From Aneurinibacillus aneurinilyticus ATCC 12856 (lineage in GTDB: Bacteria; Bacillota; Bacilli; Aneurinibacillales; Aneurinibacillaceae): DNA of 64,000 bases. The position numbers and the translations under genes were made by a program. Below are positions 1 through 64,000 of this stretch, piece by piece. The first letter of the stretch is position 1. The number at the start of each line of letters is the position of its first letter. The stretch spans positions 1,031 through 65,030 of the forward strand of contig NZ_KE952747.1 in assembly GCF_000466385.1 (NCBI RefSeq), given 5' to 3'. Below the pieces are notes generated by a model that made no database searches, had not been told where the DNA came from, and was given only the letters and a program-made list of their open reading frames with translations.

Positions 1-44
1 TACTGGATAATCAACACCCTTGGTAATTTATATAATATTTCCTA

Positions 45-1151
45 TCAAAACGGAGGTGCATCATCTGTCGTATCCGTTTCATAGGTGGCAGGTTTTCCTT
101 GTTTTTGCTTAATACGTATCATTACATCCTCAAGCTCATCCGGTTGAAGCAATTCAATGGGAGAGACACCTTTTTCAAACTCAAATCCCTCTCCTTCAAT
201 CAATACAACGTATCGTTCACCCAGCTTTGCGATATGAATCGAATCTCCAAAATCGGCCAAGAGCGCCTTCACCGTGATATGATCCAGTTTTAGCTTCATT
301 TCTAAATCAGGTCTTTGCTCTACCAGTGCGGCTGCCGCTTCTACGACCTGCTCATTCGACCACCTTTGCTGTAATTCACGTTTCTCGCTTGCAGCCCAGA
401 TTTCCATTGCCTCTTCTTCCTGCTGTTTTTCTTGACTTTCTTCCTCGTAGACTGTCTCAATATACTGTTGTACCATCTCCATCACTTGGGTATTCACCAT
501 TTCTGGCAATGATTGGTCGTATTCGACGAATTTAAGAAAGTCCTCAAAATAACGGGCATGGGACGCTTGGTGGATTTTTAATTCCCATTCTTCTAGCATG
601 CCTTCTTCCGGCATATGAGGATATTGAATGGATTTCATGTTCTTGGCACTAATCGCCATCTCTACCTGACTAATGAGGCTGCGCTCGTCCGTAACGGTTG
701 CTATTTTAGGTTCGAAATCGCATTTAAGTACAAATGCAAATGGCTCATCGAAATACTTTGTAAGCTGGGTACGTGCAACGATCAACGCTCCTCCCCGAAT
801 AGCGCTTGTATTCATATACGTGCGCACCAAATCCTCGCTATGGCGCCGGAACTCCTCCTTACTGGCAGCGCCGCGAAGACGGGCGAATAAATTGTAATTT
901 GGATTGCTATCAAGCCCATGGCCGGGTTCAACGATGAAGCGACCAATTTTTGTTGGAGCCTGTTCTGTTTTTGGATTGCGTTCAACTTTTCGTTTAATAA
1001 CACGGGCAAATTCACCGTCAAGAAAGTCTTTCAGCGTGCTGTTCGTATATTCATTTTCCGCTAGCGTCTGATAATGTTTATATCCTTTCTCCGCATTTTC
1101 TCCTTCACCGCGCACAACGAAAAAAGAAAGATATTGTACAGTGCATTCCAT
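45..1151 (-). CDS. Conserved protein of unknown function (DUF3900-like)
   Basis: The protein has 368 residues. It is soluble, with no signal peptide or membrane segment. The overall look matches a Bacillus family of unknown function that I recall as DUF3900; I cannot confirm that without a search. Visible features are an N-terminal mixed alpha/beta region, a glutamate- and glutamine-rich stretch around residues 235-265 that is probably a helix or coiled coil, and an acidic Thr/Asp-rich C-terminus. The ATG start has a GGAGAG site six bases upstream. It is a single-gene unit, and its 3' end lies 44 bases from the window edge. No function can be assigned. Confidence 0.7.
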   Translation of the reverse strand: MECTVQYLSFFVVRGEGENAEKGYKHYQTLAENEYTNSTLKDFLDGEFARVIKRKVERNPKTEQAPTKIGRFIVEPGHGLDSNPNYNLFARLRGAASKEEFRRHSEDLVRTYMNTSAIRGGALIVARTQLTKYFDEPFAFVLKCDFEPKIATVTDERSLISQVEMAISAKNMKSIQYPHMPEEGMLEEWELKIHQASHARYFEDFLKFVEYDQSLPEMVNTQVMEMVQQYIETVYEEESQEKQQEEEAMEIWAASEKRELQQRWSNEQVVEAAAALVEQRPDLEMKLKLDHITVKALLADFGDSIHIAKLGERYVVLIEGEGFEFEKGVSPIELLQPDELEDVMIRIKQKQGKPATYETDTTDDAPPF

Positions 1152-1346
1152 GCATGTCTCTCCGTTCCTATATAGAATTCATTTGAGATAGTAACAAATG
1201 GTCAGGTGGTTAGAGGGTGGAAAGTCAAAGAAGGAAGTGCATGCATCAAATCAGATACATATAAATAGAAGCCTCTCCACCTCTGCTATTGTAGCTTGTT
1301 TGTAGCACGTATAAAAGAGAAAAAGAGTCTATAGAGCGCCCGAACG

Positions 1347-1375
1347 TTTTCATTTACATAAAAATTAAGTATGAT
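1347..1375 (+). promoter_or_regulatory. Candidate sigma-A promoter for the DUF4931 gene
   Basis: TTTTCA and TATGAT are separated by 17 bases in an AT-rich region, about 45 bases before the start codon at 1418. The -35 box is a weak match. The rest of the gap 1152-1417 shows nothing else I can name. Confidence 0.4.
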
Positions 1376-1417
1376 TTTAGTAACCAATAAAAATTATACA
1401 GATAAAGAGGATGGTCT

Positions 1418-2200
1418 ATGTATACATATATGAACTTTCAGACCAATATCGCACGGACCAAGCCGTCCACCTTGCACAATAAAGAAGACAGCTGTCCGTT
1501 CTGCGATAGAGAAACGATCTTCAAAGAGGGGGTTGTTCTTAACCAGAGCGGTCCATTTCTATTAATCGAAAACAAATTTCAAACGCTTGAACGTGCATAT
1601 CAGATGGTGCTGGTGGAGACAAAAACATGTCAGGATGATTTATCAATATATGATAAACCCCATCTGCATGCACTGTTCGATTTTGCGATGCGTAACTGGG
1701 AAGCCCTTGAATCCAGTGGAAAATACCGTTCCGTCATCTTTTTCAAAAACCATGGAATCCATTCCGGGGGGTCCATTTACCATGCACATATGCAAATGGT
1801 AGGGCTGTATAACACCGACTACCGTGAACACCTCCACCCAGAGCAGTTTAGCGGTCTTGTCATCGACTGTGTACCTGGTGTCGAATTCAATCTCTCTACC
1901 CGTCCACGAGGCGGATTTACAGAATTCAATGTCGTACTCAGCAACCGAAGCGCGTTGCATAAAATGGCTGAATATGTACAAATTGCAGTCCATTTCCTGC
2001 TTACACATATGAATAAGCGCTATAAAAGCTACAACATTTTCTTCTACGAGTATAAGGGCGACATCATTGCAAAAATCGTATTGCGTGCGCCAGGTTCCCC
2101 GTACTTAATGGGATACTCTATTATCCAGGTGCCCAATAATCTTGCTGATACGGTACAGCGCATCCAATCGCTATACTTTTCCAAAACAGCGCCTATATAA
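1418..2200 (+). CDS. DUF4931 family, galactose-1-phosphate uridylyltransferase / HIT-like protein
   Basis: The protein has 260 residues with the HIT/GalT superfamily fold signature. A CPFC pair near residue 26 could bind zinc. The nucleotide-binding histidine motif is YHAHMQMV near residues 125-132 (His-x-His-x-Gln), preceded by a Gly-rich HSGGS turn. GalT-like enzymes use the middle histidine to carry a nucleotidyl group, so nucleotidyl transfer or hydrolysis is likely; the substrate is unknown. The start has an AGAGGAT site seven bases upstream. The gene stands alone between a candidate promoter and a strong terminator. Confidence 0.75.
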   Translation: MYTYMNFQTNIARTKPSTLHNKEDSCPFCDRETIFKEGVVLNQSGPFLLIENKFQTLERAYQMVLVETKTCQDDLSIYDKPHLHALFDFAMRNWEALESSGKYRSVIFFKNHGIHSGGSIYHAHMQMVGLYNTDYREHLHPEQFSGLVIDCVPGVEFNLSTRPRGGFTEFNVVLSNRSALHKMAEYVQIAVHFLLTHMNKRYKSYNIFFYEYKGDIIAKIVLRAPGSPYLMGYSIIQVPNNLADTVQRIQSLYFSKTAPI

Positions 2201-2218
2201 TATTCAAACAACGATAAC

Positions 2219-2249
2219 GCCGCGTGTTCCAAATTTGGGAACACGCGGC
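2219..2249 (+). terminator. Rho-independent terminator after the DUF4931 gene
   Basis: A perfect 12-bp stem (GCCGCGTGTTCC with its complement) closes a 7-base loop 18 bases after the stop codon. The tail is only moderately T-rich (GCTCTTGTCTT). From here to 2451 I see no gene. Confidence 0.75.
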
Positions 2250-2451
2250 GCTCTTGTCTTCTCTCTATTTTCCACCTATCGTCTCATTCATACACACCAT
2301 TTCTGCAAGCGTCTGCTCGTCAACCTCTTATCACTCTGAAGCCGAGGCCTTTGATTTTAAATGGAGCTGGCCAGTTGTTTTAATGTTTGCCGCATAAAGC
2401 GGCATTTTGCCTGATTGTGAAGGAAAGGCGGAAGATTTATGCACCCTTCTA

Positions 2452-3219
2452 CTATAGACCTTTTTTTCTGATTTCTGCCAGCACCCCATCCCATAGTCTA
2501 CCGCGCATAAGAAGCGAACGGCGTGCCACTTCCAGCGCATCTTCCGTTTTCTTCTCATCCTGACCACACAAACTCTCCAATAGCTTCTGTGCTAGCGGAC
2601 CATGATCATCTCCATCGAGTTCAATATGACGACGCAAGTAATAATCAAGACGCTCATTGGTAGCACCCTTTTTTTCAAGCGCATCCACCAATAGTTCAAA
2701 CATATCAGGGATTAAGCCTTCACGACCATAGAAAAAGGCGGCAGCTACCTCATGTATCTTTCCATTCATTGCCGTATATATATTATACGCTACAAACTCA
2801 CGCACTGAAACCGGGATCACTTCCTGATCCAAAGCTTCCACATAATCTTCTCCATTCCGAAGCTGATCCAAAAATGCGCAAATTGGCGCCCTATCTGCTC
2901 CCACTTCCCCCATCGCTTCCAAATATAGCTGGAAGTGGCTTGCATATCCCCCACGTCCGTCTTCATCAGATTCCTCTGCTAGCACAATTTCATTAATAAA
3001 GCGCGTATAGTTCGGCGTCTCATTCGGTATCCATGGTACATCTACCGAGGTGACTTCCCGCTGTAGCCGTTTAAGTAACGTCATAAAATCCCATACTGCA
3101 AATACATGGTGCTTCATGAGCACCCTTACTCTCTCCGGCGTTGTCATCTGTGCATACATAGGATGCGCGAGCAATTCATCGCGCACTGCTTCAAGTGTTT
3201 GTAACGCTGTAGAATGCAT
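2452..3219 (-). CDS. DUF3050 family, heme-oxygenase-like fold protein
   Basis: The protein has 255 residues. Conserved pieces match the DUF3050 family: HHVFAVWDFM near residues 37-46 and HIELDGDDHGP near residues 192-202. Paired histidine and acidic residues on helices are typical of heme-oxygenase-like diiron or cofactor-independent enzymes such as TenA and PqqC relatives. A redox role on a small molecule is possible, but no substrate is evident. It is a monocistronic gene; its start ATG lies downstream of a weak GGGAGGAAAT site. The 3' side is free of genes for about 200 bases. Confidence 0.75.
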   Translation of the reverse strand: MHSTALQTLEAVRDELLAHPMYAQMTTPERVRVLMKHHVFAVWDFMTLLKRLQREVTSVDVPWIPNETPNYTRFINEIVLAEESDEDGRGGYASHFQLYLEAMGEVGADRAPICAFLDQLRNGEDYVEALDQEVIPVSVREFVAYNIYTAMNGKIHEVAAAFFYGREGLIPDMFELLVDALEKKGATNERLDYYLRRHIELDGDDHGPLAQKLLESLCGQDEKKTEDALEVARRSLLMRGRLWDGVLAEIRKKGL

Positions 3220-3382
3220 AATTTCCTCCCACGCTGTCAGTCTCGTTATCTTATACCCATGTTCCCTAGTGTATATTCACTTGTCAGTTTGTACAAGTAA
3301 GAAATCATATTCATTTGTGAACGGTTAGGCGCTGTGTGAAACGGGCGCCATATCAAAACCTTCGAGCATAACATACACGCGC

Positions 3383-3802
3383 TTATCCGTGAGATGACTC
3401 CTCCATTATCGTAGGTAATCGATGTACCTCTAACTTCTGACGTACTTCTGGTGAAATCGGTTGCGATTTTTGGTTCTCATAATCAAAATAAACATAGGTT
3501 GCACTACCCTTGGCACATAGTTGTTCCTCCTGATACAGCTCTTCATAAAGGGTAAAGCTGCTATTTCCGATACGCTTGACCCAGATACGCACCTCTACCT
3601 CCCAGCCAAAATAAATTTGGCGGAGAAAGTCAACATTCATATTTACGATAATCAATGGAAAGGTGCGCATATCCCCGCTCGGATTAAACAAGCGATAAAC
3701 CGGCTCCCGTGCTGCTTCAAACCACACGGGGAGTGTCGTATTGCTAATATGTCCGGTTCCATTCGTCTCGGACATACGAGGCTGAATAACAGTTGCATAC
3801 AT
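3383..3802 (-). CDS. Acyl-CoA thioesterase, 4HBT hotdog family
   Basis: The protein has 139 residues, the usual size for a single-hotdog 4-hydroxybenzoyl-CoA-thioesterase-type enzyme. The motif LPVWFEAAREPVYRLF near residues 25-40 holds the catalytic-loop acidic residue. It is followed by the FPLIIVNMNVDFLRQIYFG strand pair and the WVKRIGNSSFTL strand. It should hydrolyse acyl-CoA thioesters in the cytosol. I chose the ATG at 3802, which has AAAGGAGAG seven bases upstream. The longer open frame (to 3958) would run back through a terminator hairpin and has a basic, composition-biased N-terminus, so it is rejected. Confidence 0.8.
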   Translation of the reverse strand: MYATVIQPRMSETNGTGHISNTTLPVWFEAAREPVYRLFNPSGDMRTFPLIIVNMNVDFLRQIYFGWEVEVRIWVKRIGNSSFTLYEELYQEEQLCAKGSATYVYFDYENQKSQPISPEVRQKLEVHRLPTIMEESSHG

Positions 3803-3891
3803 AGGATTCTCTCCTTTATTTTGTTTTTTATCTCTGTTTCTTTTTCGATGTCCAGGATCAACTACCCTGCTCCAATTTCTTATCCATAAAC

Positions 3892-3924
3892 AAAAAACTT
3901 TTGACCGGGGATTCCGGTCAAAAG
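3892..3924 (-). terminator. Terminator overlapping the stop codon of the upstream gene
   Basis: An 11-bp stem, CTTTTGACCGG paired with its complement, has a 5-base loop and is followed on the minus strand by six T. The upstream arm contains the stop codon of the gene 3918-4361. It separates that gene from the thioesterase gene. Confidence 0.85.
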
Positions 3925-4361
3925 CTTTCATCATTTTCTTCTTCATTTTTTCCCTCAAATGAAGCGATCAAATCGCGAATATTCACCCGTCCCGTACGAT
4001 TCGTATCAAGAAATTTAACACGGGCATCACTCGGCACACCGGTATCGTCCTGAATGAACCCGATAACGATGCAGCGGCGGTCCCGGTGTTTTTTCTTTAA
4101 CGCATTTAGTGGCTGTACTACATACTCCTTGCCCAGTTCGATTTTAACAGCATAATGCTTTTCATCATTTAAGTATGTATTGACCATACACGCGATTACT
4201 TTTCCGCGACGGTCCGTAAAAAAATCAATATAACTGGACGTCACAACGTTTTCCCTCGCTCTCTTCCTGTTCTCTGCTTTGTACCATCTTTTTGCCCACC
4301 AGAAATAGATAACTAATCCCATAAGACCATAATATATGATAGCAAACCTATTTTTCCACAA
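3918..4361 (-). CDS. Unknown membrane-anchored protein
   Basis: The protein has 147 residues. One N-terminal transmembrane helix (about residues 7-22, rich in Tyr, Ile and Trp) is followed by a basic stretch and a soluble domain of about 115 residues with alternating strands, then an acidic C-terminal tail. The soluble part faces the cytosol if the positive-inside rule holds. I do not recognise the family. The terminator stem overlaps its last codons. A run of A/T hairpins lies upstream. Confidence 0.6.
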   Translation of the reverse strand: MWKNRFAIIYYGLMGLVIYFWWAKRWYKAENRKRARENVVTSSYIDFFTDRRGKVIACMVNTYLNDEKHYAVKIELGKEYVVQPLNALKKKHRDRRCIVIGFIQDDTGVPSDARVKFLDTNRTGRVNIRDLIASFEGKNEEENDESF

Positions 4362-4403
4362 CTTTTTACACCGTAAAAAAGTTACAAAAAGCTTTTTTTT
4401 CTT

Positions 4404-4426
4404 AAAAAAAAGCCCTATAAAGGGCT
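4404..4426 (-). terminator. Terminator after the 74-residue gene
   Basis: A 6-bp stem AGCCCT/AGGGCT is followed on the minus strand by eight T. It lies 30 bases beyond the stop at 4455. Confidence 0.8.
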
Positions 4427-4454
4427 CCTATAAAAACCGCAAGATTGCAGCGTA

Positions 4455-4679
4455 TCATTCTATACTCTCGAAACGCCCAACGATTTCACCGCTCTCATAG
4501 CTTTTTAATGCATCATGGTAAGGAACTAAGTTATTATCTTTTAGAAATGATGTAAATTCTTCCCTGGAAAGTTGGCCAATAAGCACATCACTTTCTGTAG
4601 TGAATGAAGTTCGCCCTCCCTTGACAGCATCAAAATACATGATGCTGGAGCAAGCAGGCTGCAGCTTTACTTGAATCAT
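4455..4679 (-). CDS. Small protein of unknown function (74 residues)
   Basis: I chose the ATG at 4679 because GGAGGGG sits 7-8 bases upstream; the longer frame (to 4724) has no such site. The protein has two short beta-like segments, a Ser-Ser-Ile-Met-Tyr-Phe turn, and a C-terminal half reading like a helix-turn-helix-sized alpha domain, but no recognisable motif. It lies 68 bases downstream of the lipoprotein gene on the same strand and may be co-transcribed with it. Confidence 0.55.
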   Translation of the reverse strand: MIQVKLQPACSSIMYFDAVKGGRTSFTTESDVLIGQLSREEFTSFLKDNNLVPYHDALKSYESGEIVGRFESIE

Positions 4680-4746
4680 AAAAAAAGCCCCTCCTTCACA
4701 TTTATTTTGCCCGTTTAGGAACAAAATATGTGAACAAGGGACTTTC

Positions 4747-5175
4747 TTATTCTTTGCGTACGAATGTAACCGGGAATGTTTCTTTGCGGTTGGGGCTCCA
4801 GTCTACCGTTACTGTAAACGTACTGTCCTCCCCTCTTCGTTCGCACCCGGTACAACTTGTACGGTAGATAATGCTGCTTTTATTATTCATGTCGTCTTCG
4901 CTTCCACTTACCTCTTCACCAAGCCCTGCAAGACGATAACGGACATTATATACAGATTCGATATCAGCTGACTTATAGGAAAGACGTAATATTTGCTGCT
5001 CCTTTTTACTGTCCGCTGTATGGATAACCGTCAGTAAAGCTTTCCAGTTATCCGATTGACCGACATACAGAAGCGTCTCCCGCTTATCTCCGCATCCTGC
5101 AATCAGAACAATGCATAGGAGAACTGCCACAAGCCACATCCACCTATCATATCGCTTCCGTTGCAAATATGTCAC
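4747..5175 (-). CDS. Lipoprotein of unknown function
   Basis: The protein has 142 residues. It has a type II signal peptide: basic start, hydrophobic core near residues 13-25, and lipobox LIAGC with Cys28 as the lipid-attached residue. The mature part has beta-strand character and a CTGC pair near residue 109 that could form a disulfide or bind metal. It should be anchored on the outer face of the membrane. The start is GTG and overlaps the stop of a small upstream frame by GTGA, which suggests translational coupling. Confidence 0.7.
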   Translation of the reverse strand: MTYLQRKRYDRWMWLVAVLLCIVLIAGCGDKRETLLYVGQSDNWKALLTVIHTADSKKEQQILRLSYKSADIESVYNVRYRLAGLGEEVSGSEDDMNNKSSIIYRTSCTGCERRGEDSTFTVTVDWSPNRKETFPVTFVRKE

Positions 5176-5330
5176 AGGCTCATGACTTCCTGCACGATTT
5201 TTATGTTTTGCGCCCCTTTCTTTTTCTTTTCAGACGCAAACACTTTAGCTTCATCAAGCGTGCTGAACGCTTCGACTTTTTTGTACAAAAAACCGAAATC
5301 TGTCATCGCATCGTAAATCACCATATACAT
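5172..5330 (-). CDS. Possible small gene coupled to the lipoprotein gene
   Basis: A 52-residue open frame starting at ATG 5330 ends in TGA, which overlaps the GTG start of the lipoprotein gene. Its sequence has good coding character: an amphipathic N-terminus (MYMVIYDAMTDFGFLYK), then a lysine-rich helix. No clear ribosome site lies before the ATG. The frame stays open further upstream to about 5400, where a purine-rich AAGGAAAAGGGGG lies, so the true start may be non-ATG and further upstream. The family is not recognised. Confidence 0.4.
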   Translation of the reverse strand: MYMVIYDAMTDFGFLYKKVEAFSTLDEAKVFASEKKKKGAQNIKIVQEVMSL

Positions 5331-5425
5331 AAGCGCATACGCGGCAGAGCCTGCACCTGATGCGGCGCGATTCCCGGCTCTTCGCTTCCCCCTTTTCCTT
5401 TTTATAATCTATTTACTCGTACTTG

Positions 5426-5442
5426 CTGGGCCAAAAGCCCAG
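5426..5442 (-). other. Short hairpin after the aspartokinase gene
   Basis: CTGGGC pairs with GCCCAG around a 5-base loop, 26 bases after the stop codon. There is no T-run on the minus strand, so it is a weak terminator at best, or an mRNA 3' stabiliser. Confidence 0.35.
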
Positions 5443-5467
5443 TCAATTGTACGAATCTTCCTCCGTA

Positions 5468-6871
5468 TTAGCGGTAGCTCATCGCCTCTTCTGTTGCTGC
5501 CGTTTCGCTTGCGGCATTATTTTGGCTAAAGAACTCCTCATAAATAGCACGGACAGCTTTTTGCTCATCGACAGCTTTCACAGCAAACATCATGCTGACT
5601 TCTGATGATCCCTGGTTAATCATCTCAATATTAACGTGGGCCCGTGCCAATGCACTCGCTGCCCGGGCTGTCGTACCGACATTGTGACGCATCCCTTCGC
5701 CTACGAGCATAATCATTGACATGTCCCGTTCGAATACAATGTCATCGACCGCAAGTTCTGTGCGAACGCGTTCTGTAATGCGACGCTCTACTTCATCATC
5801 GATTTTGTCGTCCTTCAGAATAACGGAAATGTCATCGATACCTGACGGGATGTGCTCGTACGATAGGTCTTCGTCTTCCAGAATATGAAGCAGGCGACGT
5901 CCGAAACCAATTTCGCGGTTCATCAAGTATTTGCTTACGTAAATACTGCAAAATCCGCCGTCACTCGCGATACCTACTACCGGATTTCCATTGCCTTCCC
6001 GCTCAAATACGATCATTGTACCCGGTGCAGCCGGATTGTTTGTATTCTTGATGCAAACCGGAATACCGGCGCGAAAGGCCGGAATGAGGGCCTCATCATG
6101 GAATACGGAGAAGCCAGCATACGACAGCTCTCGCATCTCACGATAGGTGAGCTTCTGGATCGGCTGCGGATCTGCCACAATATTCGGATTAGCCGAGAAT
6201 ACCGAATCAACATCGGTAAAGTTCTCGTACAAATCCGCCTCGACTGCTGCTGCCAGAATCGACCCGGTAATATCAGAACCACCGCGTGAGAATGTCACCA
6301 GTTCACCGGATGGCGAATACCCAAAGAAGCCTGGGAAAATCTGAATTCCCTCCTCATGACGAAGCGCTTTTAAATTCTCATACGATTCGGCAAGCACCTG
6401 GGCATTTCCGTGCTCTTCACTTACAAAAAGACCCGCCTCTTTTGGATTGACGTACCTTGCCTGAACACCTTTGCTCTGCAAATAGCGCGCTACTACTTTG
6501 GCATTGTTATCTTCCCCGCTAGCTTTTATCGCATCCATAAACATCTCGGGTTTACTTCTATCAAGTGCAAGGCGCTCCCGCAGATCTGCCTCGATTAATT
6601 GTACAAGCTCTTCCGATAATGCAAGCCCCTCTGCAATATCACGGTAACGGGCTACGACAGCGGCCAGCTCCGCTTCCGCTTCTCCTTCCGCCAGATACCG
6701 CTCGGCAAGCGCAATTAATAAATCCGTCACTTTCGTATCGTTTTTGTCTCGCTTACCTGGAGCAGATACGACAACAACTTTTCGCTCGGCATCCGCAAGT
6801 ACGATGTCGCATACTTTTTTGATTTGTGCCGCACTGGCCAAGGATGTTCCTCCGAATTTTGCTACTTTCAT
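5468..6871 (-). CDS. lysC: Aspartate kinase (aspartokinase III type)
   Basis: This enzyme phosphorylates aspartate, the first step to lysine, threonine, methionine and diaminopimelate. The protein has 467 residues. The N-terminal kinase signature is KFGGTSLAS, followed by VVVVSAPGKRDKNDTKVTDLL, and SRGGSDITG lies near residue 205. Two C-terminal ACT domains (about residues 310-450), including the strand motif EDLSYEHIPSGIDDISVI, give feedback control. The length and kinase motifs match the monofunctional class of B. subtilis YclM/ThrD and E. coli LysC rather than the split alpha/beta class. I start it at the ATG at 6871, with GGGG about seven bases upstream, rather than at GTG 6886. A TATAAT-like box lies about 75 bases upstream. 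Confidence 0.9.
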   Translation of the reverse strand: MKVAKFGGTSLASAAQIKKVCDIVLADAERKVVVVSAPGKRDKNDTKVTDLLIALAERYLAEGEAEAELAAVVARYRDIAEGLALSEELVQLIEADLRERLALDRSKPEMFMDAIKASGEDNNAKVVARYLQSKGVQARYVNPKEAGLFVSEEHGNAQVLAESYENLKALRHEEGIQIFPGFFGYSPSGELVTFSRGGSDITGSILAAAVEADLYENFTDVDSVFSANPNIVADPQPIQKLTYREMRELSYAGFSVFHDEALIPAFRAGIPVCIKNTNNPAAPGTMIVFEREGNGNPVVGIASDGGFCSIYVSKYLMNREIGFGRRLLHILEDEDLSYEHIPSGIDDISVILKDDKIDDEVERRITERVRTELAVDDIVFERDMSMIMLVGEGMRHNVGTTARAASALARAHVNIEMINQGSSEVSMMFAVKAVDEQKAVRAIYEEFFSQNNAASETAATEEAMSYR

Positions 6872-6987
6872 CTCTCTGTCCCCCACTTTTGTATTTCAAG
6901 GTTGTACTTACGCTTTTGTCTATTTTCCGAATACTCATATATTATACTTTTGTGACAAAAAAGAAAATACCCTGCCGCTTTTTCTCC

Positions 6988-7644
6988 CTACAATTGCTTG
7001 CGGCTAAAAATTATCTCTCCCTTAAGCGCCTGCGTGGCCAGCATATCCGCTTCTTTATTTTCCGCACGTCCAATCGATTCATAATGCGGTTTAAGCCCTA
7101 ACTCTGCAAGCTTCGCTTCGATTCTGTCTATCCAGCGATTCTCCCGTTCTTCAAATACTGGCCATTCGCCACCTAATTGGTTTAACACCACTTGTGAATC
7201 GCCTCGAAACGTCACCGGCAAATGGTGTGCTCCGAGCGTTTCCAGTTCACGAAGCGCCAGCCAAAATGCTGCATATTCTGCATCATTATTAGAATCGATC
7301 GCTTCGACTACCTCATTCTTGCGAATACGATATGGTTTATTGTTCTGTTCAAAATAGATGACCACACCGAGGCCAGCTACGCGATACTCCTTATGATAGC
7401 CTCCATCAAAATATACGATAAGATTATGAGGCTCAGTTTCAACTTCTTTCAGTAGCTTCTGAAGCTCCTTTTTCGTCCACGACTCACCCTCTTCATCATG
7501 AAAAGCAAGGCTTTGTACCCGTCCGGTTTTCTCGATGTCTTTTGCCAGCTGAATCGCTTCTGTGCCTGCCATCCATTGAGAAGTAAACGTCGTATACGCT
7601 TTGCCATTTGACGCTTTATACTCCCATGTTATGCTGACCTTCAT
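6988..7644 (-). CDS. RNase H-like (reverse-transcriptase-like) domain protein
   Basis: The protein has 218 residues. The C-terminal two thirds is an RNase HI fold. Its carboxylates are the Asp of YFDGG (about residue 79), the Glu of SNNDAEYAAFWLAL (about 118), the Asp of FRGDSQVVLNQL (about 148) and the acidic residue of ENKEADMLATQAL (about 198). All four catalytic positions appear present, so RNA/DNA hybrid cleavage is plausible. The N-terminal 70 residues form a separate small domain. It resembles the B. subtilis YpeP/YpdQ group. It is likely to be transcribed just upstream of the aspartokinase gene, with about 115 bases between them. Confidence 0.8.
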   Translation of the reverse strand: MKVSITWEYKASNGKAYTTFTSQWMAGTEAIQLAKDIEKTGRVQSLAFHDEEGESWTKKELQKLLKEVETEPHNLIVYFDGGYHKEYRVAGLGVVIYFEQNNKPYRIRKNEVVEAIDSNNDAEYAAFWLALRELETLGAHHLPVTFRGDSQVVLNQLGGEWPVFEERENRWIDRIEAKLAELGLKPHYESIGRAENKEADMLATQALKGEIIFSRKQL

Positions 7645-7678
7645 TACTTCTGCCTCCTGTACGCAAAGGATAGATGTA

Positions 7679-7709
7679 CAAAAATCCCGCCTGTATCGAC
7701 GGGATTTTT
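7679..7709 (-). terminator. Terminator after the 212-residue gene
   Basis: A 9-bp stem AAAATCCCG/CGGGATTTT with T-rich flanks on both sides can act in both directions. It lies just past the stop at 7718. Confidence 0.85.
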
Positions 7710-7717
7710 CGTTTGTT

Positions 7718-8356
7718 TTATTTTACGTAACGCAGGAATTGTTTGCGAGTGTTATTAAATCGTTTATAAGCCTCAGAAATTTCTTCAAGCGTATCCCAAG
7801 TCAAAATTTCATCCGCGTCTTCTTCTACGCGTATAATCTCTTTATCGGCCAGTGACATTATTTTATGCTTCAATGTGTCTACTTGCGCCTTATACTGTTC
7901 TTCGCTCTTATGATAATCGGCCAGATTTGTATACGTTCCTTCTGTACCGGGCATTTGCAGCAAGTACACATCATCGCTCATAACAACCATGACCGGTCTA
8001 TCTTCTTGATCCGGAAAATCTTTTGCAATAACAGCAGTTCCCTCTCCTGCTTCGAGCACATCCCATTCTCCGTAGTTCTCTGTCAGCTCCGTATCCATTG
8101 TCTGATTGTAGCGTGCCTGTAGCATTTCTCTCAAGATGCCACACATTTCCTCTGCTTCCTCGCGGCTTTTGAAATACACTTCATTTCCGTTCTCAATAAA
8201 GCCACCATGCTCAACCGCAATGTCCCGATAGCTTGTACCGAGTACTTTGTCAATCGTATCGTTGCGAAGAAGGCCTTCCCTCGCATTGACTGATACAAGA
8301 TAATATGTAACTTCTTTTAATGAATCAACATATCTGTTTACTTTGACGGTTATTTC
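7718..8356 (-). CDS. Unknown cytosolic protein (212 residues)
   Basis: I start it at the ATG at 8356 because AGGAGG lies seven bases upstream; the longer frame to 8413 lacks a site. The protein is acidic, with an N-terminal ferredoxin-like strand-helix pattern (residues 1-90), a middle strand-rich part, and a helical C-terminus ending in basic residues. I do not recognise a family. It stands alone between terminators. Confidence 0.6.
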   Translation of the reverse strand, partial: EITVKVNRYVDSLKEVTYYLVSVNAREGLLRNDTIDKVLGTSYRDIAVEHGGFIENGNEVYFKSREEAEEMCGILREMLQARYNQTMDTELTENYGEWDVLEAGEGTAVIAKDFPDQEDRPVMVVMSDDVYLLQMPGTEGTYTNLADYHKSEEQYKAQVDTLKHKIMSLADKEIIRVEEDADEILTWDTLEEISEAYKRFNNTRKQFLRYVK

Positions 8357-8506
8357 CATCCATAAACCTCCTAGGAGTGCTGCCATGAAAGCTCGCTCAA
8401 ATTTAACCCACAATGCATTTTACCATTTTCTGCGCCGCTGTTTCAAATGAAAGCTCCGGCAATTTTATAGAAAGTCTTATGCCCCCTTGTTGGCTTTATG
8501 TAAAAT

Positions 8507-8549
8507 AGCAAAATCAGCAAGTCTCTCCTAATAGAGTTACTTGCTGATT
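8507..8549 (-). terminator. Terminator at the end of the eut operon
   Basis: An 11-bp stem AATCAGCAAGT/ACTTGCTGATT plus an inner CTCT/AGAG stem lies about 50 bases past the eutH stop. On the minus strand it is followed by TTTTGCTATTTT. I see nothing else in 8357-8600. Confidence 0.8.
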
Positions 8550-8600
8550 GAGCGCGAATTCGTGGGAAATAAGCATTATCTCCACTGATGAAGATTGCCT

Positions 8601-9902
8601 TTATAAACCGCTTAGTTTCGAATCGTATGGCTGCTCATCGCCTTCAAGCGGCACGTTCTCCTTTTTGCTTAAATCGAGATATTCGTCCTTTCCAATAATG
8701 CCAGCCGCACGGTCCTGCTGCTCTAATTCGCGCGCTTTCGGTACAGACAGCCAATAAGCAAGCCCAACAGCAATCAAGCCGCCGCTTAGCTTACCGATAA
8801 TGACGGGTAAAATCATTGTTGGCTGAAAATTGGCAGTAAATGAAAGGTGATCACCGAGCAGAAAAGCCGCACACACCGCAAAGGAAATATTGATAACCTT
8901 ATCTTTTGGTGGCATCGTTTTTACCAATCGGAACATCGCCAGGATGTTTGCTATCGTCGCAAGAAATCCTGCACTACCTACCGGACTTAAGCCCAGTTTA
9001 CTACCGACAGCTTCCAGTGGCCTTGCCAAATATTTGCGAACAAGATAAACGAACGGAAACGCACCTGCCAGCATAATACCAATAAACCCTGCTGTTTCAA
9101 GACCACGGACAGGATTTGCTTCGTCGGCAATAATCGGATCGAATCCCCAGCTTCCGAAAATCATGCTGAAAAAGCCTGTAAAGTATTCGACAATCGATGC
9201 AACAAGTACGAGTTTAATAAACGCATCAATTCCTCGGCCAAACCAGATAAAACCTCGAATCATCGTATTTGGGAAAAAGCGGAGACCAAGTGCAATAATC
9301 ACCACGAGAATCACAAGCGGAGATAAATTTGTCATAATCTGACCAAAGCTCAATGCAAGTTGATACGTAGCCTCTCCATTCGTGGCAATAACTTCGCGTA
9401 TTTTTGCATCGGAAAGAACCATCAAAATGCTGGCAATGAATACGCCAATAGGTACAGTTAAAATACCGGACATAACGCCGAGTGCCATATATTTGTAGTC
9501 CCGCTTCTCCAGCATGGCAAGTCCCATCGGAATGGAGAATACAATCGTGGCGCCTGCCATATATCCTGTCATCGTCGCCATAATCCAGCCTTCTTTTGTC
9601 TGGGCCAGCTTCTCTGCAAGCTGATAGCCACCCATGTCCATAGCAATAATCGAAGTGGCCGCAATGGCCGGATCAGCACCCATCGCATGAAATAAAGGTC
9701 CAAACACCGTTTGGATTAACTGCGAAAGATAGGGAATTGAGGCCATAATCCCTGCAGCCGGGACAAAAATGTACCCAACGGAATGCAATCCTTCCATAAA
9801 CTCGCGTCCCAATCCCTTTTCGCTGTCACGAATCGCCGCAATAGCTCCAGCCACCGCAGCTATCATCATGATATAAATTACGTAATTCCCGATTTGTGCC
9901 AA
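8601..9902 (-). CDS. eutH: Ethanolamine transporter EutH
   Basis: EutH lets ethanolamine enter the cell, which matters mainly when little uncharged ethanolamine diffuses in. The protein has 433 residues and about ten hydrophobic segments. Recognisable family pieces are the N-terminal IGNYVIYIMMIAAVAGAIAA, AMGADPAIAATSIIAMDMGG near residues 75-94, and MTGYMAGATIVFSIPMGLAM near 111-130. The start is TTG with AAGGAGG eight bases upstream. It is the last gene of the eut operon, 40 bases after eutC1, and is followed by a terminator. Confidence 0.93.
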   Translation of the reverse strand: MAQIGNYVIYIMMIAAVAGAIAAIRDSEKGLGREFMEGLHSVGYIFVPAAGIMASIPYLSQLIQTVFGPLFHAMGADPAIAATSIIAMDMGGYQLAEKLAQTKEGWIMATMTGYMAGATIVFSIPMGLAMLEKRDYKYMALGVMSGILTVPIGVFIASILMVLSDAKIREVIATNGEATYQLALSFGQIMTNLSPLVILVVIIALGLRFFPNTMIRGFIWFGRGIDAFIKLVLVASIVEYFTGFFSMIFGSWGFDPIIADEANPVRGLETAGFIGIMLAGAFPFVYLVRKYLARPLEAVGSKLGLSPVGSAGFLATIANILAMFRLVKTMPPKDKVINISFAVCAAFLLGDHLSFTANFQPTMILPVIIGKLSGGLIAVGLAYWLSVPKARELEQQDRAAGIIGKDEYLDLSKKENVPLEGDEQPYDSKLSGL

Positions 9903-9941
9903 ATCCAGCCCTCCTTATATGAAAAATAACACCAATAATTA

Positions 9942-10835
9942 CTAACTATTCTGATTATTTTTCTTCCTCATATAACTGACTCCGCTGGCCTCATGCTGTA
10001 TAATATCTCCGATTAAATCAGCCAAATATGCGCCTGCCTCCACCGGAGGAAAGCCACCTTTATGAATGTTGGAAATTACGGTCCGATCAGCCTCTACCGT
10101 GTGTGGCCCTGGACGATATACCATATATGCACTCAGACTTTCGGACGTAGCAAGGCCAGGCCGCTCTCCAATAAGCGAGAGTACGACATCGCACTCTACA
10201 ATGGATGCGATATGGTCTTGCACCCAGACACGGGACCGTTTGACAAATAACGGACGGGCCACACTCATGTTTTTTAGCTTGAGCCCCTGTTCAAGCGAGG
10301 GAAGTATATCCCGGATATTCGCTTCCACAGCAGACGAGCTAAGCCCATCGCAAACAAGAATCTGCACATTCTTCTTCTTTTCCCCGTGCTCGGAAAGCCA
10401 GCGAACGGACTTCTCCGATAGTTTGCGCCCCTTGTCTAAATCCATAAGATAAGTCGCCATGTCCTCAGCTTGTGTTCTCAATACGGGTAAGCCCAATGAC
10501 TCGACAAGTTCTTCCGATACATCCTTCATTACTGCATCCTGCGCTGCCGCATGATCGATGCGGAACTGTAGATAGCTACGTGTCCGCAAACGTGTGCCGG
10601 CACGTCCAATGCCGATTCGGGCCGGAGTGACTTGCTGGGCTCTTTCAATCGCCTGTAGATGATGCGGACGCTCCACCCCCATCTCCTTCTCCTCCGAAAA
10701 GAAAATCACATCTTCTTCTTTTCGTTGCGGAACCACTTCTTCCGTTCGTACCTCTTCCATACGGGAAACTTCCAGCTTACGGGTCAACTCACGCAGCACC
10801 TGCTCAACTACCTGCTCGATTTTTTGCTGGTTCAT
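9942..10835 (-). CDS. eutC: Ethanolamine ammonia-lyase small subunit, copy 1
   Basis: EutC pairs with EutB to form the adenosylcobalamin-dependent lyase that splits ethanolamine into acetaldehyde and ammonia. The protein has 297 residues. The core contains ARIGIGRAGTRLRTRSYLQF, FRIDHAAAQDAVMKDV, VCDGLSSSAVEAN, IGERPGLATSESLSAYMVY and ISNIHKGGFPPVEAGAYLA, all typical of EutC. The first 20 residues (MNQQKIEQVVEQVLREL) form an amphipathic helix followed by a charged linker, the usual form of a microcompartment targeting peptide. The start ATG at 10835 has AGGTGA four bases upstream and follows eutB1 by four bases, so the two are translationally linked. Confidence 0.92.
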   Translation of the reverse strand: MNQQKIEQVVEQVLRELTRKLEVSRMEEVRTEEVVPQRKEEDVIFFSEEKEMGVERPHHLQAIERAQQVTPARIGIGRAGTRLRTRSYLQFRIDHAAAQDAVMKDVSEELVESLGLPVLRTQAEDMATYLMDLDKGRKLSEKSVRWLSEHGEKKKNVQILVCDGLSSSAVEANIRDILPSLEQGLKLKNMSVARPLFVKRSRVWVQDHIASIVECDVVLSLIGERPGLATSESLSAYMVYRPGPHTVEADRTVISNIHKGGFPPVEAGAYLADLIGDIIQHEASGVSYMRKKNNQNS

Positions 10836-10839
10836 CTTC

Positions 10840-12210
10840 TCACCTCGCTTCCTCAAAAATCGAAAGGTCACCTGCACGTTCGGTCAATCGCCCATCTTCC
10901 ATCAATCCCATCTTCTCCAACCATTTCTCGAATTCTAGGAGCGGACGTAAACCTAGTATCTCGCGTAAGCTGGCATCGTCATGATAGCTTGTATCCTGGT
11001 AGTTTAGCATAACATCATCGCCACCCGGTACGCCCATATAGAAGTTCGCACCCGCCAGCGCGGTCAGCATGCCCGCAATTTCCTGATCATTCTGGTCGGC
11101 ATACATATGATTCGTATACGTAGGGGCAATTCCCATCGGTAAGCCATGGAGCTTGCCCATGAACAAATCTTCCAAATCGGCGCGTATCATTTGACGGCCG
11201 TCATAGAGCGTTTCCGGTCCGATAAAGCCTGATACATTATTGACCATGAACGGCTTCCACTGACGCGCATAACCGTATGTACGCGATTCCAGCGTCTGCA
11301 TATCCACATCAAGATCCGCATCAAGCGACACTTCTGAGCCCTGCCCTGTCTCAAAATACATCACATTTGGTCCCGCTGAAGTACCGTGGCGCATCATCAT
11401 GTTCAAAGCTTCATCAAGCATATTTTTGTTCACGCCGAATGCATCGTTCGCTTTTTGTGTCCCAGCCAGACTTTGGAACATTAACGCGATCGGTGCTCCC
11501 TTTTCCAATGCCTGCATCTGGGTAGTGATATGTGCAAGTACACAATTTTGTGTGGGAATCTCCCATTTCATCATAAAATCATGCGACATATGCAACAGAC
11601 GCGAGACAGATTCTACTGTATCGACATTTGGGTTGATACCGATAACAGCATCACCCGCTCCATAAGACAATCCTTCCTTCATTGAAAAAAGAATCCCCTC
11701 CGGATCGTCGGTAGGGTGATTCGGCTGGCAACGAAATGCCAGTCTTCCCTTCTCTCCGATGCGTGTATTACAGTGAGCAGTCGGACGGATTTTCTGTGAA
11801 GCCATGACCAAATCCATGCTGGACATGAGCTTGGCTACAGCTGCTATCATCTCACTTGTAAGTCCTCTGCCGAGTCGAGTAAGCTCATGAGATCCTGTCC
11901 GATGAGACAGTATATAATTACGCAGTTCGCCAATGCTCCAGTTTTTTATTTCATTATAAATGGAAAGGTTGATTCCATCATAAATAATTCGGGTTACCTC
12001 ATCCTCTTCATACGGAATGACCGGATTCTCATACACGTCTGCAAGAGTAAACTCACTGAGTACAACCTTCGCCGCCATACGCTCAAGCGAAGATTGTGCT
12101 GCGACGCGTGCCATCTGATCGCCCGACTTCTCTTCACTTGCCTTCGCTAATACATCTTTAACGGATGCAAACGAATAAGAACTGCCTTTTATGACACATG
12201 AAAGCTTCAT
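10840..12210 (-). CDS. eutB: Ethanolamine ammonia-lyase large subunit, copy 1 (altered substrate site)
   Basis: This is the TIM-barrel catalytic subunit of the B12 enzyme, 456 residues, near the family norm. It lines up without gaps with copy 2 through the catalytic core. In E. coli numbering, which fits exactly here, it keeps Arg160, Gln162, Asn193 and Glu287. Position 362, the aspartate that holds the substrate amino group, is Ala: the local motif reads APTYTNH instead of DICYTNH in copy 2. Cys161 replaces Leu in the CQPNHPTD motif. The barrel motifs YFETGQGSE and ADQND are intact. So it is probably folded and active on something, but affinity for ethanolamine may be changed. The start ATG has GGAGG upstream. 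Confidence 0.92.
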   Translation of the reverse strand: MKLSCVIKGSSYSFASVKDVLAKASEEKSGDQMARVAAQSSLERMAAKVVLSEFTLADVYENPVIPYEEDEVTRIIYDGINLSIYNEIKNWSIGELRNYILSHRTGSHELTRLGRGLTSEMIAAVAKLMSSMDLVMASQKIRPTAHCNTRIGEKGRLAFRCQPNHPTDDPEGILFSMKEGLSYGAGDAVIGINPNVDTVESVSRLLHMSHDFMMKWEIPTQNCVLAHITTQMQALEKGAPIALMFQSLAGTQKANDAFGVNKNMLDEALNMMMRHGTSAGPNVMYFETGQGSEVSLDADLDVDMQTLESRTYGYARQWKPFMVNNVSGFIGPETLYDGRQMIRADLEDLFMGKLHGLPMGIAPTYTNHMYADQNDQEIAGMLTALAGANFYMGVPGGDDVMLNYQDTSYHDDASLREILGLRPLLEFEKWLEKMGLMEDGRLTERAGDLSIFEEAR

Positions 12211-12240
12211 CCTTTCCCCCTCCTTCCGTTTTGCCGCAAG

Positions 12241-12717
12241 CTACCGCTTGCGGCGTTTATCCGCATCCTGCCCTTCTTCAGGTTCATTAGGCTTCTTATC
12301 TTCTATCACTGTCGGCTCCGTACTTGCCTGCATAGCTGCATTCTGCGGTGGAGCGGCTATTTCTTTCGTTTCCTTTTTACGCCTGTTTCCCGTACCGGTG
12401 CCCGCTTTTGTCGTATCTTGAGCAGGCGTAGGCGAAGCAACCGGTTCAGGCTTTTTTAGAATGTGATGTACCTCGTCATCCGGCCGGGGAATGAAATGGC
12501 TTGAAACAAGTTCACCAACACGCTCTGCAGCCGCTCGTCCCGCTTCAAGAGCTGCCTGCACGGCGCCTACATCACCTTCAACAAAAACGGTGACTAATGC
12601 AGCATCCACTTTCTCTTGTGATAGCAGCCGTACATCGGCTGCCTTTACCATCGCATCGGCCGCTTCAATCGATCCAATCAATCCTCTCGTTTCTATCATA
12701 CCTAGTGCCTTTGCCAT
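12241..12717 (-). CDS. Microcompartment shell protein, BMC domain with long tail (EutK-like position)
   Basis: The protein has 158 residues. Residues 1-92 are a standard hexamer-forming BMC domain (LGMIETRGLIGSIEAADAMV at the start, VGELVSSHFIPRPDDEV at the end). The last 65 residues are a low-complexity, Pro/Thr/Lys/Glu-rich tail ending in KRRKR, probably disordered. EutK of Salmonella likewise has a BMC domain with an added C-terminal part. Here the extension is not a folded winged helix but a charged tail. I start it at the ATG at 12717, six bases after AGGTG, rather than at GTG 12726, which overlaps the eutN stop. Confidence 0.88.
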   Translation of the reverse strand: MAKALGMIETRGLIGSIEAADAMVKAADVRLLSQEKVDAALVTVFVEGDVGAVQAALEAGRAAAERVGELVSSHFIPRPDDEVHHILKKPEPVASPTPAQDTTKAGTGTGNRRKKETKEIAAPPQNAAMQASTEPTVIEDKKPNEPEEGQDADKRRKR

Positions 12718-12722
12718 CGTTT

Positions 12723-12995
12723 TCACCTGCTTTCCACATCAATTGAGTCTACAATACCGATGATTACCGCATCCACCGGCACATCTTGTTCCGGAATCGC
12801 AAAACGGGCGGCACTGCCCATTGTCACCATGACAGTGTCGCCAATGCCGGCACCGATGCGATCAGCAGCAATGAGTGGTGCATCAATCGGCTTGCCGCCT
12901 GTATCTTCCAATTGTACAAAGAGAAACTTTAATCCGGTTAGCCCGTCTTCCTTGCGGGTCGCCCATACGTTGCCGATTACCGTTCCGATGCGCAT
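12723..12995 (-). CDS. eutN: Microcompartment vertex protein EutN
   Basis: EutN/CcmL pentamers cap the corners of the polyhedral shell. The protein has 90 residues. The family look is clear: MRIGTVIGNVWATRKEDGLTG at the start, a central strand with DTGGKPIDAPLIAADRIGAGIGD split by turns, and the C-terminal DAVIIGIVDSID. It sits between the unknown eut gene and the tailed BMC gene with seven- and few-base gaps, so it is part of the operon. Confidence 0.92.
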   Translation of the reverse strand: MRIGTVIGNVWATRKEDGLTGLKFLFVQLEDTGGKPIDAPLIAADRIGAGIGDTVMVTMGSAARFAIPEQDVPVDAVIIGIVDSIDVESR

Positions 12996-13002
12996 AGCGC
13001 AC

Positions 13003-13734
13003 TCACCTCTCGTCTACCTGAATGGTAACGCCGTTCGTACGCGCCGCGTCCCGGGCCAAAGGAGTGACCACGGTGGAAGAGGACACATAAAGCACCCGCT
13101 CCTTCGCCTGCTGCACATCGTTTTGCGTCAATACTTTTCCTTCAAATACGGTCGTTCGTTCAGAGCGAGAGGTGCGTCCTTCCATGCTCTCTCCTGTAAC
13201 CTCCTCCTCAACGAAAGTGTCAGCCAGCGCCAACACATCGGCCATTGAACCAAGGGTTGCACCGAACGCGCCAAGTTCTGCCGCATGCGTTCGAATATGT
13301 TGACGGTACCGTTTAGCTGCTGGAGAAAGCACAGCTTCTCCAGCTCTTACGTCCAACAACCACTTCAGCGATGAACATGGAACGAGCAGGGCAGGGAGTC
13401 CCCGCAAAAGCCCTTCTGCCAGCAATTGGCTGGCGACGGTTCCTGTCAAGCCTAATGCCCCACGCATCAATAAATCCTGATCTGTCTGCAAAAAAACCAG
13501 CCGTTTCACATCGCGGTGAAGCGAAACATGCTCCATCTCTTCTATCTGCGCATGATAGACATTCCATCCTGCCTGTAATTCTTTTTCAACGACGGCTACC
13601 GCCTGCGACTCGAATTCGCCCGGATAGACGAGCAGCAGGCCAGGCCGGGTCGGCCGAGATCGCTCCGTTTCAGGACGCAGACGACCGATTACTTCGGCCA
13701 CAATGCGCTCGATAAGGGCAGTATCGTACGTCAT
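13003..13734 (-). CDS. Eut-cluster protein of unknown role (TIGR02536-like)
   Basis: The protein has 243 residues. The first 18 residues (TALIERIVAEVIGRL) form an amphipathic helix like a shell-targeting peptide. The middle has Rossmann-like strands (PGLLLVYPGEF, RLVFLQTDQ) and the pattern PALLVPCSSLKWLLDVRAGE. The C-terminal segment VLTQNDVQQAKERVLYVSS, then TPLARDAARTNGVTIQV, matches a segment shared by several microcompartment cluster proteins. It resembles the eut proteins of unknown function found in Gram-positive clusters (TIGR02536 from memory). The ATG overlaps the eutM stop (TAATG). No catalytic residues can be named. Confidence 0.7.
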   Translation of the reverse strand: MTYDTALIERIVAEVIGRLRPETERSRPTRPGLLLVYPGEFESQAVAVVEKELQAGWNVYHAQIEEMEHVSLHRDVKRLVFLQTDQDLLMRGALGLTGTVASQLLAEGLLRGLPALLVPCSSLKWLLDVRAGEAVLSPAAKRYRQHIRTHAAELGAFGATLGSMADVLALADTFVEEEVTGESMEGRTSRSERTTVFEGKVLTQNDVQQAKERVLYVSSSTVVTPLARDAARTNGVTIQVDER

Positions 13735-14027
13735 TATTGTTGCGGTTCAAGCTTCGGTAAGATGCTTTCGAGCTCGTTATGCGGGCGAGGAATGACATGT
13801 ACGGAAAGAAGTTCGCCTACGCGCTGCGCTGCAGCCGCACCAGCATCGGTCGCTGCTTTTACTGCGCCAACATCACCGCGTACCAGTACCGTCACCAGAC
13901 CGCCGCCAACATGCACTTTGCCTACAAGATGAACGTTTGCTGCTTTTACCATTGCATCTGCAGCCTCTACGGAAGCAACCAAACCTTTTGTCTCAATCAT
14001 ACCTAGTGCCGTTAATTCTCTTGCCAT
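13734..14027 (-). CDS. eutM: Microcompartment hexameric shell protein EutM
   Basis: This is the main facet protein of the Eut shell. The protein has 97 residues, one BMC domain: [20 protein letters not shown], then [20 protein letters not shown] and the C-terminal [12 protein letters not shown]. The predicted pore loop around residue 40 (VGKVHVGGG) carries Gly and His. The gene is preceded by a good GGAGGAG site and followed with a TAATG overlap by the unknown eut gene. Confidence 0.94.
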
Positions 14028-14089
14028 TTTTTTCTCCTCCTTAGTTTTACAAACGTTTTTTATACATGCTCATGTCTAAAACTATCAGA

Positions 14090-15622
14090 CTATAACTGTG
14101 CAAGCACTTTATCGACCAGGGTAGCAACGGTTTGCTTGTCTATCTTGCCGACCGGACCGATTTTAGCAAGAACTTGCGCGACAGCCTGTTCAATCTGCTC
14201 TTCTTCGCCTTTCATTTGCAGTTTCGCCTGTCCTCTATCCGGCACACCACTGCCCGGTTTCGGTACAGCGATATCTTTTGTGCCGTATGCAAGACGTTTA
14301 AGATTCATCAAGTGGTGCGCTGTCAGGTTGTCCGACGTAATGTTGCCACCAAATGTACCGCAGCCTAAGGTCAGCGACGCAGCCAGGCCGGTGGTAGCTC
14401 CTACAGCACCGAGCGCCGACGGCGTATTGACGAGAATGCGCGATACAGGCAAACGCAATGCCAGCGTCCGGGCTACTTCCGTATCTTCCGTATGAAGCGA
14501 CAGTGTATGCCCACGGCCACCAAGCGCCAGCAAACGCTCGCACAAGTCGCTCCCTTCCTGCCACCCATTTACTGTATAAAATGCGAGAATAGGCGAGAGC
14601 TTCTCAATCGAAAACGGAATGTTCTTGCCTACCTCCGTCTCTTCCGCCAGCAAAAGCGTCGTTTCCTTCGGCACCCGAATACCTGCCATCTCAGCGATAA
14701 CCGCCGCCTTCTTGCCAACGATGGCGGAATTCAGCTTCCCACGTACCGGAGAAATTACGTCCTCCACTTTCTTCTTCTCTTCCTCGCTCAAGATGTATGC
14801 ACCGTTGTTACGAAAAGCACGCAATGCTTGTTCCCGTATGTTACGGTCGGCAATGACCGCCTGTTCCGAGGCGCAAATCGTTCCATTATCAAATGTTTTG
14901 CTATCGATAATGCGTCGCACCGCCTGCGCAACGTTCGCCGTTTTCTCGATATATACCGGTACATTGCCCGGGCCAACCCCGTATGCGGGTTTGCCAGAGC
15001 TGTATGCTGCACGGACAAGACCACTGCCCCCGGTCGACAAAATCAAGTTAACGTCACGATGCTTCATCAATCCTTCTGTCGCATCCATCGTCGGTTCTTC
15101 AATCCAGCCAATGATGCCTTCCGGCGCTCCAGCGGCCACAGCAGCCTGCTGGCAAATACGGGCCGCTTCCACCGTGCAGCGGGCCGCTGAAGGATGTGGA
15201 CTGAATACAATAGCGTTGCGCGCCTTAAGCGCGATTAAACTTTTAAAAATTGCGGTAGACGTCGGATTGGTTACCGGTACAATACCGGCAATTACACCAA
15301 ACGGCGAGGCAATTTCCACCACTTTTTCTTCTGGAAGTTCCCGAACGATACCTACTGTCTTTACCCCGGCAATCGATTCGTACACATCCTTTGATCCAAC
15401 CTGGTTTTTGATGGTTTTGTGTTCCACAATACCAAGCCCTGTTTCTTCTACCGCAAGCCTGGCGAGCTGATGCGCCTGTTCGTAGGCCGCATCAGCCATC
15501 GCCTTGACAATGCGGTCGACCTGTTCCTGTGAATAGCCTTTAAATTCCTGCTGCGCCTCCTTCGCCCGACGCACGGCATGACGCATGGCTTGCAGCGATT
15601 GCAAGTCTTTGTCGAGTTGCAC
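14090..15622 (-). CDS. eutE: Acylating acetaldehyde dehydrogenase EutE
   Basis: EutE turns acetaldehyde and CoA into acetyl-CoA with NAD inside the shell. The protein has 510 residues. The catalytic cysteine lies in NGTICASEQAV near residue 260, with the nucleotide-binding VNLILSTGGSGLVRAAYSSG upstream and YGVGPGNVPVYI as a family marker. The C-terminal 60 residues follow a Gly/Pro linker and form two predicted helices, the last one KQTVATLVDKVLAQL, which looks like a C-terminal encapsulation peptide. The start is GTG with AAAGGAG nine bases upstream. Confidence 0.93.
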   Translation of the reverse strand: MQLDKDLQSLQAMRHAVRRAKEAQQEFKGYSQEQVDRIVKAMADAAYEQAHQLARLAVEETGLGIVEHKTIKNQVGSKDVYESIAGVKTVGIVRELPEEKVVEIASPFGVIAGIVPVTNPTSTAIFKSLIALKARNAIVFSPHPSAARCTVEAARICQQAAVAAGAPEGIIGWIEEPTMDATEGLMKHRDVNLILSTGGSGLVRAAYSSGKPAYGVGPGNVPVYIEKTANVAQAVRRIIDSKTFDNGTICASEQAVIADRNIREQALRAFRNNGAYILSEEEKKKVEDVISPVRGKLNSAIVGKKAAVIAEMAGIRVPKETTLLLAEETEVGKNIPFSIEKLSPILAFYTVNGWQEGSDLCERLLALGGRGHTLSLHTEDTEVARTLALRLPVSRILVNTPSALGAVGATTGLAASLTLGCGTFGGNITSDNLTAHHLMNLKRLAYGTKDIAVPKPGSGVPDRGQAKLQMKGEEEQIEQAVAQVLAKIGPVGKIDKQTVATLVDKVLAQL

Positions 15623-15651
15623 TTCTACTCACTCCTTTCCGCCCCGCTGGC

Positions 15652-16305
15652 TTACCAGGTAAGTGGCTGGCGCGCCACCCGGATAATGCTGTCACGAAAT
15701 GCGTTAGCCGCAGCTTGACAAGCCGATTGTGTACCTGTCAACAGTCCGCCGCCAAAATTCGTTTCTGAAGGCGGGCCATAGAAAGCGGACAGTTGTACGT
15801 CCGCTGCTTTCAGAGCCGCGTCCAAGCCATACATCGCTTCAAGCGGTGGGGCAATTAAATACGCAAGCGGTTCGCCTTCATTAATACCTGCAATTTTGGA
15901 CAAATAGGCTCCTGTACGTGCGATAACATGTGCATATAGCGCGTGACTTCCATCATCGTTCAATGCTTCAAAATGCGCATCGTGCTCAATTATATTTTGT
16001 GCAGCTTCTATTCCGCTCTCCACCTCATCGGGAGTCGGTCCGGCGATAATGCCGATGAACTCCCCGGAAAGAGGACCAGAAGCGTGAGCTGCGCCCGCGT
16101 AAAACGAACGCGCATATACAACTTCCACTTCCGCCCGCTTTGTTGCTTCATCGAGCGCTGTATACCCGATATCGTCAATCGTCGTTGTAATCATGCCCAG
16201 ACTGCGGTGTCCGGACGTAAGCTGCAACTGTTTTGCCAGTGCTGCATCCACATTCGGAATCATCCGTACCGCCAGCACTTCCGCTTTAATCGGCTGAAGT
16301 TCCAC
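15652..16305 (-). CDS. eutL: Microcompartment shell protein EutL (tandem BMC)
   Basis: EutL forms trimers of fused BMC domains with a gated pore. The protein has 217 residues, the family length. Markers are PIKAEVLAVRMIPNVDAALA at the start, HRSLGMITTTIDDIGYTALDE, VYARSFYAGAAHASGPLSGE, and FYGPPSETNFGGGLLTGTQ. The start is GTG, eight bases after AAGGAGG. It follows eutC2 by 17 bases. Confidence 0.94.
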   Translation of the reverse strand: MELQPIKAEVLAVRMIPNVDAALAKQLQLTSGHRSLGMITTTIDDIGYTALDEATKRAEVEVVYARSFYAGAAHASGPLSGEFIGIIAGPTPDEVESGIEAAQNIIEHDAHFEALNDDGSHALYAHVIARTGAYLSKIAGINEGEPLAYLIAPPLEAMYGLDAALKAADVQLSAFYGPPSETNFGGGLLTGTQSACQAAANAFRDSIIRVARQPLTW

Positions 16306-16322
16306 TTCCCAACCCTCCTTCG

Positions 16323-17324
16323 CTATTGTTCCTTGCGTACAAGCGAAACGCCGCTTGCTTCATACCGGAGGATTTTCTGGACAACATTGCCCAGGTACGC
16401 CCCTGCTTCCACCGGCGGGATACCCCCTGTATGAATGTTCGAGATAACCATACGCTCGGCTTCCACAGTACCGTATCGCGGCTTGTAGCATAAATATGCG
16501 CTGAGGGATTCGGCACTGACCAGCCCTGGTCTCTCGCCGATAAGCAGTACAACGACTTCCGGCTCCAGCACTTCGCCGATGTCATCCATGACTGCAACGC
16601 GCCCCCTTTCCACGAAGAACGGTGTTCCCATCTCAATGCCAAGCGCTGTTAGCGACTGCTTAAGCGCCAGGTACGTATCTTCCACGTTCGCTTCTACAGC
16701 CTGGGAGCTAAGTCCATCGGAGACAACAATTTGCACTTTCGGCTTATGCTTGCAGCGCTCCTTCAACGTTCTTTTGGCCTCATCGCTCAAGCGCCGTCCT
16801 AAGTCCGGACGAAGGATGTACTCCTGCTTGTTATCCACACGGGTAACAACGCTAAATAGATTCAGCCTTTTCAATACGTCTTCAGACACCGTACCGTATA
16901 CGGCATCGACCGCAGCTGCGTGGTCGAAGCGGAATGAAAGCCATGCATCCGTCTTGGGCCGGAGCCCGGCACGGCCAATTCCGATACGAGCCGGAGTTTG
17001 TTTCATCAGCTCTGCTAGCTGTTCCTTGTTTTTTGGCTTGCTAATACCAGGTTTTTTGCTGGCGGCATCTTCTGTTTTTATTTGCTGTGCTGCCTGTTTA
17101 ACAATAGGGACAGCCTGGGACACGGATGATTCCGATACGACTGACGCTTCTACGCTTTTCGGTGCTTGTGCTTCTCCGACATGGTTCCATACTTTAACAG
17201 AACCATAATGTCTTTTCTCCTGCTGTGATTTCGACTCGGTGACAGTGTTGGTCTGTCCGGATTCCGCGTCTTTCAACTTCTCCATGACAAGCCGGGTCAC
17301 GGTTTCGATTAGCTGCCGATCCAT
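16323..17324 (-). CDS. eutC: Ethanolamine ammonia-lyase small subunit, copy 2
   Basis: The protein has 333 residues. An N-terminal amphipathic helix (MDRQLIETVTRLVMEKL) is joined by an unusually long linker of about 85 residues, rich in Ser, Gln, Val and Lys, to the EutC core, which starts near PARIGIGRAGLRPKTDAWL. The core has VSDGLSSQAVEANVED, IGERPGLVSAESLSAYLCY and ISNIHTGGIPPVEAGAYLG. The N-terminal helix is the likely shell-targeting peptide. I use the ATG at 17324 because AGGAGG is seven bases upstream; the ATG at 17330 is too close to it. Copy 1 has a shorter linker. Confidence 0.92.
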   Translation of the reverse strand: MDRQLIETVTRLVMEKLKDAESGQTNTVTESKSQQEKRHYGSVKVWNHVGEAQAPKSVEASVVSESSVSQAVPIVKQAAQQIKTEDAASKKPGISKPKNKEQLAELMKQTPARIGIGRAGLRPKTDAWLSFRFDHAAAVDAVYGTVSEDVLKRLNLFSVVTRVDNKQEYILRPDLGRRLSDEAKRTLKERCKHKPKVQIVVSDGLSSQAVEANVEDTYLALKQSLTALGIEMGTPFFVERGRVAVMDDIGEVLEPEVVVLLIGERPGLVSAESLSAYLCYKPRYGTVEAERMVISNIHTGGIPPVEAGAYLGNVVQKILRYEASGVSLVRKEQ

Positions 17325-17335
17325 ATTCATCCCTC

Positions 17336-18700
17336 CTATTCCGAGAAAATCGTCGGGTCGCCTGCCCTCTCAGTCAGCCTGCCGTCTTCTGTAATTCCCA
17401 TATACTCCAGCCATGCTGCAAACTTAGGTGCTGGCTTCCGCTCAAGTGTTTGACGCAGTGTAGCAATGTCGTGATAGCTCATCGACTGGTAATTCAGCAT
17501 ACAGTCATCGCCCATCGGTGCGGCAATAATGAAGTTAACGCCAGCAGCCGTCAGCAGTACGCCCAACTCCTCTATATCGTTCTGATCGGCACGGATATGA
17601 TTCGTATAGCAAATATCTACTCCCATCGAAATGCCGTGCATCTTACCCATAAAATGATCTTCAAGCCCGGCACGAATAACCTGTTTATTGTCATACAAAT
17701 ATTCAGGTCCGATGAAGCCGACAACCGTGTTCAGAATATACGGATCGAACTTACGGGCAAAGCCATAATTACGGGCTTCAAGCGTCATCTGATCGATTCC
17801 GTGATGCGCTTCTGCAGATAGCTCCGAACCTTGTCCGGTTTCAAAATACAGGCGCTGCGGTCCACGGCTTGTGCCTTTTTCCATAATCATCTGCTGCGCT
17901 TCCTCCAGAAGCGATACACTGATGCCAAATGAACGATTGGCAGCCTCTGTTCCTGCGATGCTCTGGAAAATCATCGCTGCCGGCGCTCCTTGTTCAATCG
18001 CTTTCATCTGGGTGGTTACATGTGCCAGTACACAGTTTTGTGTCGGAATGTTCCAGGCCTCAATAAAATCGTGCGTGGCATGCAGCAGACGCTTTACGCT
18101 TTCTACGGAATCGTCTACCGGATTAATACCGATGACCGCGTCGCCCACTCCATAGGACAATCCTTCTTTCATGGAGGCAAGCATCCCATCTACATTGTCG
18201 GTCGGATGATTCGGCTGCAGCCGCGATGCAAGGGTTCCTTTCTGTCCGATAGCAATATTGCACCGGGAGATGATTTCGACTTTATTAGCCGCATGAATCA
18301 GGTCAAGATTGGACATCAATTTGCCTGCAGCGGCAATCATTTCGCTCGTCAGACCGCGGCTAAGCCGTTTCAATTCACGGTCGCCTACGCTGTCATCAAG
18401 AATATACTCACGCAGCTTGGCTACTGTCCAGCCTTTGATATCCGCAAAAATTGTATCGTTTACGTGTTCTTCGATAATGCGGGAGACTTCATCTTCCTCT
18501 GGCGGAAGAAGCGGATGGTTTCGGATATCCTCCAGCGTCAAGCCGGCCAGTACTTGTTTTGCAGCAATTCGTTCCTGTACCGTTTCTGCAGCCAATCCCG
18601 CAAGCCTGTCCCCGGACTTTTCTTCATTGGCTTTGGCAAACAATTCTTTTAGATTTTTAAATTCGTATGTTTGGCCTTGCAGCATTGTTTTCAGCCTCAT
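17336..18700 (-). CDS. eutB: Ethanolamine ammonia-lyase large subunit, copy 2 (canonical)
   Basis: The protein has 454 residues. All substrate residues known from the E. coli enzyme are present at identical numbers: Arg160 and Gln162 in SRLQPNHPTD, Asn193 in VIGINP, Glu287 in YFETGQGSE, Asp362 in DICYTNH, with Val326, Phe329 and Leu402 also kept. It should therefore be a true ethanolamine ammonia-lyase with eutC2, which starts 12 bases downstream. The upstream neighbour eutA encodes the reactivating factor. Confidence 0.94.
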   Translation of the reverse strand: MRLKTMLQGQTYEFKNLKELFAKANEEKSGDRLAGLAAETVQERIAAKQVLAGLTLEDIRNHPLLPPEEDEVSRIIEEHVNDTIFADIKGWTVAKLREYILDDSVGDRELKRLSRGLTSEMIAAAGKLMSNLDLIHAANKVEIISRCNIAIGQKGTLASRLQPNHPTDNVDGMLASMKEGLSYGVGDAVIGINPVDDSVESVKRLLHATHDFIEAWNIPTQNCVLAHVTTQMKAIEQGAPAAMIFQSIAGTEAANRSFGISVSLLEEAQQMIMEKGTSRGPQRLYFETGQGSELSAEAHHGIDQMTLEARNYGFARKFDPYILNTVVGFIGPEYLYDNKQVIRAGLEDHFMGKMHGISMGVDICYTNHIRADQNDIEELGVLLTAAGVNFIIAAPMGDDCMLNYQSMSYHDIATLRQTLERKPAPKFAAWLEYMGITEDGRLTERAGDPTIFSE

Positions 18701-18721
18701 AGCCTCATCTCAACTCCTTTC

Positions 18722-20176
18722 TTATGAATGAAACGCGAGCGTTTTGACAACTACCGGTACTACGCCGCTATGCAGCATACGGCCAATATCAAGATAGTCT
18801 CCATTCTCGACCCGAATCTGGTCGATGCAAAGAATGCCGCGCTTTTGTTGTATAACCTGAAGCGATTGACCGAGCACTTTAGCGATATCGTTCTCCGTAA
18901 CGACCACAATCGGTTGGCGTTGATCGGGTTGACGACACAGCGCTTCATGCAACGAGACGGCAATATGCTGTACATCATGAAACCGTAGATGTGGCACCTC
19001 GGACAAATACAAAGCAAAATTGCGCCCTTCCCGTCCTGGATCATACAGTTCAAGCGCCTGTTCCACTGCCCGCATAATTTTATCCTGTATGTTTTCTGTT
19101 TCGTATTCGAACGAAATTCGATGGACAGGTAGATTTTTAAGCGGTAACACTTCGTGTTCAACCTGAATGGTAGCGCCACTTATTTCCGTGGTCTGTGTAC
19201 CGGCTCCCAGCACCGTTGCTCTTACAGTTTCAAGCGGATGAATCCACCTCCAGCGAGTAAGCTCCGGATGAGTACGTAGCGTCTCAGCTAACTGCACGCC
19301 CATATCATGATAAACAGATGCACTCGTTCCGCCTGTATCGTTTGGCTCCAAGCGGTAAATGCATTCACTTACCCCTCCGGAAAACATAATGTCTTCTACC
19401 GCTACATCCCAGTTCGGCGGATGACCTAACAATAATGGCTCATCTTCGGCAGTCACTTGTCCAGCAAGAATGCGGGCGAGTGTTTCCGCCATAGCGTTTG
19501 CGACCTGACCGATTATCGGGGAATCAGATGCATTGCCTATACTCAGGTCCCATTTTCGCTTCTCAAGCAGTAACTGCACCGGACGAGACAGCTTTGAAAT
19601 TCGCTTCTCCGCATATTCGATAAGTCTGCCCCCGATATGCAGTGTGCATGTTCCTTTGAACAATCCAGCTTGATATACAGCGATGTTCGCAGTACCACCG
19701 CCGATATCAATATTGGCAACTGTACGGCCTGTCCGTTTCGAATGTTCGTACGCGCCTGAACCCTTAGCCGCGATCATCCCTTCAAGATCAGGACCTGCGG
19801 TAGCGACGAGAAACTCTCCTGCTTCGTCAGACAATCGGCGCACCATTTCCTCCGCGTTTCGTTTGGTCGCCGTTTCACCGGTAATAATAACGGCTCCGGT
19901 CTGAATTTCGTTCTCGCGTATCCCAGCTTTTGCGTATTCGCTGCGTACGAGCGCGAAAACGGCTGGCATGTCAATTTCATCGCCTTGTGAAAGCGGTGTA
20001 CGATAAATCGGACTTTTGTACAAAATTTCAGTATTAATGATTTCGATGCGTGGTACATGGCTTGCACCCGCTGTATTCATTAACGAAAAACGGCTGATGA
20101 CCAGTTTCGTTGTGCTCGTTCCAATATCGATGCCCGCACTGATAATATGTTCCATGCCACGATGTGTCCGGCGCAT
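18722..20176 (-). CDS. eutA: Ethanolamine ammonia-lyase reactivating factor EutA
   Basis: EutA swaps damaged cobalamin out of the lyase using ATP. The protein has 484 residues of the actin-like ATPase superfamily: phosphate-1 motif SAGIDIGTSTTKLVISRF near residues 12-29, phosphate-2 motif VANIDIGGGTANIAVYQAG near 150, and the adenosine-side MFSGGVSECIYRL near 268. I start at the ATG at 20176, which has AAAGGAGG six bases upstream. The longer frame to 20239 would translate through the leader terminator. It directly precedes eutB2C2 and may serve both lyases, since no second eutA is seen. Confidence 0.92.
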   Translation of the reverse strand: MRRTHRGMEHIISAGIDIGTSTTKLVISRFSLMNTAGASHVPRIEIINTEILYKSPIYRTPLSQGDEIDMPAVFALVRSEYAKAGIRENEIQTGAVIITGETATKRNAEEMVRRLSDEAGEFLVATAGPDLEGMIAAKGSGAYEHSKRTGRTVANIDIGGGTANIAVYQAGLFKGTCTLHIGGRLIEYAEKRISKLSRPVQLLLEKRKWDLSIGNASDSPIIGQVANAMAETLARILAGQVTAEDEPLLLGHPPNWDVAVEDIMFSGGVSECIYRLEPNDTGGTSASVYHDMGVQLAETLRTHPELTRWRWIHPLETVRATVLGAGTQTTEISGATIQVEHEVLPLKNLPVHRISFEYETENIQDKIMRAVEQALELYDPGREGRNFALYLSEVPHLRFHDVQHIAVSLHEALCRQPDQRQPIVVVTENDIAKVLGQSLQVIQQKRGILCIDQIRVENGDYLDIGRMLHSGVVPVVVKTLAFHS

Positions 20177-20198
20177 GATCTGCCTCCTTTCTCCTTCG

Positions 20199-20257
20199 CA
20201 AAAAGGCGCCTTATGCGATGAGCCGATATCTCTCATCACATAAGGCGCCTTTGCCTT
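20199..20257 (-). promoter_or_regulatory. Leader terminator with ANTAR-type hairpin before eutA
   Basis: On the minus strand a very strong stem (about 20 bp, one mismatch, arms beginning AAAGGCGCCTTATG) ends in a run of five T and lies between eutV and eutA. Its 5' arm can instead form a small hairpin, AAGGC-AAAGGC-GCCTT, at 20242-20257. That hairpin has a six-base loop with A at position 1 and G at position 4, the loop rule known for RNA sites of ANTAR proteins such as EutV. Binding there would block the terminator. A clear first hairpin (P1) of the usual pair could not be found. Confidence 0.7.
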
Positions 20258-20293
20258 GGGATATTCTTTTTTACGTTCGTATCGTTTACACGT

Positions 20294-20887
20294 CTACAGA
20301 ACAGATTGTACATCTAATTTTCGGTTATGCAGAATATGATTGGCGACTTCGTCCATCGTCTTGCGTGTATTCATACAATAGGTACGCATCGTTTGATAGG
20401 CACGCTCTTCGTTGAGCTGGTATACATCCATAAGGATCCCTTTCGCCCGTTCTATCCGTTTGCGGCTTTCCATCTTTTTCTCCATCTCTTTCAAACTTCC
20501 CATTAATGATTTAACACGCCGCGCCTGACCGATGGCGACCTCTACAGCCGGCATTAAATCCCTTTCGGTAATCGGTTTAACAAGATAGCCGAAGATGAAC
20601 GCCTCTCTCGCCTCCGCGATTAATTCTTCCTCTGTATACGCAGTCAAGAGAATGGTTGGAATATCGAAGGAACGATTAATAATTCTGGCTGCTTTTACTC
20701 CGTTCATTTTTGGCATTTTCACGTCCATTACGATTAAATCTGGAACGTGTTGGGCGGCCAACTCGATGGCAGCTTCTCCGTTATTCGCTTCCGCTACGAC
20801 ATCATAGCCGGCCTCCTGCAGCATTTCTTTGATATCCATGCGCAGAATAGACTCGTCATCAACCACCATGATTCTGCCTTTATTCAT
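20294..20887 (-). CDS. eutV: ANTAR response regulator EutV (antiterminator)
   Basis: The protein has 197 residues. The receiver domain (residues 1-120) has the acidic pair Asp10-Asp11, phospho-acceptor Asp55 in LIVMDVKMPK and the conserved Lys in YLVKPIT. The C-terminal ANTAR domain (about 135-190) has the signature ERAKGILMDVYQLNEERAYQ. Phosphorylated EutV dimers bind paired RNA hairpins and prevent termination of eut transcripts in Enterococcus. Its start codon lies four bases after the eutW stop, so kinase and regulator are coupled. Confidence 0.93.
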   Translation of the reverse strand: MNKGRIMVVDDESILRMDIKEMLQEAGYDVVAEANNGEAAIELAAQHVPDLIVMDVKMPKMNGVKAARIINRSFDIPTILLTAYTEEELIAEAREAFIFGYLVKPITERDLMPAVEVAIGQARRVKSLMGSLKEMEKKMESRKRIERAKGILMDVYQLNEERAYQTMRTYCMNTRKTMDEVANHILHNRKLDVQSVL

Positions 20888-20891
20888 GCGC

Positions 20892-22334
20892 TCATTCCCC
20901 CTGTTCCACCGGAAAAGAAACGCTGGCCCGCGTTCCCCCGTTCACATTCTGCATAATATTGAATGTTCCTTCCAGGTCAAAGTGCGTCAAGTTACGAACA
21001 ATCTCAAGTCCAAGCTGGTCCGTAGCAGACTGCGCTTCAAAGCCTTTTCCATTATCATCTACACACAGCCGAATTTCATCTCCTGTAAGGCGGAACTCAA
21101 TACGGATTATTCCTGACGGCCTGCCGACAAAACCATGCTTTAAACAATTCTGAACCAGCTCGGTCAGGATAAGGGCAAGCGATACCGCCTGTTTGGATTG
21201 AAGAGCAATCTCCTCAATCTCCATTATGATGTCGACCTTACATTCTTCAGAGGACATATTGTACACCAACATGCGTGCCACTTTCTCGATAACCTGATTC
21301 ATGGCGACACGTTCAATGCCATTATAAGACAGGACTTCATGAACGGTTGCAATGCTGACAATCCGGTTTAAGCACTCCTGGTAAAGCCCCTTTGCTTCAT
21401 CCGGAACACCTCGTCTCATCTGTAGACGTAAAAGTCCCGCAACTGTCTGCAAATTGTTCTTAACCCGGTGGTGAATCTCCTGGATGACCGCTGATTTAAC
21501 CATTAACTGGCGCTCCTTGTCTCTTAAATCGGTAATATCCTGCAAATATACGAGCAGACGCCGCTTCTTATCTTTTTGCTGCAGGCAGACGCTACGTAGA
21601 ATATATACCGCCCCCTGATTGTGGACTTCACGCTGAAGCACTCCATCATGTAAATAATCGCTTTCTTCAATGAATGGAAATATTTCGTTTACTTTTGCAT
21701 TTAGAAAGTTCTCACGAGTTCGCTCGCTATGCAATTCCATTAATCCGATAGCCGAATTGTTCGCATATAAAATTGAGCCATCTTCATACAGAAGAAGCAG
21801 CGCTTCCTCAATAACGTCTGGAATAGATTGCTCTTTAGCAATCAAATCCCAAAAGGTACGGCTGAACTCCTGGGTCGTTTCCGACAGGAGGGCCAGTTCT
21901 TTTTCATGTTTGACCTGAAGGGTAATATCCTGTTCCAGAATCAACATACCGATCGTCTGCTGTTTGTCATTCTTTATAGGCACGACATTCTGTTTGACAT
22001 GGTGCCCTTCCTGTGTAACCGCCCTGTTTATCAGCGCAGGCTTTCCGGTTCGATAGGTACGGAATACACCCGGCTCGTACGATTCGAATACCTCTTTGCC
22101 CACTACGGTTTCTTTATATATTGAGTGCGTTGTCGTAGGGGATGCTTCTGCTACTACAATGACGGCTTTTCTATCCTTCATCGGGCAATCGATGAACATA
22201 TTAGCCTGTGATACATCCGCCATCATCTGTAGCATTTCGCTTTTGCTTACGATAATTTGAATATCTTCCTCGGTAAGTGAAGTGTATTGCTGGCATAGAT
22301 GCCTGATATGTTGAGTATCTAGCACATCGATCAT
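20892..22334 (-). CDS. eutW: Ethanolamine-sensing histidine kinase EutW
   Basis: The protein has 480 residues and no membrane segment, so it is a soluble sensor. The N-terminal part (1-140) is the kinase-associated sensor domain of PF12282 type. A PAS-like domain follows (about 170-260, with NNSAIGLMELHSERTRENFL). The HisKA_2 phospho-acceptor is EIHHRVKNNLQTVAGLLRLQ, and the ATPase domain contains ELVQNCLKHGF and VDDNGKGF. I start at the ATG at 22334 with AAAGGAG eight bases upstream; the longer frame to 22421 covers the leader terminator. In Enterococcus EutW senses ethanolamine and phosphorylates EutV. Confidence 0.92.
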   Translation of the reverse strand: MIDVLDTQHIRHLCQQYTSLTEEDIQIIVSKSEMLQMMADVSQANMFIDCPMKDRKAVIVVAEASPTTTHSIYKETVVGKEVFESYEPGVFRTYRTGKPALINRAVTQEGHHVKQNVVPIKNDKQQTIGMLILEQDITLQVKHEKELALLSETTQEFSRTFWDLIAKEQSIPDVIEEALLLLYEDGSILYANNSAIGLMELHSERTRENFLNAKVNEIFPFIEESDYLHDGVLQREVHNQGAVYILRSVCLQQKDKKRRLLVYLQDITDLRDKERQLMVKSAVIQEIHHRVKNNLQTVAGLLRLQMRRGVPDEAKGLYQECLNRIVSIATVHEVLSYNGIERVAMNQVIEKVARMLVYNMSSEECKVDIIMEIEEIALQSKQAVSLALILTELVQNCLKHGFVGRPSGIIRIEFRLTGDEIRLCVDDNGKGFEAQSATDQLGLEIVRNLTHFDLEGTFNIMQNVNGGTRASVSFPVEQGE

Positions 22335-22352
22335 GAGAAAGACTCCTTTTAA

Positions 22353-22408
22353 CAAAAAAGGCTCCTTCAACATGCACACTTCCCCATTGTTGATAGGCGC
22401 CTTTGCCT
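22353..22408 (-). promoter_or_regulatory. Leader terminator with ANTAR-type hairpin before eutW
   Basis: On the minus strand the arms AAAGGCGCCTATCAACA and TGTTGAAGGAGCCTTT form a long stem followed by six T, just ahead of the eutW ribosome site. The 5' arm overlaps the alternative hairpin AGGC-AAAGGC-GCCT (22395-22408), whose six-base loop has A1 and G4. The loop and stem core are the same as in the eutA leader (shared AGGCAAAGGCGCCT), so both look like EutV-controlled terminators. Confidence 0.7.
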
Positions 22409-22465
22409 GTTTGATATTCATTTTATTATCATTATCATACTAAAAAACATAAGCGATGTAAAGGT

Positions 22466-22966
22466 TTACATATCGGAAATATTTGTTGATTCCAAATTCG
22501 AACAATACTCTTTCATTTGCGCACGAGAAGCACATGCTACGAGCGAACGGATTTCCTCCAGACCCTGCTTCTTGTAGGCGGATACATATATGATGGGGCC
22601 ATCCGGCATCGCTCTCCTTATCTGTTTTGCCGCACGAACGCGATCAGCATTCGGTGCATCGATTTTGGTCACCACGCCAATAGACAATTTCGGAATACCG
22701 GCAGCGAATCCGGGAGGGAAAATCGTTTTCGACTTGGTTGCATCTTGAATGAACAGCACATGCGTCACTTCCAGCGCCGTAGCCATAATATTTTTGTAGA
22801 ATAACGGATTCTCCGTATACTCGCCCGGTGTATCTACAATCCAGTCATAATATAGCAGCGATTGTGTTTTTACCGCTGGCACATCACGGTCAAGCAGCGC
22901 ATTCGTTAGCGTAGACTTGCCGGCGCCAATCGCTCCGATAAGCATCGCACGATGTTGCTTCGCCAT
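22466..22966 (-). CDS. eutP: EutP/PduV-family small GTPase-like protein
   Basis: The protein has 166 residues. The Walker A motif is GAIGAGKSTL at residues 12-21, DTPGEY (Walker B-like) is near 46, and TKID takes the place of the usual NKxD near 101. EutP homologues have been linked to acetate kinase activity or to shell placement in the cell; which applies here is unknown. It is the second gene of the operon, 18 bases after eutS. Confidence 0.88.
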   Translation of the reverse strand: MAKQHRAMLIGAIGAGKSTLTNALLDRDVPAVKTQSLLYYDWIVDTPGEYTENPLFYKNIMATALEVTHVLFIQDATKSKTIFPPGFAAGIPKLSIGVVTKIDAPNADRVRAAKQIRRAMPDGPIIYVSAYKKQGLEEIRSLVACASRAQMKEYCSNLESTNISDM

Positions 22967-22984
22967 AAAGCCCCTCCCCTTCCG

Positions 22985-23326
22985 TTACGATTTAGTAATA
23001 CGTGAAGGCGTATAGCCTAGATTGTGTTCCAGAAATTCATTAATTTGCTGCATTGCTGTCTCCACTTCAGATACGCTGCCTACCAATACAAGACTTCCAG
23101 TAAACCGATCGAGAAATCCGATGGTTACGTGTGCCGCTTTGGTCGCCAAATCACCGGCGATAATCACCGTTTCGCTCGGTGTTAATGTCAGAATACCAAT
23201 AGCTCCACCATACGGAATACCCAACTTATCGAACATGTCTTCATCCGGATTGGCGATGAGGTGGCTCAGTGTAATCTGTTTCCCCGGAACGAATTCCTGG
23301 ATAAACCGCTTCTTTTCTTCCATCAT
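22985..23326 (-). CDS. eutS: Microcompartment shell protein EutS
   Basis: EutS is a permuted BMC protein that forms bent hexamers and shapes the shell. The protein has 113 residues with [20 protein letters not shown] near the start, [20 protein letters not shown], and [19 protein letters not shown]. The ATG at 23326 has GGAGG seven bases upstream; the longer frame to 23383 lies in the leader and is rejected. It is the first gene of the eut operon. Confidence 0.92.
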
Positions 23327-23352
23327 GCATCTTCCTCCAATCGAACGCAGAA

Positions 23353-23387
23353 AAGCCCCTGTCCAATAAGACAGGGGCTTCATTGCC
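23353..23387 (-). promoter_or_regulatory. Leader terminator before eutS
   Basis: A perfect 11-bp stem (AAGCCCCTGTC and its complement) with a six-base loop and a short T-run lies between the promoter and the eutS start on the minus strand. The 5' arm overlaps a weak 3-bp hairpin, GGC-AATGAA-GCC, whose six-base loop also has A1 and G4. The terminator itself is clear; the ANTAR reading here is weaker than at eutA and eutW because of the short stem. Confidence 0.6.
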
Positions 23388-23404
23388 GCGCAATTTTTTA
23401 TGCT

Positions 23405-23413
23405 AGTATATCA
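23405..23413 (-). promoter_or_regulatory. Extended -10 promoter of the eut operon
   Basis: The minus strand reads TGATATACT, an extended -10 element (TGnTATAAT type). No good -35 is seen at the usual distance, as expected for extended -10 promoters. The predicted start lies just before the eutS leader terminator. Confidence 0.5.
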
Positions 23414-23449
23414 TAGATATGAACAATATGCATACAGATCTTTGTTTTT

Positions 23450-23965
23450 CTATTGTTCGAATACCAGTCCGGTAATCTTCGATTGTCCCCAGGGCGCGAC
23501 TTTAACCGTAACAATTGCCTGGCCAGAACGCTCCTCCCATTCTTTCCCTGTATTCTCTTCTACATAATAGCGCTCAAATCCGTAGAGTAAATTAAGGTGC
23601 TCTGACTCTCCCCAGCCACGGACGCGTGCTTGAAGGATGGCTTCCCCGTCCTTTGCCTGCGGTTTCACGGGATAGACAGCTACAGCGCTATCATATGCTT
23701 CGTTTCTGCGCAACACAGCATAAACCGTTTGCCCTTCCTCCGGCCGTTCTCCACCTTTCCATACCGACCATGGAAGCGAGCTAATTTCATAGGAAAGCTG
23801 CACATAATCTCCATAGAACAAATCACGAGGGTCCACAGGTGCCGTTTTTAACCGAATTTCCTTACCAACCGCATCCACTGCATAGTACGAGGCTCCCATT
23901 CCACCAAGAAACAATACTTGTAGCAACACTAGAACAGCGAACAGGGCTGATGCTCTTCGCTTCAT
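23450..23965 (-). CDS. GDYXXLXY domain membrane protein
   Basis: The protein has 171 residues. One N-terminal transmembrane segment (about 7-28) is followed by an extracytoplasmic domain with DPRDLFYGDYVQLSYEISS, the exact GDYxxLxY signature of PF14345. The molecular role of the family is not known. It overlaps the stop of the DUF2157 gene by ATGA; the two families occur together in many genomes, which suggests a complex. Confidence 0.85.
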   Translation of the reverse strand: MKRRASALFAVLVLLQVLFLGGMGASYYAVDAVGKEIRLKTAPVDPRDLFYGDYVQLSYEISSLPWSVWKGGERPEEGQTVYAVLRRNEAYDSAVAVYPVKPQAKDGEAILQARVRGWGESEHLNLLYGFERYYVEENTGKEWEERSGQAIVTVKVAPWGQSKITGLVFEQ

Positions 23966-25176
23966 ACCTGGCTACCTCCTTTGCCCTCATCACGCAACCG
24001 TTTGTGTCGCTGTCGCTGCAAGAAGGCATTCAGCACAAACAATAGTAAACCGCCTCCAAGAAAAAACAGCGATTTCGGAAGAAAACCCCAGGCAACCTGA
24101 ATGTACCCTACAAACGTGCTAAACAAAAACAGCAGCGTTCCTGCATTGACCTTGCTGCTCCACTCCTCCCGGTGCCCTATCCATAACAAATAGCCTGAGA
24201 AAACGAACAGGATAAGCAAATACATGACATCGCCGCCCGCTTTCCAATAGAAGAACGGCAGGAAAATCGTCCATTCTACAAGTGTCAACGCCTCACTATG
24301 CTTACGCTTGCCCAGATAGGAAAGGACAAACGCGCCTGCAAATAAAATAAAAAACGTAGCCGCAAGTGGTGCTTGTTCATTGTTCATCTCACCGAGAAAA
24401 AAAATGAAAAACACATCAAGAAAAAACGCAGATATAAGTGTTCCTAGCTGACCGGCAATCCGTGCCTGGCGATCAGAAAGCCAATCCAGCACCGCGTATA
24501 AAATGGCTGACATGAGTATGAGCCATCCTATCGCCTGGTTTTCCACAATCAAATAAAGTAGGCCATGCAGTAAAATGCTTGGTGTAAGCGCAGTGAATAT
24601 GACACGCTGCCTGTTCTGTAGCGCATATCCACCTGCGCCTATAAGCAATAGAACAAGCAGCAGCCAACTGAACTGCTGAAACGAAATCGCGCTGTATAGC
24701 TGACCGGCATTCAAAATGACCAGCGCAAGAAAATACAGCAGCCGCCCCCGATACATCCAGGCCAATAGGATAGCAGGCAACGACCAAATAATGAATGCCC
24801 GCGCATCATAGGCAATCAAATGAAACATCTGCCCTGTTAAGAAAATACCAGCGCCAAACGTAATCACACCAAGCGCAAGCAACGATATCCCGAGAGCTTT
24901 AGCACCACGCTCCTCGTTACGGTAGCCATACACATAAAAGCCGCTCATCGTCAGCACAATAAGCAGCAATCGGAAAAGCTGCGGAATAGCCGACCAGTTG
25001 GATGCAACAAACGTTAAGATACCGGCACCTACCAAAAGCGCACCAAAAACCGGCAGCTTTTCGCTTATGCTTCTTTTATATGGATATAGCTCAGCGATTT
25101 GTCGCCGCTGCTCCTCTGTAATAATTCCGCGCTCAACCCACTGCCGGCTTTCCTCTTCCACCCACTTTCGCGACAT
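23962..25176 (-). CDS. DUF2157 multi-spanning membrane protein
   Basis: The protein has 404 residues. The soluble N-terminus (about 60 residues, with EEESRQWVERGIITEEQRRQ) is typical of DUF2157, followed by about twelve hydrophobic segments and a basic tail. The start ATG at 25176 has AGGGGTGAA four bases upstream. It is four bases after the small zinc-finger gene and overlaps the GDYXXLXY gene. Function is unknown; it is not an annotated transporter. Confidence 0.8.
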   Translation of the reverse strand: MSRKWVEEESRQWVERGIITEEQRRQIAELYPYKRSISEKLPVFGALLVGAGILTFVASNWSAIPQLFRLLLIVLTMSGFYVYGYRNEERGAKALGISLLALGVITFGAGIFLTGQMFHLIAYDARAFIIWSLPAILLAWMYRGRLLYFLALVILNAGQLYSAISFQQFSWLLLVLLLIGAGGYALQNRQRVIFTALTPSILLHGLLYLIVENQAIGWLILMSAILYAVLDWLSDRQARIAGQLGTLISAFFLDVFFIFFLGEMNNEQAPLAATFFILFAGAFVLSYLGKRKHSEALTLVEWTIFLPFFYWKAGGDVMYLLILFVFSGYLLWIGHREEWSSKVNAGTLLFLFSTFVGYIQVAWGFLPKSLFFLGGGLLLFVLNAFLQRQRHKRLRDEGKGGSQV

Positions 25177-25180
25177 ATGT

Positions 25181-25390
25181 TCACCCCTGTTTAAATTTTT
25201 CAAGCTTTGCAAATGGATTTTTGTGCTTTATTGGTTTCATTTTATGCTTGCGTCCGCATGTTTCGCACAAGAACCCGGCTATACTTTCCGCCTCATCCTT
25301 TTTGTCGGATGCACCGCTGCGATAAATCGCATACACAAGCTCCATTACCGCCTTGCCGCAAGCCATGCACCGTTCCTCCTGCTTATTCAA
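25181..25390 (-). CDS. Small four-cysteine protein, probably zinc-binding
   Basis: The protein has 69 residues when started at TTG 25390, eight bases after AGGAG. It then carries CMAC near residue 9 and CETC near residue 43, a CxxC...CxxC pattern expected to bind one zinc. An ATG at 25366 with AGGAGG upstream would remove the first cysteine, so I prefer the longer form. The C-terminus is Lys-rich. It is likely the first gene of the operon with DUF2157 and GDYXXLXY. Confidence 0.6.
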   Translation of the reverse strand: MNKQEERCMACGKAVMELVYAIYRSGASDKKDEAESIAGFLCETCGRKHKMKPIKHKNPFAKLEKFKQG

Positions 25391-25415
25391 CCCTATCACT
25401 CCTCATCGTTAAGAA

Positions 25416-25447
25416 AAGAGGGGCAGGAACACACCCTCACCCCTCTT
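25416..25447 (-). terminator. Terminator after the ABC-F gene
   Basis: An 8-bp stem AAGAGGGG/CCCCTCTT around a 16-base loop lies 11 bases after the stop at 25458. On the minus strand it is followed by TTCTT. Confidence 0.65.
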
Positions 25448-25457
25448 GCAAAAATGG

Positions 25458-27014
25458 TTATATATTCACCTTCGTTGCCCATTCCTCCACATTCCAGACA
25501 CGAGTTACCCAATCCTTATAAAAGTCTGGTTCATGGCATACAAGCAAAACGGTTCCTTTGTATTCTTTCAACGATTGCTTCAATTCTTCCTTCGCTACAA
25601 CATCAAGGTGGTTGGTCGGCTCGTCGAATAAAAGCCAATTGCTCTCGTTCATCAGTAACTTGCACAGGCGCACTTTTGCCTGCTCGCCACCGCTCAACAT
25701 ATTAAGCGGGCGGTTAATGTGTTCATTCTTCAAGCCGCAGCGCGCCAATGCGCCGCGCACTTCATGCTGGTTCATGCTTGGAAACGCATTCCATACATCA
25801 TCGAGCGCCGTTACATTCCCAGCCTTTACTTCCTGCTCAAAGTACGCTGGATACAGGAAATCTCCCTGATATACGGAACCATCATACGGTTTTACTTTTC
25901 CGAGAATGGTCTTTAACAGCGTAGATTTTCCGACACCGTTACAGCCGACGATGGCAATTTTTTCGCCACGCTCCACCGTCATATTCATCTTGGGCAACAG
26001 CGGGCGGTCATAGCCTATTACGAGGTCTTGTGCTTCAAATACAGTTTTGCCACTAGCCCGCGATTCCTTAAATGTAAATGTCGGCTTAGGCGCGGTCTCC
26101 GGACGATCAATACGGTCCAGCTTCTCCAGCTGCTTCTGCCGGCTGCGGGCACGACCGCTTGTTGAGTAACGCGCCTTATTTCGCTGAATGAAATCTTCTG
26201 TTTTCTTAATATAATCCTGCTGGCGCTCATATGCACTAATATGCTGCTGCTTATTCATATCAGCCATATCGAGAAATTTCTCATAGGTTGCACTGTAGCG
26301 GGTTAATTTTGAGAATTCGAGGTGATAAATAACATTGACTACATCGTTCATAAATTCCGTATCATGCGAAATCAAAATAAAAGCAAATGGATATTCCTTC
26401 AGGTATATCTTTAACCAATCGATATGTTCAACATCAAGGTAGTTTGTCGGCTCATCAAGCAGCAATACGGTTGGCTTTTCAAGTAGCAGCTTTGCGAGCA
26501 GCACTTTTGTCCGCTGTCCGCCGCTCAATGCCGACACATCGCGGTCAAGGCCGATTGCGTCAAGTCCCAGACCGTTCGCCATCTCTTCGACCTTAACATC
26601 AATGAGATAAAACCCGCTTGCATCGAGCTGCTCCTGAATATCGCCCATCTCTTCCAACAGCTTCTCCAGTTCTTCCGGCGTTGCCTCCGCCATCTTCTCG
26701 GAAATGGTCATCAGTTCTTTTTCCATCTCGAATAGCGGCAGAAACGCGTCTTTGAGTACATCGCGTATTGTCTTGCCCGAGGTAAGCACTGTATGCTGGT
26801 CAAGATATCCATAACGGACGCGCGGCGTCCACTCTACTTTTCCTGAGTCACGAATTAATTGTCCGGTCAATATATTCATCAACGTAGACTTACCTACACC
26901 GTTCGCACCAACCAGCCCGACATGCTCGCCTGGAAGCAAACGGAATGAAACGTTCTTAAACAATGTACGATCGCCAAACGTATGGCTTAAATCTTCAACA
27001 GTTAACAAGCTCAT
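25458..27014 (-). CDS. ABC-F family ATPase (YkpA/YbiT-like)
   Basis: The protein has 518 residues with two ATPase domains in one chain and no membrane part. Walker A motifs are GANGVGKSTL (about residue 36) and GCNGVGKSTL (about 358). The signatures are LSGGQRTKV and LSGGEQAKV, and the Walker B motifs are LLLDEPTNYLD and LLFDEPTNHLD. The linker of about 80 residues between domains is rich in Lys/Arg/Gln and corresponds to the ribosome-reaching P-site tRNA interaction region of ABC-F proteins. It probably acts on ribosomes in translation rescue rather than in transport. An antibiotic-resistance role cannot be excluded, but the motif pattern is that of the housekeeping group. Confidence 0.85.
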   Translation of the reverse strand: MSLLTVEDLSHTFGDRTLFKNVSFRLLPGEHVGLVGANGVGKSTLMNILTGQLIRDSGKVEWTPRVRYGYLDQHTVLTSGKTIRDVLKDAFLPLFEMEKELMTISEKMAEATPEELEKLLEEMGDIQEQLDASGFYLIDVKVEEMANGLGLDAIGLDRDVSALSGGQRTKVLLAKLLLEKPTVLLLDEPTNYLDVEHIDWLKIYLKEYPFAFILISHDTEFMNDVVNVIYHLEFSKLTRYSATYEKFLDMADMNKQQHISAYERQQDYIKKTEDFIQRNKARYSTSGRARSRQKQLEKLDRIDRPETAPKPTFTFKESRASGKTVFEAQDLVIGYDRPLLPKMNMTVERGEKIAIVGCNGVGKSTLLKTILGKVKPYDGSVYQGDFLYPAYFEQEVKAGNVTALDDVWNAFPSMNQHEVRGALARCGLKNEHINRPLNMLSGGEQAKVRLCKLLMNESNWLLFDEPTNHLDVVAKEELKQSLKEYKGTVLLVCHEPDFYKDWVTRVWNVEEWATKVNI

Positions 27015-27110
27015 GAAATAACTAAATCCCCCTAATCAAGATGCATATAAGTAACGTTTGATTGCTTGGCTTTCCTTTTCCATCATACCTGATTAACGGG
27101 AAGAAATGAA

Positions 27111-28802
27111 TCAGTTGCTTATGGAAAAAAGAAGTTTTTCCATCTGCTCTTCCGGAACAGGGCGACTAAGCAAATATCCCTGTACCTCGTCACATGCATG
27201 CTCACGCAAATAGCTTAACTGCTCTTCCGTTTCTACGCCTTCAGCCACCACCCTCAAGTTAAGCTTCTTGGCCATATCGATTACCGTACGCAAAATTACA
27301 CCATCGGCTTCGGAAATTGTCACATTTTCCAGAAATGACCGGTCAATCTTCAGCGTATCAAACGGGAACTTCTTCAAATAATGAAGCGCTGAATACCCTG
27401 TACCAAAATCATCGATAGCAATGCGAACACCAAGCATTTTCAGCTGCCGCATCATATCAAGCGCAACTTCCGCTTCTTCCACAAACACGCTCTCCGTCAA
27501 CTCTATTTCCAAACATCCGGGATGTAAGCCCGTCTTGCGCAAAATATCCATCACCATCTGCACGCAATCCGGCTCTTTAAAATGCAGATACGATAGGTTG
27601 ACCGAAACGGAAGCATGAATTTCTCCCGCTTCCTGCCATTGCTTCACCCGGGCGCATGCCGCTTCCAGCACCCAGCGGTCAATCTCAAGAATTAAGCCTG
27701 TCTTTTCAGCCAGATTGATAAATGTGCCGGGGAACATCACCCCGTTCTCTGGATGCAGCCAGCGTACGAGCGCCTCCATGCCCACTAGCTTGCTGCTTTC
27801 AACTTCATAGCGCGGCTGATAATGCAGAAACAGCTCATTGCGGTGCACCGCATTGCGGAGTTCACTGCGAAGCACCCACTGCTCTCCAATGCGCACCATC
27901 TCCTGCGAATAAAAACAATAGCAATTACCGCCGCGCTCCTTCGCCCGATACATGGCTGTTTCCGCTTTCTTTAGAATTTCTTCTGGTTCGCTCCCGTCTA
28001 TCGGGTACACGCTCATGCCTACACTGGCTGTCATATGAATAGTCGTATCGCTCGTTTGAATCGGGGATGTAATAAGGGAGATGATTTCGGTTGCTTTCGC
28101 CCTGGCCTCCTCTTGCGTAATATTCGTGAGCACCGCCGCAAAGTTATCTTTGCTTAGACGGGCCAGCATCGTTCGCTCATCCAACACCTGGGAAAGTTTC
28201 TTCGCTACATGAGCAAGCACTGCTTCACTCGGCGTCCGTCCAATGGCAGCATGCATCATCTTGAACTGATCAATATCAATAATCATCAAGGTAAACGGGC
28301 TGCTGCTCTCATGCTCGCCATTCACCGCTTGCTGCAGGCTTTCATCAAATGCAAGCTGATTGGGCAGGCCGGTCAGCGCGTCGTATTTCTTCATGCGCTC
28401 GATTTGCCGTTTCGCCTGCCTGCATAAGGTCAAATCCAGCGAACAGCCGATAAGCTCCTGCTCCCCGTCCTCATCTTCTGATAGCACGAGAGAGACGTAA
28501 TATACTTCTTGTTCACACACAAGCTCATGGATAATCGGTTCCCCTTGCCAGGCCCTCTCATACTGTATCTGCAAATATCCAGCAAATTGCGGTGCAAACA
28601 ACTCCTGCGGCGTTTTTCCTCTTACCGCTTCGGTCGTCAGCCCTTGCCGCTTCGCTACCCTACCTTCAAACATCGTGTAAACGAATGTTGCCTCTGCTTC
28701 TGTTTCGCGACGCACTTTGTATACGACATTGTGCAGCTTCTCTAACAGACTTTGGTACTTCTGTTCCGTTTGTTGTAGCGAAGTTATACTTTCGTCTTGC
28801 AT
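27111..28802 (-). CDS. PAS-GGDEF-EAL protein, likely c-di-GMP phosphodiesterase
   Basis: The protein has 563 residues. A PAS-like N-terminus (about 1-110) is followed by a GGDEF domain (about 120-285) and an EAL domain (about 305-560). The GGDEF active-site loop reads SKDNF, so cyclase activity is very unlikely. The EAL domain keeps EALVRW, VSVNLS, ELTESV, AIDDFGTGYS, KIDRSFL and VVAEGVET, so hydrolysis of c-di-GMP is likely, perhaps with GTP or c-di-GMP binding to the dead GGDEF domain. No membrane segment is seen. I use ATG 28802, preceded by AGAGGTGG. Confidence 0.88.
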   Translation of the reverse strand: MQDESITSLQQTEQKYQSLLEKLHNVVYKVRRETEAEATFVYTMFEGRVAKRQGLTTEAVRGKTPQELFAPQFAGYLQIQYERAWQGEPIIHELVCEQEVYYVSLVLSEDEDGEQELIGCSLDLTLCRQAKRQIERMKKYDALTGLPNQLAFDESLQQAVNGEHESSSPFTLMIIDIDQFKMMHAAIGRTPSEAVLAHVAKKLSQVLDERTMLARLSKDNFAAVLTNITQEEARAKATEIISLITSPIQTSDTTIHMTASVGMSVYPIDGSEPEEILKKAETAMYRAKERGGNCYCFYSQEMVRIGEQWVLRSELRNAVHRNELFLHYQPRYEVESSKLVGMEALVRWLHPENGVMFPGTFINLAEKTGLILEIDRWVLEAACARVKQWQEAGEIHASVSVNLSYLHFKEPDCVQMVMDILRKTGLHPGCLEIELTESVFVEEAEVALDMMRQLKMLGVRIAIDDFGTGYSALHYLKKFPFDTLKIDRSFLENVTISEADGVILRTVIDMAKKLNLRVVAEGVETEEQLSYLREHACDEVQGYLLSRPVPEEQMEKLLFSISN

Positions 28803-28940
28803 GGGCTTTTCCACCTCTGTCTTTTTGATCACGGACCGCACCAGCCATAGTTCTATAGTCATGAACCATTTTATAAAAAATTGAAAAAAATGTCTATATT
28901 TTATAACCTGCCGTTAGCAGACACATGAAACATCACAAAT

Positions 28941-28983
28941 AAAAAAGCTCTTATGCCCCGGTTATGCACCTAAGGCCAAGAGC
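28941..28983 (-). terminator. Terminator after the FAD oxidoreductase gene
   Basis: GCTCTT pairs with AAGAGC, with an inner GCC/GGC stem, and is followed on the minus strand by six T. It lies just past the stop at 28992. Confidence 0.75.
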
Positions 28984-28991
28984 GAAAAAAT

Positions 28992-30050
28992 TTATAATAT
29001 GTGTAACAAGCGCTTCGCTGCGGCAATACCTGAGAGCGCAGCCGTTTCAATTCGTGCGTGCTGTGCCTTGTCTTCCGGGGCGATAAACGAATCCCCCGCA
29101 AGCAAAGCGGGCGACTGCAGGCCCAAATCGGCGAAACGTGCGGGATATAACGTTTCCGCTAACGAAAATCTCCAGCGCTTCAGCTGCGCTTCTACAATAT
29201 TGGCATCTCCCCGCCATACATGGGCCTCTTGCAGCAATTGGCGAAGCACCTCATCATCCGGTCGGTTGAAATGATCGCGGGACCATCGACCACAAGCATA
29301 TATCGTAAGTGCGTGCTGCGAAGAAATACCTTTCTGATAGTTATCCACGACCAATTGTACTGGATCAGTCGCATTTTTCGCTCGCACATAGCCCGGCTCA
29401 GGCACTGCGGACGCTCCATCCAGTTTCAGCAGTGCCGCCAAACAAGGAAGATAGCGGACTGCAGCTAGCTTATGCTCCTGCTCTTCGTTCAGTCGGTTTC
29501 CGCCCTGCCTAAGCAAATATAAAGCCTGAGGTGGCGGAGCTGTTATAAGTACAGCCCGCGCCCGGATGCTTGCCTTATTTCCGGGATCGTACACTTCTTC
29601 CGGCAATACTTCGTCATACGTCTGCGCCACATATTCCTGTTCTTCCGAGACCCAGTGAAGCAGCCATCCGTTCTGCTCTGGCTCGATGCTTGTCACACGA
29701 ACACGTACACAAATATCCAGCGGCTCCGCCAAATGCCGGGTAAGCCGATTCATACCGCCTTCCGCACGGTAACGCGCATGGGGTTCGCCGAACCATTCCG
29801 TTATCCAGCCTCGTGCCTTCCAATCTTGTGCGTATGCCGCAAATTCAGGTGTGCGTACGGTAAAATACTGCGCACCATGATCGAACGTCGCCCTGCCGAT
29901 TTCCCTGGTCGCCATCCGGCCTCCCCCGCTGCGTCCTTTGTCCAGTATAACTACCTGCTCTTCGCCCGCTTCTACCAACGTACGGGCCGCCATTAGACCG
30001 CTTATACCGCCGCCGATAACCACGATCGGATGTTTTGGAACTCCTGGCAT
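28992..30050 (-). CDS. FAD-dependent oxidoreductase (renalase / amine oxidase-like)
   Basis: The protein has 352 residues. The dinucleotide fold is at the start: VVIGGGISGLMAARTLVEAG, then an acidic strand end and the arginine-rich GRSGGGRMATR, typical of the NAD(P)/FAD oxidoreductases related to renalase. FDHGAQYFTVR is a further family mark, and the C-terminal FAD site is LLAGDSFIAP...IETAALSGIAAAK. Substrate unknown; a reduced dinucleotide side product or an amine are options. It is a single-gene unit. Confidence 0.8.
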   Translation of the reverse strand: MPGVPKHPIVVIGGGISGLMAARTLVEAGEEQVVILDKGRSGGGRMATREIGRATFDHGAQYFTVRTPEFAAYAQDWKARGWITEWFGEPHARYRAEGGMNRLTRHLAEPLDICVRVRVTSIEPEQNGWLLHWVSEEQEYVAQTYDEVLPEEVYDPGNKASIRARAVLITAPPPQALYLLRQGGNRLNEEQEHKLAAVRYLPCLAALLKLDGASAVPEPGYVRAKNATDPVQLVVDNYQKGISSQHALTIYACGRWSRDHFNRPDDEVLRQLLQEAHVWRGDANIVEAQLKRWRFSLAETLYPARFADLGLQSPALLAGDSFIAPEDKAQHARIETAALSGIAAAKRLLHIL

Positions 30051-30158
30051 CCTTTCTCTCTTCCCTTCCCCAAGCTATCTCGGTATTTTTCTCTATTATA
30101 CAAAGAGACAAGCAGAGGAGAAACAAAAGTCTAAGGAAAAAAGCAACAAAATCCAAAC

Positions 30159-30746
30159 TTAGTGCGTAATAAAACGAGTATATCCTTTTCTGTGCAGTGT
30201 TTTAAAAAGCTGGGCGGCTTCGGCACGGGTAAGCGACTCATCCGGTGCGTATGAAGCATACGTTGCACTGCCTGATATACGCCCGGCGACAATTTCTTTT
30301 TTCAACAGCCATTCTACCGCCTGTTTCTCATTATAATCATAGCCCAACGCTTTTGTTATCGTACGGGCGACCGCTCCACGCCGAATGGCCCGATCTTTGT
30401 ACACGCCTCCCTGAACAGGTATATGCAGGTCAACCGCAGTCGCATAATAGGAGGACGCCCAGTGTTCACCCTGCATATCCCCTGTAGGTACACTGTTTAT
30501 ATTAAAAAAATAATGCATATACATCACAAGAAATTCCGCCTCGCTCACCATACGGGAAGGTTGGAATGTACCGTCCTCATATCCTCCGACTATCCCTTGC
30601 TCTGCAGCCCATTCTATGCTCGCGTATGCCCAGTGCGCAGCCGACATATCCTTAAAATGGGCGGCAGATGCAGGAACACAGGACACAGCCAGCACAATGA
30701 CCATCCATAATACAACCAACCATCTCTTCCGTTTTGTATTCTTCAA
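30159..30746 (-). CDS. Secreted SLH-domain protein
   Basis: The protein has 195 residues. A signal peptide (basic start, hydrophobic core, ASA-A cleavage near residue 28) is followed directly by SLH-type repeats: HFKDMSAAHWAYASIEWAAE, EDGTFQPSRMVSEAEFLVM and YAPDESLTRAEAAQLFKTL. Nothing else is attached, so it is a bare wall-binding module, perhaps an S-layer accessory. The start is TTG, seven to eight bases after AGGAGG. It follows topB by 12 bases. Confidence 0.8.
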   Translation of the reverse strand: MKNTKRKRWLVVLWMVIVLAVSCVPASAAHFKDMSAAHWAYASIEWAAEQGIVGGYEDGTFQPSRMVSEAEFLVMYMHYFFNINSVPTGDMQGEHWASSYYATAVDLHIPVQGGVYKDRAIRRGAVARTITKALGYDYNEKQAVEWLLKKEIVAGRISGSATYASYAPDESLTRAEAAQLFKTLHRKGYTRFITH

Positions 30747-30757
30747 GGCGTTCCCTC

Positions 30758-32932
30758 CTATTTCCTTTCCGGGAAAGCAAATGATGGCTTTCCGGTTTTA
30801 TCATCCCATATCATATATGCGTCAAACACCTTATCGTTTTTTTTGAATCCTTTAATGAGGTCGGTTTTTCCTTCTTTCAATAACTTTTTGGCATTCGCCT
30901 GTGAAATGGTTTTGCCAAGAATTTTTTTAGAAAAGGTAAAGCTGCATTTGGTTTTTGAATAATTTGCACAGCCATAAAATGTACCTTTGTCCACAACATC
31001 ACCGCCACACAGCTTGCAAGCCCCCACTTTAGCTGGCGCTTTGTTTTTACCCTTACGGCTGGGGGCGTTCGCTTTCACCTCTTCCATATCAATATTATCA
31101 AACGTCCAGCCCTTTGCCTGCTCCACAGCATCTTGAATAATTTTGACTGCAAGTTTCTTGGCTTGCTCCATGAAATCCGTAGCTGAAGCTTGTCCCCGGC
31201 CGATTTCGCTGAGCCGCTGCTCCCAACGTGCCGTCATCTCCGGTGAAGCGAGGATTTTTTCACCGATCGCCGCGATGAGAAGCATCCCCTTGGGCGTTGC
31301 GTAGACCTGATTTTTCTTGACTTCGAGATAACGCCGATCCTTAAGCATTGTAATGATGCCAGCTCGGGTGGCTTCCGTACCGAGCCCTTCGGTTTTCGCC
31401 AGCACTTTCTCCAGCTCCTGATCCTCTAAATGCTTGCCGGCCGTCTTCATCAGCGTAATTAACTGCCCTTCTGTATACCTCTTAGGCGGCTGGGTCTTGC
31501 TTTCCTTCACCGCTATGCGGGCCACCGCGCCCTTCTCTCCTTGCACAAGCGGCGGAAGCAGCGGTTCTTCTCCATCCTTCTCACCTTCGCCAAACAAAAC
31601 CTTGCGCCAGCCCTCACGTATTTGCTGGCGACCTTTCGATAGGAATTCCGCACGGCTATCTACCAAGGTCAACACAGTCGTATAATCAAAAACGGCTGAC
31701 TCATAATGCGCAGCCAAAAGGCGACGTACAATTAAATCGTATATTTTCCTTTCGTCGTCCGACAGCTTATCCAATGCAGGGACCTGCTCGGTCGGAATAA
31801 TCGCATAATGATCGGTCACTTTCTTCTCGTTGACATAGCGCTTGTTCGTAAGAACCGAATGAATCGGAAGCGGAAAGAACGGTGCATATTCCGGCTTACT
31901 CCCCAGCTTTTCCAAAATTTCCGGAAAAGTACGCGCTTCCCCTTCCGTAACAAAACTTGAATCCGAGCGCGGATATGAAATGTATCCTTTGACATACAAT
32001 TGTTGAGCAATATCCAGCGTCTTCTTCGGCGGGAATTTATACGCTTTGTTTGCAGTCGCCTGCAGCCCTGATAGATTAAATAAATATGGCGGCTGAAATT
32101 CTTTGCGTTCTGTTTGTGCATCCTTTATTTCCGCAGGCTTATTCTGACAGAAAGCCGCGATGGCTTCTGCCATTTTCGGATCATTCAACCTCGATTCGTC
32201 GTCTTTTTGCCACTTTCCCTGATACTGTTTGTCGTCCATTTGGAATTCGGCAAACACTTCCCAGAATGGTTCAGATATAAAATCCGCAATCTCTCGCTCT
32301 CGCTTGACAACAAGCGCCAGCGTGGGTGTCTGAACCCGCCCTGCGGAAAAGACATCGTTGACGCCATGCTGCTTCATTAATAATGAATACACACGGGAAG
32401 CATTCATGCCAACTACCCAGTCAGCACATGCACGACTGTATGCTTCATAATATAAATTGCGCGTATCCGCTTCATCACGCAGTTGCGCGAATCCCTGACG
32501 CACCGCCTTCTCCGTCAACGAAGAAATCCAAAGCCGCTTCATCGGCTTCCTCGTTCCGGTTTGCTGAACAATGGTCCGGACAATAAGCTCACCCTCCCGT
32601 CCCGCATCGCCCGCGTGAATAATTTCATTTACATCCGCACGCTGCAATAGCTTTTTTATTATCTGAAACTGCTGTGCCTTCGCTTTCATTACCTTGTATT
32701 TGAATTGTTCGGGAATGATGGGAAGGTTGTCCAGACTCCACTTCTTCCAGACCGAATTATATTCCTCAGGAGCCACCAGCTCACATATGTGACCGACCGC
32801 CCATGTGATGAGGGCGCCATCCTGAAACGTCTCGTTCGGCAAGATCTCGATGTATCCCTTATGTTTTTTCGATCGGAATGGGGCAGCTAATTTCGTTCCC
32901 TGATCAGGCTTTTCTGCAATAATCACTTTCAT
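30758..32932 (-). CDS. topB: DNA topoisomerase III
   Basis: This type IA topoisomerase decatenates DNA. The protein has 724 residues, as in B. subtilis TopB. The TOPRIM domain has the N-terminal IIAEKPDQ and HAGDAGREGELI. The active-site tyrosine is in YISYPRSDS near residue 314. SAGRVQTPTLALV is the other core signature. The C-terminus has one zinc ribbon (CKLCGGDVV, CANYSKTKC). The ATG has AAGGAG eight bases upstream. Confidence 0.93.
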   Translation of the reverse strand: MKVIIAEKPDQGTKLAAPFRSKKHKGYIEILPNETFQDGALITWAVGHICELVAPEEYNSVWKKWSLDNLPIIPEQFKYKVMKAKAQQFQIIKKLLQRADVNEIIHAGDAGREGELIVRTIVQQTGTRKPMKRLWISSLTEKAVRQGFAQLRDEADTRNLYYEAYSRACADWVVGMNASRVYSLLMKQHGVNDVFSAGRVQTPTLALVVKREREIADFISEPFWEVFAEFQMDDKQYQGKWQKDDESRLNDPKMAEAIAAFCQNKPAEIKDAQTERKEFQPPYLFNLSGLQATANKAYKFPPKKTLDIAQQLYVKGYISYPRSDSSFVTEGEARTFPEILEKLGSKPEYAPFFPLPIHSVLTNKRYVNEKKVTDHYAIIPTEQVPALDKLSDDERKIYDLIVRRLLAAHYESAVFDYTTVLTLVDSRAEFLSKGRQQIREGWRKVLFGEGEKDGEEPLLPPLVQGEKGAVARIAVKESKTQPPKRYTEGQLITLMKTAGKHLEDQELEKVLAKTEGLGTEATRAGIITMLKDRRYLEVKKNQVYATPKGMLLIAAIGEKILASPEMTARWEQRLSEIGRGQASATDFMEQAKKLAVKIIQDAVEQAKGWTFDNIDMEEVKANAPSRKGKNKAPAKVGACKLCGGDVVDKGTFYGCANYSKTKCSFTFSKKILGKTISQANAKKLLKEGKTDLIKGFKKNDKVFDAYMIWDDKTGKPSFAFPERK

Positions 32933-33017
32933 TTCTCTTCTCCTTACACTCTGTAGACCGTATCTTGTTCAATTTACTATTCTACTGTATATCTCATATA
33001 TTTACACGTATATGCAA

Positions 33018-33043
33018 ACAAAAAAAGCAGGCTATCCGCCTGC
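33018..33043 (-). terminator. Terminator after the UPF0316 gene
   Basis: The stem GCAGGC/GCCTGC with a 5-base loop is followed on the minus strand by seven or more T. It separates the UPF0316 gene from topB. Confidence 0.85.
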
Positions 33044-33119
33044 CCTGTCCTTGTTTAACTATTGCCGATTTGTGCACGTTGCAGCTTCCTGCAAAATGTC
33101 CTCATCTACGCTATATGAT

Positions 33120-33632
33120 TTACTTAGTAATTCGCTTCGTCCAAAAACCTCCATGGAAAAACTTCGGCTCATACGAGATAACGAACGCCTTCGGTGCCAG
33201 TTCCTTGATAGTATCGTACAGCTTTTTCTCATTTCTTCGCTTAGCCAATACATTCATGACGACACGTTGACCGTCTTTGCCGTTTGCCTCCCAGCTCGTT
33301 ACACCATACCCCTTCTCGCGGAGCACCCGACTAATATCATTGTGCTCCGAATCAAGCACAATCTGCACGGTTACATAACCAAGCGCCAGCAGTTCTTCAA
33401 TTTTACTCCCCATATATACACCTGTACCCCACCCGATACAATAGGCAGCTAGGTTAAATGGATTGTCCAAGCTATCCAATACAAGCGAAAGCCCCATCAA
33501 ATAAATAAAAACCTCTATCGTACTGATTAATGATGCCAGCAACTTCTGCCCCTTCATCACCATAATCATCCGAATCGTAAAAAACGACACATATACGATG
33601 TTAATAGTGAAAATAATAAGCAGCTGTTCCAC
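33120..33632 (-). CDS. UPF0316 / DUF2179 membrane protein (YebE-like)
   Basis: The protein has 170 residues. Three N-terminal hydrophobic segments (about 4-24, 37-55, 60-78) precede a cytosolic DUF2179 domain (about 95-170) with a GYGVTSWEANGKDGQR turn and INVLAKR-like strand. I start at GTG 33632 with GGAGGG upstream; the frame to 33689 adds only a polar unsupported tail. Members of this group may sense nucleotides through DUF2179, but the function is not settled. Confidence 0.8.
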   Translation of the reverse strand: MEQLLIIFTINIVYVSFFTIRMIMVMKGQKLLASLISTIEVFIYLMGLSLVLDSLDNPFNLAAYCIGWGTGVYMGSKIEELLALGYVTVQIVLDSEHNDISRVLREKGYGVTSWEANGKDGQRVVMNVLAKRRNEKKLYDTIKELAPKAFVISYEPKFFHGGFWTKRITK

Positions 33633-33773
33633 CGCTTTGCCCTCCCCTGTGTATAACACACGTTTATCTTTTGATTGTTTGTCTCGCATAAAATATCACA
33701 TGTTTAAAAGCAAAGTAAAGCAAAATTATACTGCTTATCATAAAAGTCTTCTATATTTTGCATATTCTCTATT

Positions 33774-33809
33774 AAAAAAGCGACCCTCTACGTAGAGCGG
33801 CCGCTTTTT
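33774..33809 (-). terminator. Terminator after the transketolase gene
   Basis: An interrupted stem with AAAGCG/CGCTTT outer and CTCTAC/GTAGAG inner pairs, followed by T-rich sequence on the minus strand, begins three bases past the stop at 33812. Confidence 0.8.
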
Positions 33810-33811
33810 AC

Positions 33812-35815
33812 TTACTTGTTTAATATGCTCTCTGCAAGGGTAACGACATGTTCCGGTGTAAATCCGTATTCTTCCATAATTTTCTCGCCTGGGGCAGATG
33901 CGCCAAACCTGTCAATCCCAAGCACCACTCCTTGTTCGCCGATATAGCGCTCCCAACCGAGTGGATGTGTCATCTCAACAGCGAGACGCGCTTTGACGGC
34001 AGGCGGCAGCACTTCGTCTTTGTACGACTGCGGCTGCTGCTCGAATAATTCCCAGCTTGGCATGCTGACAACCCGCACGCTATGGCCTTTTTCTTTAAGC
34101 ATATGCTTAACCTCCATAACCAGACTAACCTCTGAACCGGAGGCAAGCAAAATCAAATCCGGTGTACCGTCTGACTCAGATAATATATATGCGCCGCGAG
34201 CAACAGATTCCATCGCTTTCTCATTCGTACCCTCCAGTACCGGCAAACCCTGGCGCGAGAGAATCATGGCTACCGGACCTTTACTGTAGCCGACTGCGTA
34301 ACGATACGCAGCTACTGTTTCATTCGCATCCGCCGGGCGCAGGACAATTAAATTCGGAATGACGCGCAGCGAAGGAACATGCTCAATCGGCTCGTGCGTA
34401 GGGCCGTCTTCGCCGACTGCGATGCTATCATGCGTTAATACATAAATCGCTGGAAGCCCCATTAATGCGGACAAGCGCAGTGCCGGACGCAAGTAATCAA
34501 CGAAAACAAGAAAGGTCCCACCGTACACCTTGACACCACCATGAAGCATCATTCCGTTCATCGCCGCTGCCATCGCATGTTCCCGGACGCCGAACCAAAT
34601 ATTGCGCCCTTCATACTGGCCAGGCTTGAAATTTTTTTCATCTTTAATCGTTGTTTTATTGGATGAAGCCAAATCCGCCGATCCGCCGAGGAAAAATGGG
34701 ACGCTCTTCGCCAATGCATTAATCGCTTTACTCGATGCTTCTCGTGTTGCGATTTTGCCATCTGCCGGAGAGAAGAACGGAAGGGATGCCTCCCAATCAG
34801 CATGCAGTTCTCCGCGTATAGAACGCTCGAATTGCTCGGCAAGCTCGGGGTGCTCCTTTTTATATGCCTCGAACATTTTTTGCCACTCTTTTTCTTTCTG
34901 CTGTCCGCTCGTTTTTACTTCGGCAAAATGTTCACGCACCTCATCAGGGAATTCAAACCATTCATGCTCCCAGCTGTACGCTTCGCGTACAAGCTTAATC
35001 TCATCAATTCCAAGCGGAGCTCCGTGGGCTGCTGATTTACCTCCTTTATTCGGACTTCCAAATCCGATCACGGTTCTCACTTCGATAAGCGTCGGACGCT
35101 CCGTTTCCTGCTGCGCCTCAGCGATTGCCTGTGAAATAGCTTCTACATCATTGCCTTCATCAACACGCAGCACTTGCCAGCCATAAGAGTCAAAGCGTTT
35201 TGCCACACTTTCCGAGAATGCGTAGCTTAATTCGCCATCCAGACTAATGTCGTTGGAATCATACAACACAATCAGGCGGCCAAGCTTCAGATGACCGGCA
35301 AGGGATGCCGCTTCAGCTGCGACTCCTTCCATCAAATCCCCGTCACCACACAACGCGTACGTATAATGATCAATTATCTCATGTCCATCCCGATTGTATG
35401 TAGCAGCAAGGTGGCGTTCCGCCATCGCCATGCCTACCGACATACCGATACCTTGGCCAAGCGGACCTGTGGTTGCTTCCACGCCTGGCGTATGTCCGTA
35501 TTCCGGATGACCGGGCGTGCGGCTTCCCCATTGGCGGAAATTCTGCAAATCATCAAGTGACACATCATATCCGGTCAGATGAAGCAGGCTATACAACAGC
35601 ATTGATCCATGACCAGCGGATAGAACGAATCGGTCGCGGTTTATCCAGGCAGGATTGGCCGGGTTATGATTCATGAATTTCACCCAAAGCGCATATGCCA
35701 TGGGGGCCGCTCCCATCGGCAGGCCAGGATGGCCGGATTTTGCCTTTTCAATGGCTTCAACCGAGAGAATGCGAATGGTATTAACTGCAAGCTGTTCTAG
35801 CGCTTTATTGCTCAT
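33812..35815 (-). CDS. tkt: Transketolase
   Basis: It transfers two-carbon units in the pentose phosphate pathway using thiamine diphosphate. The protein has 667 residues. Markers are [18 protein letters not shown] near residue 26, the ThDP motif [19 protein letters not shown], the catalytic-Glu region [15 protein letters not shown], and the sugar-phosphate motif [17 protein letters not shown] start at ATG 35815 (MSNKAL), the usual start for this family. The longer frame to 35881 is rejected. Confidence 0.95.
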
Positions 35816-36023
35816 TCCGTTCCTAATCCCCTTTCGTGAATAGTGTTCTTCCTGATGTATATTCCCTTTACCTTTTTTCATTATGCCAAAAAAAAGCAGG
35901 AAAATAAAATATGCCCGACAAGTTGCAACAGTAAACTGAATCTCGAATAGAGAAAAATTGGCTTTTATACTAAAAAAGTCATTATAATGAAGAAAGAACG
36001 ATTATACCGAAAGGCGGATTCAT

Positions 36024-37232
36024 ATGGTTACCATTGAAGGCATCCGCCGGGCCAGGGAAACGCTGAAGCCGGTCGTACGTTATACGCCGCTTGACTACTC
36101 GACTACATTCAGCGAGCTGGCCGGCAATCCATTATACTTAAAGCTTGAAAACCTGCAAAAGACCGGTTCCTTTAAAGTGCGGGGAGCCTATAACAAAATC
36201 GCTTCGCTCAGTCCAGAGGAGAAAGCGCGCGGAGTCGTTGCAGCTTCAGCGGGCAATCATGCACAGGGCGTGGCCTTCAGCAGCACAAAGGCCGGTATTC
36301 CCAGCATGATTGTCATGCCGGAAGGCGCTCCCCTCAGCAAAGTACAGGCTACCAAAAAATATGGCGCACAGGTTATCCTTCACGGGCAATCATTTGACGA
36401 AGCGCTCGAAAAAGCGTTTGAACTTCAAAAGGAAACGGGTGCTACCTTTCTTCATCCGTTTGATGATTCACACGTTATTGAAGGCCAGGGCACACTTGGG
36501 CTCGAAGTGCTTGAACAGCTGCCCGATGTGGATGCCATCATCTGTCCAGTCGGCGGAGGCGGGCTCATCGCCGGTATCGCCGCTTGCGTAAAAGCCATTG
36601 CCCCCCATGTAAAAGTATACGGGGTGGAAGCGGCAGCCTGCGCAAGTATGACGGCTTCCCTGAATAAGAAGCGCCCTATGTCCGTAGCAAGCACTGGGAC
36701 GATTGCAGACGGGATTGCAGTCAAAAAGCCGGGCTCTATAACGTATGAGCTGGTGGAAAAGTACGTTGATGATGTGTTTCTGGCAGAGGATATCGAAATT
36801 TCGCGTACGATGCTGTACTTGCTTGAACGCAGCAAGCTGCTTGTCGAAGGTTCCGGCGCTTCGGCACTCGTTCCATTGCTGTACCGGAGAATGCCGCTTA
36901 AAGATAAGAAGATCGCCGTCATTCTGAGCGGCGGAAACGTCGATGTCACTTTCATGTCGCGCATTATTGAGCATGGTCTAATCGAATCAGGCCGCTATGT
37001 GCGAATCATAACAACTGTCCAGGATAAGCCAGGCAATCTAAACCGGCTGCTTGCTCTCCTCGCGGAAGAGCGGGCCAATATTATCTCCATACATCATCAC
37101 CGAATCAGCCCGCGCATTGTACCCGGACAAGCGGAAGTGGAAGTAGAGCTGGAGACAAACGATCGGATGCATATTGAACGTATCACGGAACGTCTAATAC
37201 GTGAAGGCTATCCTGTAGACGAGCGTATGTGA
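36024..37232 (+). CDS. ilvA: Threonine dehydratase with ACT domain
   Basis: This PLP enzyme deaminates threonine to 2-oxobutanoate, feeding isoleucine synthesis or, via propionyl-CoA, catabolism. The protein has 402 residues. The PLP lysine lies in KTGSFKVRGAYNK near residue 50, the phosphate loop is CPVGGGGLIAGI near 175, and VILSGGNVD near 292. A single ACT domain (about 325-400, RIITTVQDKPGNLNRLL) points to regulation. The length fits the TdcB-plus-ACT class more than the long biosynthetic IlvA. A TATAAT box lies about 35 bases upstream of the start. Confidence 0.88.
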   Translation: MVTIEGIRRARETLKPVVRYTPLDYSTTFSELAGNPLYLKLENLQKTGSFKVRGAYNKIASLSPEEKARGVVAASAGNHAQGVAFSSTKAGIPSMIVMPEGAPLSKVQATKKYGAQVILHGQSFDEALEKAFELQKETGATFLHPFDDSHVIEGQGTLGLEVLEQLPDVDAIICPVGGGGLIAGIAACVKAIAPHVKVYGVEAAACASMTASLNKKRPMSVASTGTIADGIAVKKPGSITYELVEKYVDDVFLAEDIEISRTMLYLLERSKLLVEGSGASALVPLLYRRMPLKDKKIAVILSGGNVDVTFMSRIIEHGLIESGRYVRIITTVQDKPGNLNRLLALLAEERANIISIHHHRISPRIVPGQAEVEVELETNDRMHIERITERLIREGYPVDERM

Positions 37233-37233
37233 G

Positions 37234-37266
37234 AAAAAGAGCAGCGGCTTACGCCCTGCTCTTTTT
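37234..37266. terminator. Bidirectional terminator between ilvA and the HRDC gene
   Basis: A perfect 11-bp stem AAAAAGAGCAG/CTGCTCTTTTT around an 11-base loop serves both converging genes. Confidence 0.9.
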
Positions 37267-37284
37267 CTTACTGTTATTGCTGAC

Positions 37285-38202
37285 TCATCCGACAGTTGCT
37301 TGTTCCATCTTTCTTCTTACAAGGGCAAGTCGAATTTGATGATATGAAATCCTCGCTTCATATGGCGGTACATCGCCGTTCAATTCCAAGTAAATCGGCT
37401 TTAGCCGGTCCGCTCCAGCATTGTCGATGACAGCGGCGATCTCAGCATAAGGCACCTCGCGCGTCAAAAATGCTACGTACGCTTCGATATCATATCCGTC
37501 TTCAATCAGCTTTTCCAGGTACCCTATCACCGTATTGACTGAAACATCGAGTTCACTTGCCAGCTCTTCCAGCTCTGGCGTTTCTGCTTGCAGGCGGGTC
37601 AGTAACCTAACCTGCCGTTCCTGCTTCTGGGTGCGGACGGGCTGTGCCCCCTCCAAAACAGCGGATGGGATGTGAAAAGCAGGTGTCTGTCCGCGAAGTA
37701 AATCCAGCAGCTCAAACCCATACTGTTCCCATCGTTTCTCCCCGCAATGCGGCAGGCCGAGAAACTCCTCTTTTGTCTGCGGCATAAAGGTAGCCAGCAG
37801 AAATAGCACTTTATCTTCCAGAACCATGTACGGAGCTACATTCATTTCATCTGCTATCCGTCTCCGCCACTCTCTTAGCAATCCCAGCACATCTGAACTG
37901 TAATAGCTCTGTGCTAGCGCCAGCATGTCCTTATTCCAATCCGTTCGCGTCATTACTGGCTCGCTTGAGCAGATAGGTGTATACTCTGTAAAACGGAGCA
38001 GTCGCTTTTCCCCCTCCAGCTTCATGAACGCCGTCTGTAAATTTGCCCCGCTGTACAGCAAGTAATTCTCTTCTTCGCCATCGACCGTTACCGCATAGCG
38101 CACAAGCTTATATTCACCGTCTCGCTCGTACAAGACCAGCTTTGCAATTTCCGCTCCTCTTTCATACGTTTCCACATGAATGAACTGACGCAATACACTC
38201 AC
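37285..38202 (-). CDS. HRDC plus helix-turn-helix protein without a helicase
   Basis: The protein has 305 residues. The middle (about 90-165) reads as an HRDC domain (LLREWRRRIADEMNVAPYMV, then FLGLPHCGEKRWEQYGFELL). The C-terminal third (about 185-295) is a helix-turn-helix of the RecQ-C/HTH_40 kind (ELEELASELDVSVNTVIGYL). These are the DNA-binding accessory domains of RecQ helicases, but no helicase motifs are present. It may partner with a helicase encoded elsewhere, like YpbB in Bacillus. The start is GTG with GAGGTGAG upstream. Confidence 0.7.
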   Translation of the reverse strand: MSVLRQFIHVETYERGAEIAKLVLYERDGEYKLVRYAVTVDGEEENYLLYSGANLQTAFMKLEGEKRLLRFTEYTPICSSEPVMTRTDWNKDMLALAQSYYSSDVLGLLREWRRRIADEMNVAPYMVLEDKVLFLLATFMPQTKEEFLGLPHCGEKRWEQYGFELLDLLRGQTPAFHIPSAVLEGAQPVRTQKQERQVRLLTRLQAETPELEELASELDVSVNTVIGYLEKLIEDGYDIEAYVAFLTREVPYAEIAAVIDNAGADRLKPIYLELNGDVPPYEARISYHQIRLALVRRKMEQATVG

Positions 38203-38280
38203 GGCTTCTCACCTCTTCCTCCCATTTTTTATTCTATATTTACGTAATCCCTTTGTTAATTGCTGCATTCTCCATACTTG

Positions 38281-38445
38281 CTACCATATGTAGCGAACAC
38301 CGTATCGCCCGTCTTTCACCCGGAATATTTCAATGATACGCGGACTACGATAACCCATCGTCCACCAATCTTCCTCCATTCGCTTAACGAGGCAGCTCGC
38401 TTGAAATTTCGTGTTAAACAAAGCAATCCAATAAATCCAATTCAT
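38281..38445 (-). CDS. Possible small gene (54 residues)
   Basis: This open frame lies in the 394-base gap before the alcohol dehydrogenase gene. Its protein is tryptophan- and arginine-rich (MNWIYWIALFN at the start, KDGRYGVRYIW at the end), a composition unlike random antisense. A GGGGG purine stretch lies about 12 bases upstream. The family is not recognised. No other gene is visible in 38203-38596; the remaining 150 bases hold the alcohol dehydrogenase upstream region with no clear promoter. Confidence 0.45.
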   Translation of the reverse strand: MNWIYWIALFNTKFQASCLVKRMEEDWWTMGYRSPRIIEIFRVKDGRYGVRYIW

Positions 38446-38596
38446 ACAACGTGTTCCCCCTTTTCTTTAGCATATCCGTATTCAGGAAAAACTTGCTATG
38501 AAAAAGTAAGTATGAGACGATGGAATGAACAGCGTATTAAGAATGGGAAGCTATATACTTATCTTAACAAACTCGAACGAAGAGGAGGATATTCCC

Positions 38597-39799
38597 TTGT
38601 TAAACTTTACATTAAATATGCCGACCCGAATCCACTTCGGTAAAGGAGAAGTAGATAGAGCCGGTGATATCGTCGCAACCTATGCAAAAAAAGCGTTACT
38701 CGTCACCGGCCGTTCTTCAACAAAAAAAACCGGTTCCCTTGATAAAGTTATCGCATCGCTCAATAAGGCAGGCGTAAGCCATATCCTATTCGATCGTATT
38801 GAACCAAATCCTCGCGCTACAACAATCGATGAGGCTGGGCGCATCGCACGCGAAGAAAACTGTGGACTTATTCTCGCACTTGGCGGAGGCTCAGCGATGG
38901 ACGCAGCAAAGGCCATCGCCACCGTTGCCTTGTCTGGACGTCCAATTCACGAATACATCCGTGGCAGCAAGGCAAGCAAATGGAAAGAGCTGCTCCCAAT
39001 CAAAGAAGCGCTGCCGATCGTCACCATCCCTACTCTGGCTGCTACGGGGTCAGAAGCCAATTCAGGCGCGGTTATCACAAACTGGGAGACGAAAGAAAAA
39101 GCCGGTATTGGCGGTCCTGGTCTCTTTCCAAAAGCAGCCATTCTCGATCCTGAATTAACTTATACCGTCCCCGCTAACTATACGGCCGACGGTGCGGCAG
39201 ACATATTCACCCATCTGTATGAAGGCTACATGACCGGAGATGAGCATGCAAACGTTCAGGATGAACTTACAGAAGGACTCATGCGCAATGTCCTCATCTA
39301 CGCGAAAAAAGCGCTGGAGTATCCAGAAAACTATGAGGCACGCGCTCACCTGCTATGGACGAGTACGCTGGCATTAATCGGCATCGCAGGTGCGGGCCGC
39401 GGCGGTCCGTTCCCGGTACATGCCATGGAGCATACACTTTCGGCCCACTATGATATTTCGCATGGACGCGGTCTTGCCATTATTACACCTGCCTATTTCG
39501 AACAAATCATCCTTGCCGATCGTCCACACCGTCTGGCCCGCCTCGCGCGTAACGTATTCCGCATTACCGAGGACAACGATATACGGGCGGCCAAAGCTGG
39601 TATTGCAGCGCTCATACACTGGTACAAAGAAATCGGAGTATACGATACGCTGCAAGGCGTCGGCATTAAGCGCGAAGACCTGCGACTGATGGCAGACGAG
39701 ACGATCCGTGTCAACGGCAATGGCACAAATACGATCCCTGGCACGCACAACCTCACAGCAGACGAAGTGCTGAGCATTTTTGAAGCGTCGTACGAATAA
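38597..39799 (+). CDS. Iron-containing alcohol dehydrogenase (butanol dehydrogenase-like)
   Basis: The protein has 400 residues. It reduces aldehydes or oxidises alcohols with NAD(P)H. The start region NFTLNMPTRIHFGKGEV matches the YugJ/Bdh group. The nucleotide motif is LALGGGSAMDAAKAIA near residue 93. Metal ligands are supplied by ADIFTHLYEG, PVHAMEHTLSAHYD and ISHGRG. I start at TTG 38597, eight bases after GAGGAGG; the longer frame to 38525 lacks a site. It could dispose of acetaldehyde as ethanol, as EutG does elsewhere, but it is 15 kb from the eut operon and this is speculation. Confidence 0.88.
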   Translation: MLNFTLNMPTRIHFGKGEVDRAGDIVATYAKKALLVTGRSSTKKTGSLDKVIASLNKAGVSHILFDRIEPNPRATTIDEAGRIAREENCGLILALGGGSAMDAAKAIATVALSGRPIHEYIRGSKASKWKELLPIKEALPIVTIPTLAATGSEANSGAVITNWETKEKAGIGGPGLFPKAAILDPELTYTVPANYTADGAADIFTHLYEGYMTGDEHANVQDELTEGLMRNVLIYAKKALEYPENYEARAHLLWTSTLALIGIAGAGRGGPFPVHAMEHTLSAHYDISHGRGLAIITPAYFEQIILADRPHRLARLARNVFRITEDNDIRAAKAGIAALIHWYKEIGVYDTLQGVGIKREDLRLMADETIRVNGNGTNTIPGTHNLTADEVLSIFEASYE

Positions 39800-39812
39800 A
39801 TGATAACATATC

Positions 39813-39843
39813 AAAAGGAGCGGACCTGGCCCTCTCCTTTTTT
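39813..39843. terminator. Terminator between the alcohol dehydrogenase and padR genes
   Basis: An 8-bp stem AAAAGGAG/CTCCTTTT is followed by T on the + strand. It lies between two converging genes and can serve both. Confidence 0.75.
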
Positions 39844-39847
39844 GCAT

Positions 39848-40366
39848 TCATATTGATTTTTTCAACTTGGAAATCGTATCCATCAGCCACTCATAATCAC
39901 TGCGCATCAAACGCAAGCGCCTATCTATGGCCAAATCTACGCTCGGGTTGCTCGCATGTTCGGGCGCCGATTCATATGTCTGAATTTGCATCTCCAGACG
40001 CTGGAGCCGCTCCTGAAGGTAACGCACCGCTTCCGCGGGAGAAAGGTAATCAAGGAACATCAATCCGATATCTCCCGGCAATGTTACTTGCTTCAGCTCC
40101 GACAAATTCTCTTGCAGCAGACGATAGAACTCGTCTTCCCCTTCTGCTGTAATCGAATACACTTTGCGCGGCGGACGATTCTCCTCCTGTTCCATATGCA
40201 CAGTCACATATCCCGATTCATGAAGCCGTCCTAAAATCGCGTATGCGGTCGCCTTCTTCAAGTCCATTACCCGGCTTACATTCCGCTCAATAAAATCGTT
40301 AATCTGATAGCCATGCTGGCTCTGGTTCTTCAGCAGCCCCAGCAGCAGCAGTACTCTTTCGTCCAT
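39848..40366 (-). CDS. PadR-family transcriptional regulator
   Basis: The protein has 172 residues. The N-terminal winged helix (about 1-90) has LLLGLLKNQSQHGYQI and KATAYAILGRLHESGYV with the wing KVYSITAEGEDEF. The C-terminal part is a helical dimerisation region with a leucine-rich helix (LSPAEAVRYLQERLQRLE). PadR proteins usually repress their own gene and a divergent partner; two matching palindromes lie upstream. No divergent full-length gene is left on the + strand. Confidence 0.88.
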   Translation of the reverse strand: MDERVLLLLGLLKNQSQHGYQINDFIERNVSRVMDLKKATAYAILGRLHESGYVTVHMEQEENRPPRKVYSITAEGEDEFYRLLQENLSELKQVTLPGDIGLMFLDYLSPAEAVRYLQERLQRLEMQIQTYESAPEHASNPSVDLAIDRRLRLMRSDYEWLMDTISKLKKSI

Positions 40367-40399
40367 GCTTGCCTTCCCCTTTTTCCCCTAGTTATCCTC

Positions 40400-40429
40400 A
40401 TTATAATCATGCTTGACTATACAAATCAA
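40400..40429 (-). promoter_or_regulatory. Promoter of the padR gene
   Basis: On the minus strand TTGATT and TATAAT are 18 bases apart, about 35 bases before the padR start. A palindrome covers most of the spacer and the -10. Confidence 0.6.
40402..40421. promoter_or_regulatory. Operator-like palindrome O1
   Basis: TATAATCA-TGCT-TGACTATA: two 8-base half-sites around a 4-base centre, overlapping the padR -10 region. Likely the site of PadR autoregulation. Confidence 0.55.
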
Positions 40430-40453
40430 TTAACAATATAATGGCGTTGAAAA

Positions 40454-40473
40454 TATAGTCAGCTCTGATTAAT
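40454..40473. promoter_or_regulatory. Operator-like palindrome O2
   Basis: TATAGTCA-GCTC-TGATTAAT has the same 8-4-8 layout as O1 and nearly the same half-sites. Its centre is 52 bases from that of O1, about five helical turns, so two bound dimers could face the same side. Confidence 0.5.
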
Positions 40474-40503
40474 CATATGTAATACACGAAGAAGGAGACT
40501 GCC

Positions 40504-40557
40504 ATGAACATCGTAGCAGCCTCCTTTTCGAATGGTAGTTTCTCCATCTCGTCTTAA
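40504..40557 (+). other. Tiny open frame with strong ribosome site inside a hairpin
   Basis: A 17-codon frame (MNIVAASFSNGSFSISS) has GAAGGAGA 6-7 bases upstream. The ribosome site and start lie in a hairpin (40492-40526, arms AAGGAGACTGC and GCAGCCTCCTT) followed by TTTT. It lies 30 bases downstream of O2 in the direction expected for a divergent PadR target. It may be a leader, a remnant of a lost target gene, or simply a terminator. Confidence 0.3.
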
Positions 40558-40586
40558 TAACGAACTATTGATTAGCGAAAGAAAAT

Positions 40587-40609
40587 ACGGTTCGTCTTAT
40601 CTGAACCGT
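40587..40609 (-). terminator. Terminator overlapping the end of the trmB-type gene
   Basis: The stem ACGGTTC/GAACCGT is followed on the minus strand by ATTTTCTTT. The upstream arm covers the last codons of the gene ending at 40597. Confidence 0.65.
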
Positions 40610-41406
40610 TTTCCTGTCATCACATGAATTAAATCATTTTTATTCTTCCAAAGAGCTTCAAGCTTTTCAGAGCCAAATTCTTGCGTAATTTCTTCAACCA
40701 TAATGTCATGCCTAATATATTCAGTAGCGACCAATACAAGAGCAGGATCCTTCGTTTTTACCGCCCAGGCAGAAGCCTGATCTGTAAAATTGGCAATAAG
40801 CACCTCTTCCGCATCGCGGACCACAACGGTCAAATGCCCGCCCATCCGCTCTTCAACAACATCAGGCGTCATATAATTATGATGATACGTACAGCCTAAA
40901 TACGTCTCTGGCGCACCAAAAAGAACCGTAAAAATATTCGCTCCCTTCTCGGCTTGCCGATCAACGGCTTCTTTTATTCGCGGAACTTGCGGTTCCCATA
41001 CCGATAACCATAGCTCTTTTTCTACTTTATTAATGATATCTATCATTTCATCAATGACTAATTGTTCGCTGCGAATCCGCCAAATAACGTCTATATCCCG
41101 TTCTGTTTCAAGAGCCGATAATTCCTTTTCAAGAAAATCGAAAGATTCCTCAAAATTTTTTCGAAGCCGTTCGATTAAGTCTTTTGCCGGAACAGGTGAA
41201 TATTTCACAGGATCTGACGGAACGGTGTAAATAGCACCTTTATCCAATAACTTGCCCAATACTTCATAAATCATGGAACGTGGCACGCCCGTACGCTTGC
41301 TCACTTCATATCCTGTCACAGCTGAATGCTTTAAAAGACCTACGTACGCTTTACATTCATATTGAGAAAAACCCAGTTTCTGAAGCTCCTTGTATATCGT
41401 ATCCAT
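40597..41406 (-). CDS. TrmB-family transcriptional regulator
   Basis: The protein has 269 residues. The N-terminal winged helix (about 1-75) shows ELQKLGFSQYECKAYVGLL and VPRSMIYEVLGKLLDKGAI, the TrmB signature. The C-terminal part (about 105-265) is a phospholipase-D-like effector fold such as those binding sugars or other ligands (LWLSVWEPQVPRIKEAV). The ligand is unknown. The start is the ATG at 41406, four bases after AGAGGAG; the frame to 41445 adds an unsupported tail. Confidence 0.85.
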   Translation of the reverse strand: MDTIYKELQKLGFSQYECKAYVGLLKHSAVTGYEVSKRTGVPRSMIYEVLGKLLDKGAIYTVPSDPVKYSPVPAKDLIERLRKNFEESFDFLEKELSALETERDIDVIWRIRSEQLVIDEMIDIINKVEKELWLSVWEPQVPRIKEAVDRQAEKGANIFTVLFGAPETYLGCTYHHNYMTPDVVEERMGGHLTVVVRDAEEVLIANFTDQASAWAVKTKDPALVLVATEYIRHDIMVEEITQEFGSEKLEALWKNKNDLIHVMTGKRFR

Positions 41407-41443
41407 AAAACTCCTCTTTTTAGTCGTTATATTATTAACTACC

Positions 41444-41472
41444 ATTTAAAATCATGTCCCTAATTTTGTCAA
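41444..41472 (-). promoter_or_regulatory. Promoter of the trmB-type gene
   Basis: On the minus strand TTGACA and TTAAAT are 17 bases apart, about 38 bases before the start. The -35 is a consensus match. Confidence 0.65.
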
Positions 41473-41495
41473 TACGCAGGTATTATCCCGCACTT

Positions 41496-41850
41496 TTATT
41501 TTACGACTACATTAATCGAGGACATTCTGCTCTTATTAATAAGTGCATACGTAAGCCCTGCCCTACTCATCCTATGATACAGCTCCTGTAAATCTTTTTG
41601 TTCGGATTGCAGTTGATATACGTAGTTGTCCAGTCCTCCTACCGTCTTTAATCCAGCTTCATGTAGAATGCGAATTCAACACGGCGTCCGGATGCTCTAA
41701 AACAATAGAAAAAATGGCCTGCGGCTGGAATGACTCCAGCCACAGCTCCCCTTGTCGATGTGTAAATATCTCGGTTGCAGCAGGAGGATGTAAACACACG
41801 TCGCCCTCGTAAACCGATGTTTGGTGAACCTGATGTACAATAACTTTCAT
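41496..41850 (-). pseudogene. Frameshifted gene of unknown function at the end of the mutAB-meaB operon
   Basis: An ATG at 41850 with AGGTGAG upstream opens a 63-residue frame (MKVIVHQVHQTSVYEGDV at the start) that stops at 41659. About nine codons before that stop the +1 frame takes over with equally protein-like sequence (ILHEAGLKTVGGLDNYVYQL, then INKSRMSSINVVVK) and runs to TAA at 41496. Dropping one base near 41672 would give one protein of about 118 residues. It lies 39 bases after meaB in the same direction. I do not recognise the family. A sequencing error, a true mutation, or programmed shifting would all look like this. Confidence 0.6.
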
Positions 41851-41888
41851 TTCTCACCTATTTCTGCAAAGCGCAGGCATAAAGGTTC

Positions 41889-43016
41889 TCATCCTTTCTC
41901 ATATGCGGCCAACAATTCTTTTGCTGCAATTGTAGCTGATATACTCCCCTCACTTACCTGCTGCTCGATTCCCGGAATGATTTTTTTCACATTCGGATCG
42001 TTGAAAAATCCGGTTTGCAGGTGCTCCTGTACCATTGTATATACCCACTCCAGCACCTGTGATTTTCGCCGTTTTTCAAATGTACCGGTTGATTGCATCT
42101 GATGACGGAAGCGTTCCACTATATCCCATATATGCGCAACACCCGCTCCGGTAAGTGCAGAGCATGTATACGCCTCAGGCATCCATCCTTCCGAAGCCGG
42201 CTTCAAATAATGCAGCACCCGATTGTATTCTTCCTTTGCCACCTGCGCTTTGATAATATTATCTCCATCCGCTTTATTAATCAGGAGCGCGTCCGCCAAC
42301 TCAATGACACCTTTTTTTATTCCTTGTAGTTCATCGCCGGCACCTGTCAGCATAACAAGCAAAAAAAAGTCAGTCATCGAGCGTACGGTCGTTTCGCTTT
42401 GTCCAACCCCTACCGTTTCAACAAGCACAGTATCAAACCCGGCAGCTTCGCATACAAGAATGGTTTCCCGGCTTTTGCGTGTAACGCCGCCTAACGTCCC
42501 CCCTGAAGGAGAAGGACGGATAAATGCATTGGGCTGGCGGGACAGCCGATCCATACGGGTTTTATCGCCCAGAATACTGCCCCGTGTAACACTGCTGCTC
42601 GGATCAACGGCAAGCACAGCTACCCTACGTCCCTGTTCACAAAGCATGCAACCAAATGTTTCAATTAATGTACTCTTTCCTGCCCCTGGTACGCCTGTAA
42701 TACCGATTCGAATCGATCTGCCGGTATACGGCAGCAATTGCTTAATAACCTCCTGCGCCATCTCAATGTATCGTGGCGCATTGCTTTCAACCAACGTAAT
42801 TGTTTGAGCGAGAATCGTTCGGTTCCCTGATAATACACCTTGAACATAATCATCTACAGAAAGCTTTCGTCTGCGAGAGAAAGGCGGGCTGCTTCTCCCG
42901 GCTGTTTGTCCCGGCATTCCGTCATGTCCACCGTTTACACCTTCCATTACATGACTGGCAAAAGCAGTGCCCGCTTCTTCCGGCACCCACTCAGGCCTTT
43001 GTTTTTCCTTGCTCAT
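41889..43016 (-). CDS. meaB: Methylmalonyl-CoA mutase-associated GTPase MeaB
   Basis: MeaB guards B12 loading and protects the mutase. The protein has 375 residues. The N-terminal 45 residues are polar and variable. The G domain has Walker A GVPGAGKSTLIETFG near residue 108, AVDPSSSVTRGSILGDKTRM, VETVGVGQSE and NKADGDN. The C-terminal helices mediate dimer formation in the family. It starts two bases after mutB stops, so the two are translated together. Confidence 0.93.
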   Translation of the reverse strand: MSKEKQRPEWVPEEAGTAFASHVMEGVNGGHDGMPGQTAGRSSPPFSRRRKLSVDDYVQGVLSGNRTILAQTITLVESNAPRYIEMAQEVIKQLLPYTGRSIRIGITGVPGAGKSTLIETFGCMLCEQGRRVAVLAVDPSSSVTRGSILGDKTRMDRLSRQPNAFIRPSPSGGTLGGVTRKSRETILVCEAAGFDTVLVETVGVGQSETTVRSMTDFFLLVMLTGAGDELQGIKKGVIELADALLINKADGDNIIKAQVAKEEYNRVLHYLKPASEGWMPEAYTCSALTGAGVAHIWDIVERFRHQMQSTGTFEKRRKSQVLEWVYTMVQEHLQTGFFNDPNVKKIIPGIEQQVSEGSISATIAAKELLAAYEKG

Positions 43017-43018
43017 GT

Positions 43019-45202
43019 TTATATCTCATCCTCTAAACGCTGATTGATGGCTTCTAGCACTTTTTGCGCTGCCACCGGAATAACGGTACCCGGACCAAAA
43101 ATAGCTGCAGCTCCGTTTTGTTTTAAAAATTCATAATCCTGGGCTGGAATTACGCCGCCGATAATCACAAGAATATCCTCCCTGCCCAGTTTCCTTAGCT
43201 CTTCCATCAGCTGCGGAAGCAGTGTTTTGTGACCAGCAGCCAGCGAGCTCATTCCGACGACATGCACATCATTTTCTACCGCTTGCTTGGCCGTTTCTGC
43301 CGGCGTTTGGAACAGCGGCCCGATGTCCACATCAAATCCGAGGTCAGCAAACGCGGTTGCAATCACTTTGGCGCCGCGGTCATGTCCATCCTGACCCATT
43401 TTTGCGATCATAATGCGCGGGCGGCGCCCTTCCTGCTCTTCAAACTCATCCGTCATTCTGCGTACGATCGAAACTTGTTCTTCTTCGCCAAATTCAGCAC
43501 TATATACCCCGCTAATGGAACGGATAACGGCTTGATGGCGTCCAACCACCTTCTCGTATGCAGACGAAATTTCCCCAAGGCTTGCACGGGCACGTGCAGC
43601 CTCGATCGCCAGCGCGAGCAGATTTCCCTCCCCTGTTTCCGCCGCCCTTGTAATGGCATCCAATGCAGTACGCACACGCGCCTCATCGCGATTGGCGCGC
43701 AGTTCGGCCAAACGTTTAAGCTGGGCTTCCCGCACCGCTGTATTATCCACCTCAAGAATATCCAGCGGATCTTCTTGCGTGAGGCGATGCTTATTAACAC
43801 CGATAATCGTTTCTTTCCCGGAGTCGATACGGGCTTGCCGGCGTGCAGCCGCTTCTTCAATCCGCATCTTGGGCAGACCGGTATCAATCGCTTTAGCCAT
43901 ACCGCCCAACTCTTCAATTTCTCTAATATGTCCCCAGGCGCGACGAACGAGTTCGGCTGTCAGCGATTCCACGTAATATGATCCGCCCCATGGGTCCACT
44001 ACATTACAAATGCCCGTCTCATCTTGCAAAAACAATTGAGTATTGCGCGCAATGCGTGCCGAGAAGTCAGTAGGGAGGGCAATCGCCTCATCAAGTGCAT
44101 TTGTATGTAGCGATTGTGTGTGACCGAGTGCGGCCGCCATTGCTTCAATACATGTACGGGCAACATTATTAAACGGGTCCTGCTCCGTCAAACTCCAGCC
44201 GGATGTTTGACAATGTGTACGCAGGGCCATCGATTTTGGGTTTTTCGGCTGGAAATCCTTGATTAAGCCTGCCCAAATAAGGCGGGCGGCACGCATTTTT
44301 GCTACTTCCATAAAATAGTTCATACCAATCGCCCAAAAAAATGACAGCCGCGGTGCAAACGAATCAATGTCGATTCCTGCTTGTAAACCTGTACGTACAT
44401 ACTGTAAACCGTCTGCAAGCGTGTAGCCAAGCTCAATATCAGCGGTAGCCCCTGCCTCCTGCATATGATAGCCAGAAATACTAATGCTGTTAAACTTGGG
44501 CATATGCTGCGACGTATAAGCAAAAATATCGGCGATAATCTTCATCGACGGTTCCGGCGGATAAATATACGTATTGCGGACCATATATTCTTTTAAAATA
44601 TCATTTTGAATGGTACCCGATAATTGTTCTTGCTTCACTCCCTGTTCTTCGGCTGCTACGATATAAAACGCCATGACCGGAAGAACCGCACCATTCATCG
44701 TCATCGAAACAGACATTTGATCAAGCGGAATCCCATCGAATAAAATTTTCATATCCATAATGGAATCTACCGCTACCCCGGCTTTTCCTACATCTCCTAC
44801 AACCCGGGGATGATCGGAATCATAGCCACGATGGGTAGCCAAATCGAATGCAATAGATAAACCTTTCTGTCCGGCTGCAAGGTTACGTCGATAAAATGCA
44901 TTACTCTCTTCAGCCGTGGAGAATCCGGCGTATTGACGAACCGTCCACGGCTGTGTGACATACATGGAGGGATAAGGCCCGCGAAAATATGGCGGCAATC
45001 CTGCCACATAGCCAAGATGCTCCATATGCTGAATATCTTCGTGTGTATACAGCGGCTTCACATCAATTTGCTCCATCGTATGCCACACTAGCTCATCAAG
45101 CGATACGCCTTCCGCCTCCGCCTGTCTGCGCCAATCTGCCAGCGACGCTGCCGCAAATTCATTCCGATAAGCTAGTTTAGTAAAGTCAGGTGTTTGTCTC
45201 AT
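43019..45202 (-). CDS. mutB: Methylmalonyl-CoA mutase large (catalytic) subunit
   Basis: It interconverts methylmalonyl-CoA and succinyl-CoA with adenosylcobalamin, linking propionyl-CoA to the citrate cycle. The protein has 727 residues. The TIM barrel has [34 protein letters not shown] and [12 protein letters not shown]. The C-terminal B12 domain (about 595-727) has the cobalt-binding [13 protein letters not shown] followed by [16 protein letters not shown]. It overlaps mutA by ATGA. Confidence 0.95.
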
Positions 45203-47391
45203 AGCATAATTCCTTTCTGATGCAGCAGGGAGCGAAGTACTGCATAGCAGTCGCTCTGCATTGTAATTGCATGATGCACGCCAGCTTCTTTATATATCGC
45301 CCACTGCTCGGCTTGCGGCGCGCCTGCCAGAAAAATGGTGCACGAAGGGAGCGTCCGCCTTAACATTTGCACTAGCTGCGGAACAATGTTCGGGTACATA
45401 TCATCACTTGAACAAATAACGATAATGGAGGCAGTTGAAGCAGCAGCCTCCCGGACAGCCTCTTCCAGAATGTTAAAGCCTTTGTCAGCCAGCACCTCAA
45501 ACCCTCCCACTTCAAAAAAACCGGCTGAAAAATCGGCACGTGGCTTATAGCTTTGAGTCGGCCCAATGTTCGCCAGAAATACTTGTGGTCGCTTCCCCGT
45601 TCGTTCTGTATATGCATCTACCGCGGTGCGCAGCTCTTCAAATGGTTCTGCGGCGCGTTGTGTCCGAATCTTGACTATTGCAGGAGTCGTGCCCGCTCTC
45701 CTTCCTTGCACAGCTTCTGTAATCTCCTGCAACGTCGCTCCGGCCTGGGCAGCCTCAATTGCCGCTTCCATCGCCTGCTCTCCCTGAGCGTCGTACAGCT
45801 TATCCAATGCGCTTCGATGCACACTAACATCAATAGAGGAACGAAATGCGGCCAGCTCAACCAGCCACTTTTCATATACGCTTTCTTCCTCCATCTTGCG
45901 CACTATAGGCGCTTCCTTCACGTTGGCATACACATTCGTTCCGACTATCCGATCCTTTCGGCGGTTAATATTATGCCGACGGGTACGGGCCACCTCTTCG
46001 ATAAGCCGCTGCGGTTCGCCTTCTTCTAGAGCACGTACCATGCCGCCTTTTCCTTCAATATGCTGAAACAACTTCCATGCCTTTTGTGCCAGTTGATCCG
46101 TCAGCACTTCAACATACCAGGAGCCCCCTGCCGGATCGATCGTTTTCCCAAGGTGTGCCTCCTCCTCCAGCAACAGTTGGGTATTACGGGCAAGACGGCG
46201 AGAAAACGCATCAGACTCTCCGAGCGCTTCATCGAACGGACTCGCATGAAGACTGTCTACGCCGCCCACTACACCGGCAAGCGCCTCTGTCGTTGTGCGC
46301 AGCAAATTCACGTACGGATCGCGCACCGTTTTGGTCCAGAAGGATGTGCGCCCATGTATTTTCATTTTTGCCGATGCTTCACTTCCACCAAATGCGGACA
46401 CAATATTAGCCCATAACATACGGGCGGCACGCAGCTTAGCAATTTCCATAAAGAAATTCGATCCGAGCGAAAATGAAAAACGAATATGTAGCGCACTTGT
46501 GTCGATGTCTACATCCCGCTCCTGCATAGCCCGAATATAGGCCACAGCCGAAGCCAGTGAGAAAGCCATCTCTTGAACGGCATTGCCACCCCCATCATGA
46601 TAAGGGTGTCCCTGTACAAACACGGTTTGCAGGTTTGGTGCATGCCGGTTTGCCCAGAGCGTCATCTGGCTCATCGCATCATATACGCCTTCCAGCGAAT
46701 AAGGGAGAATGCCCTCCTTGACCCACATGCTCAATGGATCCATGCCAATGCATCCGCACAGCTTATCCGCCGATTTTCCTTGTTCACGCATATAGGCAAT
46801 GAGCAAAGACAAAACAGACTGAGCGCTCAATCCACTTTGAATCAAAAGCGGAGCATGCTCCAAATCAATATCTGCAAAAGCCTGAGCCACATCCAGTTTT
46901 GTGCAAAGCGAAAGTCCCTTACCTCGATGCGACTGCACCTGATCGGCATCCCTCCCCAGACATGTCGGCGTATCCAGCACAACATGTATCATGTTCTGTC
47001 CACGCTCCATATCATGCTTTGCGATACGATTAAACGCCTCGGGTGTAGCGGCTGAAAGCTCCTGCGCCACATCCCATGACTGCTGGATATATCCAAGTGT
47101 ACGCGTTCCTCTGACATAAGGAGCAGCACCGGGCAGCATACGTACCACATCGGGGATCTCCTCCAAATTTTCCGGCATATAAATAGGCTGGAGCAAAATG
47201 CCTTCGTACGTTTTTGTCATTAGCTTATCTTCAAATGACTTTCCTTTTAACGTTTTTTCGGCAGTCTGTCGCCATGCCTCATATGTCGGACGGGGGAAAG
47301 CTGTAAATATGTGTTTCTCATCTTTTATTTTCTTTTTGGTTTCGTTTCCCATCATGTTATGCGGTACGTAAACGTTGGAATGATCCAGCAT
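45199..47391 (-). CDS. mutA: Methylmalonyl-CoA mutase small subunit
   Basis: The protein has 730 residues, unusually close in size to the large subunit. The barrel part is clear ([40 protein letters not shown]). The C-terminal B12-like domain (about 600-730) lacks the cobalt-ligand histidine: the equivalent site reads [15 protein letters not shown]. So it is the non-catalytic partner, as in Propionibacterium-type heterodimers. A GGAGTGGGTGG purine stretch precedes the ATG at a rather long distance; a start at the nearby Met-Met pair (13 codons in) is possible. Confidence 0.92.
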
Positions 47392-47461
47392 TTACGTACC
47401 ACCCACTCCTTTCTGCACTCAAATGCATGCTTCTATACGTTCTATCTTTCGATTTTTACGG

Positions 47462-47791
47462 CTATGCATTAAATTGGCTGGTCTGACTTACAATCCTGAC
47501 ATCCGAAACATGAAAAGCTTCCTTAATCGGCTGCAGAAATCTGCCTTCAATGATCGTTTTGTGCATCGCGTGGCTAGTAATAACCAGCAGCTTATCCCCA
47601 TGTTTTCGTAAGCTAATCAAACAATTAATGTACTTTTCATAGTCATGTTCCTGTATTTTCGTTTTTAAATTCATCAAACTGTCCACAAGCTCTGAATGAT
47701 GAAAAACCATCCTCTCTTCTAATGTCGTAAATGTAACAGCCGTGACATGACTTGCTTTTGGCGAAAAAAATTCGTTCTTTTCCGCTGCCAT
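47462..47791 (-). CDS. Unknown small protein, first gene of the mutase operon
   Basis: The protein has 109 residues with GGAGGAGGG about eight bases before the ATG. Residues 45-105 (YEKYINCLISLRKHGDKL, then a strand and FLQPIKEAFHVSDVRIV) have the helix-strand-helix pattern of the DnaA N-terminal protein-interaction domain. That likeness is by eye only. It lies directly behind the riboswitch terminator and 70 bases ahead of mutA, so B12 controls it. A role in mutase assembly or in something unrelated to it cannot be told. Confidence 0.65.
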   Translation of the reverse strand: MAAEKNEFFSPKASHVTAVTFTTLEERMVFHHSELVDSLMNLKTKIQEHDYEKYINCLISLRKHGDKLLVITSHAMHKTIIEGRFLQPIKEAFHVSDVRIVSQTSQFNA

Positions 47792-47830
47792 CTTGTGCTC
47801 CCTCCTCCATATACGCTAAAAATAGGCATA

Positions 47831-47856
47831 AAAAAAACCGTTTAGCATGTAAACGG
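47831..47856 (-). terminator. Riboswitch-controlled terminator of the mutase operon
   Basis: The stem CCGTTTA/TAAACGG with a 5-base loop is followed by eight T on the minus strand. It lies about 100 bases after the riboswitch core and 39 bases ahead of the first gene's start, so it is the likely expression platform. Confidence 0.85.
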
Positions 47857-47955
47857 GGATGGAAAGAGCAAAGACAGCCAGCGAAAATCGACAAATGCAT
47901 CTTTCGCTCGTATGCCATCACCTCCCCATCAACCGTAGGTACATGCGGTGAACCT

Positions 47956-48061
47956 AGAGCAGGCGGCGATCTGGCTTGAGGATGCTTCCTCTTACAGTGG
48001 CGGGACCGCGCCGGATTTTCACCGGTCTTCCCCTTTCACACTCCGCGGAGTGACCTGCTCT
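47956..48061 (-). promoter_or_regulatory. Cobalamin riboswitch upstream of the mutase operon
   Basis: The minus strand shows the class conserved core: GGGGAAGACCGGTGAAAATC, then CCGGCGCGGTCCCGCCACTG, then the B12-box-like AAGCCAGATCGCC. P1 is formed by AGAGCAGG with CCTGCTCT. Binding of adenosylcobalamin should favour the downstream terminator. Repression of a B12-using enzyme by B12 is less expected than of a B12-free one. Confidence 0.92.
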
Positions 48062-48069
48062 GTCAATTA

Positions 48070-48075
48070 ATTATA
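48070..48075 (-). promoter_or_regulatory. -10 box of the riboswitch transcript
   Basis: The minus strand reads TATAAT nine bases before the P1 stem of the riboswitch. No good -35 is seen 17 bases upstream. Confidence 0.45.
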
Positions 48076-48145
48076 AAGATTAATAATATGATTATTCGCC
48101 ACTTTCTCTCCTAACTCCTGCTTTTATTTCAAAATTAGAAATTCA

Positions 48146-48616
48146 TTATCTTCTCCGGTTTTTCCGCCGTTCATAACGCGCCTGCGCTTCTTTGTACTGC
48201 TGTATTTCTTCATCTGTTTCAGGTATTACCTGTGGAACCTTTACTTTATTCCCATTCTCGTCTAGGGCAACAAACGTTAAATGAGCGTGGGAGGCTAGCC
48301 TCCGCTCGCCTGTCAATAAGTTCTCTGCCTCTACTTTTGTGTAAACTTCTAACGAGGTCGTGCCTGTCCACGTGACAAAAGCTTCTACAATAATCGCTTC
48401 TCCCGTTTTAATAGGGCACAGGAAATTAAAACGATCGGTCGATACGGTAACTACCGGCCTTCTGGCATGCCTCATTGCCGCAATATTAGCCACACGATCA
48501 ACAACGGCCATCACTTTTCCTCCAAACATTGTATCCAGATGATTCGTGTCGGGAGGAAAAACAATATCGATCATCATCGTATGGGAATCCCGGGCACGTT
48601 TCCTATTCCGCTCCAT
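48146..48616 (-). CDS. Acyl-CoA thioesterase (YkhA-type hotdog)
   Basis: The protein has 156 residues. The hotdog signature NHLDTMFGGKVMAVVDRVANIAA contains the active-site Asn/Asp pair; I quote NHLDTMFGGKVMAVVDRVAN near residues 25-44. It is followed by VTVSTDRFNFLCPIKTGEAI. It should hydrolyse acyl-CoA in the cytosol. The C-terminus is Lys/Arg-rich. It lies 23 bases after metE on the same strand and may be co-transcribed with it; AAGGAG lies before its ATG. Confidence 0.87.
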   Translation of the reverse strand: MERNRKRARDSHTMMIDIVFPPDTNHLDTMFGGKVMAVVDRVANIAAMRHARRPVVTVSTDRFNFLCPIKTGEAIIVEAFVTWTGTTSLEVYTKVEAENLLTGERRLASHAHLTFVALDENGNKVKVPQVIPETDEEIQQYKEAQARYERRKNRRR

Positions 48617-48639
48617 ATCTTTTTCTCCTTCGCTATTCT

Positions 48640-50931
48640 TTATTCGCTTCTTTCTTCTACTAAACTTTCATGTTTGAGAAAACGTCCCCGCACAAGGCAT
48701 GCTGCCTCTACCATGGATTCAAGCGCGGCTACTACTTCCTCCTTGCTTCTTGTCTTTAGGCCGCAATCCGGGTTAACCCATAATTGCCGAGGAGAGAGAA
48801 CACGCAGCGCCCGTTCGATCATATGTGCCATCTCCGTTACAGTCGGAATCCGCGGACTATGGATATCGTATACGCCAAGTCCGATCCCTTTATCGTATAT
48901 GCGGTCTTCAAAAGCCTGAATAAGCTCACCATGGCTGCGCGACGTTTCAATTGAAATGACGTCCGCATCCAGCTGCGAAATCGCATCAATCATATCGTGA
49001 AATTCCGAATAACACATGTGTGTATGAATTTGTGTCGTATCTTTGACGTGGGAGGTTGTCAGCAAAAAGCTGCGTACTGCCCAATCAAGATATGCCGTCC
49101 AACGCTTCCGCTTGAGTGGAAGCCCTTCCCGCAGTGCCGGTTCATCCACCTGAATTACATCAATTCCCGCCTCTTCAAGCGCGGTCACTTCTCGGCGCAG
49201 CGCAGCCGCAATCTGATAGCATACCTGCTCACGTGGTATATCATCGCGCACAAACGACCAGTTAAGAATCGTAACCGGACCGGTCAGCATACCTTTGACC
49301 GGTTTATCGGTCAACGTATTCGCAAAAGCGACTTCTTCCACGGTCATCAGCTTTACAAACGCAACATCACCATAGATTAGTGGCGGTTTTACGCAGCGGG
49401 AACCGTAGGACTGCACCCAACCATTTTGTGTGAACGCGATTCCGTCCAGCTTTTCACCGAAAAACTCTACCATATCGGTACGTTCAAATTCCCCATGAAC
49501 GAACACATCAAGCTGAAGTTGTTCCTGAATGCCAATCCACTCTTCTATCTTCCGACGGATGAATGTACGGTATGCTTCTTCCGTCAGCTTACCCTGACGC
49601 CAATCCCGACGTGCCTGCCGCACCTCTGATGACTGTGGGAAGCTTCCGATTGTAGTAGTCGGAAGTAGCTGAAATCCAAAATACTCCTGCTGAAGCACAG
49701 CACGCTTCACAAACGGTGTGCTACGCATCGGTTCCCTAGAAAGCAATTGTGCCATATCCTGCTGGACATCTGCCCGGTTACGTAACGGAGATTTTGCAAG
49801 CTGGCGCCTTGCTTCCAGCGGAGCGATTTGTCCCCCCTTCTGCAAAATCTCTCCCAGCTGCACCACCTCACTCAGCTTTTCTTCCGCAAACGCAAGGCTT
49901 TCCTTGATAACCGGATCAAGCGTTTCCTCCTGCGAAACGCGAACCGGTACATGTAATAAGCTGCACGAAGGCTGGATGCTCAATCGGGACGATGTGACAT
50001 ATTGCAGCAGCTCGCTAAGCAGATTGCATTTCTGTTCTTGATCCGCCGCCCAAACATTGCGTCCATCAATAATACCGGCAAATAGCCATTTATCCTGCGG
50101 AAAACTCCAGCGAGTCAAGTTCGCGCGATTTGTTTCATATCCATGTACAAAATCAAGCCCAATCCCCTGTACTGGAAGTGACACAACCTGCTCATAATGC
50201 TCAATTCCTTCGAAATACGTTTGCAGCAAAAGGTGAAGTTGCGGAGCCGCTTGATGAAGCTGCTCATATACGTCCGTAATGAGTTCCATATCCTCGGCAG
50301 GAATGTCCATGACAAGGCATGGTTCATCAAGCTGGACCCAGCGCACACCTTCCGCTTCTAATTCCTGCAATATTCTCGCATATAAAGGAACAAACTGACG
50401 CACCCAGTCCGCAAACGAACGATTTCCGTAATGCTTTGACAGCTTAACGAATGTATAAGGACCGACAATAACCGGCTTGCCTTCGATGCCAAGCTCTGTT
50501 TTCGCTTCCCGGTACGCTTCAAGTGGACGGTTTCGGACAAGGGTTGGAACGGTGTCAGACAGCTCAGGTACGATATAGTGATAATTCGTATTGAACCATT
50601 TGGTCATCTCGCACGCGACTGCTTCCTCGGTTCCACGCGCCATGGCGAAGTATATCTCTTCTTCCTTTCCAGCGGTACGAAAACGAGAGGGAACAATATC
50701 AAACATCTGCGCCATATCAAGCATATGGTCATAGTACGTAAAGTCGGACACCGGAATCAGGTCAATGCCGCTATTCTGCTGCATCTTCAAATTGGACAGA
50801 CGAATGCGCTTCATTTCAGCATGCAGTACATTTAGATTAATGCGTCCTTCCCAGTACGCTTCCAGCGCCTTTTTCCACTCCCGCTCGGCACCGATGCGCG
50901 GATATCCAAGATTGCTGTTCATTATTTTCAT
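48640..50931 (-). CDS. metE: Cobalamin-independent methionine synthase
   Basis: It methylates homocysteine from polyglutamyl methyltetrahydrofolate without B12. The protein has 763 residues, full length. Folate-side motif LGYPRIGAEREWKKALEAYW is at the start. The homocysteine and zinc sites are in the C-terminal barrel: QIHTHMCYSEF (His and Cys ligands), VISIETSRSHGEL, and WVNPDCGLKTR (second Cys). TTIGSFPQSSEVRQARRDW marks the second barrel. I start at the ATG at 50931 after AGAGGAG. The cobalamin riboswitch upstream should turn it off when B12 is present. Confidence 0.95.
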   Translation of the reverse strand: MKIMNSNLGYPRIGAEREWKKALEAYWEGRINLNVLHAEMKRIRLSNLKMQQNSGIDLIPVSDFTYYDHMLDMAQMFDIVPSRFRTAGKEEEIYFAMARGTEEAVACEMTKWFNTNYHYIVPELSDTVPTLVRNRPLEAYREAKTELGIEGKPVIVGPYTFVKLSKHYGNRSFADWVRQFVPLYARILQELEAEGVRWVQLDEPCLVMDIPAEDMELITDVYEQLHQAAPQLHLLLQTYFEGIEHYEQVVSLPVQGIGLDFVHGYETNRANLTRWSFPQDKWLFAGIIDGRNVWAADQEQKCNLLSELLQYVTSSRLSIQPSCSLLHVPVRVSQEETLDPVIKESLAFAEEKLSEVVQLGEILQKGGQIAPLEARRQLAKSPLRNRADVQQDMAQLLSREPMRSTPFVKRAVLQQEYFGFQLLPTTTIGSFPQSSEVRQARRDWRQGKLTEEAYRTFIRRKIEEWIGIQEQLQLDVFVHGEFERTDMVEFFGEKLDGIAFTQNGWVQSYGSRCVKPPLIYGDVAFVKLMTVEEVAFANTLTDKPVKGMLTGPVTILNWSFVRDDIPREQVCYQIAAALRREVTALEEAGIDVIQVDEPALREGLPLKRKRWTAYLDWAVRSFLLTTSHVKDTTQIHTHMCYSEFHDMIDAISQLDADVISIETSRSHGELIQAFEDRIYDKGIGLGVYDIHSPRIPTVTEMAHMIERALRVLSPRQLWVNPDCGLKTRSKEEVVAALESMVEAACLVRGRFLKHESLVEERSE

Positions 50932-50977
50932 CAATTATTTCTCCTCTCACTATTTTTCTAGCTATTTTTCCGAATAC

Positions 50978-51006
50978 AAAAAACGCCTTTCCCATCAAGA
51001 AAGGCG
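50978..51006 (-). terminator. Riboswitch-controlled terminator of metE
   Basis: The 8-bp stem CGCCTTTC/GAAAGGCG with a 7-base loop is followed by six T on the minus strand. It lies 44 bases before the metE start and about 120 bases after the riboswitch core. Confidence 0.88.
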
Positions 51007-51124
51007 CCTGTTCCACTCATTTCGAAACGATAGAAATCCGCTCAACACAAAGAAACCGGATATCATTTTCCGAATCACGCAGTGTAACACCTCCCTATCT
51101 CCCGTAGGTCAAATCAGTGCTGTT

Positions 51125-51300
51125 GAAACAGGCAGGTCTCCTGGCTTATGCGTCATCGCTTCTCTTCGTCTTCCCATCTCCCTGCCGAGACAGTGACATA
51201 TAAAAGAGTTGCTCTGCATTTACAGTGGCGGGACCGCGCCGGGCTTTCACCGGACTTCCCTTTTAAGCCGATAAACAATCCGCTTACCGACACCTGTTTC
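51125..51300 (-). promoter_or_regulatory. Cobalamin riboswitch upstream of metE
   Basis: The minus strand has GGGAAGTCCGGTGAAAGCC, then CCGGCGCGGTCCCGCCACTG, a peripheral arm, and the B12 box AAGCCAGGAGACCTGCC. P1 is GAAACAGG with CCTGTTTC. All main conserved blocks are present. It governs the 300-base leader of metE. Confidence 0.95.
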
Positions 51301-51332
51301 CATCATATTTAATTATAATAAAACTTATTGAA

Positions 51333-51362
51333 ATACTAACAGATTTACTATAACAGCGTCAA
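51333..51362 (-). promoter_or_regulatory. Promoter of the metE leader
   Basis: On the minus strand TTGACG and TAGTAT are 18 bases apart, about 30 bases before the riboswitch P1. The area 51363-51457 beyond it, downstream of the ecfA stop, has no clear terminator. Confidence 0.55.
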
Positions 51363-51457
51363 TCATTATCATATGCTTTCATGATATACTCGCTGATTAT
51401 TTCCTATGCTACAGATAGGGTATGCTGGATAAAACATCTATAAAGTCAAATCGGGAA

Positions 51458-53116
51458 TTACTTTATTGACCAGTAAGCATATATATCTTTTATTGTCACA
51501 GCATCCGGTACATGCTGACGAACAATCCGGTTCACAGCTGTCGTATAGAAAAGCTGGCCAGTAAAAAATACACGTGAAGGTGCTATCGCGGCTACACCAC
51601 CATCAAATAGCATGGCACAGCGCGTAGCCGATTGAGCGGCAAACTCCGTATCGTGTGTCACCAAAATAACCGTCATTCCTTCCTCCCGTGCGGTTCGTAT
51701 AATTTGAATGACGTCTTGCTTTGCTTTTGGATCAATCCCCTTCGTAGGCTCGTCAAGCAGCAATAGCTTTGGGCGGGCAAGTAAAGCACAAGCAAGCGCA
51801 ATTTTTTGCTGTTGTCCACCGCTACAATCATACGGGTGCATGCCCTTTACTTCCCTCAGCCCAAATCGCACCATCATTTCTTCGACAAGCGAACCATCGA
51901 CAGCAGCATGGCACAACTCCTGCTCTACTGTGTCATAAATAAAATATGAGAACAGATTTTGCGGGACGTATCCAATCAGTCCCTGCCTTTCTTTCATGGA
52001 AAGAGATGTCCGCTGCTGTCCCTGCCATTTTATAGTTCCTCGCTGCGGTATAACCAACCCGGCTATGCATTGCAAAAATGTAGACTTTCCAGCACCGTTT
52101 CCGCCCATGATCACAAGGCACTCCCCTTGGTATACTGTAATAGATAAGCGATGCAAAACATCCGGCGCGTCCTTTCCATAACGAAAACTAATGTTTTCGC
52201 ACCATATGAGCGGCTCGCCTGCTTCTTCCGATCTGATCGGCACTTTGTTTTTTTCTGGAAGAGCAGGTGCAGGAAGAGCAGCAAACCATTTTTTCCCTTC
52301 TTGTACGGTAAGCGGGATACTCTCTGTACTTATATCATCCACTTGATATGGACATGCCAAATACAATTGAGTTGCAGACGGCAAATAGGGAAGAAATGAT
52401 TTATCCTCTTTTGCTTTCATCTTGCAAATACTATCACGTACTGGACCATCATATATAACGCTACCACAATCCATTATCATGAGGCGTGTCGCACACGGAA
52501 GCAACTCCTCCAATCGATGCTCGCTCACAATGATTGTGATTCCTAATTCCTGATGAATGTGTTGCAAAAGCTGGACGAAAGCTCGTACTGTCACCGGATC
52601 AAGCTGGGCAAACGGTTCATCAAGCAATAATACCCGCGGATGCAGCAACATAACAGACGCAAGATTAAGCCACTGCTTCTGTCCCCCCGATAATTGTCGG
52701 ACAGGCTGGTATAGCCATGTTTCCATTCCGAAAAAAGGAACAATGTCCGCCACACGCCTATGCATGTCTTCAGGGTGAATCCCTATATTTTCCATAGCAA
52801 ACACAAGCTCATGCCAAACCGTATCCATCACAATTTGACTTTCTGGATTCTGCAGTACTATTCCTACCTCCTGTGCCATCCTGGCATCGGGCTGTTCATC
52901 CAATGCAACACCATCATACGTAATAGTGCCTTGTCGCCTCCCTGCGGGTAGCAGTTGCTTTTTCATATGACGTAACAATGTGCTTTTTCCAGAACCGGAC
53001 GGCCCGCCCAAAACAATAAACTCCCCTTCCTCTACAACCGCAGATACCCCAAGCAGTGCTGGCCGTTCAGCATCCGGGTATACAAACGAAACATCGTTTA
53101 TTTCCAGCAATGCCAT
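51458..53116 (-). CDS. ECF transporter ATPase, two fused domains (EcfA)
   Basis: The protein has 552 residues with two complete ABC domains in one chain, like YkoD. The first has Walker A GGPSGSGKSTLLRH (about 36), QLSGGQKQWLNLASVML and LLLDEPFAQLDPV. The second has GGNGAGKSTFLQC (about 340), CSGGQQQKIALACALLA and LLLDEPTKGIDPKAK. The fused ATPases power vitamin or metal uptake through the T and S partners. It overlaps ecfT by 19 bases. I choose the ATG at 53116, eight bases after AAGGAG. Confidence 0.92.
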   Translation of the reverse strand: MALLEINDVSFVYPDAERPALLGVSAVVEEGEFIVLGGPSGSGKSTLLRHMKKQLLPAGRRQGTITYDGVALDEQPDARMAQEVGIVLQNPESQIVMDTVWHELVFAMENIGIHPEDMHRRVADIVPFFGMETWLYQPVRQLSGGQKQWLNLASVMLLHPRVLLLDEPFAQLDPVTVRAFVQLLQHIHQELGITIIVSEHRLEELLPCATRLMIMDCGSVIYDGPVRDSICKMKAKEDKSFLPYLPSATQLYLACPYQVDDISTESIPLTVQEGKKWFAALPAPALPEKNKVPIRSEEAGEPLIWCENISFRYGKDAPDVLHRLSITVYQGECLVIMGGNGAGKSTFLQCIAGLVIPQRGTIKWQGQQRTSLSMKERQGLIGYVPQNLFSYFIYDTVEQELCHAAVDGSLVEEMMVRFGLREVKGMHPYDCSGGQQQKIALACALLARPKLLLLDEPTKGIDPKAKQDVIQIIRTAREEGMTVILVTHDTEFAAQSATRCAMLFDGGVAAIAPSRVFFTGQLFYTTAVNRIVRQHVPDAVTIKDIYAYWSIK

Positions 53117-53976
53117 TGCCATCTCTCCTTCAATTCAATTACAAGCGGGATACACAAAAAAAGAACAAGCAACACTATGGAGCCCCATTCCGCTATTGTC
53201 CATCCCACTCGAATCATCCTTTCATATGCTGTTTGTCCATGGCCGCCTATAAGCCAGCACCATGCTCCGCCCCCTCCTGTCACTATCATATAGACAAGCA
53301 CTAGCCAATCCTGTCTGGTCATGCTCCAGGATATATATGTGCTTCGCTTGGTAACTCCATATCCTCTCGCTTTCATCGAATCCGCCGTTTCCAGCGCTTC
53401 CTGCAACGACCATGAGAACAGCGCATGCAGCAATTGCGCTCCGGCTTTTGCCCGTTTGACCATCGAACCGTCATACACATCCAGTCCACGTAACTTCTGG
53501 ATAAGAACAAGCTGATGTAACCTCTCTTTTAACAACGGAACGAAGCGAAGCGAGATCATCGTTACAAGTGCGACCTGTGGTAACAGTGGAGCTGCCATAC
53601 AAAGAAAACGCTCGGCTGTCATGGTTTGATTATAGGAAAGAAACCATACGAAAAGGACAATCAATGCCAAACTCATAGTTATCCCATATGTGATGGCCTC
53701 TAGCATAATCGGCTTGCCCCCAATAGCAAACAGAGGCGTACTTCCCACATTGAAAAATACGGAATGGACAACAATGACAATGCCACTGGGCAACAGGCAA
53801 AAACGTAATGTTCCCCTGATGCTTCCGCCTTGTCCCTGTAACGCCGCCAGCCACACACCGCTTATAAATGCGATGAAAAGAATGACAGGATGGAATGCTA
53901 GCATAAGCAGAGCAAACAATAACAAGTAATATAAAAAACAGACCGTTGGGTGGACGGTGGAAAAACCGCGGCTCAT
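53098..53976 (-). CDS. ECF transporter T component (EcfT)
   Basis: The protein has 292 residues with about six hydrophobic segments. The coupling-helix region is LQEALETADSMKARGYGV near residues 195-212, containing the Ala-Arg-Gly signature that docks to the ATPases. LRFVPLLKERLHQLVLIQKLRG precedes it; ATP-domain contact helices are as expected. It starts with an ATGA overlap on the S gene, so the S-T-A order is tightly linked. Confidence 0.9.
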   Translation of the reverse strand: MSRGFSTVHPTVCFLYYLLLFALLMLAFHPVILFIAFISGVWLAALQGQGGSIRGTLRFCLLPSGIVIVVHSVFFNVGSTPLFAIGGKPIMLEAITYGITMSLALIVLFVWFLSYNQTMTAERFLCMAAPLLPQVALVTMISLRFVPLLKERLHQLVLIQKLRGLDVYDGSMVKRAKAGAQLLHALFSWSLQEALETADSMKARGYGVTKRSTYISWSMTRQDWLVLVYMIVTGGGGAWCWLIGGHGQTAYERMIRVGWTIAEWGSIVLLVLFLCIPLVIELKERWQWHCWK

Positions 53977-54689
53977 CCACCAGCCACTCCCCTTTCTTCC
54001 AAGCTATTATCAAAAAACAAACCGTATTTACGCTTGTATCGTTCCGCAATCGCCAACCAACTTGTACTGAAAAAAGCAAGAAAAAACAAGTTGGACAAAG
54101 CATGCAGCATGTCCATCGAAAAACTTGTTACACATGCCATCACATACCCTTTCCAGCTCACTTCCAAAAAACCAAGCACAAACCACGTATTCAATATCCA
54201 CCCATATAGCAAGCCCCAGCAAAAACCAAATATCATTTTTCCCGGCTTGCTTTTCATCCAGCGAGATTGACGCCACCATCCTGCCGTTAATCCAACCATT
54301 CCCCAGGCGAACATTTGCCATAGTGTATATGGTCCCTGTCCCAAAAACATATTCGAAACAAGTGCGGCAAGCGCGCCTGTCATAAACCCTGCTTCCGCTC
54401 CAAATGCTAAACCAGACATGATAATAATAAATGTCGTAGCCTGTACGCTGGGCAATGATGCGAAGGCTACCCGCCCCGCCACTGCCAATGCCGCATGAAC
54501 CGCTATAAGCACAAGTGCATGACTGTTCAACACTTGTCTTTCAAACCGGATAAAGAATGGTATCATGGCAAGCAGAAGAAATATAATACTTAACACAAGG
54601 GCATTCGTTTCCGGTCGAACTACCAATACGGATAAAAGTCCCACTCCTCCGAGTATCCCGCCTATTCGTGCAAGTATAAAACGATCCAT
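53973..54689 (-). CDS. ECF transporter S component, candidate cobalamin receptor (CbrT-like)
   Basis: The protein has 238 residues and about six hydrophobic segments. The stretch ASLPSVQATTFIIIMSGLAF, then GAEAGFMTGALAALVSNMFL and GQGPYTLWQMFAWGMVG, resembles the S components assigned to cobalamin (CbrT) from memory. Membership in the S family is well supported; the substrate is an inference helped by the transcobalamin-like neighbours. I start at ATG 54689, after AGAAGGAG, and reject the longer frame to 54749. Confidence 0.75.
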   Translation of the reverse strand: MDRFILARIGGILGGVGLLSVLVVRPETNALVLSIIFLLLAMIPFFIRFERQVLNSHALVLIAVHAALAVAGRVAFASLPSVQATTFIIIMSGLAFGAEAGFMTGALAALVSNMFLGQGPYTLWQMFAWGMVGLTAGWWRQSRWMKSKPGKMIFGFCWGLLYGWILNTWFVLGFLEVSWKGYVMACVTSFSMDMLHALSNLFFLAFFSTSWLAIAERYKRKYGLFFDNSLEERGVAGG

Positions 54690-54714
54690 ATATCCCTCTC
54701 CTTCTGGACAAAAC

Positions 54715-54744
54715 ATGCGGCAGGTGCCGATGGACCCGCCGCAT
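54715..54744 (-). other. Hairpin between the SLH-DUF4430 gene and the S component gene
   Basis: ATGCGGC pairs with GCCGCAT around a 16-base loop, followed on the minus strand by GTTTTGTCC. It could be a weak terminator that sets lower expression of the transporter than of the surface proteins. Confidence 0.4.
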
Positions 54745-54755
54745 ATCACAAGCTC

Positions 54756-57545
54756 TTATTTACCGATTAGCAATCGCTCAAGGCCATATAGCATAACAGC
54801 CGCTTCTGCCCGCTTAACTTGCCGCTTCGGTGCAAATGTCTGATCTCCCATGCCCGTTATGATTCCTTGCTGTACCGCAAAAGCTATATCCTGTCTGGCC
54901 CATTCAGAAATAGCCTGCTTATCTTTAAACGATAATTCTATTGGCTGTTGAGGTCCTATTCCTTTCTTTTGCTTTAACAGCCGCGAAACGACTGCCGCTG
55001 CTTCCTCACGGCTTATCACTTGCTCCGGTCCGAAGCGATCCACACTAATCCCTGTCATAATCCCTGCATGATATACAACCGAAATATCTTTGGCATACCA
55101 TTTGTCAGCTGTTACATCGCGGAATGGGATCAGCTTTTTCTCTGTTGCTGGCTGTTCGTATGCCCTGGCTAATAGTGCAGCAAATTCTGCTCGTGTAATG
55201 GATTTTCCTGGGGAGAATGTCATTTCACTCGTTCCGCTGATAATCCCTTTTTGCTTCAAAGCATAAATCGCCTCTTTTGCCCATTCAAAACCGGCTAGAT
55301 CCGTATATGCGCCCGTCTGCCCTGTCAATACTAGCACTGGCCCTGGCGCAGATAGCGTTGTTACAAGCATTTTCTCATCTTTGTTGTACGTAGTAGGTAC
55401 GCTTACACGCTCGTTTTTTATGCTTGTATATACAGCCGGCAGCGCTGCACCCTCCGGCAATTCATACGGAATGGCAAACATAATCGGCTGTTGCGGCACA
55501 ACCGTTGCCCCTGTAACAGTAGCATCAATCAAGAACATAGAATGGACGCTTTCTGATGCGGATACGAAACCGGCAGGATAATCTGCTGCATCTACCTTGT
55601 CCAGTTGAAGCGTCAGCACCTTTCCTTGCTCGATTACACCGGCAAATGCGGCAGGCTGAAGCGTAAACTGTGCCGCCTGCGTACGAATGTTGATGCTATT
55701 TACAAGCCTGTCTAGTATCTCCTTGTCTATTTGAATGCGTACCTTATCCGACTTTCCTGGCGGAATGAGAAGCGTCAACGGCTTGTCCAATAAATAGGTA
55801 GCGTTCAGCTTGCTTGTCGCTATGCCCTGCTTTATCGCCTTCTGCTTCTGCTGTACACGCTCTATTTCTTTGATGATAGTATCATCAATGATGACAAGCA
55901 ATTTTGTCCCATCATCCTGTATATGCTCTTTTTTAACAGCAATCTCCATGCTTTTACTCAGCAGGCGCTCAATGACCGGTCGTATCTTTTTCTCATCTAT
56001 TTTTCCGTGCAGCTTGTCCACCGCCTTGATAAGGCGTACGAATGCTTCAGCGTTCTCCCCTGCCTCATCCGCTTTTGATATTGTTGTCACATACCCGTTA
56101 AGCAGGATGATAGCAACTGCCTCTATCTCTTTTTTAGCTGCTTCGCTTAGCGGTTTGTCAACAAGCTCTCCGGCCAATTCAAGCAAGCGCAGGTTACACT
56201 CTGCTAATGCGGTGAAAGAGGCCGGCATGCTAGCCTTTGCCGCCGCTTTGTCAATCCATCCCGCAATTGTCTGCATGTTTTTTATGGCCTCTGTTATTTG
56301 CGTATCGTTCTCCCGCTTGGCCTCTACCGCTTGATCAACAGCCTGTCTAATGAGTGCAACCATATCCTCCTCTTTATTTGCCGCAGCCAGTAATTCTTCG
56401 AATTGTTTTTTCAGCTCTTCGATAGATATAGGGGCCGCCGCTTCGCCATTTACCTCAATTTTAATCGGATTCGGACGTATAAGATCCCGGATATCCTGCT
56501 TGAAACGTTCAGCGCTAATGGTGTAGGAGCCCGGACGGTCAAACGTTAGCTTTGCTTTTCCCTGCTCATCTGTACTTACTTTACGTCCGCTATTCTTTGC
56601 CTCCTGTCCGTTCACATAAATAACCGCATTTTTGACCGGACCCTTATCCGGACTTGTAAGGGTCACTTCTATCTCTTCTTTTGGTTTAACGGATGTTTTG
56701 TTGGCTGCGATTTTGGAATACATATTGTCATATCCGTATGCCGCAAAATACCACACCATGTCATCCCCGTCTTTCAATACATAGCCCTGCCCTCCGATGG
56801 AAGGTAATTCATCATTCACACGGTACATCCAGCCTGAGGTGCTACGGTGGTCAAATTCCCGTTCGCCGCCAATCATTGCTACATACAGACCCCAACCATA
56901 ATCCTGTATATCGGCGCCGCTTTGATGATCTTTCGGGTTGATTCCCGCCTGTTCAAGCCCACGGATAATACCATGCATTGCGGTGACATTAGGCAGCTTA
57001 TCCGGTCCCCAGCCATCGGATGGTGTAGCGGAGCTTCCTGAGGCCCGACCAAGATATGGCGTCAAATCGAAATTATCCACAGTAATCGCGGTGCGTGGCA
57101 AGATGGTTTGGTTATATCCTTCAATACGCAAATAAATGGTTTTGCTTTTATCCGTACCCGGCTTGGGTGTTTCCGGGTTACCTGAGTTGCCCGTTCCGCC
57201 TCCTTCTCCCTGCTTCTTAGTGGAAATGGCGAAAGTTTTCGTTTCCCCCTCAACATTCACCTTGCCCGTGTATGCTTTTTCCGGGTCCAACTGAAAGGAA
57301 AACTCATATTCTCCCTGATCGTTTGTCATCCCCTGATTAATGTAGCGGGTCTCATTTCCTTCTTTAACGAGCAATGCTACAGGAGCTTTCTTATGATCAG
57401 ATGTACCTGTTACCGATATACTGCCATCCGGCTTGCCCTGCGGCGTTACATTCACCGCAGCAAAAACGGAAGACATTGATACGAACAAGCATAATACAAT
57501 TGCCATCATCTGTACGATGCGCCGTACACTACTTCTTACCCTCAT
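54756..57545 (-). CDS. SLH-anchored surface protein with transcobalamin-like domain
   Basis: The protein has 929 residues. A signal peptide (residues 1-29) is followed by an Ig-like domain (about 30-110, SISVTGTSDHKKAPVALLVK), a Gly/Pro linker, and a DUF4430 domain (about 130-275). The latter has GWGLYVAMIGGEREFDHRST, GWMYRVNDELPSIGGQGYVL and DGDDMVWYFAAYG, the typical Trp-Met-Tyr-Arg-Val-Asn core of the transcobalamin C-terminal family. Further Ig-like (about 280-370), helical (about 380-570) and beta regions follow. The C-terminus holds three SLH repeats (about 755-925, first AGFEWAKEAIYALKQKGIIS), which bind the wall polymer. So it displays a small-molecule binding module on the S-layer. 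Confidence 0.88.
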   Translation of the reverse strand: MRVRSSVRRIVQMMAIVLCLFVSMSSVFAAVNVTPQGKPDGSISVTGTSDHKKAPVALLVKEGNETRYINQGMTNDQGEYEFSFQLDPEKAYTGKVNVEGETKTFAISTKKQGEGGGTGNSGNPETPKPGTDKSKTIYLRIEGYNQTILPRTAITVDNFDLTPYLGRASGSSATPSDGWGPDKLPNVTAMHGIIRGLEQAGINPKDHQSGADIQDYGWGLYVAMIGGEREFDHRSTSGWMYRVNDELPSIGGQGYVLKDGDDMVWYFAAYGYDNMYSKIAANKTSVKPKEEIEVTLTSPDKGPVKNAVIYVNGQEAKNSGRKVSTDEQGKAKLTFDRPGSYTISAERFKQDIRDLIRPNPIKIEVNGEAAAPISIEELKKQFEELLAAANKEEDMVALIRQAVDQAVEAKRENDTQITEAIKNMQTIAGWIDKAAAKASMPASFTALAECNLRLLELAGELVDKPLSEAAKKEIEAVAIILLNGYVTTISKADEAGENAEAFVRLIKAVDKLHGKIDEKKIRPVIERLLSKSMEIAVKKEHIQDDGTKLLVIIDDTIIKEIERVQQKQKAIKQGIATSKLNATYLLDKPLTLLIPPGKSDKVRIQIDKEILDRLVNSINIRTQAAQFTLQPAAFAGVIEQGKVLTLQLDKVDAADYPAGFVSASESVHSMFLIDATVTGATVVPQQPIMFAIPYELPEGAALPAVYTSIKNERVSVPTTYNKDEKMLVTTLSAPGPVLVLTGQTGAYTDLAGFEWAKEAIYALKQKGIISGTSEMTFSPGKSITRAEFAALLARAYEQPATEKKLIPFRDVTADKWYAKDISVVYHAGIMTGISVDRFGPEQVISREEAAAVVSRLLKQKKGIGPQQPIELSFKDKQAISEWARQDIAFAVQQGIITGMGDQTFAPKRQVKRAEAAVMLYGLERLLIGK

Positions 57546-57566
57546 TTGTTTTTCACCTATCCTTCT

Positions 57567-60500
57567 CTACGGTGCCACCGACAATGTCTGCGGTTGCTCA
57601 AGCAAAATGTTCATATTCTCCGGATTGTCCCACACAAATGCTTTTACCTGTAAATGATCTGCTGACGGAACGAAAATGCTTGCAGCACTCTCTTTCTTTT
57701 CGTTTTTCGCCAACGTTTCCGTAACAAGCTTATAGCTCTCCATTTTTCCTGTTTTCTGATTGTATACGCCGATTAGCAACGTGACATCCTGTTCTTTGGA
57801 TTGCTTGTTGTGTACGTTTATTTTTACAGGTTGTTCCTTCCCTTTCTCCAGCGGTTGTGTTGTCAGAAGAATTACTTCAATATCGTTTCGGTTAGGAACA
57901 GGATCCTTCTCAACTTGAAGCGTATAGCCCGGTAAATTGACAGACCACAGGTCGCTGTATTTGGATTTGCCGTTATATAAATCACCAAGCGCAAGCAATG
58001 CCTGCTCGGTCGTCATGCCATTCGGGGATTTTTTGCCAGGCTCTGTCGAATGGCTAAAGCTACCATTATCAAGCTGCGCTTCCAAAAGCGATGTTAAAAG
58101 ACTGCCGCGCTCTTTCTTCCATTCCGGTGCCAGCGGATCAAGACCGCAGGCGATCAAGCCCTGAATCACCCAGGCACTTGATTCGGGATTCGGATAATTC
58201 TCAATGCCCCATCCGCTAAAACCGCCATGTGCCTTTTGTTGCGATTTCAGCCAGGCAACTGCTTTGTCAATCGCCGCCTGTACGCCCGGCATGTCACGGT
58301 GCGGTCCAAGTGCAGTGAGCGCCATACCTGTGCTGTCAATATCACCGCTTGTCCACTCACCTACATCGCCTGTCCAGCTAAAACTGCCATTCGCTCCCTG
58401 CATCGCCAGCAAACGCTGTACAGCTTTTTGCGCATTATATCCTTCCGCCGCTGTCGCTTTCGCTGCATCGAGGGCGATAATCCCGAATATTTGCGTATTT
58501 CCCTGGCTGGCATCTTGTTTGCCCGCTCCCCATCGAGGCGAGAAATTGCCTGATGGATACAAGGTGTCCGTCAACTTTGCTACAAGATTCGTTCCATTAA
58601 AATCACGCGGATTGTACCCTGCTCCAAGCACCCCAAGAATAGTACGCTCCAAATCCGTCGTCGGGTAACTGTTGCCTACATTGTAGCCCCATTTGTCATC
58701 CGCAATCGCAGATGCCCGCCAGTAGGCATAGCCTTTGCCATCTACAAGCCATTTGCGCGCCTGCATATGCTGTCCGGCTGTTCCAAGCGCAAGCGCCTCC
58801 CAATCATTGAACTTGCCTTTCCGGGTAAGCAATTCTTTTTCATATGCGGTAATCGTACGGGTCAGCGCAGACTGGATTCGCTGCCTGTCCGAAGCGATGG
58901 CAGGAACAGTAACGACAACCGGTGCTCCCGTACCTGCTATGTAGCTGCTGCCTTCCCGACTTCGTTTCACTGCTGCTGTAACCCCGTACTCTCCAGCCGC
59001 CAAATCAGCTACAGCGACCCTGTATTGGGTAGTATCGCCGAGCGCAAACTCTTTCGCTATAGAAGAAGAGCCGCTTTTGGGTGTAAATGTCAGCTTAAGC
59101 GTAAGCCCTTTCTCTACTACTGTTCCTTCAACATTCACCATACCTGTAATGCTGTCATACACTGCTTTCGTAATGCTTGGAGGGGCAGGGTTGCCTGATA
59201 CAATATCAATTTTTGCCGCAGGGGAGGCAACACCATCATAGGATGCATACAAATACATCACTTGTCCCGTAGCTGGCGCACGAAAGGAAACCGCACTGTC
59301 CGTTCCGGTGATAGGAATTTTTTCTACTCCGGTAGATGGTGTCAGATCAGAAATATACTTGTAGGTTCCTTCCGCAGTGCTAACGGATCTGGCATTCTCT
59401 TTATTAAGCGGTGCATCAAGCGTATAGAACCATGTCACGCCTGTTGTTACGTCTTCTCCATGACGCCCTTTAATAATTGCACTCGCCTTGATCGTTTCAC
59501 CTGATTCGTATGCATTTTTGTCTGTTACTAGCCCTTTGTTTTTAAATAACGGTACATTAGGTACATAGCGTATCTCAACAGATGCCTCTGCTCCACCATA
59601 TAGGGCATATACACTGCCTAGCTTATTCCCGTCCAAAATGTTAGGCAGCATGATGCTCATCTCAGTACTGTTTCCATCAACACGATAAACGGTGCCATCA
59701 ACACTGTAATACCATGTAATGCCACTCGCTACGGGCTGGCCGTTTTCCATTGCTTTTGCCTTCACACGCAGCTCTGTATCGCCATACGCATAATAAAAAG
59801 TACCTTGCTTCGGCTTGTTTACGTCTGTAATGTCAATGCTAACGGTACGGCCTCCGCCATCAATGCAATACAGACCGTTCGCAGTCAAAATATACAGACA
59901 TCCGCCGTTGCCAAGCATAAGCTCCGTGTTCATACCGAAGCGATCCTTTGCCGGAACATTGTATGACCACTTCCGGGTTCCATCCGGCATAAGTGCAATA
60001 ACTTCACCTAAATAATTGCTATCAGTCCCTACATATACAACACCATTCCAGTCAATGACTAGATTTCTTGCCACATTTGATGTTGCACTCGTTTTGTACG
60101 ACCACTTGCGGCTACCATCGGCTGCATTGTACGCCAGCACGTTATATTCACCTGTTGCTATATAAAGCGTATTATCGTTCGCCACTGCTGCACTTCTGAC
60201 CTGATACGCTTCGCTAACAGGCAAAGGCTGGGACCATACCGCTTCCGGCCTGCTGCCATTATCTTTAAGCCGATACAGCCCGAATCCGTCCTTCTTTCCG
60301 GTAATCACATACAGCGCACCATTCGCTCCAACGATCGGGCCTGCTCCTTCCTTGGGCGCAGCATTATCAAAAATACTGGATTCCTGCCATTTTACTTTAC
60401 CGTCGGCGGTAAGTGCGATTAAGCGATAATCTTGAACACCATAACTGTAGTCACTGCCTGAAGGAGTCCATGTTTCCTTCCACGTTAATAAATAAATCGA

Positions 60501-62678
60501 GCCATCCGCTCCAATCACAGGACTGGCCGGGGCTGAATATCCTGTAGGCAATGCATAATGCCAGCGCTCTTGCAAATTAAAATCAAGCGCAACCACCTCA
60601 TAACGGCCCGCATGAAGCACAGCCCCGTCATCGGACAACTTATTTGGCTGCAGGCAATTCAGTACATAAATGCCGTGCTCATCCGCTTTCAGCACGTAGG
60701 AATAATAGTTGTTCGGATTAAGCTTTATGTTATTTGCTGTTCGATAATTTTGAAAAAGAAAGTACTCGTTCGTACTTTCAATGACTTCACCGCTTGCTGT
60801 GTCTATCCGCCGTATTTTTTGCTTACCCGAATCAGCAGGCACCACACCATAAAAAAATGAATCCTTACTGACAGGGGAAAGCAACGATGTATATTTATTG
60901 TTCTCTTCTACCGTTCCATCGTTGGGATTTGTCAAAAGCCCGGTATATGCGCCCTGCTCAGTAGTAACCGCATGCCAAATACGCCCATCCGGCAACAAAA
61001 CTGGAGCCACCTGTTTATCGTAACCACCTTTAAGTGCTGTATAATTTCTTAAAAAATAAGGCTCGCTCCATTTCAAACCGGGCGCGCTGGCAGGGCCGGC
61101 CGTATTCCCCTGATAATTGCTGCCCGGATTTTGTCCGGCTTGCGACCACGCAGACGATCCGGCTGACTCCGTATTTACCTGTACGGTTATCAGCGCCGTC
61201 ACGTTTGGAGGCGTGGCAGTGTCTTCGGCGATTACATATGCGTTGTACGCTATATTTTCTACCAAACCGTTAAGCGGAAGCTGCACTTCCGCTCCGGCAG
61301 CAAAACCTCTACTCCCGGCAATGGCTGCCGCTTGGCCTGTGCTGTCCTGACCGGCCTTCACCTGCACCGCTGTCGGGGCTGGTTCCGTTTGTGGCAGCAC
61401 AACATAATATGCCTTGCCTGCCCAGTCTGTTTTGACAAACAACTGTACCGTATCGGCTGTCGTGTGCCCTATCTTTGGATAGCCGACAGCAAAGGCAAAC
61501 GCAGCTCCGTCAGTCGAGGAGGTTGTAAAGCCAACCTGTTGCACCGCTGTTGTGTTGGGGGGTGTAGCGATATCTTCAGCAACTACATATACGTTATACG
61601 CTGTATTCTTCTTCAATCCGCTAAGCGGAAGCTGCGCTTCCGCTCCGGCAGTAAAACCTCCACTCCCAGCAATGGCTGCCGCTTGGCCTGTACTGTCCTG
61701 ACCGGCCTTCACCTGCACCGCCGTCGGAGCAGTCTCACCTTGTGGAAGTACAACGTAATACGCCTTGCCTATTTTATCCGTTTTAACCGCTAGTGAAGCT
61801 GTGCTTGCTGTGATATTGTCTACCTTTGGATAACCATTTGCCAGCGTAGGCGGTGTGGTATCCGGTGCAGCATCATCGGCAATTTCAAACGTATCGTACT
61901 TGGTATTTCGAAACTGTACCCGGTACGTTTCTCGCCTGTTTTTGAGGGCATCCGGAATCGGAACTGTAAACGTCGCTTCGCAATACTGTCCGTCTGGCAT
62001 TAATACTAATGTTCCGGAACCTTGCGTCTCACCTGCTGGGATGTTTTTGTTGTTATCATCCTTTAGCGCCCCGCCTGTTGCATTTCTCAAATTTGCTGTA
62101 ATTGTGCGTCCGGCGCCCTGAGGAGCGGTTTTAACCGTAACCGTCACACCGCTCGTACCGACAGGAAACTTTTTCTGCGCTACGTTCACATCGGCTACAA
62201 GATCAACCGGGACACGCACGCTGGAAATTCCGCCGGGATCAGTAGGCGTTTTTACTGTCTGCTCCCCTCCTGCGTACTCCGCATATAAATGAATAAAGGC
62301 TACTTCTGCATCAAGATTATAGTCCAAATCAGTGGGGATAAATGTAAAAGATGATCCCTCATCAGTTCCAGCCGTCACCTCCGATCCGGTGATCGCTCCC
62401 GATGTTGTGCTTTTCTTGTATGTATATTTAATCCCGCTGTTTACTCCTAATGGCTTGCCCTCAGCATCGGTTACGTCTGCCGCAACCTCAATCGGATTGC
62501 CATAGCTATACGATTGCTGCGTATTTACTATCGTTGTCGGTTTCGTTATTTTAATGGCGGCAGGAGCTGCTTCCTCTGCTTTCACAGACACGGTATCATA
62601 CATGCTTCCCAACAGCAGGGCCATAATGACAAAGGTGGACATAAGCCGCTGCAACACTCGTCTATATTTGCTCCTCAT
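57567..62678 (-). CDS. Giant secreted protein with intrinsic-factor-like barrel, beta-propeller and Ig-like repeats
   Basis: The protein has 1703 residues. A signal peptide (1-35) is followed by beta domains. Two near-identical Fn3-like repeats lie at about 275-505 (each with PTAVQVKAGQDSTGQAAAIA). A PQQ-like beta-propeller spans about 505-935 (blades such as YIATGEYNVLAYNAADGSRK and VYVGTDSNYLGEVIALMPDG). Ig-like modules follow (about 935-1250). An alpha/alpha barrel of the terpene-cyclase/intrinsic-factor type spans about 1265-1580, with repeats DSTGMALTALGPHRDMPGVQ and ESSAWVIQGLIACGLDP. A C-terminal beta domain ends the chain. The barrel is the N-terminal fold of human intrinsic factor and transcobalamin. 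No SLH repeat is present, so it may attach through partners. Confidence 0.85.
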   Translation of the reverse strand: MRSKYRRVLQRLMSTFVIMALLLGSMYDTVSVKAEEAAPAAIKITKPTTIVNTQQSYSYGNPIEVAADVTDAEGKPLGVNSGIKYTYKKSTTSGAITGSEVTAGTDEGSSFTFIPTDLDYNLDAEVAFIHLYAEYAGGEQTVKTPTDPGGISSVRVPVDLVADVNVAQKKFPVGTSGVTVTVKTAPQGAGRTITANLRNATGGALKDDNNKNIPAGETQGSGTLVLMPDGQYCEATFTVPIPDALKNRRETYRVQFRNTKYDTFEIADDAAPDTTPPTLANGYPKVDNITASTASLAVKTDKIGKAYYVVLPQGETAPTAVQVKAGQDSTGQAAAIAGSGGFTAGAEAQLPLSGLKKNTAYNVYVVAEDIATPPNTTAVQQVGFTTSSTDGAAFAFAVGYPKIGHTTADTVQLFVKTDWAGKAYYVVLPQTEPAPTAVQVKAGQDSTGQAAAIAGSRGFAAGAEVQLPLNGLVENIAYNAYVIAEDTATPPNVTALITVQVNTESAGSSAWSQAGQNPGSNYQGNTAGPASAPGLKWSEPYFLRNYTALKGGYDKQVAPVLLPDGRIWHAVTTEQGAYTGLLTNPNDGTVEENNKYTSLLSPVSKDSFFYGVVPADSGKQKIRRIDTASGEVIESTNEYFLFQNYRTANNIKLNPNNYYSYVLKADEHGIYVLNCLQPNKLSDDGAVLHAGRYEVVALDFNLQERWHYALPTGYSAPASPVIGADGSIYLLTWKETWTPSGSDYSYGVQDYRLIALTADGKVKWQESSIFDNAAPKEGAGPIVGANGALYVITGKKDGFGLYRLKDNGSRPEAVWSQPLPVSEAYQVRSAAVANDNTLYIATGEYNVLAYNAADGSRKWSYKTSATSNVARNLVIDWNGVVYVGTDSNYLGEVIALMPDGTRKWSYNVPAKDRFGMNTELMLGNGGCLYILTANGLYCIDGGGRTVSIDITDVNKPKQGTFYYAYGDTELRVKAKAMENGQPVASGITWYYSVDGTVYRVDGNSTEMSIMLPNILDGNKLGSVYALYGGAEASVEIRYVPNVPLFKNKGLVTDKNAYESGETIKASAIIKGRHGEDVTTGVTWFYTLDAPLNKENARSVSTAEGTYKYISDLTPSTGVEKIPITGTDSAVSFRAPATGQVMYLYASYDGVASPAAKIDIVSGNPAPPSITKAVYDSITGMVNVEGTVVEKGLTLKLTFTPKSGSSSIAKEFALGDTTQYRVAVADLAAGEYGVTAAVKRSREGSSYIAGTGAPVVVTVPAIASDRQRIQSALTRTITAYEKELLTRKGKFNDWEALALGTAGQHMQARKWLVDGKGYAYWRASAIADDKWGYNVGNSYPTTDLERTILGVLGAGYNPRDFNGTNLVAKLTDTLYPSGNFSPRWGAGKQDASQGNTQIFGIIALDAAKATAAEGYNAQKAVQRLLAMQGANGSFSWTGDVGEWTSGDIDSTGMALTALGPHRDMPGVQAAIDKAVAWLKSQQKAHGGFSGWGIENYPNPESSAWVIQGLIACGLDPLAPEWKKERGSLLTSLLEAQLDNGSFSHSTEPGKKSPNGMTTEQALLALGDLYNGKSKYSDLWSVNLPGYTLQVEKDPVPNRNDIEVILLTTQPLEKGKEQPVKINVHNKQSKEQDVTLLIGVYNQKTGKMESYKLVTETLAKNEKKESAASIFVPSADHLQVKAFVWDNPENMNILLEQPQTLSVAP
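61274..61732 (-). repeat. Tandem 351-base repeat within the giant gene
   Basis: Two copies of an Fn3-like module are offset by 351 bases (117 codons). A core of over 100 bases, for example around GCGGAAGCTGC at 61274 and 61625, is nearly identical, which points to recent duplication or gene conversion. Confidence 0.75.
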
Positions 62679-62735
62679 ATTCTCATCTCCCTTCCATGCA
62701 ATTCTTTTGCACCCTTGTCTGTGAAAATGAAAAGA

Positions 62736-62768
62736 AAGCGGGAAGAAACATACCTGTACTCCCCGCTT
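62736..62768 (-). terminator. Possible partial terminator between the DUF4430 gene and the giant gene
   Basis: The stem AAGCGGG/CCCGCTT is followed on the minus strand by TCTTTTCATTTT. It lies 10 bases past the stop at 62778 and may lower read-through into the giant gene. Confidence 0.55.
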
Positions 62769-62777
62769 CTTTCATCA

Positions 62778-63512
62778 TTACGGTATTATCACCGTATGTA
62801 CTGATGATTTCGTATGCTCAATGGCATAATTAAGCGCGCCGGATGTGAAATATTTATCCTTTACTAAGATCTGCCATGTACCGCTGCTAAGACCGGTAAA
62901 AACAGCATCGCCGTTGCTATTGGTCGTAGCTGTACGCTCGACTCCTCCTTGCTTGGCAACAACGGTTGCTCCTTCAAGACCGGTAAATCCAGATAAATCC
63001 CAATTGATTACATCGTCGAATTTCTCCGCCTTTACATTGACGGTAAGGGTGCTGCCACTCACCGTGGTGTTGTCTATCTTCGTAAAGTACGTTTCTGCCG
63101 GAACTGCATAATACCATGTCACATCATCACCAGCATGCAGCACGGCTCCATTCGGATCATCGGCGGCATAGCTGAGCAGTTCATTGTTCACCCGGTACAT
63201 CCAGCCTGAATATTCACCCGGATATTTATTTTCCATTGCACCATTAATTGCCGATACATATAAATTGGCGCCGCTACCGCTGTGTACAATCGGAATTCCC
63301 CTATCATTGCTAACCTGTTGCAGGGCAGCAAATACAGTCGAGCCTTCCTCCACTGTTACTGTGTTATCGTATACGATCCCGCCTTTATCCGATGTGCTGA
63401 GAATTTTATAGCTGACATCAATCGCTGCCGCGAACGCTGACGAAGCGAAGAGCAATACGATGCTGAGTGCCAAAGAAAGGGCGGTCATCGTCTGTTTGAA
63501 TCGTTTTATCAT
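62778..63512 (-). CDS. Secreted transcobalamin-like (DUF4430) protein
   Basis: The protein has 244 residues. A signal peptide (cleavage near AFA-AA, residue 29) is followed by a DUF4430 domain (about 32-140): VTVEEGSTVFAALQQVSN, the SGWMYRVNNELLSYAADD core, and HAGDDVTWYYAVP. A carboxypeptidase-regulatory-like beta domain follows (about 150-244). In human transcobalamin the same fold is the C-terminal half that closes over the B12 molecule. There is no anchor, so it is free or held by a partner. AGAGGAGG lies eight bases before its ATG. Confidence 0.88.
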   Translation of the reverse strand: MIKRFKQTMTALSLALSIVLLFASSAFAAAIDVSYKILSTSDKGGIVYDNTVTVEEGSTVFAALQQVSNDRGIPIVHSGSGANLYVSAINGAMENKYPGEYSGWMYRVNNELLSYAADDPNGAVLHAGDDVTWYYAVPAETYFTKIDNTTVSGSTLTVNVKAEKFDDVINWDLSGFTGLEGATVVAKQGGVERTATTNSNGDAVFTGLSSGTWQILVKDKYFTSGALNYAIEHTKSSVHTVIIP

Positions 63513-63527
63513 TTCTTGTTCCTCCTC

Positions 63528-63629
63528 TTATCCGCTCATTTTTTTCTTGCACGCCAATTGATGATTTATCATTATCTGCTCATTTTCTGCTAATCTCCCC
63601 CTTTCCCATTGTCCAGCGCGCTGTACCAT
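63528..63629 (-). CDS. Possible 33-residue open frame before the DUF4430 gene
   Basis: ATG 63629 follows GGAGAAGGGGGTG closely, and the frame runs to TAA 63528, 15 bases before the next ATG. The protein is polar with no hydrophobic segment (MVQRAGQWERGRL at the start). It may be a coupling leader or chance. Nothing else is visible in 63513-63657. Confidence 0.3.
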   Translation of the reverse strand: MVQRAGQWERGRLAENEQIMINHQLACKKKMSG

Positions 63630-63657
63630 CACCCCCTTCTCCTTCTGTTCTGCCCTA

Positions 63658-64000
63658 TCATTCCAATACAAACCTTTGAGGTTCGTTTAATAAAATATTC
63701 ATATCCTCCAGATTGTCCCAAACAAATGCTTTCACCTCAAAATCACCCGTCATCGGAACAAAAATGGATTGGTTCAATGTTTCTTCTTCCTTTTCCGGCA
63801 CTGTTTGTGTAACAAACTTGTAATCTTCCAGCTTTTTCGTCTTGGCATTATATATCCCGATAAGCAATGTAACTTGCTGGGGCTTTGCTTGCCTGTTTGT
63901 TATCTTTACTTTTACCGGCTGTTCCTCTCCTCTTTTCAACGGTCCGTCTATTATTGGACTCACCTCAACACTTTTATCGCCGGGAATCGGGGGCATCTCG
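63658..64000 (-). CDS. C-terminal end of another large surface protein (runs off the window)
   Basis: At least 114 residues are visible, open at the window edge. They match the C-terminal beta domain of the giant protein at 57567: EQPVKVKITNRQAKPQQVTL compares with EQPVKINVHNKQSKEQDVTL, and both end with a KAFVWDN...MNILL segment. So a second large protein with the same C-terminal module lies upstream, probably also with an intrinsic-factor-like barrel. Confidence 0.8.
   Translation of the reverse strand, partial: EMPPIPGDKSVEVSPIIDGPLKRGEEQPVKVKITNRQAKPQQVTLLIGIYNAKTKKLEDYKFVTQTVPEKEEETLNQSIFVPMTGDFEVKAFVWDNLEDMNILLNEPQRFVLE

Follow-up and report, generated by a model that had tools for sequence, protein, structure and literature searches.

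Ala362 EutB proteins form a separate family linked to choline demethylation genes and predicted to act on N-methylated ethanolamines

The eut operon and its two EutB-EutC pairs

The window, which is the whole stretch of 64,000 nucleotides of Aneurinibacillus aneurinilyticus ATCC 12856 (genome G000) that was analysed, carries on its minus strand a eut operon with two EutB-EutC pairs (Table 1). The genome has exactly two EutB, both of them in this operon. Gene maps were made with a simple longest-ORF caller and include some wrong-strand calls. The open reading frame of eutC1 is listed from 10877; the methionine of MNQQ at 10835, just past the eutB1 stop, is the likelier start. The gene upstream of eutB1 encodes the second BMC-H protein of the operon and its C-terminal tail is long, charged, and rich in Pro and Thr. 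The EutA-type factor is the only one seen in the operon and presumably serves both EutBC pairs. An Rfam scan of window positions 5000-26000 returned no matches.

Table 1. Features of the eut operon, in window coordinates
Feature	Position	Strand	Evidence or remark
eutH transporter	8601..9902	-	directly downstream of eutC1; NF011668 689 bits
eutC1, small-subunit partner of eutB1	9942..10835	-	NF003971 275 bits; 3abo_B 2e-59
eutB1 (Ala362), large subunit of a predicted AdoCbl-dependent lyase for N-methylated ethanolamine	10840..12210	-	456 aa; NF011649 641 bits
eutB1 codon P363	11122-11124	-	
eutB1 codon 362, GCC	11125..11127	-	Ala in place of Asp362
eutB1 codon R160	11731-11733	-	
BMC-H shell protein with C-terminal extension (EutM/EutK-like)	12241..12726	-	NF012018 95 bits, below cut-off
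EutN/CcmL-type BMC vertex protein	12723..12995	-	family-model match
Shell-associated protein, PduM-like C-terminus	13003..13734	-	weak match
EutM shell protein	13734..14027	-	NF012018 above cut-off
EutE acylating acetaldehyde dehydrogenase	14090..15622	-	TIGR02518 632 bits, above cut-off
EutL shell protein	15652..16305	-	family-model match
eutC2, partner of canonical eutB2	16323..17330	-	family-model match
eutB2, canonical ethanolamine ammonia-lyase large subunit, Asp362	17336..18700	-	alignment, residue check
EutA-type reactivating factor	18722..20239	-	sequence and position; resembles EutA of other loci
EutV/EutW-type ANTAR response regulator and sensor kinase	20294..22421	-	sequence; homologues adjoin other eut operons
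EutP-like and EutS-like genes, operon start	22466..23383	-	sequence; homologues adjoin other eut operons

Residue 362 and the structure of EutB1

An earlier note on this DNA had claimed that both EutB copies keep the E. coli numbering and that the first has APTYTNH where the second has DICYTNH, and this count was correct. EutB1 aligns without gaps to the EutB of E. coli (3abo_A) and Listeria (2qez), and in the alignment to the solved structures it has Arg160, Gln162, Asn193, and Glu287 but Ala at 362, while EutB2 has these four and Asp362. Ala362 is followed by Pro363 in EutB1, as it is in nearly all members of the Ala form. In the E. coli structures Asp362 contacts the substrate amino group, the amine being held by Glu287, Gln162, and Asp362, with Gln162 holding an amine N-H.

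The AlphaFold model of EutB1 (mean pLDDT 92.6) has the TIM-barrel fold of the ethanolamine ammonia-lyases (EAL) and superposes on 3abo_A with an rmsd of 1.0 A and a TM score of 0.98. The protein has a EutC partner, and its match to the curated family model NF011649 is full-length and above the cut-off of 554 bits; the match to PF06751 is 671 bits. Of the five contacts expected in an EAL, four are kept. EutB1 is therefore like EutBC (EC 4.3.1.7; E. coli 3abo, Listeria 2qez) in fold, length, four of five contacts, and the context of EutC, EutA, and a microcompartment. It differs in the change of Asp362 to Ala, in 14 further nearly fixed positions, in its separate clade, and in the link of that clade to choline demethylation in anaerobes.

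A second Asp occupying the place of Asp362 in space had been named in the earlier note as an outcome that would count against its reading. No neighbouring Asp has moved into position 362, because the alignment is ungapped there and the model superposes on 3abo_A. However, acids have been gained in the Ala clade at positions 406 and 412, where they are invariant or nearly so, and these could partly replace Asp362.

Extent of the Ala362 clade

Of 172 aligned EutB sequences, 89 have Asp at position 362, 81 have Ala, one has Gly, and one has a gap. In a maximum-likelihood tree of 91 sequences all of the Ala rows lie on one side of a single branch (bootstrap 100, SH-aLRT 99), so that the Ala form, as the earlier note had wondered, is a distinct clade. 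It is not a chance substitution in EutB1, since 81 of the 172 sequences share it and the set that does so is one clade. The Ala362 EutB are a separate, widespread family. EutB1 falls within the supported clade and has Ala362 together with Ser327, Thr334, Gln376, and Asp406. In a tree made from residues 1-290 alone a second label change is needed, though no supported branch demands it, so the N-terminal half by itself does not fully resolve the clade.

The clade spans Bacilli, anaerobic Bacillota, Thermodesulfobacteriota, and Synergistota. The closest named relatives of the window sequence are Aneurinibacillus. Both EutB copies are found in 7 of 11 genomes of the same family, where copy 1 is 83-96% identical. 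In an even draw over the class, proteins like copy 1 (78-83%) recur in several families, followed by a gap down to 62%. A scan of contigs added Brevibacillus, Lysinibacillus, Bacillus, and Thalassobacillus, and also Desulfosporosinus, Sporomusa malonica, Candidatus Formimonas warabiya DCMF, Geosporobacter, Petrocella, Desulfobacterium, and Synergistota MAGs. The single Gly362 EutB (LGMGCVYTNH; L231:4768-6151) comes from genome G514, which has four EutB, and carries Thr327, Gln376, and Asp406; it is either an intermediate or a third type.

A search of the open literature, with most subscription journals outside it, turned up no previous account of an Ala362 EutB family, no paper joining EAL with Asp362, and no paper joining dimethylethanolamine with EutB or EAL.

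Divergence between the Ala and Asp classes

There are 15 nearly fixed differences between the Ala and Asp classes and all of them are within residues 294-412: positions 294, 296, 304, 325, 327 (V to S), 334 (Y to T), 345 (G to D), 361, 362 (D to A), 363 (to P), 376 (to Q), 379, 388, 406 (to D), and 412 (to D). If positions are treated as independent, the chance of all 15 falling in this segment is about 2e-9. Identity over residues 291-415 is 0.82 within the Ala class, 0.77 within the Asp class, and 0.60 between them; for residues 1-290 the values are 0.68, 0.65, and 0.59. It is chiefly the substrate half of the barrel that sets the Ala clade apart from canonical EutB. All 172 EutB share R160, Q162, N193, and E287 without exception, and EutC has no fixed difference between the Ala-linked and Asp-linked classes. 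The picture is of a conserved enzyme in which the amine side of the pocket has been rebuilt.

Purifying selection acts on the Ala-EutB (dN 0.06-0.14; synonymous sites are saturated). Decay to a pseudogene was rejected, as EutB1 is intact, selection is purifying, and a whole clade has the Ala form. The earlier note had favoured a changed substrate over decay, and the distinct clade, the selection, the four invariant contacts, and the concentration of differences in the substrate half all agree with it there. A regulatory subunit, which it had offered as another reading, was rejected as the main one. Except where the contig ends, the Ala-EutB have their own EutC after them, and the Ala form is the only EutB in five genomes, one from the Bacilli (G185) and four from the anaerobe draw (G476, G487, G581, G614). 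In one genome, cobalamin uptake and salvage genes are also found beside EutB'C' (the prime denotes the Ala form). In this Brevibacillus-family genome, G320 (L048:4867-8474), BtuF, BtuC, ABC, and CobU-like genes directly follow EutB'C', with an ANTAR regulator, and no shell genes were recognised within 20 kb. EutB1 would, judging from these sequences, be active rather than regulatory.

Linkage to choline demethylation genes in anaerobes

In Desulfosporosinus the operon runs EutB'-EutC'-EutA, a PocR-AraC regulator, a corrinoid protein, an APH-family kinase, an MttB-family methyltransferase, a second corrinoid protein, an MtgA-like methyltransferase, a HAD phosphatase, and a corrinoid activase. 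Its core is common to six genomes of the genus. The MttB has orthologues in S. malonica (78%) and DCMF (73%), both of which also have the kinase/MttB/HAD set. Eubacterium limosum demethylates choline through the choline kinase MthK, the MttB-family protein MthB, which acts on phosphocholine, and MthC and MthA, with dimethylaminoethanol as the end product (2025; PMC12155760). S. malonica and Ca. Formimonas warabiya are named in the same paper among the carriers of co-localised MthK and MthB homologues. It is through these two sets of orthologues that the genes beside Ala-EutB are tentatively tied to MthB and MthK.

A draw of 299 genomes, even over the phylum of Desulfosporosinus, was searched once with Ala-EutB and once with MttB. 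The demethylase was found in 7 of 12 genomes with Ala-EutB, 3 of 18 with the Asp form only (one of them a EutB fragment not covering position 362), and 1 of the other 269. Ala genomes are enriched over the rest of the draw (p=6e-9; 1e-7 with the centre genome left out) and modestly over Asp-only genomes (p=0.045); because the genomes are related, these p-values assume more independence than there is. Near the EutB gene itself, the demethylase is present at 4 of 11 Ala loci and none of 20 Asp loci.

The clearest case is G476, where Pyl-MttB is followed in order by two choline-kinase-like (APH) genes, an EamA-type transporter, the demethylase, HAD, EutB', EutC', and EutA. One Ala-EutB operon of S. 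malonica directly adjoins PylB-PylC-PylD and a TAG-containing MttB (L186:4310-9432), and a second copy is on a contig with PylS, a choline-kinase-like gene, and a corrinoid protein (L192:1126-3654). A TAG-containing MttB is also found upstream of the Ala-EutB operon in MAG SKS1.bin35. The Pyl-type MttB of S. malonica and SKS1.bin35 match TIGR02369 (trimethylamine methyltransferase) above the cut-off. A new finding is that Ala-EutB in anaerobes are tied to the choline demethylation genes together with a HAD phosphatase.

The association is not universal. The MttB demethylase is absent from 5 of the 12 Ala genomes of the draw and from all Bacilli tested, including the window genome. None was found in the tested genomes of a subclade with tandem EutB-EutB' (Geosporobacter, Petrocella, Synergistota), which may differ from the other Ala-EutB. 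MtbB, the expected follow-on enzyme, was uninformative, being absent from S. malonica and Desulfosporosinus and present in DCMF and one MAG.

Predicted substrate and mechanism

The substrate and chemistry of EutB1C1 can be predicted from the pocket and the linked genes. One amine acceptor has been lost and two are kept, as would suit an amine that bears one or two methyl groups and has fewer N-H. The invariance of Gln162 argues for at least one N-H, and therefore for N-methyl- or N,N-dimethylethanolamine rather than choline. On balance, the sequences favour EutB1-EutC1 being an active AdoCbl-dependent lyase for one of these two compounds, which would release acetaldehyde and methylamine or dimethylamine. 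The example substrate given in the earlier note, 2-aminopropanol, is without support here; the gene neighbourhoods point to an N-methylated ethanolamine derived from choline. The methylation state could still be otherwise. The acids at 406 and 412 might alter this reading, and the Pyl-MttB beside some Ala-EutB, a trimethylamine enzyme by name, could point to choline itself.

In the proposed mechanism, the 5'-deoxyadenosyl radical would take hydrogen from C1 of a substrate whose hydroxyl is held by Arg160, Asn193, and Glu287 and whose remaining N-H is held by Glu287 and Gln162. The N-methyl group or groups would occupy the former Asp362 space, now Ala-Pro. The amine would be released and the acetaldehyde would pass to EutE, serving both EutBC pairs, with plain ethanolamine being handled by the canonical EutB2C2. 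In anaerobes, the kinase would convert choline to phosphocholine, MttB-family/corrinoid demethylation would give dimethylethanolamine phosphate, and the HAD phosphatase would then yield dimethylethanolamine for EutB'C'. DCMF, which carries Ala-EutB, turns choline into monomethylamine and acetate, for which its authors proposed a route via glycine betaine (PMC8163858). Ala-EutB acting on N-methylethanolamine would explain these products.

Without a demethylase (there is no MttB match in the window genome), the substrate would have to be imported in A. aneurinilyticus. In aerobic Bacilli of this kind EutH might do so; directly after eutC1, it is the only importer candidate in place. The substrate proposed for the Bacilli is extrapolated from anaerobic relatives whose proteins are about 65-71% identical. 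A search of the window genome for a methylamine-oxidation gene (PF11927, dimethylamine-oxygenase type) found none. The neighbours in Brevibacillus are regulators and, in one genome, cobalamin uptake genes, which give no clue to the substrate.

Other explanations of the Ala form

The substrate could be choline itself, making the Ala form a B12-dependent choline lyase that yields trimethylamine and acetaldehyde and a counterpart of the glycyl-radical CutC. The Pyl-type MttB adjoining Ala-EutB in S. malonica and SKS1.bin35 and the PylS and choline-kinase-like gene beside the second S. malonica copy would suit this, and the oxygen-sensitive CutC is not easily usable by aerobes. However, Gln162 is invariant in the clade, the modules adjoining EutB' in Desulfosporosinus and G476 would phosphorylate and demethylate choline first, and DCMF, which bears Ala-EutB, neither forms detectable trimethylamine from choline nor uses it (PMC8163858). 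Choline is accordingly an improbable substrate. The same low probability attaches to another amino alcohol, such as 2-amino-1-propanol or 1-amino-2-propanol, for whose carbon skeleton the change of Asp to Ala would make room. The residue lost is an amine contact, the linked genes serve choline demethylation, and the EutE of the operon is an acetaldehyde dehydrogenase, all of which speak against it, even though canonical EAL accepts 2-aminopropanol (a substrate in PMC10440813) and many Ala loci of the Bacilli are without methylation genes.

An ethanolamine isozyme with altered kinetics, in which D406 or D412 replaces Asp362 and the nearby genes strip choline down to ethanolamine, is unlikely, if less so than either of these. 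It would account for the invariant acids newly gained at 406 and 412, the Ala form stands alone in some genomes within full eut operons, and the demethylase is also present in some Asp-only genomes. It is hard to see under this explanation why most Ala genomes keep a canonical EutB too, some of them in tandem, if both do the same job, or why 15 nearly fixed differences lie in the substrate half. Least probable is that the Ala form has lost catalysis or has a regulatory role, for instance as a structural member of mixed hexamers. Six anaerobe loci, with a canonical EutB directly before Ala-EutB and a single EutC after the pair, could be read in this way, but the catalytic residues are invariant, the Ala form has its own EutC where this can be tested and is the sole EutB of some genomes, and cobalamin uptake genes adjoin a stand-alone EutB'C'.

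Relationship to known systems

The Ala-EutB loci resemble the E. limosum MthKBCA system (PMC12155760) in their kinase, MttB-family, corrinoid, and MtgA-like genes. Whereas E. limosum ends at dimethylaminoethanol, these loci add the HAD phosphatase and EutB'C', a predicted continuation to acetaldehyde. In outline the predicted reaction is also that of CutC, in which a radical mechanism breaks the C-N bond of a choline-type compound to leave acetaldehyde and a methylamine, but CutC is a glycyl radical enzyme and Ala-EutB belongs to the AdoCbl-dependent EutB family. The EUT2D loci (PMC4207490) are EUT2-type with a PocR-domain regulator, such as the Desulfosporosinus Ala-EutB locus also has, and are presumably the same loci; in the available portion of that paper they are described as ethanolamine loci and no second EutB type or link to choline was found.

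The universal annotation of EutB is ethanolamine ammonia-lyase, a label under which the Ala form of the window also passes. It is rather probable that the Ala form is an unrecognised AdoCbl enzyme for N-methylated ethanolamines, perhaps with choline among them, which yields acetaldehyde and a methylamine; it would supply the step that is missing after anaerobic choline demethylation and offer aerobic Bacilli a B12 route to these compounds. If so, a large group of EutB annotations is wrong in substrate. It would also explain how some choline-demethylating anaerobes gain energy from the two-carbon backbone, and the origin of the methylamines that such anaerobes release, which is relevant to methane formation fed by methylamines. 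The clade would then be a natural test of the role of Asp362 in a classic B12 radical enzyme, with a family that compensates elsewhere in the pocket.

Related genes also adjoin eut genes in some genomes with the Asp form. In the MAG Candidatus Cryptoclostridium obscurum (G418; L154), HAD, the MttB demethylase, and the kinase adjoin EutS-EutP and the only EutB found is of the Asp form; in this organism the demethylation of choline may go further. A choline-kinase-like gene is upstream of the Asp-type eut operon at L248 and L252 (G498 and G699), with a corrinoid protein as well at L248, and both genomes carry the demethylase. At the six tandem loci (L096, L098, L099, L100, L102, and L119), where the canonical EutB is followed directly by Ala-EutB and then by one EutC, a single small subunit may serve both large subunits.

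Follow-up and report, generated by a model that had tools for sequence, protein, structure and literature searches.

A candidate cobalamin-riboswitch-controlled operon for cobamide capture and import in Aneurinibacillus aneurinilyticus

Main finding

The minus-strand gene series at the end of the window (the whole 64,000-nucleotide stretch of DNA analysed here) forms the downstream half of a 29-kb cluster headed by a cobalamin riboswitch. Very probably, this series is a cobalamin-riboswitch-controlled operon that captures and imports cobamides by means of carrier-like surface proteins and a CbrT-type ECF transporter. An earlier note on this DNA had proposed a B12 capture and import system, and that proposal is now supported by the cobalamin riboswitch, by the match of the S component to CbrT and by fused relatives that resemble B12 carriers.

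Gene content and riboswitch control

All of the genes named by the earlier note were confirmed on the minus strand, where they are closely packed, with intergenic gaps of at most 145 nt. The transporter genes comprise a CbrU-like ECF A protein of 554 residues with two ATPase domains in one chain (51458-53122; two stretches of PF00005, 4.9e-60; TIGR04520, 319.8 bits against a cut-off of 315), a CbrV-like T component of 292 residues (53098-53976; PF02361, 4.4e-13) and a CbrT-like S component of 258 residues (53973-54749). Next to these lies a gene for a secreted surface protein of 929 residues (54756-57545) containing a DUF4430 domain (PF14478, 8.7e-15) and three SLH repeats (PF00395, 1e-34), which point to anchoring at the S-layer; in a second operon protein, SLH scored 16.9 bits, under the cut-off of 20.8.

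A further gene of the series encodes a secreted protein of 1703 residues (57567-62678) with N-terminal repeats, a PQQ-type beta-propeller (PF13360, 2.2e-13) and a C-terminal alpha/alpha barrel, or toroid (PF00432/PF13243). Its propeller-containing region (59679-61121) matched designed and natural propeller repeats in phmmer searches (best 4.7e-41), and BtuG (3DSM) was not among the 19 matches in this sequence comparison. A secreted DUF4430 protein of 244 residues is encoded at the next higher coordinates (62778-63512; PF14478, 2.7e-13), with a signal peptide visible in its sequence. The last open reading frame (63658-64000) encodes the C terminus of a protein with several barrels, the remainder of which lies beyond the window (L005:2689-5610); this gene is broken by two 100-N scaffold gaps, and barrel HMMs matched its pieces.

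The series runs for approximately 16.6 kb past the end of the window, up to a cobalamin riboswitch of the RF00174 type (contig C100:81477-81674; 131.4 bits), which was found by following the earlier note's suggestion to look past base 64000. The best minus-strand promoter match of the stretch lies just upstream of this riboswitch, and an intrinsic terminator follows it directly before the first gene, which encodes a DUF4430 lipoprotein. The transporter genes, which lie about 27 kb further downstream, are predicted to respond to B12. The earlier note had held that a riboswitch of another class at this position, such as one for thiamine, would speak against its reading; the class is cobalamin. 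A TPP riboswitch does occur further along the contig, where it faces its own thiT gene.

The two cobalamin riboswitches claimed for the window are both real (RF00174) and belong to other operons of the same regulon: one precedes metE (51114-51312, minus strand; 125.4 bits) and one lies upstream of the methylmalonyl-CoA mutase genes (47945-48073, minus strand; 64.1 bits). Of three B12-using operons also claimed, the two that were checked encode EutB/EutA of ethanolamine ammonia-lyase and, together with MeaB, methylmalonyl-CoA mutase. The genome further encodes a de novo cob pathway, with CbiM for cobalt import in the cob operon, and a BtuCDF-like ABC system, all behind cobalamin riboswitches, so the necessity of the operon is not obvious.

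A CbrT-type transporter

By its sequence, the transporter is of the CbrT-type ECF family and a putative B12 importer. CbrT (6fnp_A, from ECF-CbrT), whose role as a B12 S component is proven, was the only significant PDB match of the S component in phmmer searches (1.5e-13; next match, 0.14). Clustering with another vitamin would have counted against the earlier note; no other vitamin's S component was matched. Pfam and NCBIfam placed the protein weakly among riboflavin and folate models. Both a T component and two ATPase domains, as identified with Pfam, are encoded beside the S gene; the T component resembles the cobalt CbiQ family, with a score well under the CbiQ equivalog cut-off.

Carrier-like domains

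PF14478 exceeded its curated cut-off in four operon proteins, at about 48-59 bits compared with 23.8. When a DUF4430 profile built from these operons was searched against the PDB, the first families were the human B12 carriers transcobalamin-2 (0.0047), haptocorrin (0.0079) and intrinsic factor (0.076), all at marginal E-values. The motif QDYGWGLYVAMIGG in the 929-residue protein aligns with the corrin-contact site of the carriers and is a putative contact, and QDYGWGLYIAMIGG, present in two operon proteins, matches the haptocorrin contact motif of the W359/Y362 type. A single-sequence phmmer search of the PDB with the 244-residue DUF4430 protein gave no significant match.

The barrel of the 1703-residue protein (57921-58907) was modelled with AlphaFold2 at high confidence (pLDDT 90.5, pTM 0.91). 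The likeness to intrinsic factor and transcobalamin proposed earlier held in that transcobalamin was a significant Foldseek match (rank 22, 2.0e-5), but terpene cyclases ranked higher, so the window barrel alone does not discriminate. Class II terpene cyclases were its nearest structural neighbours, and VIA-align placed terpene cyclases first both for this model and for that of a fused relative, for which intrinsic factor stood at rank 49. Sequence comparison gave a similar picture. The window barrel had no significant PDB match by single-sequence phmmer, and a barrel profile matched squalene-hopene cyclases, macroglobulins and prenyltransferases because of shared QxxDGG repeats; B12 carriers were absent from its best 60 matches, and a fused profile behaved alike. 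None of the barrels searched reached the curated cut-off of PF01122, the family against which the earlier note had proposed to search them; one of 13 matched at an E-value of 0.0076, and a Moorella protein scored 13.9 bits against a cut-off of 25. For a DNA-pattern search, a closer set of barrels replaced the diverse alignment, whose sequences varied too much.

Barrel and DUF4430 domains occur together in 39 proteins. These relatives place the barrel N-terminal to DUF4430, the domain order of intrinsic factor, in a single chain; one fused relative is encoded at L092:6273-8795 of Syntrophomonas palmitatica. None of the window's complete proteins has this arrangement. Seven fused proteins were checked, and six of them begin 120-390 nt downstream of a cobalamin or AdoCbl-II riboswitch. 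Foldseek ranks 1-15 for the model of a fused relative were all bovine, human and rat B12 carriers, with an rmsd of about 21 A over the two domains, meaning that their relative placing either differs or is unreliably predicted.

Distribution across Bacillota

Among 199 Bacillota genomes, 58 encode both DUF4430 and a CbrT-like S component, 4 encode DUF4430 alone, 2 encode the S component alone and 135 encode neither (Fisher, 1e-42). This near-complete pairing suggests a testable and likely function for a large family listed as 'unknown'. A same-strand cobalamin riboswitch lies within 5 kb upstream of 75 of 137 DUF4430 genes, and within 20 kb of 85 of them, compared with 2 that have an opposite-strand riboswitch upstream within that distance. 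The gene order carrier, DUF4430, (barrel), T, AA, S is kept across relatives, in some of which AA and S form a single protein.

Cobalamin riboswitches in this genome and six others also precede a MoxR-DUF58-vWA module, for which a B12 role is likely. To this module we assign a DUF4430 lipoprotein, three proteins without Pfam matches, a MoxR AAA ATPase, a DUF58 protein, BatA/vWA proteins and a barrel protein.

Proposed function and alternatives

When B12 is scarce, the riboswitch would let transcription continue past the terminator, in line with the observed gene order. Secreted or wall-held proteins with the alpha/alpha barrel, DUF4430 or both, domains that share ancestry with or resemble those that make up intrinsic factor and transcobalamin, may then hold B12 in an extracellular clamp; where barrel and DUF4430 are on separate chains, these would presumably pair for this purpose. 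The membrane DUF4430 lipoprotein would receive the B12 and hand it over to the dedicated ECF transporter, whose CbrT-type S component would import it.

One variant keeps a B12 import operon but lets the DUF4430 proteins alone touch B12, with the barrels being structural or serving another ligand (for example, a glycan or lipid) and forming no clamp. This would fit the proximity of the barrel to terpene cyclases, both by sequence and by VIA Z, and the Lactobacillus-type loci G101, G062, G135 and G165, in which a small DUF4430 protein adjoins the S component (the look-up covered DUF4430 and S alone). We nonetheless regard it as unlikely, given barrels that are fused to DUF4430 as in vertebrate carriers, in proteins that start right after cobalamin riboswitches. 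The same structural neighbours could instead mark the barrels as secreted terpene-cyclase-like or glycan-active S-layer enzymes, co-regulated with B12 by coincidence. This is hardly credible for domains that are fused to a B12-carrier-type beta domain, recur beside B12 riboswitches and a CbrT-type transporter, and carry the acid motif DVD[MS]T instead of the DxDD of class II terpene cyclases.

The transporter might also serve a different vitamin or cobalt, its association with the riboswitch being indirect, as the weak riboflavin and folate placings of the S component and the CbiQ-like T component would allow. We consider this very unlikely: CbrT is the sole significant PDB relative of the S component, cobalt import is served elsewhere by CbiM, and the riboswitch class is cobalamin both in this genome and in relatives. 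Building on the capture-and-import reading, we tentatively suggest a two-part extracellular B12 machine in Bacillota, in which wall-bound, intrinsic-factor-like clamps feed a CbrT-type ECF transporter and the MoxR-type module possibly spends ATP on loading, unloading or remodelling the carriers or provides another route of B12 entry.

Comparison with known systems

Little is known about extracellular B12 capture by Gram-positive bacteria; according to a 2019 survey, identifying the B12 transport systems of gut genomes was an open problem (PMC6593275). Database entries already exist for the ECF core (CbrTUV) and for an additional lipoprotein next to it. Searches of the open-access literature on DUF4430, on transcobalamin-like proteins with cobalamin riboswitches and on MoxR with a cobalamin riboswitch yielded no account of such a system, including its two-domain surface carriers, its conserved gene order and the MoxR-DUF58-vWA module behind cobalamin riboswitches.

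ECF-CbrT of Lactobacillus delbrueckii has a homologous S component together with ECF T and ATPases, but there one ECF module is common to eight S components (PMC5997447), whereas here the S gene has a T gene and a fused AA gene of its own; nor have barrel proteins been described alongside CbrT. An E. coli strain that lacks btuF, btuC and metE served as host for work on CbrT (PMC5997447). The database name of L. rhamnosus K8Q211, 'Additional lipoprotein component of putative cobalamin ECF transporter' (PMC9963975), indicates that an extra lipoprotein beside such a transporter had been noted before. Compared by name alone, it resembles the DUF4430 lipoprotein that opens the operon, although nothing in the name suggests a fold like that of the carriers, a clamp or a relay at the surface. 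Bacteroides BtuG (PMC6143338) likewise captures B12 at the surface for a transporter and is a beta-propeller, a fold also present in the 1703-residue protein, but it partners the TonB-dependent BtuB in the outer membrane.

Unlike the vertebrate carriers intrinsic factor, transcobalamin and haptocorrin, the operon proteins are bacterial, occur in several copies per operon, are known from sequence and models, are retained through SLH or a sortase-type signal, and fall short of the PF01122 cut-off; in the window, the two halves are on separate or very large proteins. The fused relatives share with these carriers an alpha/alpha barrel followed by a DUF4430-type beta domain. The architecture of human B12 carriers thus has bacterial counterparts in B12-controlled operons across Bacillota.

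A predicted operon from a cobalamin riboswitch to ECF transporter genes

The window covers bases 1031-65030 of the 90,193-bp contig C100, which belongs to a Bacillota genome of 5.3 Mb. Every minus-strand gene that the earlier note had assigned to a candidate surface B12 capture and import system was found in the window, and the series runs past the window edge to a cobalamin riboswitch at C100:81477-81674 (minus strand), beyond base 64000, where the note had suggested looking for one. From the riboswitch to the ECF genes the operon spans about 29 kb, with gaps of at most 145 nt between neighbouring genes and many overlaps. In order of transcription, all on the minus strand, it encodes a DUF4430 lipoprotein (442 aa), three proteins without a Pfam match (665, 244 and 532 aa), a MoxR-type AAA ATPase, a DUF58 protein, a BatA/vWA protein (1207 aa), a barrel protein (505 aa) with a weak SLH match, a DUF4430 protein (382 aa), a multi-barrel protein, a second DUF4430 protein (244 aa; window 62778-63512), a propeller/barrel protein (1703 aa) and a DUF4430-SLH protein (929 aa), and ends with the ECF S, T and fused double ATPase (AA) components. 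The multi-barrel gene is interrupted by two 100-N scaffold gaps (L005:3552-3651 and L005:4706-4805, L005 being the locus past the window end), the assembly having probably broken at repeats.

The top minus-strand promoter-like site lies just ahead of the riboswitch, and the strongest minus-strand terminator-like site in the upstream 20 kb, GCCATCCCTCCATACGGGATGGC-TTTTTT, just 3' of the aptamer. This order of promoter-like site, aptamer and terminator is that of an 'off' switch acting by transcription termination, and the transcript initiated here would extend as far as the ECF genes. A TPP riboswitch (L006:7340-7446) precedes a thiT-type thiamine S component in a separate, plus-strand unit.

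Transporter specificity and co-occurrence

Searched against 177,635 PDB sequences, the ECF S component had a sole significant match, 6fnp_A (1.5e-13; second match, 0.14), the S component of an ECF transporter proven to import cobalamin and cobinamide (PMC5997447). Some related loci have AA genes of 800-920 aa and lack a separate S gene; the one examined encodes an AA-S fusion of 913 aa (L101:13463-16204). AA genes of similar size without a separate S were also seen at L099, L102, L103 and L107.

To assess conservation, we sampled 199 Bacillota genomes evenly (~50 genera, including the window's own genome), scoring S components as CbrT-like at E <= 1e-10, which left out four weaker matches. DUF4430 was found in 62 genomes and a CbrT-like S component in 60; 58 had both, 4 only DUF4430, 2 only the S component and 135 neither (Fisher p = 1e-42, which overstates independence because the genomes are related). 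For 51 of the 62 genomes with DUF4430, a DUF4430 gene and the S gene shared a strand and were no more than 20 kb apart. Among 137 DUF4430 genes, at least 75 follow a same-strand cobalamin riboswitch at a distance of up to 5 kb; when the range is widened to 20 kb, at least 85 have such a riboswitch upstream and at least 2 have one on the opposite strand. T and AA genes are adjacent in 47 loci, all of which had nearby same-strand barrel and DUF4430 genes; unlike the 199-genome table, this count is not unbiased, because these loci were picked via DUF4430 or barrel matches. The usual gene order is barrel-DUF4430 carrier, DUF4430, (barrel), T, AA, S. In four genomes (G101, G062, G135 and G165) a small DUF4430 gene adjoins a CbrT-like S gene, and no cobalamin riboswitch was detected genome-wide.

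Similarity to vertebrate B12 carriers

Both the DUF4430 domain and the two-domain architecture resemble those of the vertebrate carriers intrinsic factor, transcobalamin and haptocorrin, whose C-terminal domain is of a recognized DUF4430 type (PMC4350170). A profile built from 31 DUF4430 domains of such operons and searched against the PDB ranked transcobalamin-2 (0.0047), haptocorrin (0.0079) and intrinsic factor (0.076) highest, followed by a Ruminococcus protein; further transcobalamin entries excepted, all others were worse. That all three human carriers top this profile search is telling, despite the marginal E-values. Haptocorrin R357, W359 and Y362, which stabilize the corrinoid (PMC4350170), fall on EERSWGPYITCIQG in the profile alignment (chain numbering shifted by 23), the counterpart being QDYGWGLYIAMIGG in the operon's 382-aa protein and QDYGWGLYVAMIGG in its 929-aa protein. 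Of 111 DUF4430 domains, 79 have an aromatic residue at the Y362 position and 27 at both positions.

The operon barrels are, as modelled, real alpha/alpha toroids (window barrel: pLDDT 90.5, pTM 0.91). On their proposed likeness to intrinsic factor and transcobalamin, the window barrel by itself does not discriminate: terpene cyclases lead its structural neighbours, and transcobalamin is first found at rank 22 (2.0e-5). The barrels did not reach PF01122, so we keep them out of that family and suggest that they work like the carriers. Relatives with both domains in one chain settle the architecture. We found 39 such proteins, mostly with the barrel first. In Foldseek, a modelled Syntrophomonas palmitatica member (pLDDT 84.2) matched transcobalamin, intrinsic factor and haptocorrin at all of its first 15 ranks (1.2e-10 to 4.6e-8), ahead of terpene cyclases, which begin at 3.8e-7. 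Its rmsd to the carriers is about 21 Å and its TM about 0.45, indicating that the domains may fit singly but that their mutual placing does not. The resemblance is one of fold and need not mean that the bacterial and animal proteins descend, as a pair of domains, from a common ancestor.

Six of seven fused proteins checked (L084, L087, L088, L092, L100 and L109, but not L094, where no cobalamin riboswitch was found) start 120-390 nt past a cobalamin riboswitch, of the AdoCbl-II class in one. Several terminate in SLH repeats (for example, those of Moorella L084 and Peptococcaceae L123), and the L088 protein ends in a sortase-like PKTGD tail. B12 would be bound by these surface proteins, held by a clamp closing between barrel and DUF4430, and handed over first to the lipoprotein and from there to the S component.

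A riboswitch-linked MoxR module

The MoxR ATPase, DUF58 and BatA/vWA genes and the three without a Pfam match (L005:8281-17963, outside the window) lie inside the operon in the order DUF4430 lipoprotein, three unknowns, MoxR, DUF58, vWA, barrel, and MoxR may have a role in the system. This block also occurs in Clostridium tetanomorphum, C. rectalis, Desulfotruncus arcticus, a Tepidanaerobacteraceae MAG and other Clostridia, and cobalamin riboswitches precede it in six genomes besides this one. In five of six loci examined, a same-strand cobalamin riboswitch lies at most about 1.2 kb upstream of the lipoprotein gene; at the remaining locus, from a Peptococcaceae MAG, riboswitches are followed by a canonical carrier-DUF4430-T-AA-S set and then directly by the block. 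The lipoproteins of these loci share 53-67% identity with the one that opens the operon. The adjoining barrel is 70-80% identical across distant lineages, which suggests that it spread by horizontal transfer.

Other B12 genes and known systems

The genome has nine cobalamin riboswitches. Among the genes that they precede is a cob biosynthesis operon that contains CbiM and lies on the contig that also encodes CbiD; others are CobT, ribonucleotide reductase and a BtuCDF-like ABC set, and those in the window outside the operon are metE and methylmalonyl-CoA mutase. A further riboswitch (L114:242-438; contig C165:6241-6437) is followed by genes for a NikA-like substrate-binding protein and an ABC transporter that may import cobalt or nickel. 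The organism probably both makes and scavenges B12.

The 1703-aa protein contains a PQQ-type beta-propeller (window 59679-61121), and the surface B12 binder BtuG of Bacteroides is likewise a propeller, with no sequence match found between the two. CbrT and CbrTUV transporters are already known (PMC5997447, PMC6593275), and an extra lipoprotein accompanying the cobalamin ECF transporter is already mentioned in a database name (PMC9963975). Our search of open-access papers found none linking MoxR with a cobalamin riboswitch. As far as that search reached, three things are new: the two-domain carrier that recurs in bacteria, the fixed operon that encodes it, and the MoxR module linked to riboswitches.
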